A DNA stretch of 35,639 nucleotides from positions 257,821 through 293,459 of the forward strand of contig NZ_JALXFV010000005.1 in NCBI RefSeq assembly GCF_023699475.1, read 5' to 3'. A program made the translations under genes and the position numbers. Positions 1-35,639 of the stretch are shown in pieces. The notes below the pieces were generated by a model. The model was not told the DNA's origin. It was given only the letters and a program-made list of their open reading frames with translations, and searched no databases. How positions within the stretch are numbered: position 1 is the stretch's first letter; every line of letters begins with the position of its first letter. This DNA comes from Halomarina rubra (lineage in GTDB: Archaea; Halobacteriota; Halobacteria; Halobacteriales; Haloarculaceae).

Positions 1-645
1 CGGGGCCTCACCGAGCGCGGCCGCCCGGTCCAGGACGGCGTCGTCGATGCCGTACTCGGCCGGCGTCGCGACTGTCACGTCGAGACCGGCGAGCGCCGCC
101 CCGACGACGAACGACTGGGCGACGTTGTTGCCGTCGCCGACCCACGCGACCCGTGCGTCGTCGCCGAACCGTTCGCGGATGGTCAGCAGGTCCGCGATCG
201 TCTGGCACGGGTGGGCCGCGTCGGTGAGGCCGTTGACGACCGGCACCGTCGCGTACTCGGCGATTTCGACGACGTTGGCGTGGTCGAACGTCCGGACCAT
301 CACGGCGTCGACGTACCGCGACAGCGTCCGCGAGATGTCCTTCGCGGGTTCACGTCCCCCGAGACCGACGTCCTCGGGGCCGAGGAAGACGGCGTGCCCC
401 CCGAGCTGCGTCATCCCGGTCTCGAAGGACACCCGAGTTCGCGTCGAGGGCTTCTCGAACACCATCCCGAGCGTCCGCCCGGCGAGGTACTGGTGGGAGT
501 CGTCGGCACGCTGTGTCGCCTTGAGTGCCTCGGCACGGTCGAGAATCTCGGTCAGTTCTGCCGGCGAGAGGTCGTCGATGTCCAGCAGGTGGCGCGGGTT
601 GGTCGTCTCGTCGTCTTCGTCGTCTTCGTCGGTCGTGATGCTCAT
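1..645 (-). CDS. argF: Ornithine carbamoyltransferase, partial (C-terminus outside the window)
   Basis: Transfers the carbamoyl group of carbamoyl phosphate to ornithine, giving citrulline, in the cytoplasm. The visible 215 codons cover the N-terminal carbamoyl-phosphate domain and the beginning of the ornithine domain. The carbamoyl-phosphate motif STRTRVSFE, the HPCQ motif and a WVGDGNNV segment are all present. The ATG at 645 is chosen because it lies 6 bases after the argE stop and gives an acidic, Asp-rich N-terminus coded by a short GTC/TTC repeat on the plus strand. The frame is open to base 1, so the gene is cut by the window edge. Last visible gene of the arginine operon. Family call is firm; no promoter of its own is evident. 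Confidence 0.95.
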   Translation of the reverse strand, partial: MSITTDEDDEDDETTNPRHLLDIDDLSPAELTEILDRAEALKATQRADDSHQYLAGRTLGMVFEKPSTRTRVSFETGMTQLGGHAVFLGPEDVGLGGREPAKDISRTLSRYVDAVMVRTFDHANVVEIAEYATVPVVNGLTDAAHPCQTIADLLTIRERFGDDARVAWVGDGNNVAQSFVVGAALAGLDVTVATPAEYGIDDAVLDRAAALGEAP

Positions 646-651
646 GGTGTC

Positions 652-1725
652 TCAGAGGGTGCGTGCGACCGATTCGAGCACCGCGACCGAGCGGTCGAAC
701 TCGGTCAGCGAGAGACGCTCGTCGGGCGCGTGGTCGAGGGCGGAGTCGCCGGGACCGTACGTCGCCATCGGGCAGTCCCACGCCTCCGCGTAGAGGTTGA
801 CGTCGGCCGTCCCGGTCTTCCGCAGGAGGCGGGGGTCGCCGTCGGCCTCCCGGATGGCGACCCGGAACGCGCGGGCCACCTCGGTCCGGGGGCTGGTCAT
901 CACGGGTGGGATGGCGTCGTTCCAGTGGACCGTCCCGCCGTTCAGTTCGCGTTCGGCGAGTTCGCGGACGTCCTCGGTAGTCAGGCTGGGCGGGACGCGG
1001 AACTGGACGTCCATCGTCGCCTCGACGGCCAACCCGTCCTCGGTGGTGCCGCCCTCGACGGTCGTGGGTTTGGGTGTCACGCGCTCGAAGACGGGCGACC
1101 ACTCCTCCTCGGCGTCGGGGGCGAACGCGCTCTCGACGCGCGACCACCACTGGAGCGCGTCCTGAATCGCGTTGTTCTCCGGCCGAGAGGTGTGACCCGA
1201 CTCGCTGGTCGCGACGTAGCGTCCCGCGACCAGTCCGCGATAGCCGAGCGTGATGCCGTCCCAGCCCGAGGGTTCGCCGTTGACGAGCGCGTCGGGAGCC
1301 TCCCGGTCGGTGACGAGGTGACGCGCGCCCCGCGAGTCGGTCTCCTCGCCGACGACGCCGACGAACGAGACGCCCGTGTTCACCGCGGCGACGGCCATCG
1401 CGACGAGCGGCCCCGTCGCGTCGACGCTCCCGCGGCCCCACAGTTCGGGGCCGTCCTCGCCCGCTTCGATACGAACCGGAATCTCGCCGGGGACGGTGTC
1501 GACGTGCGACGTGAGCAACAGCGAGTCGTCGGCGGGTGCGCGGACGTTACCCACCTCGTCGAGCCACGCCTCGCGGCCGTGCTCTTCGAAGAACGCGACG
1601 AGCAGTTCACACGCCGCGCGCTCCTCGCTCGACACCGACGGCGTCGCGACCATCGACTGCAACAGGTCGCGGGCCTCTTCGTCGGAGACGGGAGCACTCG
1701 TCGCGCACTCCGAGGAGGCGTTCAT
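652..1725 (-). CDS. argE: [LysW]-ornithine/lysine hydrolase (M20 family)
   Basis: Zinc/cobalt M20-type amidohydrolase expected to release ornithine from its LysW carrier (called ArgE or LysK). 357 residues. Metal-ligand motifs are clear: SHVDTVPG (H74, D76), GSVDATG (D102) and GEETDSRG (E127 general base, E128). The open frame extends further upstream, but the ATG at 1725 overlaps the argD stop by 4 bases and starts just before the M20 fold, so it is the natural start. Which substrate is used is inferred from the neighbours: every other gene here belongs to arginine synthesis and no lysine-specific gene is present. Confidence 0.93.
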   Translation of the reverse strand: MNASSECATSAPVSDEEARDLLQSMVATPSVSSEERAACELLVAFFEEHGREAWLDEVGNVRAPADDSLLLTSHVDTVPGEIPVRIEAGEDGPELWGRGSVDATGPLVAMAVAAVNTGVSFVGVVGEETDSRGARHLVTDREAPDALVNGEPSGWDGITLGYRGLVAGRYVATSESGHTSRPENNAIQDALQWWSRVESAFAPDAEEEWSPVFERVTPKPTTVEGGTTEDGLAVEATMDVQFRVPPSLTTEDVRELAERELNGGTVHWNDAIPPVMTSPRTEVARAFRVAIREADGDPRLLRKTGTADVNLYAEAWDCPMATYGPGDSALDHAPDERLSLTEFDRSVAVLESVARTL

Positions 1726-2849
1726 CCCACCACCTCGGCGAGCGCGTCGACGACCTGCGCACAGTGCTCGTCGTCGACGACGAGCGGCGGGAGCAAGCGG
1801 AGGACCGACCGGCCCGCCGGGAGCGCGAGCACTCGGTGGTTCATCGCCAGCGTGGGGAGCAGACGGTTCGCACCGCGCTTGACCTCGACACCGACCATCA
1901 GCCCCTCGCCGCGGACCTCCCGCACGTCCTCGCCGATTGCGGCCTGCAACTCGGTCAGCAGGTGGTCGCCCGTCGTCGCGGCGTGACCGGGCAGATCCTC
2001 CTCGACCAGTACGTCCAGCGTGGCGTTGGCCGCGGCGGCGACGACCGGCCCACCCGAGAACGTCGAGCCGTGGGGGCCGGCGTCCTCGGCGACCCACTCC
2101 CGACAGAGCGTCGCCCCCAGCGGAAGCCCGCTGGCGAGTCCCTTCGCAGTCGTCAGGATGTCGGGCGTCACGCCGTGGTGTTCGCACGCCCAGAACGCGC
2201 CGGTGCGACCGAGACCGGTCTGAATCTCGTCGAGTATCATCGCCGCGCCGTGCTCGTCACACGCCTCGCGGACCGACTGGAGGTACCCCGCAGGGGCGGG
2301 GTTGATACCGCCCTCGCCCTGCATCGGTTCGAGGACGACGCCGGCCGTCTCGTCGTCGACGGCCTCGGCCATCGCGGCGGCGTCGCCGTACTCGACGAAC
2401 TCGACGCCGCCGGCGAGCGGTTCGAACGGCTCGCGGTACTCGTTCTTCCACGTCGTCGCCAGCGCGCCCATCGTCCGCCCGTGGAACCCGCGGGTCGTCG
2501 CGACGATCTTCGAGCGACCGGTCGCACTCCGGGCGAACTTCAGCGCGGCCTCGTTGGCCTCGGTCCCGGAGTTACAGAGCCAGACGTGCTCGCAGTCGCC
2601 GGGACCGAGCGAGCCGAGGCGGTCGTAGAGGCCGTCGCGCACGTCGACGGGGTACGACCCCTGGACGTACAGCAACTCGCCGGCCTGCTGCTGGACCGCC
2701 TCGACGACGTCGGGGTGACAGTGCCCGACGGGTGTGACGGCGTACGACGCGCCGAAGTCGAGGAACTCCGTCCCCGAGTCGTCGTAGAGGTGGACGCCCT
2801 CGCCGCGCTCGATGCGCAGCGGTTTCTCCGAGAAGACGAAGCCGCTCAC
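1722..2849 (-). CDS. argD: [LysW]-ornithine/lysine aminotransferase (class III, PLP)
   Basis: Class III pyridoxal-phosphate aminotransferase that aminates the LysW-bound glutamate semialdehyde with glutamate as donor. 375 residues. Visible marks are the NSGTEANEAALK phosphate-binding loop (from about residue 93), GFHGRTMGAL, D207 in ILDEIQTG and the PLP lysine K236 in TTAKGLASG. The start is GTG at 2849, overlapping the argB stop as GTGA; the same frame runs upstream through argB but only as its shadow. Equivalent to ArgD/LysJ of the carrier-protein pathway. The role in arginine rather than lysine synthesis is inferred from the operon. Confidence 0.94.
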   Translation of the reverse strand: MSGFVFSEKPLRIERGEGVHLYDDSGTEFLDFGASYAVTPVGHCHPDVVEAVQQQAGELLYVQGSYPVDVRDGLYDRLGSLGPGDCEHVWLCNSGTEANEAALKFARSATGRSKIVATTRGFHGRTMGALATTWKNEYREPFEPLAGGVEFVEYGDAAAMAEAVDDETAGVVLEPMQGEGGINPAPAGYLQSVREACDEHGAAMILDEIQTGLGRTGAFWACEHHGVTPDILTTAKGLASGLPLGATLCREWVAEDAGPHGSTFSGGPVVAAAANATLDVLVEEDLPGHAATTGDHLLTELQAAIGEDVREVRGEGLMVGVEVKRGANRLLPTLAMNHRVLALPAGRSVLRLLPPLVVDDEHCAQVVDALAEVVG

Positions 2850-3763
2850 TGCTCTGCCTCCGCGGTCTCGGTGTCGCGCTCCTCGGACAGCGCACCGGGC
2901 AGGACCGTCGTTCCGGTACCCTCCAGCGCGGCGCTGACGGGAGCGTCGGCGTTCGCGTCGCCGATGGTGACGCTCGTCGCGCCGCCCTCCAGTGCCTCGG
3001 TCGCGGCCATCACCTTCCGGGTCATGAACCCCTCGGCGGCGTCGGTGAGGGACTCGTACTCGGTGGGGGTGTCGACCACGTCGATGACCGAATCGGGGTC
3101 GTCGAGGTCCGCGAGGACGCCGGGGACGTCGGTCAACAGGACGAGGTCGGCGTCGAGCGCACCCGCGACGGCGGCCGCCGCGCGGTCGGCGTCGGAGTTG
3201 ACCGCGAGCCACTGTTCGGAATCCTTCGCGAGCATCGGCACGGTGACGACGGGCGTGTAGCCCCCCGCGAGCAGGGTGTCGAGCAGGTCCGAGTCGACCT
3301 GCTTCACCGTGCCCGAGTGGTCGCCACGGCGAATCTTCTGCTTGTCGTCCTCGACGACGCGAACGGCGGACTTCCGGGGACCCTTGAGCAGACCACCGTC
3401 CACGCCCGAGAGACCGACCGCGTTCACGCCGGCGTTCTGGAGGCCGACGACGAGGTCGGTGTTCAGCTTCCCGGGCAGCACCATCGAGAACACCTCCATG
3501 GTGCGCTCGTCGGTGAACCGGCCGACGACGCCCGAGGGTGTCTCGACGTACTCCGGGTCCTCGCCGAGCGATTCCAGCGTGTCGTCGACCGCGGTCGAGC
3601 CACCGTGGACGACGACGACCTGCTCGCCGTCGCCAGAACGCGCTGCGTTCTGGCTGCCTGCCGAGGTTCCCTCGGCACTGGAGTCGACGAGCGAGGCGAC
3701 GTCGGCGAGTGCGCCTGCTGGGTCGACGGCGCGTGCGCCGCCGATTTTTACCACAGTCACCAT
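2846..3763 (-). CDS. argB: [LysW]-glutamate/aminoadipate kinase with an in-frame palindromic insertion
   Basis: Amino-acid kinase family enzyme that phosphorylates the side-chain carboxylate of LysW-bound glutamate (ArgB/LysZ). 305 residues. It opens with the kinase strand VVKIGGA, has the VVVVHGG glycine loop near residue 49, and ends with the ATP-site region around LLTDVPG and SDADRAAAAVAG. Residues about 28-44 form an extra low-complexity loop (AEGTSAGSQN and flanks) not expected in this family; it is coded by two tandem palindromes at 3633-3653 and 3659-3677. The ATG at 3763 is immediately next to the argC stop. Function should be tolerant because the insert lies in a loop before the second strand, but this is inference. 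Confidence 0.93.
   Translation of the reverse strand: MVTVVKIGGARAVDPAGALADVASLVDSSAEGTSAGSQNAARSGDGEQVVVVHGGSTAVDDTLESLGEDPEYVETPSGVVGRFTDERTMEVFSMVLPGKLNTDLVVGLQNAGVNAVGLSGVDGGLLKGPRKSAVRVVEDDKQKIRRGDHSGTVKQVDSDLLDTLLAGGYTPVVTVPMLAKDSEQWLAVNSDADRAAAAVAGALDADLVLLTDVPGVLADLDDPDSVIDVVDTPTEYESLTDAAEGFMTRKVMAATEALEGGATSVTIGDANADAPVSAALEGTGTTVLPGALSEERDTETAEAEQ
3633..3678. repeat. Palindromic in-frame repeat, copy 1 (in argB)
   Basis: Two tandem perfect palindromes: CCAGAACGC / GCGTTCTGG with a 3-base loop (3633-3653) and TGCCGAGG / CCTCGGCA with a 3-base loop (3659-3677). The part 3646-3678 matches 10705-10737 at 30 of 33 bases. It codes for an extra loop in ArgB (about residues 28-44). Confidence 0.8.
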
Positions 3764-4795
3764 CTACGGTGCCCCCACGGGGTGGAGTCCCTGGAACTCC
3801 AGACCGGCCGTCTCCTCGATACCGAGTGCGAGGTTTGCGGCGTGGACCGCCTGGCCCGCCGAGCCCTTCGTCACGTTGTCGATGGCCGAGAAGACGACGA
3901 CGCGGCCGTTTCTCGGGTCCACCTCGAAGCCGACCTCGGCGTAGTTCGTGCCAGCCACCGATTTCGGTTCGGGATAGCGGTAGACGCCGCCCCCACCGGA
4001 GACGAGGCGGACGAACGGTTCGTCCTCGTAGCGTTCGCGGAACGCCCCCCACAAATCGCCCGTGGTGACGCGCTCGTCGGGGAAGACGTGACACGTCGCG
4101 CTCGCACCGCGCACCATATCGACGGCGTGGACGGTGAACGCGACGCGCCCGACGAACTGCTCGATCTCCGCTTCGTGACGGTGGCCGGTCGGCGCGTAGG
4201 GCCGCACCACGCCGGAGCGTTCGGCGTGTGAGGAGGCCGCACCGCCGCCCGCGCCACCCTCCGAGGAGCCGACCTTCACGTCGACGACGGGCCGCTGTGA
4301 CCCGAGCATGTCCGCGTCGGCCAGCGGGAGCAGTCCGAGCATCGTCGCGGTGGCGTTACAGCCACCCGAAGCGATGAGGTCCGCACCGGCCAGGTCCTCG
4401 CGGTTGAGTTCGGGCAACGCGTACGTCGCCTCGGCGAGCAACTCGGGGCGCTCGTGGCCGTCGTACCACTCGTCGTACTGTTCGGCGGTGTCGAGGCGGA
4501 AGTCCGCCGAGAGGTCGACGACGGTGTCCGCGACGTCCCGGAACTCGTCGATACGACCCATCGAGACGCCGTGAGGCGTCGCGGCGAACAGCACGTCCAC
4601 CGATTCGAGGTCGGCGGGGTCGCTGAACCGCAGGTCCAGCCCCCGCAGGTTGGGGTGGGCGTGGCCGACGGTCTTGCGCGTCGCCGACCTGCTGGTAGCC
4701 TGTGCGAGTTCGAACTCGGGGTGGCCCGCGAGCAGACGGAGGAGTTCACCCCCCGCGAACCCGCTCGCGCCGACGACGCTGGCGGTGAGGGTCAT
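3764..4795 (-). CDS. argC: [LysW]-glutamyl/aminoadipyl phosphate reductase
   Basis: NADPH-dependent semialdehyde dehydrogenase (ArgC/LysY) that reduces the LysW-bound acyl phosphate. 343 residues. The Rossmann start GASGFAGGELLR (residues 9-20) is followed by catalytic C146 in SGGCNATA, and GHRHEAEIEQ near residue 219. The ATG at 4795 is chosen because the Rossmann strand TASVVGA begins right after it; the frame extends upstream but only into an Arg-rich shadow. It lies 13 bases after the argX stop and directly abuts argB, so it is probably co-transcribed and translationally coupled. Confidence 0.94.
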   Translation of the reverse strand: MTLTASVVGASGFAGGELLRLLAGHPEFELAQATSRSATRKTVGHAHPNLRGLDLRFSDPADLESVDVLFAATPHGVSMGRIDEFRDVADTVVDLSADFRLDTAEQYDEWYDGHERPELLAEATYALPELNREDLAGADLIASGGCNATATMLGLLPLADADMLGSQRPVVDVKVGSSEGGAGGGAASSHAERSGVVRPYAPTGHRHEAEIEQFVGRVAFTVHAVDMVRGASATCHVFPDERVTTGDLWGAFRERYEDEPFVRLVSGGGGVYRYPEPKSVAGTNYAEVGFEVDPRNGRVVVFSAIDNVTKGSAGQAVHAANLALGIEETAGLEFQGLHPVGAP

Positions 4796-4808
4796 CCGTT
4801 CCACCCCA

Positions 4809-5693
4809 TCACGTCGTCGCCTCCACGGTCTGTTCGTCGGTGGCCGTCTCCTCGACACGGCTCTCCAGCCAGTCGACGACCGCGGCGGGGACGTCCACGT
4901 CGACGGCGTCGTCGAGCGCCTTGAACTCGACCGTGTGGTTGACCTCGTGAACGGTGTAGCCGTCGCCAGTCTCCATCAGGTCCACACCGAGCAGACCACC
5001 GCCGACGGCCTCGCTCGCTCGGGCGACCAACTCGGCCACCTCGTCGTCGACCTCGAAGGGTTCCGCGCTCGCGCCCTTCGCGGCGTTGGTGAGCCAGTGG
5101 TCCGACGAGCGGGTCATCCCCGCGATGGGTTCGCCGTCGACGGCGACGACGCGGATGTCGCGACCGGGTTTCTCGACGAACTCCTGGACGTAGAACACCT
5201 TGTGCTCGTAGTGGCCGAGCGTCGCCTTGTGTTCGAGAATCGCCTCGGCGGCGCTCTTCGAGTCGAGTTTCGCCATCAGACGACCCCACGACCCGACGAC
5301 GGGTTTGAGCACGCAGGGGTAGCCGAAGCTCTCGATGGCGTCCATCGCCGCGTCGGTGGTGAACGCCACCGTCGTCTCGGGCGTCGGGACGCCCGCCGCC
5401 GACAGCGCCAGACTCGTCTCGGCCTTGTCCGCACACAGCGCGGCGGTCTCGGCGCTGTTGACCACGGGGACGCCGTAGTGGTCGAGGAAGCGCGTGGCGT
5501 ACTTGCTGCGACTCGTCGCCAGACAGCGGTCGACGACGACGTCGCAGTCGGTCAGCCCTTCTGGCGCGTTCGACAGCGTGAACTGCTGGTCGCGCACGTC
5601 GACCTTCGTCACCTCGTGGCCGCGCTCGCGCAGCTCCGAGAGCAGCAGTTTCTCGTCGCGACGGATGCGCGAGTAGAGGACGCCGACGTTCAC
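4809..5693 (-). CDS. argX: Glutamate/aminoadipate-[LysW] ligase (ATP-grasp)
   Basis: ATP-grasp ligase that joins the alpha-amino group of glutamate to the C-terminal Glu of LysW, the committing step of carrier-bound ornithine synthesis. 294 residues, starting with GTG at 5693. Seen: an N-terminal RimK/LysX-like domain (VGVLYSRIRRDEKLLL), ATP-grasp strand GYPCVLKPVVGSWGR, SDHWLTNAAKG, and the metal-binding end VHEVNHTVEFK. The LysX and ArgX enzymes are close relatives; I call ArgX because the neighbours make arginine. Whether it also uses aminoadipate cannot be told here. The GTG overlaps the stop of a 41-codon ORF. Confidence 0.92.
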   Translation of the reverse strand: MNVGVLYSRIRRDEKLLLSELRERGHEVTKVDVRDQQFTLSNAPEGLTDCDVVVDRCLATSRSKYATRFLDHYGVPVVNSAETAALCADKAETSLALSAAGVPTPETTVAFTTDAAMDAIESFGYPCVLKPVVGSWGRLMAKLDSKSAAEAILEHKATLGHYEHKVFYVQEFVEKPGRDIRVVAVDGEPIAGMTRSSDHWLTNAAKGASAEPFEVDDEVAELVARASEAVGGGLLGVDLMETGDGYTVHEVNHTVEFKALDDAVDVDVPAAVVDWLESRVEETATDEQTVEATT

Positions 5694-5815
5694 GCCGCCC
5701 CCTCCGTCCCGACTGTCGTGGTACCCGCGTGGGTTCGACTCGTCTCACACGTTCGGTCGGCATCGCTCACGTGGGTCGCGAGCGAGCCGTGGAGTGTGGC
5801 CTGGTGCACCGTCAC
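5690..5815 (-). CDS. Possible 41-residue protein linking lysW and argX
   Basis: A GTG-started 41-codon ORF that exactly fills the lysW-argX gap. Its GTG (5815) overlaps the lysW TGA as GTGA, and its own TGA (5690-5692) overlaps the argX GTG in the same way. Third positions are G or C in about 32 of 40 codons, against about 26 and 25 at the first and second positions, which is the coding bias of this genome. The product is rich in Thr and His with one Cys and is not very acidic, unlike most neighbours. I recognise no family. It may be a small accessory protein, a translational bridge, or chance. Confidence 0.35.
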   Translation of the reverse strand: MTVHQATLHGSLATHVSDADRTCETSRTHAGTTTVGTEGAA

Positions 5816-5976
5816 TCCCCCCAGTCTTCCTCCAGTTCGGGGGCGACGTCGAGTTCGACGGGCTCCGTCGACAGGACCTCCAGTTCGGCCCCACAGGTGG
5901 CACAGTCGAGTATCTCGCCGGTCTCCACGTCGTCGGGAAGCGTCACGTCCGCGCCGCATTCTGGGCAGGTCGTCAT
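5812..5976 (-). CDS. lysW: LysW amino-group carrier protein
   Basis: A 54-residue acidic zinc-ribbon protein on which ornithine is assembled. Two cysteine pairs, CPECG near the N-terminus and CATCG in the middle, would bind zinc. The chain ends in EEDWGE, the carrier signature whose last Glu is the attachment site used by ArgX. The ATG at 5976 lies just ahead of the first cysteine motif. An AT-rich promoter-like stretch lies upstream, so lysW may head the lysW-argX-argC-argB-argD-argE-argF transcript separately from argGH. Confidence 0.95.
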   Translation of the reverse strand: MTTCPECGADVTLPDDVETGEILDCATCGAELEVLSTEPVELDVAPELEEDWGE

Positions 5977-6000
5977 CGTAGTTCCCGCTCGGAGGGACAG

Positions 6001-6040
6001 CTACTTAATTGCAGCGATAGTGACAACGGAAAATAATGGT
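6001..6040 (-). promoter_or_regulatory. Likely lysW promoter (AT-rich box)
   Basis: The only AT-rich stretch in the 218-base argH-lysW gap. On the minus strand CAATTAAGTAG (6001-6011) is centred about 31 bases before the lysW ATG, which would give a leader of a few bases. A second candidate, TTATTTTCC (6029-6037), would give a leader of about 25-30 bases. Confidence 0.5.
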
Positions 6041-6119
6041 AGAACGGCCGCTAACGGCGTCGGAAGCGGTTTCGTCGGCGGTCGGGTCGTCGCAGTGTCA
6101 TCGGTGTGGTAGGTCAGTT

Positions 6120-6133
6120 CCGGCCGAAGCCGG
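6120..6133 (-). terminator. cUUCGg hairpin downstream of argH
   Basis: In the argH RNA sense this reads CCGGC-TTCG-GCCGG, a 5-pair GC stem closed by the exceptionally stable C(UUCG)G tetraloop, about 60 bases after the argH stop. No U-run follows, so it may define or protect an RNA 3' end rather than act as a typical archaeal U-tract terminator. Confidence 0.35.
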
Positions 6134-6194
6134 CGGCCGTGGTCGCGGTCGCGGTGCTCGGCGCGCGGCGGTGGTCACGCCGGCCACGGAACCA

Positions 6195-7661
6195 TCAGAC
6201 ATACGCCGTCACCTCCTCGCGGAGGTCGTCGTCGGCCGCGTCGAGCGACTCGGCGAGACAGTCGAGGATCGCCTCGTCGCCCGAGCAGTCCTCGGTCGCC
6301 TCGGCGAGGTGCGCGCGCACCGTCTCGGGGGCCGGCCCGCCGAGCGAGTCGCGCGCCGCGACGTTCGAGACGGGGTCCAGCGCCGTCTGGACGGCGTCCT
6401 CCGAGACGTACGTCGAGAGCGGTTCGTCGAGCACCTCCTCGGCGGCCGCCGCGACGAGGTCGTAACTGGGCGTTCCACCCTCTTCGGCGGTCTCGGCGGC
6501 GAGCGCGAGCACCTCGTGGGCGGTGCGGAACGGAATCCCCGACGCGGCGAGCAGGTCGGCGACCCCGGTGGCCGTCGAGAACCCCTCGCCAGCGGCGGCT
6601 TCGAGTTTCTCCTCGGGCCAGTCGGCCGTGGCGACCGCCCCCGCGGCGACCTCCGTCGCTTCGGTGACGGCGTCGACGCTCGCCCAGACGTGGGGCGTCG
6701 CGCGCTGGAGGTCGCGGTTGTACGCACGAGGGAGGCCCTTCAGCGTCGTCAACAGACCGTTGAGTCCCGCGCTGGCGTCGCCCGCCGTCGCGCGGACGAG
6801 TTCCAGCGTGTCCGGGTTGACCTTCTGGGGCATTATCGAGGAGGTCGAGGAGTAGTCGTCCGCGAGGTCGACGAGGCCCTTGTTCGCGAAGACGACGAGG
6901 TCCTCGGCGAGTCCCGAGAGGTGCGTCGCCAGCGTCGCGAGCGCGGACGCCGTCTCGACGAGGAAGTCACGCGTCGCGCTGGCGTCCGTCGCGTTATCCA
7001 GCACGCCGTCGAACCCGAGCAACTCGGCGACCCGCTCGCGGTCGACGTCGAACGTCGTCCCGGCGAACGCCGCCGCGCCGAGCGGCGACTGGTTGACCCG
7101 TGCGTAGGCGTCGAACAGACGCGCCGTGTCGCGAGCGAGCGCCTGCTGGTACGAACACGCCCAGTGTGCCACGGTCGTGGGCTGGGCTGGCTGGAGGTGG
7201 GTGAACCCCGGCATCACCGTCTCGGTGTGCTCGGTCGCCACCGTCAGGAGCGACTCGCGGGCGAGCAGCGTCGCCTCGATTGCGTCGAGCAGGTCCTCGC
7301 GCAGGCGATAGCGGATGCACGCCGCGACCTCGTCGTTGCGCGAACGGGCGGTGTGCATCTTCCCGCCGACCGGCCCGACCTGGTCGATGACCGACGTCTC
7401 GATGGCGGCGTGGATGTCCTCGCCGGCGGGGAGGCCGGCGTGTTCCTCGACCTCCACCACGTCGAGCGCCTGGAGGATGGTCGCCGCCTCGTCGTCGCTC
7501 ACCACGTCCTGCTCGGCGAGCATGACGACGTGGGCGCGGTCGACCGCGAGGTCGGCCTCGAAGATGCGCTCGTCGGCGTCGAGCGACGAGAGGAACGACC
7601 GGGCGGGGCCGCCGCTGAAGCGTTCGCGGCGGACCACGTCCGAGTCGTCCAGCCCCGTCAT
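6195..7661 (-). CDS. argH: Argininosuccinate lyase
   Basis: Last step of arginine synthesis: splits argininosuccinate to arginine and fumarate. About 488 residues, fumarase/aspartase superfamily. The superfamily signature appears as SSIMPQKVNPD, with HTARSRNDEV and TVMPGFTHLQPAQP, both typical of ArgH. I choose ATG 7661, one base after the argG stop, which gives a short N-terminus before VVRRERFSGGPARSF. ATG 7679 or GTG 7673 would also work but overlap argG by 17 or 11 bases. Co-transcription with argG is very likely. Confidence 0.95.
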   Translation of the reverse strand: MTGLDDSDVVRRERFSGGPARSFLSSLDADERIFEADLAVDRAHVVMLAEQDVVSDDEAATILQALDVVEVEEHAGLPAGEDIHAAIETSVIDQVGPVGGKMHTARSRNDEVAACIRYRLREDLLDAIEATLLARESLLTVATEHTETVMPGFTHLQPAQPTTVAHWACSYQQALARDTARLFDAYARVNQSPLGAAAFAGTTFDVDRERVAELLGFDGVLDNATDASATRDFLVETASALATLATHLSGLAEDLVVFANKGLVDLADDYSSTSSIMPQKVNPDTLELVRATAGDASAGLNGLLTTLKGLPRAYNRDLQRATPHVWASVDAVTEATEVAAGAVATADWPEEKLEAAAGEGFSTATGVADLLAASGIPFRTAHEVLALAAETAEEGGTPSYDLVAAAAEEVLDEPLSTYVSEDAVQTALDPVSNVAARDSLGGPAPETVRAHLAEATEDCSGDEAILDCLAESLDAADDDLREEVTAYV

Positions 7662-7662
7662 C

Positions 7663-8895
7663 TCACTGTTCACTGCCACCGTCGGGGAGCGCCTCCGTCG
7701 CCTGCTTGGTCTGCTCTTTCGCGCCGTTCGCCAGGCGGGTCTGGAACCCGTGGTACTTCGCGACGCCCGTCGCGTCCTCCTGGGCGATGCCGTCGACGGT
7801 CTCGGTGTCGAACGAGGCAGCCGACTCGGAGTACGTGGCGAATTCGCTGTCGCGACCGACCGGGCGACACTGCCCGCCCTCGAACTTCAGGGTGACCGTG
7901 CCCGTCACGCGCTCCTGCGTCGTGGCGATGAACCCCTCGAGCGCGTCGACGAGCGGAGCCATCACGAGGCCCTCGTAGGCCTTCTGGGACCACTGGGCGT
8001 CGACCTGCTGTTTGAACTGGCGCTCTTCTGCAGTCAAAACGAGACCCTCCAGCGCCTCGTGTGCGGTGAGCAGGGCGGTCGCCGCCGGGTGCTCGTAGTT
8101 CTCGCGGACCTTCAGGCCGAGCATGCGGTCTTCCATCATGTCCGTACGGCCGACGCCGTGCTCGCCCGCGAGGTCGTTGAGCGTCTCGACGAGCGTGACG
8201 GCGTCCATCTGCTCGCCCTCCAGAGCGACGGGATAGCCCTCCTCGAACGTTATCTCGACGAGTTCCGTCTCCGCTTCGCCGGGCGTGTCCGTCCACTCGT
8301 AGATGTCCTCGGGCGGGACGTAGTTCGGGTCCTCCAGCGCGTCGCCCTCGACGGAGCGACTCCAGAGGTTCGTGTCGATGGACCAGTCGCCGCCGTTCCC
8401 GCCGTCGACCGGCAGGTCGTGTTCGGCGGCGTACTCCACCTCCCAGTCGCGGGTCAGTCCGAGTTCGCGGATGGGGGCGATGACCTCCAGGTCGGAGGTG
8501 CGCCAGACCGCCTCGAAGCGCAACTGGTCGTTGCCCTTCCCGGTACAGCCGTGGGCGACGGCGTCACAGCCCTCGTCGACGGCGACGTCGAGGATGGCCT
8601 GGGCGATGACGGGACGCGCGAGCGCGGTTCCGAGCGGGTAGCCCTGGTAGTCGGCGTTGGCGCGGACGGCGTCGAGACAGAGGTCGGCGAACTCGGCTTT
8701 GGCGTCGACGACGTGGGTCTCGACGCCGAGTGCGTCGGCGGTCTCGTCGGCCTCGTCGAACTCCTCGGCGGGTTGGCCGACGTCGACGGTGACGCCGACG
8801 ACTTCGTCGTAGCCGTACTCCTCTTTCAACAGCGGAACGCAGACGGTCGTGTCGAGCCCACCCGAGAAGGCGAGCGCGACTTTGCTTGTGGACAT
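7663..8895 (-). CDS. argG: Argininosuccinate synthase
   Basis: Joins citrulline and aspartate with ATP to give argininosuccinate. 410 residues, the normal length. The PP-loop AFSGGLDTTV is at residues 8-17, followed by VDVGQPAEEF, HGCTGKGNDQ and the citrulline/aspartate binding region. The ATG at 8895 starts immediately before the first strand of the PP-loop domain. Upstream, 81 bases separate the start from a 27-codon leaderless ORF with clustered Arg codons and a hairpin, a possible arginine-responsive leader (8977-9091). First gene of the argGH part of the arginine cluster. Confidence 0.96.
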   Translation of the reverse strand: MSTSKVALAFSGGLDTTVCVPLLKEEYGYDEVVGVTVDVGQPAEEFDEADETADALGVETHVVDAKAEFADLCLDAVRANADYQGYPLGTALARPVIAQAILDVAVDEGCDAVAHGCTGKGNDQLRFEAVWRTSDLEVIAPIRELGLTRDWEVEYAAEHDLPVDGGNGGDWSIDTNLWSRSVEGDALEDPNYVPPEDIYEWTDTPGEAETELVEITFEEGYPVALEGEQMDAVTLVETLNDLAGEHGVGRTDMMEDRMLGLKVRENYEHPAATALLTAHEALEGLVLTAEERQFKQQVDAQWSQKAYEGLVMAPLVDALEGFIATTQERVTGTVTLKFEGGQCRPVGRDSEFATYSESAASFDTETVDGIAQEDATGVAKYHGFQTRLANGAKEQTKQATEALPDGGSEQ

Positions 8896-8976
8896 TTGGG
8901 GTCGAGTGCGATGGGTGCGCCGAAACCTCGGCGCTGGACGGTTGGAAACTGGGCGACGGTCGAGGGGAGAATGTAG

Positions 8977-9060
8977 TTACTGGGCCAGGAGGCCCGGTCG
9001 CACTCGTCGCGGAAGGGCACCGCTCGCGGCCTGCGTGCCGGTGGAGCGGTGAGTCGTCAT
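8977..9060 (-). CDS. 27-codon leader ORF upstream of argG, possible leader peptide
   Basis: An ATG-to-TAA ORF whose ATG (9060) lies about 28 bases after the centre of a strong TATA box, so the predicted transcript starts at or within a base of this ATG. It has five Arg codons; three CGA codons lie in a four-codon block (CGA CGA GTG CGA) about eight codons before the stop. The last codons overlap a hairpin (8982-8995). The stop is 81 bases before the argG ATG. Position, Arg codons and hairpin resemble a bacterial amino-acid attenuator. I know of no described case for this gene; function is inference. Confidence 0.4.
   Translation of the reverse strand: MTTHRSTGTQAASGALPRRVRPGLLAQ
8982..8995 (-). 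promoter_or_regulatory. Hairpin at the end of the argG leader ORF
   Basis: In the RNA sense GGGCC-TCCT-GGCCC, a 5-pair all-GC stem with a four-base loop, lying in the last codons of the 27-codon leader ORF and just downstream of its CGA cluster. A ribosome reaching the leader stop would cover it; one stalled at the CGA codons would leave it free to fold. Confidence 0.4.
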
Positions 9061-9081
9061 TACCAGACCGAAACGACGCGA

Positions 9082-9091
9082 GCGTAATAAA
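9082..9091 (-). promoter_or_regulatory. TATA box for the argG leader transcript
   Basis: Minus-strand TTTATTACGC, the best TATA-like box upstream of argG. Its core is centred near 9088, 28 bases from the ATG of the leader ORF and about 190 bases from argG itself. Confidence 0.65.
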
Positions 9092-9151
9092 CCTGTCTCG
9101 GGCGGCAATCGCTGCGCCGTCGTGTGAACACCCCACACTGCCGTGCGCGGC

Positions 9152-9160
9152 GTTTTTGTA
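9152..9160 (+). promoter_or_regulatory. TATA-like box for the 2'-5' RNA ligase-like gene
   Basis: GTTTTTGTA centred about 27 bases before the GTG at 9183, consistent with a leaderless transcript and supporting that start codon. Confidence 0.55.
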
Positions 9161-9182
9161 CGCACGTCGACCGAGAGAGGAC

Positions 9183-9677
9183 GTGTACAGTCTGAACGCC
9201 CGTGTTCCGCGGTCGGTCCGGACGGTCGTCGAGGCCCTCCAGCGCGACCTCCCCGACGGCTGTCGCCCGCGCGACCGACTCACGCTCGTCGTCAAGCGCG
9301 TCGGCGAGGACGAGACGGACCACCGCGAACTGGCCGAGCGCGCCCGTACGGCGCTGGCTGGCGAACCGGCCTGCAACGCTCGACTCGGGCGTCTCGGCGC
9401 GTTCGACGCCGACGGCACGCCCGTCGTCCACCTGCGCGTCGAGAGCCCCGGTCTCCGCGCGCTCCACCACCGACTCTGTCGGGCGTTCGACCCCGTCCCG
9501 GCCATCGAGGGCGAGGCGTACGTCCCCCACGTCACGCTCGGGCGTGGTGGCGACTGGAGCGCCGTCGAGGCGTTGTGTGAGCGCGACGTCGAGCCAGTCG
9601 AGTGGACCGTCTCGGACCTGCTGCTGTGGTCGAACCGGTGGCGCGAACCGGTCGCGTCGCTCGCGCTGGGACGATAG
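9183..9677 (+). CDS. 2'-5' RNA ligase / cyclic phosphodiesterase-like protein (2H superfamily)
   Basis: 164 residues. The 2H fold uses two H-x-T/S motifs to act on 2',5' or cyclic phosphodiester bonds in RNA. The second motif is intact as HVTLGRG near residue 117. At the expected first motif the sequence reads RLTLVVKR, with Arg in place of the first catalytic His, so activity is uncertain. The GTG at 9183 is chosen because a TATA-like box lies 27 bases upstream and the protein then starts at the first strand (YSLNARVP). The frame is open further upstream but only across the argG control region. Family assigned from motif spacing and length; substrate unknown. Confidence 0.72.
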   Translation: MYSLNARVPRSVRTVVEALQRDLPDGCRPRDRLTLVVKRVGEDETDHRELAERARTALAGEPACNARLGRLGAFDADGTPVVHLRVESPGLRALHHRLCRAFDPVPAIEGEAYVPHVTLGRGGDWSAVEALCERDVEPVEWTVSDLLLWSNRWREPVASLALGR

Positions 9678-9712
9678 CGAACGGAGTCGTGAGGACCGCG
9701 CCGACTACTCAC

Positions 9713-12073
9713 CTACGGTCGCGGCGGCGACCCACTCCACGCGTCCATATCGGAGTAGAAGTTGAGCATCGCGAACTTCAGCTTCCCCGGGTCGATGTCG
9801 ATCTGTTCGACGCGCTCCTCGGCGGGGAAGCCCTCCTTGACGCTGTACTTCTTCATCTCCCGGCGGGCGCGCTTGGTGTAGCGCTCGTCGAGCAGGATTC
9901 GCACCCCGAAGTCCTCCGGTGAGCGCACGACCCGTCCGAGCGCCTGTCGGGTCTTGCGAATCGTGGGGACCTCGACGGCGTACTTCCAGCCCACGTCCTT
10001 CCCGTCGAAGGCGGTGTCGTAGGCGTCCTGAACCGCGTCCATCCGGTCGTCGAGGTGCGGGTACGGAACACCCACGACCACGACCGACCGGGCGTCGTCG
10101 TCGTCGAAGCTCACCCCCTCGGCGAGCGTCCCCCACAGCGAGGTGAACAGCACGCCGTCGTCGTCCGCGACGAACCGCTGGCGGAGCTCCTCGGCGCGTT
10201 CGCCGGGGCGGTCGAGGTACCGCGTCGCCTCGACGTCCGGGTTCGCCCCGAGCAGGTCGTGGTAGCGCTCTGCCTCCCGGTAGCTGGGGAAGAACACGAG
10301 CGTGTTGCCGGGCGTGAACCGGACCGCGTCTGCGAGCGCCGAGGCGACGGTCGCCTGTGTCGACTGCTCTTCGCGCTTCGAGGCGAACAGCGCCGGGATG
10401 TCGACGGCGTACGTCCGACGGCGCTCCTCGGGGAACACCTCGCCGTAGGCCATCGTGAGCGGGCCGTCGGTGTCGGCCGCCTCCTCGTCCTTCTGGGCCT
10501 CGTCGTCCGCGCCGAGGTCGGACCCGGACAGGCCGAGGACGTCGCCGAGGACGTCGAACGGGCGCAGCGTCGCGCTCATCAGGACGCTCGCGTGGAGTTC
10601 GTCGAACAGCGGTTCGGTGACCCGTCGCGGGATACACGTGTACAACTCGGCCCGACCGTAGATGGTGTCGGTGTCGCTCGTCGCGGTCCCGCCGTCGGTC
10701 GTCACGTTCTGGCTGTTTGCCGAGGCTCCCTCGGCACCGTCGTCGCCCTCGGTCGCGTCGTAGCGGCCCGGTTCACGAACCGAGACGACGGGGTACTGCC
10801 CCTCCTCGTCGGAGTCGCGCAACCAGTCGTCGACGAACGTCGCCGCCTGCAACACGCGACACTCCTTGCGAGTCCGGGTCTCGCCCTCCTTGTACGCCTC
10901 GTGGTACTGCCGGTCGAGCGCCTTCCCGAGTTCCAGCGCCACGTCCAGGTCCTCGTGGATTCCCTGACCGGTGTAGGCGTCGAGGAACGCCAGGGTGAGG
11001 TCGTCGCGCCCCCGGTCGTTGGTGATGGAGAGGTCGTACCAGTCCTCGCCGACCTCCTCGCGTTCGCCGTACGCCAGCGCGTCCTCGTAGGTGCGGACGA
11101 GCGCCTCGCGGAACGCGCTGACGACGTTCTCCGCGGGTTCGACGCGCGGGTCGGCGGTCTCGGCGAGTTCCGCCAGCGCGCTGTCGACCGTCGGTTCGGC
11201 GAGCGTCCGCGTCGCGTGGTCGCGCGCCGCGTCCTCGACGTTGTGCGCCTCGTCGAAGACGACCACCACGTCCTCCGGGTCGCGACCCAGCCACCGGAAG
11301 AACTGCTCGCGGATCATCGGGTCGAGCAGGTGGTGGTAGTTACAGACGACGAGGTCGACGCCCTCCATCCCCTCTTTGAGCAACTCGTACCCGCAGAAGC
11401 CCTCTTCGTGGGCGTGTTCGTATATCTCGTCGGGCGTCCGGACGTCCTCGAACAGCCACTCGTAGAACGGGTCGGTGTCGGCGACGAGGTTCTTCCGGTA
11501 GTACTCACAGACCGACTGGTCGCGTAGCTCTTCGAGTTCGGACTCCAGCGCCGTCATCTCGTCCATCACGGCCTGCCGGCTGGCGGTCGCTTCGTCGGCC
11601 GCCGCACCGCCCATCCCGGCGCTGTCGGCCTCGTCCTGGGCTTCTTCGAGCAGGTCGTCGCTCATCGCCCCCAACTCCGCACGGTCGGATTCGACCTCGA
11701 CGAGTTCCTTGGTCGTGTCCCGGAGCGCCTGGCACTCCTCGTAGCCCACGTCGATGTGGCACATCGAGGACTTGCCTCGGAAGACGACGGTCCGAATCTG
11801 CTCCTGGCGGGTGATGGCCCGAGCCTCCTCGATGAACTGGCGGGTCTGCTGGTGGACGTTCGTCGTGATGACGACCGTCTTGTCGGTCCGACGGGCGTGT
11901 TCGAGCGCGGGGACGAGCGCCGCGAGGGTCTTGCCAGTCCCGCAGGCCCCCTCGAACAGCACGTCGCGGCCGTCGTCGAGCGCACCCGAAATCGAGTCCA
12001 TCGCCTCTCGCTGGTGGTCGTACGGACTCCCGTACGGGAAGAATCGGAGGTCCTCGGGCGACGGCTGACTCAC
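9713..12073 (-). CDS. XPD/Rad3-like superfamily 2 DNA helicase with FeS cysteines
   Basis: 786-residue ATP-dependent DNA helicase of the XPD/Rad3/DinG group, probably in DNA repair. Motif I is GACGTGKT (42-49), the motif II box is DEAH (274-277), a late motif is SATLRPFD, and motif VI is QALGRVVRS. Cysteines C105, C114, C189 and C227 between motifs I and II are candidates for the 4Fe-4S cluster; an acidic coiled insertion separates the second and third. Residues 447-457 (AEGASANSQNV) lie in an unusual Ser/Thr/Gly/Asp-rich insert coded by a palindromic repeat also found in argB. The start is GTG at 12073 with a TATA-like box about 28 bases upstream. Confidence 0.9.
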   Translation of the reverse strand: MSQPSPEDLRFFPYGSPYDHQREAMDSISGALDDGRDVLFEGACGTGKTLAALVPALEHARRTDKTVVITTNVHQQTRQFIEEARAITRQEQIRTVVFRGKSSMCHIDVGYEECQALRDTTKELVEVESDRAELGAMSDDLLEEAQDEADSAGMGGAAADEATASRQAVMDEMTALESELEELRDQSVCEYYRKNLVADTDPFYEWLFEDVRTPDEIYEHAHEEGFCGYELLKEGMEGVDLVVCNYHHLLDPMIREQFFRWLGRDPEDVVVVFDEAHNVEDAARDHATRTLAEPTVDSALAELAETADPRVEPAENVVSAFREALVRTYEDALAYGEREEVGEDWYDLSITNDRGRDDLTLAFLDAYTGQGIHEDLDVALELGKALDRQYHEAYKEGETRTRKECRVLQAATFVDDWLRDSDEEGQYPVVSVREPGRYDATEGDDGAEGASANSQNVTTDGGTATSDTDTIYGRAELYTCIPRRVTEPLFDELHASVLMSATLRPFDVLGDVLGLSGSDLGADDEAQKDEEAADTDGPLTMAYGEVFPEERRRTYAVDIPALFASKREEQSTQATVASALADAVRFTPGNTLVFFPSYREAERYHDLLGANPDVEATRYLDRPGERAEELRQRFVADDDGVLFTSLWGTLAEGVSFDDDDARSVVVVGVPYPHLDDRMDAVQDAYDTAFDGKDVGWKYAVEVPTIRKTRQALGRVVRSPEDFGVRILLDERYTKRARREMKKYSVKEGFPAEERVEQIDIDPGKLKFAMLNFYSDMDAWSGSPPRP
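10705..10737. repeat. Palindromic in-frame repeat, copy 2 (in the helicase gene)
   Basis: 33 bases, 30 identical to 3646-3678 in argB. It holds a perfect 8-base inverted repeat, TGCCGAGG and CCTCGGCA with a 3-base spacer (10718-10736), preceded by CGTTCTGG, the right half of a second palindrome that is complete in argB. It is read in the same frame in both genes. Confidence 0.8.
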
Positions 12074-12096
12074 TGGATACTGGTTACGCGCCCGGT

Positions 12097-12107
12097 GCTA
12101 AAATCCC
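12097..12107 (-). promoter_or_regulatory. TATA-like box for the helicase gene
   Basis: Minus-strand GGGATTTTAGC centred about 28 bases before GTG 12073, supporting a leaderless start and a transcript separate from the CDF gene upstream. Confidence 0.5.
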
Positions 12108-12174
12108 TCGCACCGACAGGGGTCGTCACCGGAGGGACGGCCCGACCGATGAGAACGACAGCCGAGACACCTCT

Positions 12175-13119
12175 TCAAATCTCGGGTTCGATGTACACCT
12201 TCCGCACCTGCGGTTCGGACGCGATGATGGCGTCCTCGATGCCCGTGATGGCGTCGTCGATGCCCTCCACGTCGAGGGTGTCGTCGAAGCTCACGTCGGC
12301 GGTGACGATGAGTCGCTCCGGCCCGAAGTACACCGTCCGGAACTCGTCGATGTGTTCGACGCCCTGCCACTCACGGACGATGTTCCGGAGCTTCTCCTCC
12401 TCGTCGACCGGGATGGACTCGCCGATGAGCAGGCGCTTGTTCTCCCAGGCGAGTGCGAGGGCGAACCCCATCAGCATCAGCCCGATGAGCACCGACCCGA
12501 CGGCGTCGTAGATGGGGTTGCCCGTGTACCGCGAGAGGAAGATGGCGAACATGGCGATGCCTGCCCCACCGAGCGCGATGGAGTCCTCGGTGAACGCGGT
12601 GAGCGTCGTGACGTCGCTGGTCTTCTTGAACGCCTCGCGGAGGGTCTCCCACTCGTGTTCGACCATCTGTTTCGAGAGCCCCTGATACGCCTTGTACAGC
12701 GCCCAGGACTCGAAGATGATCGCGCCGGTCAGGACGGCGTAGTTGACCCAGACGCTGGGAATCTGTCCGACGACCGGGAGCGTGACGCTACCCGCCACCA
12801 CCTTTCCGCCGTGCGTAATCGCGTGGTAGCCGTGTTTCAGCGACTCCCAGCCGGCGATGCCGAACAGGAGGACGGCGACGAGGAAGGAGTAGAAGAACTG
12901 TGCCTTGCCGTACCCGAAGGGGTGGCTCCGGTCGGCCTCACGTCCGCTGTAGCGGATGCCGAACAGGAGGAACACCTGGTTGCCCGTGTCGGAGATGGAG
13001 TGGTACGTCTCCGAGAGCATGGAGGGACTCTGTGTGAGGAGATACCCGACGAACTTCAGGATAGCAATCGCGCCGTTGGCGATGAGCGCGGCGATAACGA
13101 CCGACTTGCTGCTTGCCAT
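12175..13119 (-). CDS. Cation diffusion facilitator family transporter
   Basis: 314-residue membrane protein expected to export a divalent metal such as zinc, manganese or iron in exchange for protons. Residues 7-30 form the first membrane helix; helix II carries H40 and D44 in YHSISDTGN. Further helices lie near 80-100, 120-140, 180-200 and 212-232. The second metal motif in the later helix is FTEDSIALGG, with Thr in place of the usual His, as in the ZNT9-like subgroup. A roughly 80-residue cytoplasmic C-terminal domain follows. The metal cannot be told from sequence. A TATA-like box (13142-13152) supports ATG 13119. Divergent from the phosphoesterase gene. Confidence 0.88.
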   Translation of the reverse strand: MASSKSVVIAALIANGAIAILKFVGYLLTQSPSMLSETYHSISDTGNQVFLLFGIRYSGREADRSHPFGYGKAQFFYSFLVAVLLFGIAGWESLKHGYHAITHGGKVVAGSVTLPVVGQIPSVWVNYAVLTGAIIFESWALYKAYQGLSKQMVEHEWETLREAFKKTSDVTTLTAFTEDSIALGGAGIAMFAIFLSRYTGNPIYDAVGSVLIGLMLMGFALALAWENKRLLIGESIPVDEEEKLRNIVREWQGVEHIDEFRTVYFGPERLIVTADVSFDDTLDVEGIDDAITGIEDAIIASEPQVRKVYIEPEI

Positions 13120-13141
13120 CGTTCCGATGCAGCCGGGGACA

Positions 13142-13152
13142 CATGAAAGAGC
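13142..13152 (-). promoter_or_regulatory. TATA-like box for the CDF transporter gene
   Basis: Minus-strand GCTCTTTCATG centred about 28 bases before ATG 13119, fitting a leaderless transcript. Confidence 0.4.
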
Positions 13153-13190
13153 TACCGGAGATTGATGTACGGGGCCGCCCGAGTCGGCGT

Positions 13191-13688
13191 ATGATTACGG
13201 TGGTCTCCGACACGCACGGCCGAGACGGACACCGACTGACGGGTCGGACGCTGGAGGCGGTCCGCGAGGCCGACCACGTCCTCCACGCGGGTGACTTCAA
13301 CACCGTGACGGTCCTCGACGCGTTCGAACGCGAGGCCGAGACGTTCCACGGCGTCACCGGTAACAACGACACCCACGAGGTCCGGGAACGTCTCCCCGCC
13401 CGACGGACCGTCGACTTCGGCGGGGTCCGCATCGCCATCGTCCACGGTCACGAACACACCGACACCGCACTGGCGATGTACGGCAAGCAGGAGAACGCCG
13501 ACCTCGTCGTCGTCGGCCACTCACACCGCCCCGAGTTCCGCACCGTGGGGGACGTGCCGGTGCTCAACCCGGGGAGTCACGCCGAACCGCGACGGTACCG
13601 GCCGGCGCACGCCGAACTCGAACGCGACCCGCTGCGGGGGCGACTCGTCCAACCCGACGGCACCGAACTCTCTCGGTTCGAGGTGTGA
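13191..13688 (+). CDS. YfcE/MJ0936-type metallophosphoesterase
   Basis: 165-residue calcineurin-like phosphodiesterase with two metals in the active site. The ligand motifs appear in order: SDTHG (7-11), HAGDF, GNND, HGH, GHSHRPEF and NPGS. These are complete and suggest an active enzyme; family members hydrolyse small phosphodiester test substrates, and the natural substrate is unknown. Upstream ATG codons in the same frame exist, but ATG 13191 starts directly at the first strand ITVVSDTHG and is the natural choice. It is divergent from the CDF gene. Confidence 0.9.
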   Translation: MITVVSDTHGRDGHRLTGRTLEAVREADHVLHAGDFNTVTVLDAFEREAETFHGVTGNNDTHEVRERLPARRTVDFGGVRIAIVHGHEHTDTALAMYGKQENADLVVVGHSHRPEFRTVGDVPVLNPGSHAEPRRYRPAHAELERDPLRGRLVQPDGTELSRFEV

Positions 13689-13768
13689 AAGCATGGGAGG
13701 GAGGGCTGATTCCGGTCCGGGGACCGGGGAGGACCGAAGCTGCACTCGGTGCTACACCCCCCATCTCA

Positions 13769-13801
13769 ATATAAACGCGCTTGGCTCAAACGGTCGTTTG
13801 A
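13769..13801 (+). promoter_or_regulatory. TATA box plus 16-base operator-like palindrome
   Basis: ATATAAA (13769-13775) is followed by a perfect inverted repeat TCAAACG-GT-CGTTTGA (13786-13801). A transcript going right would start near 13798, inside the palindrome, the usual site for a repressor. The box also reads as TTTATAT on the minus strand. The next gene on the plus strand (13955) has its own nearer promoter. Confidence 0.5.
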
Positions 13802-13916
13802 CCGATAGGCGGCGCGGCCGTCGGCGGCGTGGTGACGCGGTTCTCGACCCGCCGGACGGAACCGGTCAGTGACGCCTCCTGAGCGGGCGTCCGCAGGGAG
13901 AACCGGTACAGGGATG

Positions 13917-13932
13917 CCCGAAACACCTTTGG
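13917..13932 (+). promoter_or_regulatory. Promoter of the small membrane protein gene
   Basis: CCGAAAC (13917-13923, BRE-like) followed by CCTTTGG (13926-13932), whose centre is about 26 bases before ATG 13955, fitting a leaderless transcript. Confidence 0.5.
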
Positions 13933-13954
13933 CCGCCAGTGCGCGAGAAGTGGT

Positions 13955-14083
13955 ATGTTCATCGACGGGAACCTGATGATGTTCGTCATCCTCGGCGGCG
14001 TCCTCTCGGTCATCCTCGCGCTCTACCTCATGTTCCGCCGGACCGTCCTCGCGTTCAACGAGGGCGTCGACGAACGCCGGTAG
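13955..14083 (+). CDS. 42-residue single-pass membrane protein
   Basis: Starts MFIDGNLMMF, continues as one hydrophobic helix (about residues 8-28, VILGGVLSVILALYLMF) and ends with a charged tail, RRTVLAFNEGVDERR. A BRE/TATA-like promoter about 26 bases upstream and the strong third-position GC support a real gene. I do not recognise a function; it looks like a small haloarchaeal membrane protein with a cytoplasmic C-terminus (positive-inside rule). It converges with threonine aldolase, 21 bases away. Confidence 0.7.
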   Translation: MFIDGNLMMFVILGGVLSVILALYLMFRRTVLAFNEGVDERR

Positions 14084-14104
14084 CCCGCCCAGGACGTTCG
14101 TTTC

Positions 14105-15121
14105 TCAGCGCCCCGCCAGTCTGTCGAGCGCCGTCTCCACGTTCGCCCGCGAGACGTCCCAGTGGGTGACGAACCGGACGAGGTGGTCGTCGAACGGGAC
14201 GCCGAGCACGCCCACCTCCGCACACTCCGCCAGGAACGCCTCGGCGGGGTCGTCGGTCGCCGCGAGGACGATGTTCGTCTCGGGGTCGAACGGTCGGACG
14301 CCCGGGACGTCGTCGAGACCCGCCGCGAGAACCGCGGCGTTCTCGTGGTCCTCGCCGAGCCGCTCGACGTTCTCCAGCGCGAGCAGTCCGGGTGCGGCTA
14401 TCATCCCGGCCTGGCGCATCCCGCCGCCGAACAGTTTGCGGACCCGACGAGCGTCCTCGACGAACGCCTCGCTCCCGGCGAGCATCGAGCCGACCGGTGC
14501 GCCGAGTCCCTTCGAGAGACACATCATCGTCGAGTCGACGCCGTGGGTGAGCCGGTGGAGCGGGACGTCGAGCGCGACGGCGGCGTTGGCGAGGCGTGCG
14601 CCGTCGAGGTGGACCGGGACGCCGAGGTCGTGGGCCGCGTCCGCGACTGCGTCGACGTCGGTCGCGGCGATGGCCGTCCCACCCTTCGAGTTGTGGGTGT
14701 TCTCCAGACAGACCAGCCCCGTGCCGGGGCGGTGGCCGTCGGCTTCGACGTACGCCTCGTGGACCTGCGCGGGCGAGACGACGCCGCGGTCGTCGCCGTC
14801 GACGGGCCGGACCTGGAGTTGGGCGTGCTGGGCGAACCCGCCCAGTTCCCACTTGTAGACGTGGCTCTCGCGTTCGACGATCGCCTCCTGGCCGCGCTCG
14901 GTGTGGACGCGCGCCGCTATCTGGTTGCCCATCGTCCCCGAGGGAACGTACAGCGCCGCCTCGAATCCCAGTAGGTCCGCGACCCGCGATTCGAGGTCGT
15001 TGACCGTCGGGTCCTCGCGGTAGACGTCGTCGCCGACCGGGGCGTCGCGGGCGGCCTCTCGCATCGCGTCGCTCGGGCGGGTCACCGTGTCGCTCCGCAG
15101 GTCGATTGGGTCCTCGCTCAT
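14105..15121 (-). CDS. ltaE: L-threonine aldolase (beta-eliminating lyase family, PLP)
   Basis: PLP enzyme that cleaves threonine or allo-threonine to glycine and acetaldehyde. 338 residues. The N-terminus [16 protein letters not shown] is the family signature; D173 in [10 protein letters not shown] would bind the PLP ring nitrogen and K204 in [11 protein letters not shown] would form the Schiff base. The frame is open upstream of ATG 15121 but only as Arg-rich sequence. A TATA-like box (15145-15153) lies 28 bases before this ATG. No partner gene is nearby. Confidence 0.92.
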
Positions 15122-15144
15122 GGCCCGTGGTACCGCCCCGGTGG

Positions 15145-15153
15145 GCAAATACG
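15145..15153 (-). promoter_or_regulatory. TATA-like box for ltaE
   Basis: Minus-strand CGTATTTGC centred about 28 bases before ATG 15121, fitting a leaderless transcript and this start. Confidence 0.5.
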
Positions 15154-15274
15154 CGGTGGTCGCGGCGGCGAGCGGCGGACCCCCCGAGCCCCGGCCACGA
15201 CGGACACACACGCGGGACTGACGCCGCCCGGGCGTTTCGAAAGCCGTTTCCACTCACCCCGAACAGTTCGGTAC

Positions 15275-16378
15275 ATGGACCCACGCATCCGGGAGCACGC
15301 ACAGATCATCGTCGATCACTCCACCGGGATGGCGGCCGGCGACAACGTCGTCATCGACGCCCATCCCGTGAGCGAGGACCTCGTCACCGCGCTCTGTGAG
15401 GCCGCCGCCGACGTCGGCGCGAACCCGCTGGTCATCCAGGAGCGACTCGGCACGCGCTTCCGACGGGCGTACCTCCGCAACCACGACGGGGAGTTCGACG
15501 ACGAGGACTTCCCCGACCACATCATGGCGCTGTACGAGACGATGGACGTCTACATCGCCATCCGCGCGAGCGACAACGCCACCCAGACCTCGGACGTCGA
15601 CCCCGAGGTCAACCAGGCGTACAGCCAGCTCACCCAGCCCATCCTCGAGGAGCGACTGGGCAAGACCTGGTGTCTCACGCAGTTCCCCGCCGCCGCGAAC
15701 GCCCAGCTCGCCGAGATGTCCACCGACGGCTACGAGAACTTCGTCTGGGACGCCATCAACCGCGACTGGGACGAGGTCGAGGCGTTCCAGGCCGAGATGG
15801 CCGACATCCTGAACGAGGCCAGCGAGGTCCGCATCGTCTCGGGCGACACCACCGACGTGACGATGAGCGTCGAGGGGATGCTGACGCTCAACGACTTCGG
15901 CGAGGCCAACCTCCCCGGCGGCGAGGTGTTCACCGCCCCCGTCCCCGACAGCGTCGAGGGAGAGGTGTTCTTCGACAAACCCGTCTACCAGCAGGGCCGG
16001 GAGATCACCGACGTCCGCGTCGTCTTCGAGGAGGGCCGTATCGTCGAGTACGAGGCCGGCAAGAACGAGGAGGTGCTCGACAACATCCTGAACACCGACG
16101 ACGGCGCACGTCGCCTCGGCGAACTCGGCATCGGCATGAACCGCGCCATCGACGAGTTCACCTACAACATGCTGTTCGACGAGAAGATGGGCGACACCAT
16201 CCACCTCGCCGTCGGGCGGGCGTACGACGCCTGCGTCGGCGAGGGTCGGGAGACCAACGAGTCGGCGGTCCACGTCGACATGATCGTCGACATGAGCGAG
16301 GATTCGTACATCGAGGTCGACGGCGAGGTCGTCCAGCGCGACGGGACCTTCCGGTTCGAGGACGGGTTCGAGGGGTAG
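15275..16378 (+). CDS. M29 family aminopeptidase
   Basis: Cytoplasmic metallo-aminopeptidase of the thermophilic AmpS/PepS type. 367 residues, close to the family norm. Likely metal ligands and catalytic residues lie in PGGEVFTAP (Glu), ARRLGELGIGMN (Glu), DTIHLAVGRAY (His) and HVDMIVDM (His, Asp), in the usual order in the C-terminal half. The start ATG 15275 gives DPRIREHAQIIVDHS, a typical N-terminus. Probably releases N-terminal residues in protein turnover; the next plus-strand gene is far away, so it is probably transcribed alone. Confidence 0.9.
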   Translation: MDPRIREHAQIIVDHSTGMAAGDNVVIDAHPVSEDLVTALCEAAADVGANPLVIQERLGTRFRRAYLRNHDGEFDDEDFPDHIMALYETMDVYIAIRASDNATQTSDVDPEVNQAYSQLTQPILEERLGKTWCLTQFPAAANAQLAEMSTDGYENFVWDAINRDWDEVEAFQAEMADILNEASEVRIVSGDTTDVTMSVEGMLTLNDFGEANLPGGEVFTAPVPDSVEGEVFFDKPVYQQGREITDVRVVFEEGRIVEYEAGKNEEVLDNILNTDDGARRLGELGIGMNRAIDEFTYNMLFDEKMGDTIHLAVGRAYDACVGEGRETNESAVHVDMIVDMSEDSYIEVDGEVVQRDGTFRFEDGFEG

Positions 16379-16461
16379 GGAGGTTCGGAGTGAGCGTCAG
16401 TGAACCGTGAAGACCGGTTCGAACAGTGGCCGAATCGATTCGACGACCGTCTTTGCGTTCT

Positions 16462-16770
16462 CTACCGCGTCTCCTCGGTTATCCACTCCAGAAACTCGTC
16501 GGTGCCGCCGATTTCCGAGTACGTGATGCCCGGAAGGGCGTCGCTGTGGAGGTCTCGGACGAGGTCACAGAGTGCCTCGAAGTGTTCTTCGAGGGTGAAC
16601 ACGGTTATCGTCCAGTACTCCTCGTCGTAGATTCGCCCCTCCCAGTGGTAGTGACTCGGCCCGCCGGTGAGTCGCGTGCCCGCGGCGAGTCGGTCTTCGA
16701 CGATGGCCCGCGAGATGCGTTCTGCTTCCCGTTGGCCCGGTGCGCCGATGTCGACGGCGATGTGTATCAT
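16462..16770 (-). CDS. CutA-like divalent-cation tolerance family protein
   Basis: 102 residues, the length of CutA1. The pattern fits CutA: an early strand (IHIAVDIG), the helix with ERISRAIVEDRLAAG, then HYHWEGRIYDEE matching the family YxWEGxI...E block, and a C-terminal EFLEWITEET like the usual EYLDWI end. CutA forms trimers and binds copper; its role is unclear. Here the Cys normally seen after RLAA is replaced by Gly. It lies between the convergent M29 gene and the S9 gene on the same strand, 45 bases after the latter's upstream neighbour gap. The family call is from motif pattern, not a search. Confidence 0.72.
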   Translation of the reverse strand: MIHIAVDIGAPGQREAERISRAIVEDRLAAGTRLTGGPSHYHWEGRIYDEEYWTITVFTLEEHFEALCDLVRDLHSDALPGITYSEIGGTDEFLEWITEETR

Positions 16771-16815
16771 CCCGTCTCGGTTCGCGAGAAGGCGAGTTGA
16801 GTCTGCCGCCGGAGC

Positions 16816-18924
16816 TTACTCGTCGCTCTCGCTCTCGTCGTCCGCGCCGGCGTCCTCCTCCTCGGCGCTGCTCAACCCGTCGTCGCCACGGTCCAGCGCG
16901 CGGGGGACGTCGTGGTGGTCGGAGTAGCCGTCGAACCAGCGAATCGTGCGTTCGAGGCGGTCGACGACGTGGGCCGGTTCGCCCGACCGGGAGAGTTCGT
17001 GGCCCTCGCGCGGGTAGCGGACGAGGCGGGTGTCGACGCCCTGTTTTCGCAGGAACAGGTAGAGCATCTCGCCGTTGTTGACGGGGACGCGGTAGTCGTT
17101 GTCGGCGTGCATCACGAGCGTCGGCGTCGTCACGTCCTCGACGTACGCGACCGGGGAGTGCTCCCAGAGGAACTCGGGGTCCTCCCACGGCGTCGTCGAG
17201 AAGTCCATCTCGACGAGCTGGAACGCGTCGGTCGACCCGTAGAACGAGGAGAGGTCGTAGACGCCGCGCTGGGCGACCGCGCCGGCGAACCGCTCGGAGT
17301 GGCCCACTATCCAGGCGGTCATGTAGCCGCCGAACGAGCCGCCCGTGACGAACTGTGCGTCCTCGTCGACGGCGTAGTTCGCACAGACCTCGTCCGCACC
17401 GGCGAACACGTCCTGCATGGTCACGTCACCCCAGTCCTGGTCGATGCCCATGGCGTGTTCTTCGCCGTAGCCCGTCGAGCCACGCGGGTTACACCAGAAG
17501 ACGACGTAGCCCCGTGCCGCGAGCAGTTGGAACTCGTGCCACATCGTGCTCGACGTGGACCACATGACGTGGGGGCCGCCGTGGATCTCGACGGCCAGCG
17601 GGTACTCCTCGTCGGGGTCTCGCGGTTCGCTACGCTCGCCGCTCGACTCCGTCGCGGAACTCCGTTCCGCGCTATCGTAGTCGGGCGGGGTGAGCACCCA
17701 GCCCTGAATCTCGTGACCCTCCGATTCGAACCAGAATTCCTCGGGTTCCTGCACGTCGCGCTCGGCGAGCAGGTCGGCGTTGACCTCGCTGAGTCGGGTG
17801 ACATCCCCATCGACGAGCGAGAACACGTCGCCGCGGTGGTCCCACTCCGAGCGGGCGAACGCGACGCGGCCGTCGCGAACCGACGCGCCCGAGAGGTCGC
17901 CCTCGTTCACGACTACGTCACAGTCCGCGTCGTCCTCGATGGCTGTCCGTCGGAGGACGGTGTCGCCCTCGTCGGGCGTCAGGAAGTACAGCGAGTCGCC
18001 GTCGAACTCGAACCCACCGGGAGCGACTGTGCGGTCGAGCGACGACGTGGGCGTGACCGTCTCGCCGGTCTCGCAGTCGAACACTTCGAGGTCGGTCTGG
18101 CGCATCGCCGCTTTCTCCTCGGGCGTTCGGGGGTACGCGAGCAGTCCGTCTTCGGTGGCCGCGACGGTGGCGACCCACCCGGTCGTCCGGGTTACCGTCT
18201 CGCTCTCGCCGTTCGGGAGGTCCAGTGCGTCGATGTCGTACAGGACGGAGTCGTCCGGGTCTTCGTCGCGACAGACCGCGTAGTAGAGCGTGTCGGCGTC
18301 GCCGAACTCGGGCGCGCCGAAGTCGTACTCGTCGTCGGTGTGGCGGGTGACCGCGCCTTCGTCCTCGCCTGCGTGGCCGACGGTGACCGTGTAGAGGTGC
18401 GAGCGCAGGCCGTCGAAGTACTGCGTCCCGGCGCGGTAGACGGTGCGGTCGATGACCCGCGGGTCGGGGGCGTCGCGTTCGTACTCGGGGTCGTCACTGG
18501 CGTCGAGGTCCAGTTCCTTCTCGCGTTCTTCGGCGGTCGCTCGCTGGGCGAACGCGATTCGCTCGCCGTCGGGCGACCACGCGATTGAGCCGACGCCGCC
18601 GACCACGTCGGTCACCTGCCGGGCTTCGCCGCCGTCGGTCGGGAGCACCCACAGTTGAGGGATGTCGGCGTCGCCACGGGCGCTCGTGAACGCGAGTCGG
18701 TCGCCCGAGGGCGACCACCGCGGTTCGGCGTCGGCCCCCTCCTCGGCGGTGAACTGGCGGGGCGGGGCACTCCCGTCGACCGGCGCGACGTACACCGTCG
18801 TCTCGTACTCGTCGTCGCCGCTGGGGGCCTTGCGGACGAACGCGACGCGCTCGCCTGCGGGCGAGAGCTGGGGGTCGGCGACCTGCACGATGTCGTGATA
18901 GTCGCTCGCTTCGAGTGGCTGCAT
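16816..18924 (-). CDS. S9 family prolyl oligopeptidase-type serine peptidase
   Basis: 702 residues. An N-terminal beta-propeller with WSPSGDRLAF and WSPDGERIAF blades is followed by an alpha/beta hydrolase domain from about residue 435. The catalytic triad is S530 in GGSFGGY, D610 in DNDYRVP and H642 in REGHELS; the oxyanion region is HGGPH. It probably trims peptides in the cytosol as an acylaminoacyl peptidase; no signal peptide is seen. Residues about 416-434, between propeller and hydrolase, form a Ser/Glu/Arg-rich insert coded by palindromic DNA (17621-17670). The C-terminal tail is highly acidic. Start at ATG 18924. Confidence 0.92.
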   Translation of the reverse strand: MQPLEASDYHDIVQVADPQLSPAGERVAFVRKAPSGDDEYETTVYVAPVDGSAPPRQFTAEEGADAEPRWSPSGDRLAFTSARGDADIPQLWVLPTDGGEARQVTDVVGGVGSIAWSPDGERIAFAQRATAEEREKELDLDASDDPEYERDAPDPRVIDRTVYRAGTQYFDGLRSHLYTVTVGHAGEDEGAVTRHTDDEYDFGAPEFGDADTLYYAVCRDEDPDDSVLYDIDALDLPNGESETVTRTTGWVATVAATEDGLLAYPRTPEEKAAMRQTDLEVFDCETGETVTPTSSLDRTVAPGGFEFDGDSLYFLTPDEGDTVLRRTAIEDDADCDVVVNEGDLSGASVRDGRVAFARSEWDHRGDVFSLVDGDVTRLSEVNADLLAERDVQEPEEFWFESEGHEIQGWVLTPPDYDSAERSSATESSGERSEPRDPDEEYPLAVEIHGGPHVMWSTSSTMWHEFQLLAARGYVVFWCNPRGSTGYGEEHAMGIDQDWGDVTMQDVFAGADEVCANYAVDEDAQFVTGGSFGGYMTAWIVGHSERFAGAVAQRGVYDLSSFYGSTDAFQLVEMDFSTTPWEDPEFLWEHSPVAYVEDVTTPTLVMHADNDYRVPVNNGEMLYLFLRKQGVDTRLVRYPREGHELSRSGEPAHVVDRLERTIRWFDGYSDHHDVPRALDRGDDGLSSAEEEDAGADDESESDE
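17621..17672. repeat. Palindromic insert inside the S9 peptidase gene
   Basis: Holds a perfect inverted repeat GCGGAAC-TCC-GTTCCGC (17654-17670) next to GCGGTTCGCTACGCTCGCCG (17622-17641), itself an imperfect repeat of GCTCGC-like units. It is read as part of SAERSSATESSGERSEPRD, a hydrophilic linker unlike the surrounding domains. Confidence 0.55.
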
Positions 18925-19032
18925 GGTAGCGTGGGTCGAACGGGACGGCCCTGTACGCTTCGGTCGGTCGCGGGTCGTGTCCTCGTGCTGTCACTCGCAA
19001 GCCTCAAGCGCCTCCCCTCGTACATCCGGTAG

Positions 19033-20955
19033 ATGAACCGCCCTATCCACGTCGCCGTCCGTGGAACGGTGCCGGAGTCGCTGCTGTCGGCACTCGACGC
19101 CGAGTACGGCGTGACGGTGCGTGCGGACACGGACAGTGTCGACTGCACGCTGGCGACCGTCGACACGCTCGACGACGTCGACACCCGCTCGACGCCGCGT
19201 CCCGCACCGGCCGCCGACGGCGTCGGGTCGCCACGGACGACGCCCGTGGTCGCGCTGTGTGTGGACCCCGCCGAACAGTCGACGGCGCTGGCCGCCGGCG
19301 CGGACGGTCACGTGACGCTGGCCGACGACCCGGCGACCGACGCGGCGAGCGTCGCCGCCGTCCTCGACAGAGTCGTCGGCGGGACGACGGCGACCCGCGA
19401 CTCGCTCATCCGCGACGCACTGGGTGCGCTCGCGGACATCTTCTTCCTGTTCGACACGGAGATGCGCCTGCTCGTCTGGAACGAGGCCGTCCGTGAGGTG
19501 ACGGGCTACGACGACGGCGAACTCGCGGAGATGAACCCGCTCGACCTCATCAGCGAGGAGGACGTCGTCGACGTGGCGACGGCCGTCCAGCGCGCCATCG
19601 AGGAGGGCCGGGCGACCGAGGAGGGCGACCTGTTGACGAAAGCCGGCGAGCGCATCCCCTACGAGTTCACGGGGACGGCGCTCACCGACGACGACGGCGA
19701 GGTCATCGGCGTCTCGGGCATCGGCCGAGACGTGAGCGAGCGCAAACGCCGCGAGCGGACCCTCGAACGCCAGGCCGGGTCGCTACGGACGCTCAACCGC
19801 ATCAACGAGGTCATCCGGAACGTCAACCACGACCTCGTGCGCGCGGAGTCCCGCGAGGACATCGAGCGGGCGGTCGTCGAGCGGTTGGCCGCCGAGGCGT
19901 CCTACCGGTTCGCGTGGGTCGGCGAGTACGACGCCAGCACCGACCGCGTCGTTCCGAGCGCGTGGGCGGGCGACGGCGAAGAGTACCTCGACGCCCGTGC
20001 GGACCTCGACCTGTCCGACGACGGGGCGACCGCGATGAACGCCGTCCGCGACGGGACCGTACAGGTCGCCCAGCACCTCCGCGGGCGCGACGACCCGTCG
20101 TGGGCCGCCGCCGCCGTCGCGAGTGGGTTCGCCGCCGCCATGGCCATCCCGCTGGTGTACCGTGGAGTCACCTACGGCGTGCTCTGTGTCTACGCCGACC
20201 GCCCCGACGCCTTCGAAGGGACCGAACGGGCCGTGTTCAGCGAACTCGGCGAGACCATCGCCTACGCCATCGGTGCGGCCGAGCGCCACCGGGCGCTCGT
20301 CACCGACACGATGGTCGAACTGGAGGTGCTCGTCGAGGACCTCGACAGCGTCCCGAACGCGACGGCGGCCGTCGACGCGACCGTCGAGTTCCGCGGTGCG
20401 GCCCCCGACAGCGACGGTAGCCTCACGCAGTTCTACCGTATCGACGGTGACGTCGAGGGCGTCGTCGACAGCCTCCCGGGCCAGACGGACGTCTCGGTGA
20501 TGCGCACCGACGACGAGGGCGGCGTCGTCCGTGTCGGCGGCGAGCGGTCGTTCGGTCGCCTGCTCGCGGACTACGGCGGGACGCTCAAACGCGTCGACGT
20601 CGACGACGGGTCGTTCCGGTTCGTCGCGACGTTCCCGCAGGGCACCGACGTCCGGAGCGTGCTCGCGGCGATCCGTGAACGTCTCCCCGGTGCGGAGCTC
20701 ATCGCCCGGCGCGAACGCGAACGCGGCGACGACGCACCCTCCGAGGTCGCGCTCACCGACCGGCAGCGGACCGTCCTCACCACCGCCTACCACCTCGGGT
20801 TCTTCGACTCGCCACGGGTGAACACCGGCGGCGAGGTCGCCGAGGAACTGGACATCTCCACCCCCACGTTCCACGAGCACATCCGCATCGCCGAGCGGAA
20901 ACTCGTCGAGGCGTTCCTGACGACCGGCGACGTCGAGAGCCTCCACGGACACTGA
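19033..20955 (+). CDS. Bat-type regulator: PAS, GAF, HTH-10
   Basis: 640-residue cytosolic sensor-regulator of the bacterio-opsin activator family. Residues 1-115 look like a degenerate receiver-like domain (ALAAGADGHVTL). A PAS domain (about 125-240; LVWNEAVREVTGYDDGEL) and a GAF domain (about 260-400) follow, then the Bat-associated GAF/HTH linker (about 405-560), and HTH-10 at the end (about 575-635; LTDRQRTVLTTAYHLGFFDSPR, then DISTPTFHEHIRIAERKL). No kinase domain is present, so it probably senses a ligand, redox state or light and binds DNA directly. No obvious target; the next gene is a secreted subtilase 291 bases away. Confidence 0.9.
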   Translation: MNRPIHVAVRGTVPESLLSALDAEYGVTVRADTDSVDCTLATVDTLDDVDTRSTPRPAPAADGVGSPRTTPVVALCVDPAEQSTALAAGADGHVTLADDPATDAASVAAVLDRVVGGTTATRDSLIRDALGALADIFFLFDTEMRLLVWNEAVREVTGYDDGELAEMNPLDLISEEDVVDVATAVQRAIEEGRATEEGDLLTKAGERIPYEFTGTALTDDDGEVIGVSGIGRDVSERKRRERTLERQAGSLRTLNRINEVIRNVNHDLVRAESREDIERAVVERLAAEASYRFAWVGEYDASTDRVVPSAWAGDGEEYLDARADLDLSDDGATAMNAVRDGTVQVAQHLRGRDDPSWAAAAVASGFAAAMAIPLVYRGVTYGVLCVYADRPDAFEGTERAVFSELGETIAYAIGAAERHRALVTDTMVELEVLVEDLDSVPNATAAVDATVEFRGAAPDSDGSLTQFYRIDGDVEGVVDSLPGQTDVSVMRTDDEGGVVRVGGERSFGRLLADYGGTLKRVDVDDGSFRFVATFPQGTDVRSVLAAIRERLPGAELIARRERERGDDAPSEVALTDRQRTVLTTAYHLGFFDSPRVNTGGEVAEELDISTPTFHEHIRIAERKLVEAFLTTGDVESLHGH

Positions 20956-21246
20956 CCGGACAGCGGGAGACGAGCGAGAGTCCGGAACGGACGGTAGACG
21001 TTCGACGAGACGGGCAGGGCGACGGCCGCCGACCGCGAGACCGTGCCAGTTGGTGACACACCATAACGGTTAGTGAGAGAACTCAACGGTGCTCGGGACT
21101 TCCTCACACATCCGACTGTCCCGGACGCTGTCGCCGGGTGGAGCGTCGGGGACCACGGGGAGCGTCGGCCAGAACGTTCCGCCCTTTCCACGCATAATTT
21201 ATCCTCCTCCGAAGCTATTTTAACTTACAGCTACGTTTTCGGGATT
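20956..21246. other. Intergenic region upstream of the subtilase gene
   Basis: 291 bases. The only clear signal is the AT-rich promoter just before the subtilase (21192-21224). An in-frame extension of the subtilase ORF back to 21073 exists but lies before this promoter. I see no gene or repeat in the rest. Confidence 0.6.
21209..21224 (+). promoter_or_regulatory. Promoter of the subtilase gene
   Basis: CCGAAG followed by CTATTTTAAC (21215-21224), whose centre is about 28 bases before ATG 21247. A classic haloarchaeal BRE plus TATA layout for a leaderless transcript. Confidence 0.65.
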
Positions 21247-22713
21247 ATGTCACGTGACACGGGACGTGATGACACGGAACGCAGCGACACCGACCGCACC
21301 GCGAGCAGACGTTCGGTGCTGGCGGCAGCGGGGGCACTGGGAGCGAGCGCCGCTCTGCCGTTCGCGACGGGACGTGCGAGCGCCGGGGTAGGCGACCTCG
21401 TCGACGACACCCTCGACCTCGCGAGCGACGCGCTCCAGGGGACGCTCGTCGTCTTCGAGTCGAACGACGACGTGGACCTGCTGGGCGACCTCGACCTCGC
21501 CGAGGGGTTCCTCTCGTTCGACGTGCTGCCGGTCGGCTACACGCTGTTGAGCGGGTCGCAGATCGAGACCGTCGCCGGGTGGGACGAGGTGCGGTACGTC
21601 GAGGCCAACCGCGACCTCGACTACCACAACGCCGACGCTCGGGAGGTGACGGGCGTCTCGACCGTCCAGAACGACCTCGGCTACGACGGGTCGTCGGTCC
21701 ACACCGCCGTCATCGACTCGGGGGTCGCCGGCAGTCACCCCGACCTCGACCACGCCGTCGAGAACAACTACCAGTGGGCGGGCAACCCGCTCGGGGAACC
21801 GACGCTGTGGCTCCCGGTCGGCGGTCTCGACTCCGACGACATCGGCCACGGCACCCACTGCTCGGGCACCATCGCCGGCGACGGCACCAAGAGCGACGGC
21901 GAGGACGCCGGGATGGCCCCCGGCGCGTCACTGACCGTCTACTCCTCGGGAGCGGCCGTCTCCATCCTCAAGGCCGCCGCGGCGTTCGACCACCTGCTGG
22001 CGAACCACGCCGACGAGGTGAGCATCGTCTCGAACTCCTACGGTGCCGCGAGCGCCGACGACTACAACCCCGACGGCGCGCTCCAGACCGCGACGTGGGA
22101 GACGTTCGACGCCGGCCTGCTGCCGGTGTTCTCGGCGGGTAACTCCGGACCGGGGAACGACACGCTCAACGACTACGCGAAGGCTCCCCACGTGCTGTCG
22201 GTCGCCGCGACGGACGACCAGAAGGCCGTCACGGAGTTCTCCTCGCGCGGCCGGGCCGCCTCGACGGGCGCGAACTACGACCGCCAGACCGCCCTCGACA
22301 ACCTCAGGAGCTACTACGACTCGGGGAGTGCGTCGGGGCCGGTCGGCCTCTACCGCAACGGCGTCGGCGCGCCGGGGAACGCCGTCACCTCGACGATGTC
22401 GCCGCTCGACGTGTTGAACGCGACGGGCGGGGACACCGACCTCTACTACGCCACCATCTCGGGCACCTCGATGTCCTGTCCCGTCACCTCGGGGACGGCC
22501 ACTCTGATGGTCGACGCCGCCCAGCAGGAGGGCCACGGCACCCCCGCACCCATCGACGTGCTCAACACGCTGGAGGCGACGGCGTACGAGGCGCTCGACA
22601 GCTACACCCCGGCGAACGTCGGGGCCGGGTTCGTCGACGCCGAGGCGGCCGTCCAGCGCGCCGCCGACGGGAACTTCGCCGGCTTCGGCGACGTGACGCT
22701 CACCCAGCCGTAG
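21247..22713 (+). CDS. Tat-exported subtilisin-like serine protease (S8)
   Basis: 488 residues. A twin-arginine signal (R21 R22 in TASRRSVLAAAGALG) should export the folded protein. A propeptide-like region follows (about 50-125; VGYTLLSGSQIETVAGWDEVRYVEAN), then the S8 domain with D157 (VIDSGV), H201 (GHGTHCSG), oxyanion N299 (SAGNSG) and S408 (SGTSMSCP). It ends soon after the catalytic domain, with no C-terminal extension of the halolysin type. An extra segment of about 50 residues with NLRSYYDSGSASGP lies between Asn and Ser. The ATG is fixed by the promoter and by the Tat signal position. Confidence 0.92.
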   Translation: MSRDTGRDDTERSDTDRTASRRSVLAAAGALGASAALPFATGRASAGVGDLVDDTLDLASDALQGTLVVFESNDDVDLLGDLDLAEGFLSFDVLPVGYTLLSGSQIETVAGWDEVRYVEANRDLDYHNADAREVTGVSTVQNDLGYDGSSVHTAVIDSGVAGSHPDLDHAVENNYQWAGNPLGEPTLWLPVGGLDSDDIGHGTHCSGTIAGDGTKSDGEDAGMAPGASLTVYSSGAAVSILKAAAAFDHLLANHADEVSIVSNSYGAASADDYNPDGALQTATWETFDAGLLPVFSAGNSGPGNDTLNDYAKAPHVLSVAATDDQKAVTEFSSRGRAASTGANYDRQTALDNLRSYYDSGSASGPVGLYRNGVGAPGNAVTSTMSPLDVLNATGGDTDLYYATISGTSMSCPVTSGTATLMVDAAQQEGHGTPAPIDVLNTLEATAYEALDSYTPANVGAGFVDAEAAVQRAADGNFAGFGDVTLTQP

Positions 22714-22767
22714 GGCGACAGCCCACCACACCACCCTTTTCGGCGGCACCCGGAGCAGTGAGCAAAG

Positions 22768-22775
22768 CCTTTACC
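22768..22775 (+). promoter_or_regulatory. TATA-like box for ffh
   Basis: CCTTTACC about 31 bases before ATG 22803, which would give a leader of only a few bases. Confidence 0.4.
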
Positions 22776-22802
22776 GGCGTGGTCGCGTAGCCCCGGCCAA
22801 TA

Positions 22803-24194
22803 ATGGTACTCGACAATCTCGGGAGCTCTCTCCGCGGGACCCTGGACCAGCTCCAGGGTAAGTCCCGCCTCGACGAGGAGGACGTCGACGCGGTGGTCAA
22901 GGAGATTCAACGCTCGCTCATCAGCGCCGACGTGGACATCGACCTCGTGATGGAGCTCTCGGACTCCATCAAGACGCGAGCGCTCGACGAGGAGCCACCC
23001 GGCGGTACCACCGCCCGCGACCACGTCCTCAAGATCGTCTACGAGGAGATGGTCGCGCTCGTCGGCGACTCCACCGAACTCCCCCTCGAATCCCAGACCA
23101 TCCTGCTGGCCGGCCTCCAGGGGTCGGGGAAGACCACCAGCGCCGCGAAGATGGCGTGGTGGTTCTCGACGAAAGGGCTGCGTCCCGCGGTCATCCAGAC
23201 CGACACCTTCCGACCCGGCGCGTACGAGCAGTCCCGCCAGATGTGTGAGCGCGCGGAGGTCGACTTCTACGGCGACCCGAACGAGGAGGACCCCGTCGAG
23301 ATCGCTCGGCAGGGGTTCGAGGAGACCCAGGACGCCGACATCCGCATCGTCGACACCTCCGGGCGCTCCGGGCTGAACGAGGAACTCATCGAGGAGCTGA
23401 AGGAGATCGAAGGGTTCGCGACGCCCGACCGGAACCTGCTGGTGCTCGACGCCGCCATCGGGCAGGGCGCGAAGGACCAGGCCCGCGCGTTCGGCGACGC
23501 GGTCGGCATCGACGGCGTCGTCATCACGAAACTCGACGGGACGGCGAAAGGTGGGGGTGCGCTCGCGGCGGTCAACGAGACGGACTCGACCATCGCGTTC
23601 CTCGGGACCGGTGAGACCGTCCAGGACATCGAGCGGTTCGAGCCGAACGGGTTCATCTCCCGGCTACTCGGGATGGGCGACCTGAAACAGCTCGCCGAAC
23701 GCGTCGAGCGGGCGATGCAGTCGACCGGCGAGGACGACGACTGGGACCCCGAGGACATGATGCAGGGCAACTTCACCCTGCACGACATGCGCAAGCAGAT
23801 GCAGGCGATGAACAACATGGGGCCGCTCGAACAGGTGATGGACATGATTCCGGGCTTCGGCGGCGGACTCATGGACCAGCTGCCCGACGACGCGATGGAC
23901 GTCACCAAGTCGCGGATGCTCGACTTCGAGGTCATCATGGACTCGATGACCGAAGAGGAGTTGGAGAACCCCCGCGTCGTCGGTGCCGAGCGGACCGAGC
24001 GCATCGCCCGCGGGTCGGGCAAGGACCCCGAGCGCATCCAGGAACTGCTCGAACAACACCGCATGATGGAGCGGATGATAAAGCAGTTCCAGGGGATGGG
24101 CGACGGCGACATGCAGCGTATGATGAAACGCATGGAGCAGAAAGGCGGCGGTGGCGGCGGCGGGATGGGCGGCATGGGCCCGTTCGGCGACTAG
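22803..24194 (+). CDS. ffh: Signal recognition particle protein SRP54
   Basis: 463-residue GTPase that binds SRP RNA and signal sequences and brings ribosomes to the membrane. N domain residues 1-90, G domain with P-loop GLQGSGKTT (104-112), [22 protein letters not shown] and [11 protein letters not shown], then the Met-rich M domain (from about 310; [32 protein letters not shown]). It ends in a Gly/Met tail. Start ATG 22803 gives [12 protein letters not shown], the normal archaeal beginning. Single gene, very firm call. Confidence 0.97.
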
Positions 24195-24247
24195 GGTTTC
24201 GTGAGTGGTTTTCGGCTGTTGACGATGCAGCAGTAGCGAACGGCTCT

Positions 24248-24358
24248 GAAGCCCTCGGGCGCTCCACTCGCGCGACTCGCTGTGCGCCTCGGTCACTCGT
24301 TTCGCTCGTTCCCTGCGGTGCTTGCGTCGTCGTGCTTCCCGGAGCGCCCTCGCCCTTC
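24248..24358. repeat. Inverted-repeat-bounded palindromic element between ffh and surE
   Basis: The left end GAAGCCCTCGGGCGCTCC (24248-24265) pairs with the right end GGAGCGCCCTCGCCCTTC (24341-24358): nine perfect terminal-inner pairs (GGGCGCTCC/GGAGCGCCC) plus the outer GAAG/CTTC. The interior has repeats of CTCG/CACTCG/CGCTCG type, such as ACTCGCGCGACTCGC and CACTCGTTTCGCTCG. No ORF. It resembles a REP- or MITE-like element. Confidence 0.6.
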
Positions 24359-24384
24359 ACCCGCCAGGGCCGCAGGGCGTGAGT

Positions 24385-25185
24385 TCAGGCTCCGTTCAGC
24401 ACCGACACCACGTCCGTCAGCGCCGTCGAGGCCTCGACGGTCTGTGGGCCGCGGAGCGGCGAGACGCTGATGCGACCCTCGGCGAGCGCGTGGCGGTCGC
24501 TGTCGACGGGGTAGATGTCGCGGTGGGCGTCGAGGTCCGGGACCGGCCCCTCGTGAGCGTCGGCGCTCGCCCAGAACGTGTCGACGAGGTGGGTCGCCTC
24601 GCCGTCCTCCTCGACGGTCGTGTCGTAGTCGGCGTACGGGCGGGTGACGCGCATCGTCGGCATCTCGGCAGGAGTCCCGGTCGGAGCGTTGAGGTTCAAC
24701 ACGTCGAGGGTGTCGAACACGCGCTTCTCGCAGGCGCGCTCGACCAGTCGGCGGGCGACGCTGGCCGGTCCCGAGAAGTCGAACGCGTGTGGCGGGTGCG
24801 GGAAGAACTCCTCGGGGTGGTACGCCGAGACGGAGACGGCGGGGACGCCCAGGAAGCTCGCTTCCATCGCCGCGCCGACGGTCCCCGAGCGCCCGAGGAC
24901 GTACGCGCCGATGTTCGGCCCGTGGTTACAGCCCGAGACGACGACGTCGAACTCGCGGTCCAGTCCGCGCAGTCCGAACGCGACGCAGTCGGCGGGCGTG
25001 CCGGTGACGGCGTAGCCCTCGTCGTGGTCGGTGACGCCGACGGTCCGGGAGCGTGCCCGCCCGACACCGCTCTGGTCGTCGGCGGGCGCGACGACGGTGA
25101 CCGCACCCAGGTCGGAGAGCGCGTTCACGAGCGCCCGGAGACCGGGGCTCTCGATGCCGTCGTCGTTCGTCACCAGCAGCCTCAT
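24385..25185 (-). CDS. surE: 5'/3'-nucleotidase SurE
   Basis: Metal-dependent phosphatase acting on nucleoside monophosphates. 266 residues. The active-site N-terminus MRLLVTNDDGI (the DD metal site), PADDQSGVG, VTGTPADCVAFGL and VSGCNHGPNIG are all present. The frame is open upstream, but ATG 25185 is fixed because the first strand and NDDG motif must be N-terminal. It converges with ffh, with the palindromic element between them. Confidence 0.95.
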   Translation of the reverse strand: MRLLVTNDDGIESPGLRALVNALSDLGAVTVVAPADDQSGVGRARSRTVGVTDHDEGYAVTGTPADCVAFGLRGLDREFDVVVSGCNHGPNIGAYVLGRSGTVGAAMEASFLGVPAVSVSAYHPEEFFPHPPHAFDFSGPASVARRLVERACEKRVFDTLDVLNLNAPTGTPAEMPTMRVTRPYADYDTTVEEDGEATHLVDTFWASADAHEGPVPDLDAHRDIYPVDSDRHALAEGRISVSPLRGPQTVEASTALTDVVSVLNGA

Positions 25186-25300
25186 CGCCCACCCCGACGG
25201 GTGGCGACCTGACTCGTCATATCTGGAGGTTCGTGTCGGATAGCAAGTCGGTGTCGTTCCGTCGGGACGCCGCGGAACCGTGTCGCCCCCTCGCACGCGG

Positions 25301-25312
25301 TCGGTTTTTTGT
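25301..25312 (+). promoter_or_regulatory. TATA-like T-run before the MgtE-like pair
   Basis: GGTTTTTTG (25303-25311) centred about 29 bases before ATG 25337, supporting that start in a frame that is open further upstream. Confidence 0.4.
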
Positions 25313-25336
25313 CGGCGGCGCACGTCCCTACTGGCG

Positions 25337-25909
25337 ATGACCGTCGGCGACGTCGCACGCGAAGCCTACCGCGAGGGACTGCCGGCGCTGTCGGCGAGCG
25401 CGGTCGGCGGCCTGCTCGCCGGCGTCGCCCTCAGCGGGATGCGCGCCGAGTTCGAGGCCGTCGCCGGCCTGCTGGTGCTCGTGCCGGCGCTGTTGGCGAC
25501 CCGCGGGAACGTCTACGGGTCGCTCGGCGCGCGCATCGCCACCGCGCTCCACCAGGGGTTGGTCGAACCGCGACTGCGCGGGACCGACGAGCGACTCCGA
25601 GCGGCCGTTCTCGCCGCGCTGCTGCTCGGCGTCGTCGCCAGCGTCTTCTCGGCGCTGGTCGCGTGGGGCGCGCTGGTCGCGCTCGGCGAGCCACGCGCAA
25701 CCGTCCTCGAACTCGCCGTCATCTCGTTTCTCGCCGCGTTGCTCTCGGGGGCCGTGCTGGCCGTCGTCGTCGTGGTCGTCGTCTTCGGCGGGTTCCGTCG
25801 CGGGTTCAACCCCGACACCCTCGTCGGCCCCATCGTGACGACCGCCGGCGACGTCTTCGGCGTCGTGTTCCTCTGGCTGGCCGTGCAGGTCGTCCTCGGG
25901 GTGCTGTAG
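25337..25909 (+). CDS. MgtE/SLC41-like integral membrane domain protein, first half
   Basis: 190 residues with about five membrane helices (about 20-55, 86-110, 118-145, 165-188). The motif GFNPDTLVGPIVTTAGDVFG matches the MgtE cation-pore signature with its conserved Pro, Thr and Asp. The regulatory N and CBS domains of full MgtE are absent. One base separates its TAG from the GTG of a second protein of the same kind, so the pair probably forms a heterodimeric Mg2+ or other divalent cation channel. Loss of the cytosolic gating domains means the regulation must differ; this is inference. Confidence 0.85.
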   Translation: MTVGDVAREAYREGLPALSASAVGGLLAGVALSGMRAEFEAVAGLLVLVPALLATRGNVYGSLGARIATALHQGLVEPRLRGTDERLRAAVLAALLLGVVASVFSALVAWGALVALGEPRATVLELAVISFLAALLSGAVLAVVVVVVVFGGFRRGFNPDTLVGPIVTTAGDVFGVVFLWLAVQVVLGVL

Positions 25910-25910
25910 C

Positions 25911-26465
25911 GTGGCGACGGAGTGGACCGTCCGGGCCATCACCCGCGCGACGCTGCCGATACTGCTGGCGTTGACGCTCGTCGCGGTCGCCAGCGGCCTC
26001 GTCCTCGGCGGGTTCGAGGCGACCCTGCTGAAGTACCCCTCGTTGCTCGTGCTCGTCCCCGTCACCATCGGGTCGGCGGGGAACCTCGGCAGCGTGCTGG
26101 CGTCGCGCCTCTCGACGGCGTTCCACCTCGGGACGCTCTCGTTCGGGGCCGACGACACCCTGATCGGCAACGCCGTGGCGACCGTGGCCCTCTCGTTGAC
26201 CGTCTTCCCCATCATCGGCGTGGGGGCGTGGCTGCTGACCGCGGCCTGGACCGGCAGTCGCCTCGCACTGACGACCGTGGTGCTCGTCGCCGTCTGCTCG
26301 GGGGCCATCCTGGCGGTGCTCGCCGTCCTCGTCACCGTCACCACCGCCTACGCCGCCTACCGCCTCCAACTCGATCCCGACGACGTGGTCATCCCCGTCG
26401 TCACCAACACCTGCGACGTGCTCGGCGTACTCGTCCTGTTCGCCGTCGTGCAGGTGCTGGTGTGA
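25911..26465 (+). CDS. MgtE/SLC41-like integral membrane domain protein, second half
   Basis: 184 residues, GTG start one base after the first half's stop. It repeats the same fold: helices at about 12-32, 38-60, 85-110, 120-150 and 165-184, and LDPDDVVIPVVTNTCDVLG as the pore motif. Sequence is clearly different from the first half, so the pair is an old duplication or a split transporter rather than a recent copy. It should be co-translated with the first half. Confidence 0.85.
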   Translation: MATEWTVRAITRATLPILLALTLVAVASGLVLGGFEATLLKYPSLLVLVPVTIGSAGNLGSVLASRLSTAFHLGTLSFGADDTLIGNAVATVALSLTVFPIIGVGAWLLTAAWTGSRLALTTVVLVAVCSGAILAVLAVLVTVTTAYAAYRLQLDPDDVVIPVVTNTCDVLGVLVLFAVVQVLV

Positions 26466-26560
26466 GCGGGGCGCTTCGGAACGGACTGCTCGTGGTTCAC
26501 CGGTCGCTCCGAATCGCGCACGCTACTGCTCACGGGTCGTTTCACTCCCCGTTCGTCTCC

Positions 26561-26586
26561 CGAGACGCTCCGAAAGGAGCGTCTCG
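26561..26586. terminator. Perfect 11-pair GAAA-loop hairpin between convergent genes
   Basis: CGAGACGCTCC-GAAA-GGAGCGTCTCG on the plus strand, ending exactly at the base before the yihY-like stop codon (26587-26589). The GAAA tetraloop forms only in the plus-strand RNA; the minus-strand loop is TTTC. It could end or protect the 3' end of the MgtE-like transcript. Confidence 0.55.
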
Positions 26587-27390
26587 TTACGGCCGCCACA
26601 CCGAGTCCGGGTCCACCCGCTCGGCGAGCACCGCGTTCACCACGACACCGAGCAGCAGCGCCAACCCGCCGACGTACAGCCACGTCAGCAACAACAACAT
26701 CCCGCCGACGACGCCGTAGAGGTGGACGCTCTGGGAGACGCTGGCGTACACCCGGAAGAACACCGCCGAGACGGTCCACAGCGTCGCGGCGAACACCGCC
26801 CCCGGGACGGCCTCGCGTGGGGAGATGTCGACGCCGGGGAAGACGTAGTACATCGGGAAGAAGCCGACGACGAGCGCGAGAAACAGGACGATCGGGGCGA
26901 CGATTGCCCAGAGGATGCCCTTCACGACGAGCGAGAGCACCACGCCGAGACCGATGGCGAGTGCGAACGCGAGCGGCGTCGTCACCGTCGCGATGGCGAC
27001 CTCCTCGACGGTCCGCAGGAGCGACCCCTGGCGACGGGTGCCGTACACCTCGTCGAACGCGGCGTTGGTCGTGTGGAACGTCCGCGTCGCACTCCACGCC
27101 AGTATGAGGAACGCCAGGACGGCCGCCCGGAGGCGCGCACCGGTGGCGTTGGTCGTCGACGTGAGCATCGACTGGAGCTGTCCCGTCGAGAGCCCGAGCG
27201 TCGAGGAGAGCGTCGACAGCGCCGGGTCGAGTCGGCCGAGCGCCGAGAGACCGAGCAGGACGAACAGCGCGAGCGGGATGAGCGTGTTGAACGCGTGATA
27301 GCCCAGACTCGCCGCCTTCACCGACACCTGTTCTTCGCGGGCGACGGCGACGACGGTCCGGATTGCCGTCCGGTACGCTCGGCGGTCCAC
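26587..27390 (-). CDS. YihY/BrkB family membrane protein
   Basis: 267 residues with about six membrane helices (near 30-52, 88-105, 133-160, 165-190, 203-222, 228-252). Family marks include LGYHAFNTLIPLALF in the first helix and the middle segment RTFHTTNAAFDEVYG. Members have been wrongly called ribonuclease BN; the true function is unknown and may be transport or envelope-related. GTG 27390 is chosen because a T-rich TATA-like box is centred 27 bases upstream. It converges with the MgtE pair. Confidence 0.87.
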   Translation of the reverse strand: MDRRAYRTAIRTVVAVAREEQVSVKAASLGYHAFNTLIPLALFVLLGLSALGRLDPALSTLSSTLGLSTGQLQSMLTSTTNATGARLRAAVLAFLILAWSATRTFHTTNAAFDEVYGTRRQGSLLRTVEEVAIATVTTPLAFALAIGLGVVLSLVVKGILWAIVAPIVLFLALVVGFFPMYYVFPGVDISPREAVPGAVFAATLWTVSAVFFRVYASVSQSVHLYGVVGGMLLLLTWLYVGGLALLLGVVVNAVLAERVDPDSVWRP

Positions 27391-27411
27391 ACGCTCCGTT
27401 CGTCGTGACGG

Positions 27412-27421
27412 TAGAAAAAGG
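27412..27421 (-). promoter_or_regulatory. TATA-like box for the YihY-like gene
   Basis: Minus-strand CCTTTTTCTA centred about 27 bases before GTG 27390, fitting a leaderless transcript. Confidence 0.5.
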
Positions 27422-27468
27422 CGAACCGTTCGGAGCCATCGGCGGTCGGGGGTCGCGCGGTGACCGAC

Positions 27469-27813
27469 TCAGGCCGCCATCGACCGACAGGTCTCGGCGC
27501 ACTCCCGGCAGACCCGCGCACAGGTCTGGCAGTGGTCGTGGTCGTGCTGGTCGCACTCGTCGGCGCACGCCTCGCAGACGTCGGCACACACCGCCGCGAG
27601 GTCGCCGCTGTAGTCCGAGTCGCGGGCCATGAACCGCGCGTGGAGGGTCGCGACGTCGGCGACGTCCCGACAGAGTCGGACGCACTCGGCCATCTCCTCG
27701 CCGTGGCCGGCGCACTCGTCGGCACACCACTCACACGCCTGGGCCGCTTCGAGGCAGTTGTCGAGACACTCCTTCTCGTCGTCGCTCAGGTGGTCGATGT
27801 CGTCGAGCGCCAT
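27469..27813 (-). CDS. Cysteine-rich four-helix-bundle copper-binding protein (DUF326/Csp3-like)
   Basis: 114 residues with 16 Cys: 16, 20, 27, 30, 34, 44, 48, 76, 80, 83, 87, 95, 98, 102, 105 and 109. They repeat as CxxxC and CxxC along helices, the layout of cytosolic copper storage proteins that hold many Cu(I) ions inside a four-helix bundle. An HDHDH stretch (90-94) sits before the last helix. No signal peptide, so cytosolic. It would store or buffer copper and protect against its toxicity. Start ATG 27813. No copper pump or chaperone gene lies beside it. Confidence 0.9.
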   Translation of the reverse strand: MALDDIDHLSDDEKECLDNCLEAAQACEWCADECAGHGEEMAECVRLCRDVADVATLHARFMARDSDYSGDLAAVCADVCEACADECDQHDHDHCQTCARVCRECAETCRSMAA

Positions 27814-27905
27814 GCACGACGGGTCGGCCGCCCGAGAGGTCGTCGTTTGGCTTGCGCGGGCAGGGGAGTCGCCCGGAACGAACGGAGAGACAGGTCGAAC
27901 GGCGC

Positions 27906-28544
27906 TCAGTCGTCGCTCGGCGGCGCGCCGCCGGCACGGTGGACGACGGCGAAGCGATTGGGGAGGTACTCGACGAGGTCGGGAGGGACGAGGTGGACGA
28001 GACGCGCCCAGACGGTCGCGAGTCGACGACGCAACAGCGTGTAGCCCGTCGCAACGACGAGCAACCCGGCGACCGCACCGTCGACGGGCGCGCCGGCGAG
28101 CAGCAGCGTCGGCACGGCGAGCGCCCCCGCGAGCACGAGGTCCGCCGGCGCACCGTCGTACGGGACGAGTCGGCGCGGTCGGAGCCAGCGCCCGTGGAAG
28201 TGGCTGTAGACGGCGCGGTCGGAGGTCGCCTGCCAGGGCTTCAGTTCGAGACCGCCGCCGAGCGCGTCCATCGCGGCGTGGACACCCGCGCTCGCGAGGA
28301 ACACTGCGAGCGCGACCGTCTCGACCGACGGCGCGAGAGCGGCGAGACCGACCGCCCCGACGGCGGCGAGCGGCCCGTACACCGGGAAGTGGAGCGTTCG
28401 GCGGTGGCCGACGTAGAGGTCGAGGTCCGGAACGAGCCCCCCGAGACCGCCGGCCACGACGGCTAGCGGCGCGGCCTCGGGAGCGAACAGGGTGGCGACG
28501 ACACCGAGTACGATACCCACGAGCACGTGGGTCATCACCATCAT
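27906..28544 (-). CDS. YdjM-like membrane-bound metal-dependent hydrolase family protein (DUF457)
   Basis: 212 residues, several membrane helices. The N-terminus MTHVLVGIVLG and the segment GGLVPDLDLYVGHRRTLHFPVY, plus GVHAAMDALGGG, give the family's His and Asp residues. Members are induced by stress in bacteria but the reaction is not established. Three ATGs are possible (28544, 28541, 28535); 28544 fits the TATA-like box 27 bases upstream. Divergent from the YjdF-like gene. Confidence 0.85.
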   Translation of the reverse strand: MMVMTHVLVGIVLGVVATLFAPEAAPLAVVAGGLGGLVPDLDLYVGHRRTLHFPVYGPLAAVGAVGLAALAPSVETVALAVFLASAGVHAAMDALGGGLELKPWQATSDRAVYSHFHGRWLRPRRLVPYDGAPADLVLAGALAVPTLLLAGAPVDGAVAGLLVVATGYTLLRRRLATVWARLVHLVPPDLVEYLPNRFAVVHRAGGAPPSDD

Positions 28545-28566
28545 CGACGTCTCGTATGGGCTTGAA

Positions 28567-28600
28567 CTGTAAATCCGTATCGCCGGGGGACAGGTCTTAG
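28567..28600. promoter_or_regulatory. Divergent promoters of the two membrane protein genes
   Basis: Minus-strand GGATTTACAG (28567-28576) is centred about 27 bases before ATG 28544; plus-strand GGTCTTAG (28593-28600) is about 27 bases before the GTG/ATG at 28623/28626. Confidence 0.45.
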
Positions 28601-28625
28601 CCCGCGGGCGTGCTACGGCACGGTG

Positions 28626-29267
28626 ATGGCCTCTCGCGGCCGCACCGCACGGGTCCAGCGGGCAGTCAGCCGTCTGCTCCAGCTAGCCATCGCGCTGTTG
28701 CTCGTCGTCGGCGTGGTGACGGCGAACCTCGGCATCGTCGTCAACGCCGTCGTCGCGCTGGCGGTGACGTTCCTGCCCGCCGTGCTCGACCGGGACTACT
28801 CGCTCAACCTGAACCCGAAGCTGACGCTGTGGCTCACGCTCGCCGTCTTCCTCCACACCGTCGGGATGACGGGGCTCTACCGGGACGTCTGGTGGTGGGA
28901 CCACGTCACCCACACGCTGTCGGCGTCGGTGGTCGCCGCCACGGGCTACGCCGCCGTCAGCGCCCTCGACGAGTACTCCGACGCCGTCCGGTTCACCGAC
29001 GAGTTCCTGTTCGTGTTCATCCTCCTGTTCACCGTCGGTCTCGGCGTGTTCTGGGAGGTGCTGGAGTTCGTCGCCCGTGAACTGGCCGACGTCGTCGGGG
29101 CCGACCCGGTGCTCGTCCAGTACGGCCTCGCCGACACCGTCGTCGACCTCGTGTTCGACATGGTCGGTGCCGTCCTGCTCGCGCTGTTCGGCACGAACGA
29201 ACTGTCGGACCTCGTCGACGACCTCACCGAGCGCTACGAGCGCGCCCGACACTCGCGGAGTCGCTGA
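28626..29267 (+). CDS. YjdF/DUF2238-like membrane protein
   Basis: 213 residues with about five membrane helices. WWWDHVTHTLSASVVAATGY and FWEVLEFVARELADVVG, followed by YGLADTVVDLVFDMVGA, match the Asp/His-containing helices of this family. Function is not known. A GTG at 28623 sits directly before ATG 28626 and could be the start instead; the promoter does not decide. C-terminal tail is charged and probably cytosolic. Confidence 0.7.
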   Translation: MASRGRTARVQRAVSRLLQLAIALLLVVGVVTANLGIVVNAVVALAVTFLPAVLDRDYSLNLNPKLTLWLTLAVFLHTVGMTGLYRDVWWWDHVTHTLSASVVAATGYAAVSALDEYSDAVRFTDEFLFVFILLFTVGLGVFWEVLEFVARELADVVGADPVLVQYGLADTVVDLVFDMVGAVLLALFGTNELSDLVDDLTERYERARHSRSR

Positions 29268-29310
29268 GTGACCGCCTCGCGAGACCGCCACGGGTTCGTC
29301 TCGGCGCGGG

Positions 29311-29320
29311 TGCTAAGTCC
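29311..29320 (+). promoter_or_regulatory. TATA-like box for the molybdopterin oxidoreductase gene
   Basis: TGCTAAGTCC centred about 27 bases before GTG 29342, fitting a leaderless start. Confidence 0.4.
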
Positions 29321-29341
29321 CGCTGGGCCCTAGCTCTACTC

Positions 29342-30412
29342 GTGCGATTCGAACCCCGCCCGCGCGCCGTCGACTGGACGATTCTGGCGGCGCTCGCCCT
29401 CGCCCTCGCGACGGGCGTAGTGAGCCTCGCCACCGGGAGCGTCCGCGACGGCTGGGTGTTCTTCCTCCACGGCGCGGGCGGGTTGACGCTCACCGTCTTG
29501 CTGTTCTGGAAGCTCCGACGCGTCCGCCCGCGCATCTCGGCGGGCGTCCGCTCGGGGTCGTGGCGAGTCCTCCTCTCGGTGTACCTCGCGGTGGTCGCGC
29601 TCGCCGCGCTCCTCACCGGCGTCGCGTGGGTGCTCGGCGCGAACCTCGACCTCGGTGGCTGGACGCTACTCAACCTCCACATCGGCCTCGGCCTCGTCGT
29701 CGTCCCGCCGCTCGTCTGGCACGTCCTGATGCGAGCGCGCCGCCCGACCAGCGAGGACTGGGAGGGCCGCCGGACGATGCTGCAGTACGCCGGGTTGGCG
29801 CTGGCGGGGGCGCTCGCCTGGCGCGCCCAGCAGGCCGTCGTCGCCGCACTCGACACCGCCGGCGCGGACCGCCGGTTCACCGGGTCGAAACCCGAAGGTG
29901 GCACGGGCAACCGCTACCCGGCGACCAGTTGGGTGCTGGACGACCCCGATCCGGTCGACACCGAATCGTGGCGACTGCACGTCGCTGGGAGCGTCGAGCG
30001 ACCGTTCCGCGCCGACTACGCGGCACTGACTGGTGACGGCGGGACCGTCGCTCCGACCGTCGACCGCGCGTTGCTCGACTGCACGAGTGGCTGGTACGTC
30101 GAGCGTGACTGGCGCGGCGTCCGCGTCGGAGACCTGCTCGACGCCGCCGGAACGAGCGACGACGCTCGCTGGGTGACGTTCCACTCGGTGACGGGGTATC
30201 GCTTCGGGTTCCCCATCGAGCAGGCCCGCGAGTTACTGCTCGCGACCCACGTCGACGGCGAGCGCCTCTCACACGGCCACGGCTACCCGCTTCGCGTGGT
30301 CGCTCCCGACCGCCGCGGGTTCCAGTGGGTGAAGTGGGTGACCGCCGTCGAGGTCCGCGAGTCGCGCGACTGGGGCCAGTGGGTCGCCATCTTCGTCAGC
30401 GGCATCGACTGA
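29342..30412 (+). CDS. Membrane cytochrome b-like domain fused to a sulfite oxidase-type molybdopterin domain
   Basis: 356 residues, GTG start. The N-terminal 160 residues have four to five membrane helices with H43, H113 and H127, suitable as heme b ligands. The C-terminal 180 residues are a sulfite-oxidase/MsrP-type catalytic domain: ATSWVLDDPDPVD, then C247 in LLDCTSGWYVERDWRGV, the molybdenum-binding Cys, and HGHGYPLRVVAPDRRGFQWVKWV. In bacteria MsrP and its heme partner MsrQ are separate; here anchor and enzyme are one chain. No Tat signal is visible. Substrate is unknown. Confidence 0.85.
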   Translation: MRFEPRPRAVDWTILAALALALATGVVSLATGSVRDGWVFFLHGAGGLTLTVLLFWKLRRVRPRISAGVRSGSWRVLLSVYLAVVALAALLTGVAWVLGANLDLGGWTLLNLHIGLGLVVVPPLVWHVLMRARRPTSEDWEGRRTMLQYAGLALAGALAWRAQQAVVAALDTAGADRRFTGSKPEGGTGNRYPATSWVLDDPDPVDTESWRLHVAGSVERPFRADYAALTGDGGTVAPTVDRALLDCTSGWYVERDWRGVRVGDLLDAAGTSDDARWVTFHSVTGYRFGFPIEQARELLLATHVDGERLSHGHGYPLRVVAPDRRGFQWVKWVTAVEVRESRDWGQWVAIFVSGID

Positions 30413-30434
30413 GGCGTCGGCGAGGGCGGCCGAC

Positions 30435-31073
30435 TCAGAAGGCGTCGCGCACCGCACTCGCCGTCGGGAACGACCCGTCCGCGACGCGAAGCGCACCCAT
30501 CCCGACGCCCCGAGCACCCTCGACGTCGTCGTCGCTGTCGCCGACCATCACGAACTCGGCGGCACCGAGCGCATCGCGAGCGGCCTCGAACGGGGCCAGG
30601 GCGGGTTTGTGCGCCCCGACGTCGTAAGAGGCGACGACAGCATCGAACCGGTCGAGCAGGTCGTGGGCCGCGAGTTTCTCGCGCTGGACCGCCCCGACGC
30701 CGTTGGTGACGACGCCGAGCGGATGGCCCGCGTCGGCCAGCACGTCGAGCGTCTCGTGGGCAGCGTCGGGGACCGTCGACAGCGAGCACTCGGCGTCGAC
30801 GCGAGCGGCGACCAGCGCCTCGGGGTCGGCGTCGAGACCGAATCGCTCGCACGTCTCGGCGAACGACCGACGGAACGGGTCGGGCGTGAGTGCGCCGAAG
30901 TGCTCGAAGAACCGCTCGCTGTTGTGCTCGCCCCACGCGACGTCGTACCGGCCGCACACCTCGCGGAACGGGGCCGCGACGACCGCGCCGAACTCCGCGT
31001 AGCGCAGGAGCGTGCCGTCGAGGTCGAACAGGACGGCCCGGTCTGCCGGAGCAGCGGCGTCCGTGTGGCCCAT
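30435..31073 (-). CDS. HAD superfamily phosphatase
   Basis: 212 residues. Motif I FDLDGTLL (nucleophile and acid Asp), motif II VVTNG, the motif III Lys in GAHKPA and motif IV VGDSDDDVEGA are complete, with a helical cap in between, as in phosphoglycolate phosphatase or pyrimidine nucleotidase relatives. The exact substrate cannot be told. Its ATG overlaps the stop of the UPF0201 gene by one base, so it is third in that operon. Confidence 0.88.
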   Translation of the reverse strand: MGHTDAAAPADRAVLFDLDGTLLRYAEFGAVVAAPFREVCGRYDVAWGEHNSERFFEHFGALTPDPFRRSFAETCERFGLDADPEALVAARVDAECSLSTVPDAAHETLDVLADAGHPLGVVTNGVGAVQREKLAAHDLLDRFDAVVASYDVGAHKPALAPFEAARDALGAAEFVMVGDSDDDVEGARGVGMGALRVADGSFPTASAVRDAF

Positions 31074-31525
31074 CAGTCGCGGTCCCGTGTCGGGTCGCGG
31101 GCCGCCTCCTCCGCGAGTTCGTCCAGTGGGACGCCGTCCTCGGTCGGGGGGGCGACGTACTCGACGAACGTCTCGGGGTCGGGGTCGCGGACCGTCACCT
31201 CGACGAAGATGTCGCCCAACTCGCCCTCGCTGCCGACCGCGAAGTTGACCGTCCCGACGAACGCCGCCTGCTTCTTCAGGCGGAAGGTGAACGTGTCGCC
31301 CTCCAGCGTGTCCTCGAACGTGTTGCGGGCGGTGTCGAGGATGGCCTGCTCGCGCAACCGCTGGGAGAAGTGGTCCAGCGAGTGAGCCTCGCCGACGAGT
31401 TCACCCGGCTCCTCGCGCAGCTCGGCGTTCGGGAACAGTTCGCGGACCGCGTCGGCGACCCGGTCGGTCACCTCGGTCGGTTCGACCGGCGCGCGGATCT
31501 CGACGTCGACGCTGTAGACGGTCAT
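31073..31525 (-). CDS. UPF0201 family protein (RNA-binding-like domain)
   Basis: 150 residues. VYSVDVEIRAPVEPTEV, HSLDHFSQRLREQAILDTAR and FRLKKQAAFVGTVNFAV match the archaeal UPF0201 family, which has an RNA-binding-like fold. The biochemical role is unknown. The ATG at 31525 overlaps the UPF0200 stop by 4 bases. This pairing of UPF0200 with UPF0201 is familiar in archaea and suggests they work together. Confidence 0.88.
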   Translation of the reverse strand: MTVYSVDVEIRAPVEPTEVTDRVADAVRELFPNAELREEPGELVGEAHSLDHFSQRLREQAILDTARNTFEDTLEGDTFTFRLKKQAAFVGTVNFAVGSEGELGDIFVEVTVRDPDPETFVEYVAPPTEDGVPLDELAEEAARDPTRDRD

Positions 31526-32070
31526 CGCTCGCCCTCCAGCACTGCCTCGACGCGCTCGTGGAACGCCTCCAGGGTCCCGTCGTTCTCGATGGTCAGGTCG
31601 GCGCGTTCGATGGCTTCGTCCATCCCGAACCCGCGTTCACGCTCGTCGCGCGCTTCGAGGGACTCGCCACCGTCCGCAGCGCTCGTGTCACGACCGCGAC
31701 CCTCGACGCGTGCGGCGCGGTCGTCGAACGGCGCGTCGATGGCGACCAGCACGAACTGCTCGCCGAACGCCGCCTCGAAACGGTCGGCCTCGTCGCCCGA
31801 ACGGAGCCCGTCGACGACGACGGTGTCGTGGTCGCCCAGTTCCGCCTCGACGAGCGGTAGCGAGCGCTCGGCGACGGCCAGCGGGCCGTCCTCCTCGCGC
31901 AACTGCTGTGCCACTCGGCCGTGGTGGTCCGCGGGGTCGAGCCCCCGCTCGCGACACGCCGCCCGGATGACGTCACCCATCGTCACGACCGGGACGTCGT
32001 GGGCGCGGGCGACCTCGGCGAACTCGCCTTTCCCACTCCCCGGCAGTCCGACGGTACCGATGACTCTCAT
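31522..32070 (-). CDS. UPF0200 family P-loop nucleotide kinase-like protein
   Basis: 182 residues. P-loop GLPGSGKGE (8-16), the VVDGLRSGDEADRF and RGFGMDEAIERADLTIENDGT segments match archaeal UPF0200, relatives of adenylate and dephospho-CoA kinases. It has been proposed as a kinase, but the substrate is not established. The ATG at 32070 follows a TATA-like box (GGGTATTACG, 32095-32104) by about 30 bases. First gene of a three-gene operon with UPF0201 and HAD. Confidence 0.88.
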   Translation of the reverse strand: MRVIGTVGLPGSGKGEFAEVARAHDVPVVTMGDVIRAACRERGLDPADHHGRVAQQLREEDGPLAVAERSLPLVEAELGDHDTVVVDGLRSGDEADRFEAAFGEQFVLVAIDAPFDDRAARVEGRGRDTSAADGGESLEARDERERGFGMDEAIERADLTIENDGTLEAFHERVEAVLEGER

Positions 32071-32094
32071 TGGCCGAGGCTACGGCAACCGCTC

Positions 32095-32104
32095 CGTAAT
32101 ACCC
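32095..32104 (-). promoter_or_regulatory. TATA-like box for the UPF0200-UPF0201-HAD operon
   Basis: Minus-strand GGGTATTACG centred about 30 bases before ATG 32070; it lies back to back with the tRNA-Arg promoter. Confidence 0.45.
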
Positions 32105-32129
32105 ATCGGTTCAACCGCAGACCCGACCG

Positions 32130-32137
32130 CTTTTTGT
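32130..32137 (+). promoter_or_regulatory. TATA-like box for tRNA-Arg
   Basis: CTTTTTGT centred about 28 bases before the first base of the tRNA at 32161. Confidence 0.5.
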
Positions 32138-32160
32138 GCGACGACGTGGACGCCCCGGTA

Positions 32161-32234
32161 GGGCACGTAGCTCAGTAGGACAGAGCGTCGGACTTCTAAT
32201 CCGATGGTCGTGGGTTCGAATCCCATCGTGCTCG
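32161..32234 (+). tRNA. tRNA-Arg (anticodon UCU)
   Basis: 74 bases with the full cloverleaf. Acceptor arms GGGCACG and CGTGCTC pair (one G-U), the D arm has AGCTCAGTAGG, the anticodon stem TCGGA/TCCGA closes loop CTTCTAA with anticodon TCT (reads AGA), and the T arm is GTGGG-TTCGAAT-CCCAT. Discriminator G at 32234. No intron and no encoded CCA. A strong hairpin and a partial copy of the T arm follow at 32284-32343. Confidence 0.95.
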
Positions 32235-32283
32235 TGAGCGTGTTGCGAGCGAACGCGAGCAACCGCGAACGAACCGAGGTGGT

Positions 32284-32343
32284 GATTCGAAGCAGACCGA
32301 GGTTCCGCGCGAAGCGTGGGGTCTCGGCCTGCTTCGAATCCCA
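32284..32343 (+). repeat. Long hairpin downstream of tRNA-Arg with T-arm-like end
   Basis: GATTCGAAGCAG (32284-32295) pairs perfectly with CTGCTTCGAATC (32329-32340); after one A/C mismatch CCGAG (32297-32301) pairs with CTCGG (32323-32327), and CCGCGC/GCGTGG can pair further in. The end TTCGAATCCCA (32333-32343) repeats 11 bases of the tRNA T arm (32215-32225). Confidence 0.6.
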
Positions 32344-32351
32344 CGGTCGTC

Positions 32352-32507
32352 TCAGCGCTCGAGCGGAACCACGGTCGTCGACAGCAACCAGGCGGTCGGG
32401 CAGTCGGCGTCGACGAGCAGGCCGACCTCGCCGTCGGGCGTCGCCCTGACGTACAGGTTCGTCTCCGTCTCGGCCTCGCGGGTCAGGTCGGTCTCGTCGG
32501 TCGGCAT
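32352..32507 (-). CDS. 51-residue acidic protein partnered with HalOD1
   Basis: A short acidic protein beginning MPTDETDLTREAETETN, with strands LYVRATPDGEVGLLVDAD and AWLLSTTVVPLER, resembling small haloarchaeal proteins of unknown function. It starts 11 bases after the HalOD1 stop on the same strand, so it is the second gene of that operon. One Cys. It stops just before the tRNA-downstream hairpin. I do not know a function. Codon use and acidity support it as a real gene even though it is short. Confidence 0.75.
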   Translation of the reverse strand: MPTDETDLTREAETETNLYVRATPDGEVGLLVDADCPTAWLLSTTVVPLER

Positions 32508-32518
32508 CGGCAGGGAGG

Positions 32519-32854
32519 TCAGCAGTCGGTCTCGAACCCGGCGTCCACGGTCGCCCGCTCGTCCAGTACCTCACCGACCGCCTCGACGCGGACCGTGACC
32601 GCGTCAGCGGGCGCGTTCGCCACCGTCACGCGGTACCCCTCGACGGGAAACGACACCCAACCGTCCCGGGGAGCGTCCGGTCGCCGGTCGACGAACACCC
32701 GGTCGAGACTGCTCGGGTCGACGTAGTCGAACAGGGTGACGTCGAGGTCGACCGCCTCGATACCGTTCGCACGGGCCAGTCCCTCGGCGACGACTTCGCT
32801 CGGCGGCACCGCCGACCGCTCTAACTCGACGACCATCCGAACCTGCCGGTCCAT
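32519..32854 (-). CDS. HalOD1 output domain protein
   Basis: 111 residues forming a single halobacterial output domain. The family pattern is visible: PPSEVVAEGLARANGI, LFDYVDPSSLDRVF, and GWVSFPVEGYRVTVAN. These domains are predicted, not proven, to act at the output end of haloarchaeal signalling. It lies just downstream of the Bat-type regulator, in the same orientation, with a 124-base AT-rich gap between, and is followed by a 51-residue protein. Confidence 0.85.
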   Translation of the reverse strand: MDRQVRMVVELERSAVPPSEVVAEGLARANGIEAVDLDVTLFDYVDPSSLDRVFVDRRPDAPRDGWVSFPVEGYRVTVANAPADAVTVRVEAVGEVLDERATVDAGFETDC

Positions 32855-32978
32855 CCTGTATCGACGAAAGCAGCTATCACAAGAAACAGTTCACAGTTGA
32901 TGTATTGTGTCGTCTCGAAGACTGATTAACTATCGTAAATTTCTCCGCCGAAGAGTGGTCGGGGAGCGCCGTGGGCGG
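32855..32978 (-). promoter_or_regulatory. AT-rich promoter region of the HalOD1 operon
   Basis: One of the most AT-rich stretches in the window. Candidate boxes on the minus strand include GAAATTTACG near 32936-32945 and AATACATC near 32900. The exact box cannot be fixed; it suggests the HalOD1 pair is transcribed separately from the Bat-type gene. Confidence 0.4.
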
Positions 32979-35639
32979 TCACGGCTGCTCTCGGTCGTCG
33001 AACAGGAGACCGAGGAGGTGGCGCTCGGCGGCCCGGATGTGGCGGTTCACCGTCGGCTGGGTCACGTCGAGGAGTGCGGCGACCTCCTGGCCGTTGGTCT
33101 TTCGCGGCCACTCGAAGAACCCGGCGGCGTAGGCGGTCTCGACGACCTCGGTCTGCCGGTCGGTGAGCAACGACCGGACCTCGCGTTCGAACTCGCCACG
33201 CGAGAACACCGGTTCGTCGAGTTCCCGGCGCGAACGGAGTTCGACCCGACCGAACCGCTCCTCGATGAGTCGGACGATGCCGCGAGCGTCGACGTCCTGT
33301 GGGACACGGACGCTCACGGTCGCCGCGCCGTCGTCGACCGTGATGGTCTCGAACACCGCCCCGCGGTCGAGCAGCGTCGTGACGAACGTCGTCTCGCGGA
33401 CGGTACACTCGAACTGACAGCCCTCGTCGTCGGCGAGCAGCGTGACGTGCTCGACGGTCGGCGACGCTTCCGCGTGGTCGTGGATTGCGTCGAACCCGAC
33501 GTCGTGGGCGGTGAAGAACAGGTGGACACGGTCGTCGAGTCGCCGGACCACGTTCTCCAGTTCGAACGTCCCCTGACTACCGTCGAGGAAGCCGAACAGG
33601 GGTGCGTCGAGGTCGGGGAGGTCGAACGTGAACGCGACCGAACGCTCGCTGGCGAGCGCCTGCTTGCGCTCGATGGCGTTGGCCGCGTAGCCGATACTCT
33701 GACCGAGCTCTGCCAGCACCGACACCTCCATCTCCTCGAACGTGTTCGGCGTGTTCGAGTAGATGGAGAGGACGCCGTACCGGGTGTCGCGGTACTGGAC
33801 CGGCACCGAGACGCACGAGCGGAACCCACGCGAGAGCGCGGCCTCGCGCCACGGGTCGAACTCGGGGGCCTGGAGGATGCTGTTCTGGACTGCGGGCGCT
33901 CCCGTCGCGATGGCCCGAGCCGCCGGCCCCTGCCCGGTCGGGGAGTCGTCGGCGGTCACGACGACGTCGTCCAGATAGCCGCGGTCGTCGCCGGCCGACG
34001 CGACGGCGCGGAGGTCGTCGGTGGCGGGGTCGTGGTGTCCGAACCAGACGAACCGGAACGGGTCGATGGCGGCGAGGGTCTCACAGACGAGGCGTTCGAC
34101 CTCCTCGTGGGAGTCCGCTTGGACGAGCACCTGTGTTATCTCCCGAATCGCACGGTTGATGCGGTTGACCCGTTCGAGGCGGTCGTTCTTCTCCTCGAAC
34201 CGGTCGCGCTGGCGACGCAGCTCCGACTCGCGGGCGGCCCGGTCCAGCGAGGAGCGAGCGTTCGCACAGAGCAGTTCCGCCGCGAGCAGGTCGGTCTCCT
34301 CGAACGTCTCCGACGCCGACGAGAGCGTCACGAACACCCCGTGTTCGCCGAGCGGGAACGCCGCCAGCCCCCCGACGTCGACGTCGGCGTCGGCCGAGTC
34401 GAGTCCGGACAGCTCCGCCTGCTCGCCGCGGATGAACGTCTCCCAGACCGGTCCCGTCGAGGCGTCCCCGAACAGCGACGCGTCGACGTCCGGAGGCGTC
34501 GCGTCCGTCCTGGCGGCGACGGGTAACTCGCCGCTCTCCTCGTCGTACAGCCGGACGTACGACCGGTCGAGGCCGAGGACGTCGGCCGCCGCCTCGACGG
34601 TCATCTCGCAGACCGCCTCGCGGGTCGTCGCATCCGCGAGCCGCTGGACGCGGTCGTTGAGCGCCTCGAACTGGCGGATACGGTCCTCGCGGCGGCGTTC
34701 GGCCGCCTTCCTGGCCGAGACGTCGCGGAAGTACACCGACAGCCCCGTCTCCGAGGGGTACGCGCTCACCTCGAACCACGCCCCCAGCGGGGAGTAGAAC
34801 TCCTCGAACGTCACCGCCTCGCCGGTCTCGACCGCCCGTTCGTACTCCGTCTCGAACGCCGTTCCGACGGCCTCGGGGAACGCCGTCCAGATGTGCTCAC
34901 CGAGGAGGTCCGCGACCGACCGTTCGAGGAGCGCGGCCGCTCGTTCGTTGACGTAGGCGAACCGCCAGTCGTCGTCGATGGCGAAGAACGCGTCCGTGAC
35001 CCGTTCGAGGATACCTTCGAGTTCGCGTTCGAGCTGCCGACGCTCGGAGACGTCGCGGACGACCCCCACGCGGCCGACGTCCCCCGGCCCGACGGTGAAC
35101 GGAGCGACGCGAGCCTCGATGGGGACCGACCGTCCGTCGGCCGTCGGGAGGTCGGCTTCGAGCGTGACGGCACCGTCTCCCTCGTCGAGGGCGCGACGGA
35201 GGCCGTCGATCTCGTCGCCACCGAGTCGGTCGGTTACGACGGCGGCGGGTCGGCCGAGCAGTTCCTCGCGACTGAACCCGGTGAGGTCGGCGTACGCCTC
35301 GTTGACCGCGACGAACCGCTCCTCGCTGTCGAGCGCGTAGAGACCGTCGTCGACCGTGTCGAGGATTCGCCGGTGTCGCTCGTCGGCGTCTCCGACGTCT
35401 CCGGCGTCGGTCGGAGTCTCGGCGGCGACGTCGGCCGGCCGCTCGGCGGTCGGTCGGTCGCCCGTCGCGTCGATAACCGGGCCGTCGGCGGTGGCGTCGA
35501 CGGTCGAGCGGTCGTCCGCCGCGTCGGTCGGCGGGTCCTCCAGGAGCGCCCCGCGGAGCGTCTCGACGAGAATTCGGTCGCTGGCGGCCGTCTGACGGTC
35601 GACGACGGTCGTGACGCCGGCTTCGTAGGCGGCGGTGAC
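32979..35639 (-). CDS. Bat-type regulator: PAS, PAS, GAF, GAF, HTH-10 (N-terminus outside the window)
   Basis: At least 886 residues. The frame is open from the right edge, so the GTG at 35069 is internal, lying between two PAS domains. Numbering from the edge: an acidic linker (1-85; start may be the tail of another domain), PAS1 about 88-190 (DGLYALDSEERFVAVNEAY), PAS2 about 205-310 (AFFAIDDDWRFAYVNERAA), GAF1 about 315-455, GAF2 about 485-650, the Bat-associated linker about 660-815, and HTH-10 about 825-880 (LTDRQTEVVETAYAAGFFEWPR, DVTQPTVNRHIRAAERHL). No kinase domain, so a one-component sensor binding DNA directly. Signals and targets are unknown; the HalOD1 pair next door is a candidate target. 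Confidence 0.92.
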   Translation of the reverse strand, partial: VTAAYEAGVTTVVDRQTAASDRILVETLRGALLEDPPTDAADDRSTVDATADGPVIDATGDRPTAERPADVAAETPTDAGDVGDADERHRRILDTVDDGLYALDSEERFVAVNEAYADLTGFSREELLGRPAAVVTDRLGGDEIDGLRRALDEGDGAVTLEADLPTADGRSVPIEARVAPFTVGPGDVGRVGVVRDVSERRQLERELEGILERVTDAFFAIDDDWRFAYVNERAAALLERSVADLLGEHIWTAFPEAVGTAFETEYERAVETGEAVTFEEFYSPLGAWFEVSAYPSETGLSVYFRDVSARKAAERRREDRIRQFEALNDRVQRLADATTREAVCEMTVEAAADVLGLDRSYVRLYDEESGELPVAARTDATPPDVDASLFGDASTGPVWETFIRGEQAELSGLDSADADVDVGGLAAFPLGEHGVFVTLSSASETFEETDLLAAELLCANARSSLDRAARESELRRQRDRFEEKNDRLERVNRINRAIREITQVLVQADSHEEVERLVCETLAAIDPFRFVWFGHHDPATDDLRAVASAGDDRGYLDDVVVTADDSPTGQGPAARAIATGAPAVQNSILQAPEFDPWREAALSRGFRSCVSVPVQYRDTRYGVLSIYSNTPNTFEEMEVSVLAELGQSIGYAANAIERKQALASERSVAFTFDLPDLDAPLFGFLDGSQGTFELENVVRRLDDRVHLFFTAHDVGFDAIHDHAEASPTVEHVTLLADDEGCQFECTVRETTFVTTLLDRGAVFETITVDDGAATVSVRVPQDVDARGIVRLIEERFGRVELRSRRELDEPVFSRGEFEREVRSLLTDRQTEVVETAYAAGFFEWPRKTNGQEVAALLDVTQPTVNRHIRAAERHLLGLLFDDREQP

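Follow-up and report, generated by a model that had tools for sequence, protein, structure and literature searches.

Why should two unrelated genes of one haloarchaeon, a kinase gene and a helicase gene, contain nearly the same palindrome, read in the same frame? The question arises from a 35,639-nt stretch of Halomarina rubra DNA (the window; all positions given here are window coordinates). Bases 3646-3678 lie in an argB-type amino-acid kinase gene (2846-3763, minus strand; Pfam AA_kinase, E 5e-32), and bases 10705-10737 lie in a DEAD_2/Helicase_C_2 (XPD/DinG-type) helicase gene (9713-12073, minus strand; identified by Pfam and by alignment of congeners). A preliminary description of this DNA reported that the two stretches are identical at 30 of 33 positions, and our recount agrees. 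Each contains, as also reported there, a perfect inverted repeat, TGCCGAGG-NNN-CCTCGGCA, with 8-bp arms and a 3-nt loop, and on the minus strand both are read in a common frame as AEG-T/A-SA-G/N-SQN. Dinucleotide shuffles predict 0.01 occurrences of their shared 20-base core in the window, which has two. It was proposed that these are copies of a small palindromic mobile element that enters genes in frame, comparable to the RPEs of Rickettsia. Many copies, empty sites in congeners, a single orientation and frame, and the position of the ArgB insert in a loop uphold that proposal. We consider it likely that the element is a non-autonomous mobile double hairpin, which works much as RPEs do and is held in genes by selection for frame and for a tolerable peptide.

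Structure of the element

The argB insert is 51 bp long (3629-3679, minus strand) and codes for SAEGTSAGSQNAARSGD. The earlier interval, 3633-3678, was right in recognizing an insert and too short in its extent. Likewise, the palindrome and the second one in tandem with it are both real, while the unit itself is a double hairpin. On the coding strand, hairpin 1, TGCCGAGG-GAA-CCTCGGCA (3659-3677), is followed by the linker GGCA (3655-3658), one of the less variable parts of the element. Next comes hairpin 2, GCCAGAACGC-AGC-GCGTTCTGGC (3632-3654), whose 10-bp palindrome, GCCAGAACGC-nnn-GCGTTCTGGC, adjoins the first; a GAC (Asp) codon (3629-3631) closes the unit. Both hairpins are supported by sequence, folding and covariation, the latter over 60 copies. 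Folded as DNA, the argB strand gives exactly two hairpins (-21.7 kcal/mol, z = -4.85). The insert is a 73.8-bit match (3623-3682) of covariance model R2; an unfiltered R2 scan of the window gives likely chance matches of up to about 23 bits, and weak matches were excluded as evidence.

In an AlphaFold model of ArgB, based on 12 aligned sequences, the insert is predicted as a low-confidence loop running from helix 15-27 to strand 48-54, with residues 30-44, inside the insert, at pLDDT <50. The surface-loop site suspected earlier is in line with this model, which places the insert in a loop. The peptide of the element is probably tolerated in ArgB and in surface loops of other proteins.

The helicase copy (10706-10741, minus strand), recognized by sequence match and R2 scan, is truncated. 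Its hairpin 1, TGCCGAGG-GAG-CCTCGGCA on the coding strand (10718-10736), is whole by sequence and fold, and hairpin 2 is cut to CCAGAACG; the second palindrome is indeed complete in argB and partial here, as had been noted. Alignment of congeners shows that this copy sits in a variable acidic linker of the gene, and the helicase of congener G006 has a full-length copy at the corresponding place.

The full element reads TGCCGAGG-nnn-CCTCGGCA, linker GGCA, GCCAGAACGC-nnn-GCGTTCTGGC, then GAC, and measures 45, 51 or 57 bp, with boundaries uncertain by up to 3 nt. The order of its parts is fixed: a first stem of about 8 or 11 bp, a short linker that reads GGCA or resembles GCCAA, a second stem that mostly has 7 or 10 bp, and Y-GAC. 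Most loops have 3 nt. The closest copies, those in H. rubra argB and FNR and in the G006 helicase, have identical stems and linker; every difference among them lies either in one of the 3-nt loops or in the first variable codon. Over the modelled stretch, in-frame copies in the genus measure 54, 60 or 66 nt, apart from one of 63 nt and the truncated helicase copy; other genus copies are mostly 64 or 66 nt, with multiples of three in 25 of 53. Each 6-nt step equals 3 bp of stem, or one codon per arm, and stem steps of this size keep palindromy and frame jointly. Another intergenic double-hairpin type, TGGACCATCACC ... GGCGACAAAAGG, is clustered in the H. rubra genome (L048:1501-2300, L050, L052).

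Copies in the genus and beyond

Copies were gathered by sequence patterns and covariance models. In-frame copies number about ten in the H. rubra genome (4.07 Mb, 16 contigs), which has intergenic copies as well. Four near matches, all in one common frame, lie in the argB, helicase, ferredoxin-reductase-like and methyltransferase-like genes, and five near-exact copies are found in two congeners (eight genus genomes searched). Each of the eight Halomarina genomes gives 12-52 covariance-model matches at E <= 1, the weakest of which will include chance ones, from a model built on seven copies; model R1 was built from in-frame copies, with short calibration. The expectation that a wider search would turn up further copies, in the genome and in its relatives, was borne out.

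A broader model (E <= 1e-4) matches 49 of 57 genomes and all 22 sampled genera of the family. In a sample of the phylum (E <= 1e-6), 13 of 19 genomes of the order Halobacteriales match and 0 of 101 genomes outside the order do, an imperfectly matched control in that its low-GC genomes offer fewer candidates. A pattern made of the linker, hairpin 2 and GACG only, run against 84,980 species genomes, finds 79 stretches, all labelled as haloarchaea except one given only as a Euryarchaeota MAG. Copies are present in Haloferax. Blastn of two consensus copies gives no match in named plasmid and phage collections, and Rfam gives none at the element (two weak sub-threshold matches and one snoRNA fall elsewhere). 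We found no earlier description of the element in haloarchaea in the open-access literature.

Several Halorubrum and Halopenitus genomes have intergenic copies with common flanks, TGGTGGGACGTT ... GACGTTGAACGG (L234, L235, L237, L247, L270, L285). These possibly represent an orthologous site or a structured RNA; two of them were tested against Rfam and gave no match. A 64-nt intergenic copy (L062:1501-1564) seemingly supplies, through GGTGACG, a stop for one gene and a GTG start for the gene that follows.

Filled and empty sites

Fourteen loci were compared in filled and empty form, with one genome per species and several gene names assigned by eye. The copies are insertions, often private to one species, with net gains at clean sites of 15, 17 or 19 codons. 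At the argB site, the insert is absent from seven congeners and from 17 other haloarchaea aligned, one of which carries a different insert. The empty gene has about two codons here (in the seven congeners and nearly all of the 17), and the H. rubra insert adds 17. In G009, argB has a short acidic extension at the insert site. In G010, from another genus, argB (L174) has a two-hairpin insert of another kind, EDSEAQSASGRSSGHGPR, at the same loop of the protein, which suggests that the loop is a hot spot for insertions and that more divergent families of elements exist.

For further sites, orthologues were found with two chimeric protein queries. Hef reads YHA-D-CGERRSPGNRNAPRSGD-AADP when filled and YHADAADP when empty, as it is in seven congeners (+17 codons). 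FolD reads RVD-VAERSSAGSRTPSDD-ADT versus RVDADT (+15), and endonuclease III G-VRESQSDSRANQNAERSGD-GQ versus GGQ (+19). Gains of 19, 15, 17 and 17 codons are seen in a GlyRS-like protein, an S9 peptidase, an M29 aminopeptidase and a DUF7095 protein, respectively. A QueE-like radical SAM protein, a CBS protein, TrpA and one unnamed protein are also filled in some species and empty in others, as are, less cleanly and in variable loops, an FNR-like reductase and an acyl-CoA dehydrogenase. Three of eight species carry the TrpA insertion, and their orthologues differ by paired changes in both stems; some shared insertions, such as this one, may be old. Both folD genes of G003 (L020, L028) contain the insert; duplication of folD probably came later than the insertion.

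It could be argued that the peptide is an old, lineage-specific feature of these proteins, and that the palindromes simply follow from codon usage. Linkers of Asp, Glu, Ser and Gly are common in haloarchaea, as are GC-rich codons. Yet the closest congeners have empty sites, the same DNA unit recurs in unrelated genes and between genes, and the covariation of the stems is far above that of shuffles. For argB, Hef, FolD, DUF7095 and endonuclease III, the empty sites refute an old protein feature, and as a general account we find the idea highly improbable. The argB insert, in particular, does not occupy the same site across all haloarchaea, the outcome that would have spoken for an old family trait.

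Target site

Of 42 in-frame copies, 30 have GAC as the codon just ahead of the unit, and in 34 the unit itself closes with GAC or GAT. The Asp before the unit is usually already there in the empty site. The flanking GAC is either a preferred target or a 3-nt repeat made on insertion. In argB, endonuclease III and TrpA, the preceding codon is TCC, GGG and ATC, respectively; since these copies lack the preceding GAC, the final GAC belongs to the element. Filled and empty alleles had been recommended as a way to find target-site duplications, and their comparison reveals none longer than 3 nt. A duplication was also considered because GAC stands on both sides of most copies, and was rejected in view of argB, endonuclease III and TrpA, which lack this arrangement.

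The absence of a target-site duplication, the preferred short target and the hairpin-rich ends are all features that would be expected of a PATE or REP derived from IS200/IS605 and mobilized in trans by a Y1/HuH transposase (TnpA or RAYT). Moreover, Haloquadratum PATEs are described as shrinking to 52 bp, a form in which only the termini remain and mobility may persist (PMC3119063). However, six of the eight genus genomes (G000-G004, G007), among them the copy-rich G000, G002 and G004, lack PF01797 (Y1_Tnp). The other two genomes have seven loci, and model R2 places no copy of the element at the flanks of any; a single copy nearby lies inside tnpB. PATE termini, in addition, keep 20-50 nt outside the palindrome, versus about 3 nt here. 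With no PF01797 in copy-rich genomes and no element-flanked Y1_Tnp locus, we set this route aside as unlikely.

Reading frame and encoded peptide

Gene frames were assigned with a simple codon model, for which 102 ORFs served as training data. In the first set of copies, the best frame agrees on both flanks in 37, and the element is in frame +0 in all 37 (in two, L016 and L094, one flank scores weakly); no copy of this set has another common frame with coding scores on both flanks. In the set found with the hairpin-2 pattern, 22 copies, two of them also in the first set, have coding DNA on both sides, and again all 22 are in frame +0. The count of in-frame against other insertions, proposed in the preliminary description, thus gives one frame throughout for copies with coding flanks.

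Each of the remaining five frames is free of stops in 24-40 of 42 copies. A stop-codon filter was considered as the source of the frame rule and rejected, as the other frames are mostly open. Frame +0 encodes peptides with a mean charge of -2.45 and 6% large hydrophobic residues; the other five frames give peptides that are basic or more hydrophobic, and +0 alone is acidic and hydrophilic. The frame rule is most simply read as the outcome of selection, in salt-adapted proteins, against every other frame.

Among in-gene copies, a single exception to frame +0 was seen: in congener G005 (L221:2995-3060), a copy in reverse orientation is embedded in a tnpB reading frame, at its zinc-ribbon end. 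It shows that other insertions can occur, in this case in a gene that is likely under weak constraint. In several histidine-kinase-like genes (L141, L137, L263, L292), the unit stands beside an N-box-like motif. In one example, NAVEHGST-GNQNASRSGD-AVEHGST, hairpin 1 coincides with a motif that is repeated past the insert.

Covariation of the stems

Across 60 genus copies, standard pairs fill 95.0% of pair cells (shuffled mean 80.8), a percentage inflated by the fitting of the alignment to the structure. Two-sided changes are found at 15 of 17 pairs, with 138 double-change cells versus 8 single-sided, and pairing falls to 32-45% when partner columns are shifted by 1-3. The double changes are also plain in the raw sequences. 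G-U intermediates are nearly absent. That the stems covary as Watson-Crick pairs with almost no G-U points to upkeep of the palindrome at the DNA level. Such scarcity would fit a DNA palindrome and would be unusual for an RNA selected via G-U intermediates, and it makes the element a clean case for parting DNA-level from RNA-level upkeep of hairpins.

Alternatively, the hairpins might be selected for a function of their own in RNA or DNA (mRNA stability, translation pausing, binding of nucleoid or repair proteins), with the insertions fixed for that function. Conservation of the stems would accord with this, as would the occurrence of copies between genes in many genera, where some of them have conserved flanks. 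Against it, G-U intermediates are almost missing, Rfam has no match at the element, and the positions are scattered, often species-private, and in unrelated genes. We regard this alternative as quite improbable. Another proposal is that stem perfection is a by-product of template-switch repair, and that the units spread by rare ectopic recombination rather than transposition. The ratio of double to single changes, 138 to 8, is in its favor, as are the TrpA genes of three species, in which bases of both stems have changed in pairs at one and the same site. Nevertheless, an insertion step is needed for whole units of fixed length to arrive at unrelated sites whose flanks share no homology, and as a full explanation this proposal seems rather unlikely.

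Proposed mechanism and its meaning

In the reading that we favor, that of a mobile double hairpin, a short palindromic unit (45, 51 or 57 bp net; two unlike hairpins, linker and GAC) would insert, mostly directly behind a GAC (Asp) codon, and duplicate at most 3 nt of its target. Its survival within genes would require a length divisible by three together with one particular orientation and phase. The surviving phase would read x-AE-xxSA-xS-QN-x-RSGD, an acidic, flexible peptide that may be tolerated in halophilic surface loops. Complementarity of the stems would be kept at the DNA level, through continuing mobility of hairpin DNA or through template-switch correction of imperfect palindromes. 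Movement is probably transposition-like, with selection filtering its products.

A further possibility, toward which we are inclined to be skeptical, is that the element represents a new class of translatable archaeal mobile DNA: a codon-quantized double hairpin, moved by an IS200-independent route, inserted after Asp without target duplication, and confined in genes to one strand and phase. If true, such elements would provide haloarchaeal proteins with a continuing supply of new surface loops.

Protein-coding palindromes were previously a matter mainly of Rickettsiales and one cited archaeal case, and now extend across the order Halobacteriales. A single genus offers dozens of insertions, and the empty sites are clear; this makes it possible to test how palindromes enter genes without destroying them and whether in-gene palindromes feed protein evolution. 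Unlike Rickettsia, the free-living hosts include genera with good genetics, such as Haloferax.

Comparison with known systems

Like the PATEs of Haloquadratum walsbyi, as described in PMC3119063, the element is haloarchaeal, transposase-free and palindromic, and makes no target duplication. PATEs, in contrast, derive from IS605-type elements, have palindromes near both termini and are usually longer, and the passages of that paper that deal with them report no in-frame occurrence in genes. They are said there to have spread although nearly all local IS200-type transposase genes are broken. The ends of the element are shared with no IS605-type transposon locus of the genus (0 of 7 Y1_Tnp loci flanked). 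RAYT-mobilized REPs and REPINs differ in that no RAYT (Y1_Tnp) gene exists in the copy-rich genomes, and MITEs differ from an element that has two internal hairpins, no long terminal inverted repeat and no duplication >3 nt. By the features tested, then, it is not a PATE, a RAYT-type REP or a MITE. Mitochondrial double-hairpin elements and GC clusters, as described in PMC4478555, PMC7218506 and PMC2800124, resemble it in shape, adjacent hairpins forming one insertion unit; they are organellar, and the comparison is one of described shape alone.

CGTC-tagged REPs, bacterial in the account of Di Nocera et al. 2013 (PMC3733652), where Rickettsia RPE-4/6 are placed among them, share with the element short hairpins, intragenic copies and the lack of an associated transposase. 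Their unpaired CGTC stands by an 8-9-bp stem; here GACG is found on the coding strand, with GAC/GAT after stem 2 in 34 of 42 copies and a stem 2 of mostly 7 or 10 bp. By that account, their loops are 4-5 nt, whereas haloarchaeal loops are mostly 3 nt; the haloarchaeal element shows no CCA tail; and their dimers are mostly opposed (head-to-head), whereas the two hairpins here are unlike and have a fixed order and orientation. With a tag that may be similar, and with loop length and dimer order that do not agree, a link to these REPs is a lead.

RPEs and the protein-coding palindromes of Wolbachia occur in frame in many unrelated conserved genes, and also between genes, and are tolerated by the proteins (PMC10969869, PMC3767692, PMC2229807). 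The haloarchaeal element is likewise a repeated palindromic unit in frame within unrelated protein genes. It differs in length, with net inserts of 45, 51 or 57 bp versus about 100-150 bp for RPEs, and in consisting of two separate hairpins in GC-rich archaeal hosts. RPE sites of R. japonica are reported to be conserved across spotted-fever rickettsiae (PMC3767692), whereas many haloarchaeal sites are species-private; and RPEs are reported to lose repeat identity with time (PMC6649704), whereas most haloarchaeal stems are perfect. An archaeal precedent exists in M. jannaschii, in which palindromic repeats occur in frame in protein genes (Suyama 2005, as cited in PMC2229807 and PMC2996958); these too are archaeal palindromes fused in frame, from a methanogen, and are compared here by description only. 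Its length keeps the haloarchaeal element from being filed with any of these, and yet, in its behavior, it appears to work as the coding palindromes of Rickettsia, Wolbachia and M. jannaschii do.

Follow-up and report, generated by a model that had tools for sequence, protein, structure and literature searches.

An arginine-codon leader ORF and hairpin conserved upstream of argG in Halobacteria: a likely cis-acting attenuator of the arginine operon

Does the short arginine-codon frame in front of argG in Halomarina rubra regulate the arginine operon, and by what means? The question was raised by a window of 35,639 nt (contig NZ_JALXFV010000005.1, positions 257,821 to 293,459), by which we mean the whole stretch of DNA analysed. 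The genes concerned are the following.

1722-5693, minus strand: further arg genes, namely a LysX/ArgX-type ligase, an argC-type reductase, an argB-type kinase and an argD-type aminotransferase (Pfam; order from ORFs).
6195-7679, minus strand: argH, argininosuccinate lyase (Pfam PF00206 and PF14698).
7663-8895, minus strand: argG, argininosuccinate synthase, the proposed regulated gene (Pfam PF00764 and PF20979; ATG at 8895).

The window argG shares 95% identity with its Halomarina oriensis counterpart. Further downstream of the arg run lies an ORF which we take to be an argE-like deacylase, named by sequence reading only. A divergent 2'-5' RNA ligase-like gene (9149-9677, plus strand, Pfam) lies upstream of the leader; its GTG start at 9183 has a TATA-like stretch of its own, TTTTTGTA, about 30 nt upstream.

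The leader region contains the following features, in the direction of transcription.

9085-9091, minus strand: TATA box TTTATTA of promoter P1, 31 nt 5' of the leader ATG (sequence).
8977-9060, minus strand: leader ORF of 27 codons plus TAA, MTTHRSTGTQAASGALPRRVRPGLLAQ (sequence; in-phase homologous ORFs in nearly all haloarchaeal argG upstream regions).
9018-9051, minus strand: SL1, a hairpin in the 5' half of the leader ORF (-21.2 kcal/mol, z -2.65).
8998-9009, minus strand: arginine control codons CGA CGA GTG CGA, codons 18-21 (sequence).
8982-8995, minus strand: SL2, hairpin GGGCC-TCCT-GGCCC, the proposed terminator (-12.1 kcal/mol in context, z -2.25; covariation).
8964-8981, minus strand: G-poor tract AGTAACTACATTCTCCCC after SL2, with one G; in this lineage the stop codon falls within it, and termination is proposed to occur here.
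8917-8934, minus strand: lineage-specific spacer hairpin GCGCCGA-GGTT-TCGGCGC before argG (-13.7 kcal/mol, z -3.47).
8903-8911, minus strand: TCGCACTCG, a perfect complement of the control-codon stretch CGAGTGCGA at 9006-8998 (from the fold).

The first-pass annotation had claimed that a strong TATA box directs a transcript from the ATG of the 27-codon ORF and not from argG. The spacing and the ORF, with its ATG at 9060, were confirmed. Because the TATA box lies 31 nt before this ATG, the transcript is predicted to begin at the ATG or within a few nucleotides of it; this start, and the leaderless translation start that goes with it, remain predictions from the sequence without transcript data. 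The annotation had also counted five Arg codons, but only four are present (R5, R18, R19 and R21). Its claim of three CGA in a four-codon block held, as did that of a GC hairpin at the end of the ORF, and its coordinates were right; SL1 had been missed. In the window, SL2 starts 3 nt past the last control codon, and the TAA starts 3 nt past SL2. The folding of the whole window leader gave a z of -2.81.

To see how far this arrangement is conserved, 80 haloarchaeal argG loci were taken from named genomes and another 8 from the genus group of the window; 84 upstream regions were used after duplicates and one truncated locus were dropped. A strict detector was applied, which called for a TATA box, an ATG-initiated ORF of 15-75 codons, a GC hairpin at the stop codon, and at least three Arg codons in the seven codons preceding that hairpin. 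It was positive in 56 of the 84 argG upstream regions, compared to 1 of 252 dinucleotide shuffles. A near-identical detector also accepted 56/84 argG regions, compared to 0/47 trp/his upstream regions and 0/1655 genes of the same genome, each at least 150 aa long and taken from 2.4 Mb of that genome. When relaxed to two Arg codons, the detector accepted 67/84, 1/47 and 3/1655, respectively. Under looser curation 78 of the 84 argG loci were accepted, 76 of them with at least two Arg codons at the hairpin, and several loci outside the curated 78 also have the element on inspection by eye. These counts are not independent events, since the loci are related by descent.

Of the 78 curated loci, 67 have their stop codon within SL2 and 4 more have it no further than 6 nt behind the hairpin. 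The TATA-to-ATG spacing is 28-32 nt in 76, as in leaderless transcripts. The leader ORF varies from 22 to 57 codons and the spacer from SL2 to argG from 71 to 181 nt. Positive loci cover many genera of the Haloferacales, Natrialbales and Halobacteriales; Haloferax volcanii also has a closely related version, and divergent members carry the element as well (L183/L184, MFPP...SRRRAGSR followed by a stop, translated by eye). The check that the first-pass annotation had proposed, conservation in relatives, was thereby carried out with a positive outcome: the frame, the Arg codons, the hairpin and the spacing of the promoter are all kept throughout the class Halobacteria. Outside this class, 20 argG upstream regions were inspected and none had such a leader, and no second copy of the CGA and hairpin pattern was found in the own genome, where argG is its sole occurrence. 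The element is likely to be ancestral to the class. An 88% DNA match on contig C10 (L002) does not lie before an arg gene and was taken as chance.

Some lineages carry variants of the leader. In four loci of Natronorubrum and Salinadaptatus (L050, L059, L061 and L063), the Arg run and the hairpin are kept and the stop codon at the hairpin is lost, so that the frame continues through the hairpin for about 20 codons more. Halocatena-type leaders (L018 and L037) are extended by tandem hairpin units of the GTCGGGC...CCCGACGAC type, which preserve the reading frame in L018.

Whether the frame itself is read was addressed with an ATG for which the only criterion was how far it lay from the best TATA match, so that the Arg codons had no influence on the choice. 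The CGN register before the hairpin was in frame with this ATG in 74 of 75 loci, compared to an expectation of one third; in the sole out-of-frame locus, L017, the hairpin had been mis-picked. The rest of the leader peptide showed no sign of selection, with 64, 61 and 59 differences at codon positions 1, 2 and 3 among 17 independent close pairs. A kept frame with kept Arg codons and a drifting peptide is what one would expect if the leader matters by being decoded and not through its product.

The control codons are strongly biased. The eight codons before the hairpin in the 78 loci contain 227 CGA, 62 CGG, 8 CGC and 3 CGT codons. CGA therefore makes up 76% of the control Arg codons (227/300), compared to 15.5% of Arg codons genome-wide, and it accounts for 32 of 181 Arg codons elsewhere in the leader. 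A single tRNA-Arg(UCG) was found in the 2.4 Mb of genome scanned. Bacterial leaders likewise have biased control codons, which have been explained by selective charging of isoacceptors (PMC1183508). Alternatively, the third-position A may serve to keep this stretch out of GC pairing.

SL2 is under selection as a structure. Its stem occurs as GGGCC/GGCCC, GGCCC/GGGCC, GGGGC/GCCCC, GGGGT/ACCCC, GGGCT/AGCCC and GGCCA/TGGCC. In a gap-free set of 15 distinct sequences, 100% of cells were paired and 7 were changed on both sides. None of 500 shuffles reached a covariation score as high, and sliding the partner destroyed the signal. Since most of the 3' arm is non-coding, codon choice does not explain the pairing. 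Covariation and the conserved position at the stop codon together indicate selection for this hairpin at the leader end. SL1 is also general and more stable than shuffles (mean z -1.76 over 76 loci). The spacer hairpin GCGCCGA-GGTT-TCGGCGC is present in L003 and L085 and absent from the H. halobia type loci, and stands outside the conserved core.

Behind SL2 lies a G-poor tract of C, A and T. Its G content across loci is 1.9% in the first 17 nt, compared to 22% in the next 40 nt. It contains no T run, and no U-tract was found behind SL2. No general antiterminator was found either, in a scan limited to the pairing of control codons or SL2 arm with the downstream spacer. The mean z of such pairing was -0.94 across loci, with significance in few; the H. 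halobia type loci L007, L087 and L089 reached -3.5 to -3.9. Rfam covariance models, including T-box and leader families, gave no match in the window or in the argG and pheS loci tested. The pairing of CGAGTGCGA with TCGCACTCG in the window was rejected as a general switch, since it is lost in L085, and it was not significant against shuffled spacers (z -0.78); it may still be a switch specific to this lineage.

A near-invariant spacer element, CCGCCCACCGTCGGGTTCYGGGGCGG-N-CACCCGACA, precedes argG in nine loci (L032, L058, L064, L071, L073, L074, L077, L079 and L160) and is absent from other clades. Its loop GTCGGGT complements ACCCGAC just before argG, and a pseudoknot-like fold is conceivable.

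The promoters of argG follow two arrangements. In 30 loci, including the window, no TATA box precedes argG itself; P1 therefore appears to be the promoter there, which gives argG a leader of about 160-250 nt. In 48 loci of the Haloferacales and Natrialbales, a second TATA box lies about 29 nt before the argG ATG. It would allow a leaderless argG mRNA beside read-through from P1, as inferred from the sequence, and P1 thus cannot be the only source of argG mRNA in those loci. In Haloferax volcanii, 7 of 16 genes with a uORF reportedly have such double start sites (PMC4983044). Where the second promoter is missing, the 30 nt that immediately precede argG are rich in A and C and poor in G and T, which suggests that this stretch is open.

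Operator-like motifs, GGTTAGCANNCGCTCT and CCTATAGGCATCTCT, immediately precede the second argG promoter, at a distance of about 60 nt from the gene. They are conserved in L009, L013, L020, L028 and other loci of the Haloferacales and Natrialbales.

Promoter spacing, reading frame, control codons, hairpin and single location are thus shown by comparison. We consider it likely that they form a cis-acting, ribosome-mediated transcription attenuator of the arg operon that responds to arginine; translation, stalling, termination and the arginine response are inferred. The leaderless P1 transcript would be translated from its first codons. With charged tRNA-Arg present, the ribosome would pass the CGA codons, reach the stop codon in or beside SL2, and leave. 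SL2 would then form, and together with the untranslated G-poor tract it would stop RNA polymerase, either directly or via the archaeal factor FttA/aCPSF1. With charged tRNA-Arg scarce, the ribosome would wait on the CGA codons with its 3' edge reaching into the 5' arm of SL2. A ribosome with a late CGA codon in its A site should extend about 12-15 nt further, so the 5' arm of SL2 would be covered. SL2 would be blocked by the waiting ribosome, and transcription would proceed into argG and argH.

Several published observations bear on this proposal. RNA polymerase and ribosomal proteins co-purify in Hfx. volcanii, for which transcription-translation coupling has been reported (PMC8576121), and archaeal polarity has been attributed to FttA (PMC12548453). 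When a natural hairpin was inserted into an Hfx. volcanii reporter, 59% of transcripts were terminated, compared to 95% with a T stretch (PMC7237163).

The bacterial attenuator layout that the first-pass annotation had seen here held only in part. Its proposal of a translated Arg leader with a hairpin that acts in the manner of a bacterial amino-acid attenuator is supported. The classical layout is not, as the hairpin follows immediately on the control codons and mostly has the stop codon in its loop, no U-tract is present, and the scan of control codons and SL2 arm against the spacer gave no general antiterminator pairing. Regulation by arginine or charged tRNA-Arg, which it had inferred, remains an inference. 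Against attenuation, the efficient terminators that PMC7237163 describes in haloarchaea have a T-stretch, which SL2 lacks. Further points against it are that no general antiterminator was found in the spacer scan, the second TATA box in 48 loci, the loss of the stop codon at the hairpin in four loci, and the absence of argG from the uORFs listed for Hfx. volcanii (PMC4983044, Table 2), in a start-site study for which cells were grown in complex medium.

Translational control is the rival that survives best, and we regard it as unlikely. It holds that leader and SL2 act on argG translation, by reinitiation or start masking, and not on transcript elongation. In its favor, CGAGTGCGA of the window can pair with TCGCACTCG just before the argG ATG, L003 retains pairing of this type through a matching change on both sides, and pairing with the spacer is significant in the H. 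halobia type loci L007, L087 and L089. However, the pairing is lost in L085 and is not significant in most loci, including the window. The spacers of 71-181 nt compare poorly with termination-reinitiation in Hfx. volcanii, which fades beyond 30-40 nt (PMC12548453). In addition, the stretch before argG appears open in loci without the second promoter, and a leaderless argG mRNA from the second promoter would not contain the leader.

A second rival takes the ORF for a small gene in its own right, encoding an Arg-rich peptide that acts in trans. The ORF does have its own promoter and its own stop codon with a hairpin, and a second argG promoter exists in 48 loci. However, differences show no third-position excess (64/61/59), the length varies from 22 to 57 codons, the ORF always adjoins argG, and a peptide would not need the strong CGA bias. 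We consider this reading highly improbable.

Equally little weight is given to the reading of CGA repeat and hairpin as a DNA or RNA binding site for a regulator, with the open frame incidental. CGACGACGACCGGG is a recognisable motif in many loci, and operator-like elements lie near the second promoter. However, the frame with the leaderless ATG is kept in 74/75 loci despite interruptions by CCG, TTC or GTG, CGA alternates with CGG, and the stop codon is placed in the hairpin.

Chance, which the first-pass annotation had left possible, has in its favor that haloarchaeal DNA commonly contains short ORFs and GC hairpins. It is refuted by the conservation results to the point that almost no room is left for it, given 56/84 argG regions against 1/252 shuffles, 0/47 trp/his and 0/1655 same-genome controls.

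Leaders were also looked for at other amino-acid genes. Of 32 haloarchaeal pheS loci, 25 have a short ORF whose ATG lies about 30 nt behind a TATA box and in which Phe residues cluster towards the end, typically as GFGFFFA(A) before the stop codon. This count refers to loci and not to species, as L214 and L356 are identical in sequence. The pheS leader of the own genome, MASDPRRAGVVTDQSRVARFGFFFAA, lies 148 nt before pheS, and it ranked top in a scan of 2.4 Mb for residue runs that used neither homology nor gene names. A 26-aa uORF is listed at pheS in the start-site table of Hfx. volcanii (PMC4983044, Table 2). The amino acid thus matches the gene twice (Arg at argG, Phe at pheS), which supports amino-acid sensing as a theme. 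No leader with a Trp or His run was found in the upstream regions of trpC, hisG and trpD.

The pheS leader loci include L211 (own genome, contig C10), L346, L347, L349, L350 and L352-L362. After the leader follows a conserved region, stop-GAGCGGCGGACTCC-(hairpin)-GACGAAACCGCTC, with complementary ends and no Rfam match in the loci tested. Separately, in the own genome (contig C10, plus strand, about 441638), a TATA-like box and an ORF, MFDTPENLRALRPSRRPLRRPLRRPNRGDGVCAS, lie upstream of an aspartokinase-like gene, with the ORF ending where that gene starts.

A bolder reading extends the proposal to a class-wide archaeal attenuation, in which leaderless leaders would sense arginine at the arg operon and phenylalanine at pheS. 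Transcription would end at a hairpin and G-poor tract without U-tract or antiterminator, by a design distinct from the bacterial one. We lean towards this reading by a narrow margin.

In textbooks, attenuation through translation of a leader is a bacterial device, and it depends on a ribosome that follows RNA polymerase closely. If the bolder reading is true, an ancient, class-wide archaeal version would make transcription-translation coupling directly testable with a natural and genetically tractable reporter (Haloferax). The first-pass annotation knew of no such device in haloarchaea; likewise, the literature search turned up neither an arginine leader nor ribosome-mediated attenuation in Archaea. 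Subscription papers and preprints were mostly outside the search, and an earlier report is not excluded.

Among known systems, the uORFs of Hfx. volcanii (PMC4983044, Table 2) are similar in that they are leaders in long 5'-UTRs, some with a second start at the main gene. They differ in that argG is not in the table and attenuation was not proposed there. The present reading, if true, would give a function to haloarchaeal leaderless uORFs. The fungal arginine attenuator peptide (the arg-2/CPA1 uORF), which needs a conserved sequence and stalls at high arginine, is also a uORF on an arginine gene. In contrast, the haloarchaeal peptide is not conserved, and its stalling would be expected at low arginine. 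In bacteria, the pheST leader of the pheM type is a Phe-rich leader before pheS. The haloarchaeal pheS leader is likewise Phe-rich; it occurs in another lineage, and its post-stop structure has no Rfam match.

The closest likeness is to the bacterial trp, his, leu, thr and ilv attenuators. They share a short leader ORF with codons for the amino acid of the operon, a hairpin near the leader end upstream of a biosynthetic operon, and biased control codons, which are CGA in haloarchaea and CUA in leu (PMC1183508). However, the haloarchaeal leader ORF is leaderless and driven by a TATA promoter, its control codons abut the proposed terminator with the stop codon in the loop, it has no U-tract, and it showed no general antiterminator pairing with the spacer. 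If the proposal is true, the attenuation principle was either invented independently or has spread widely outside Bacteria.
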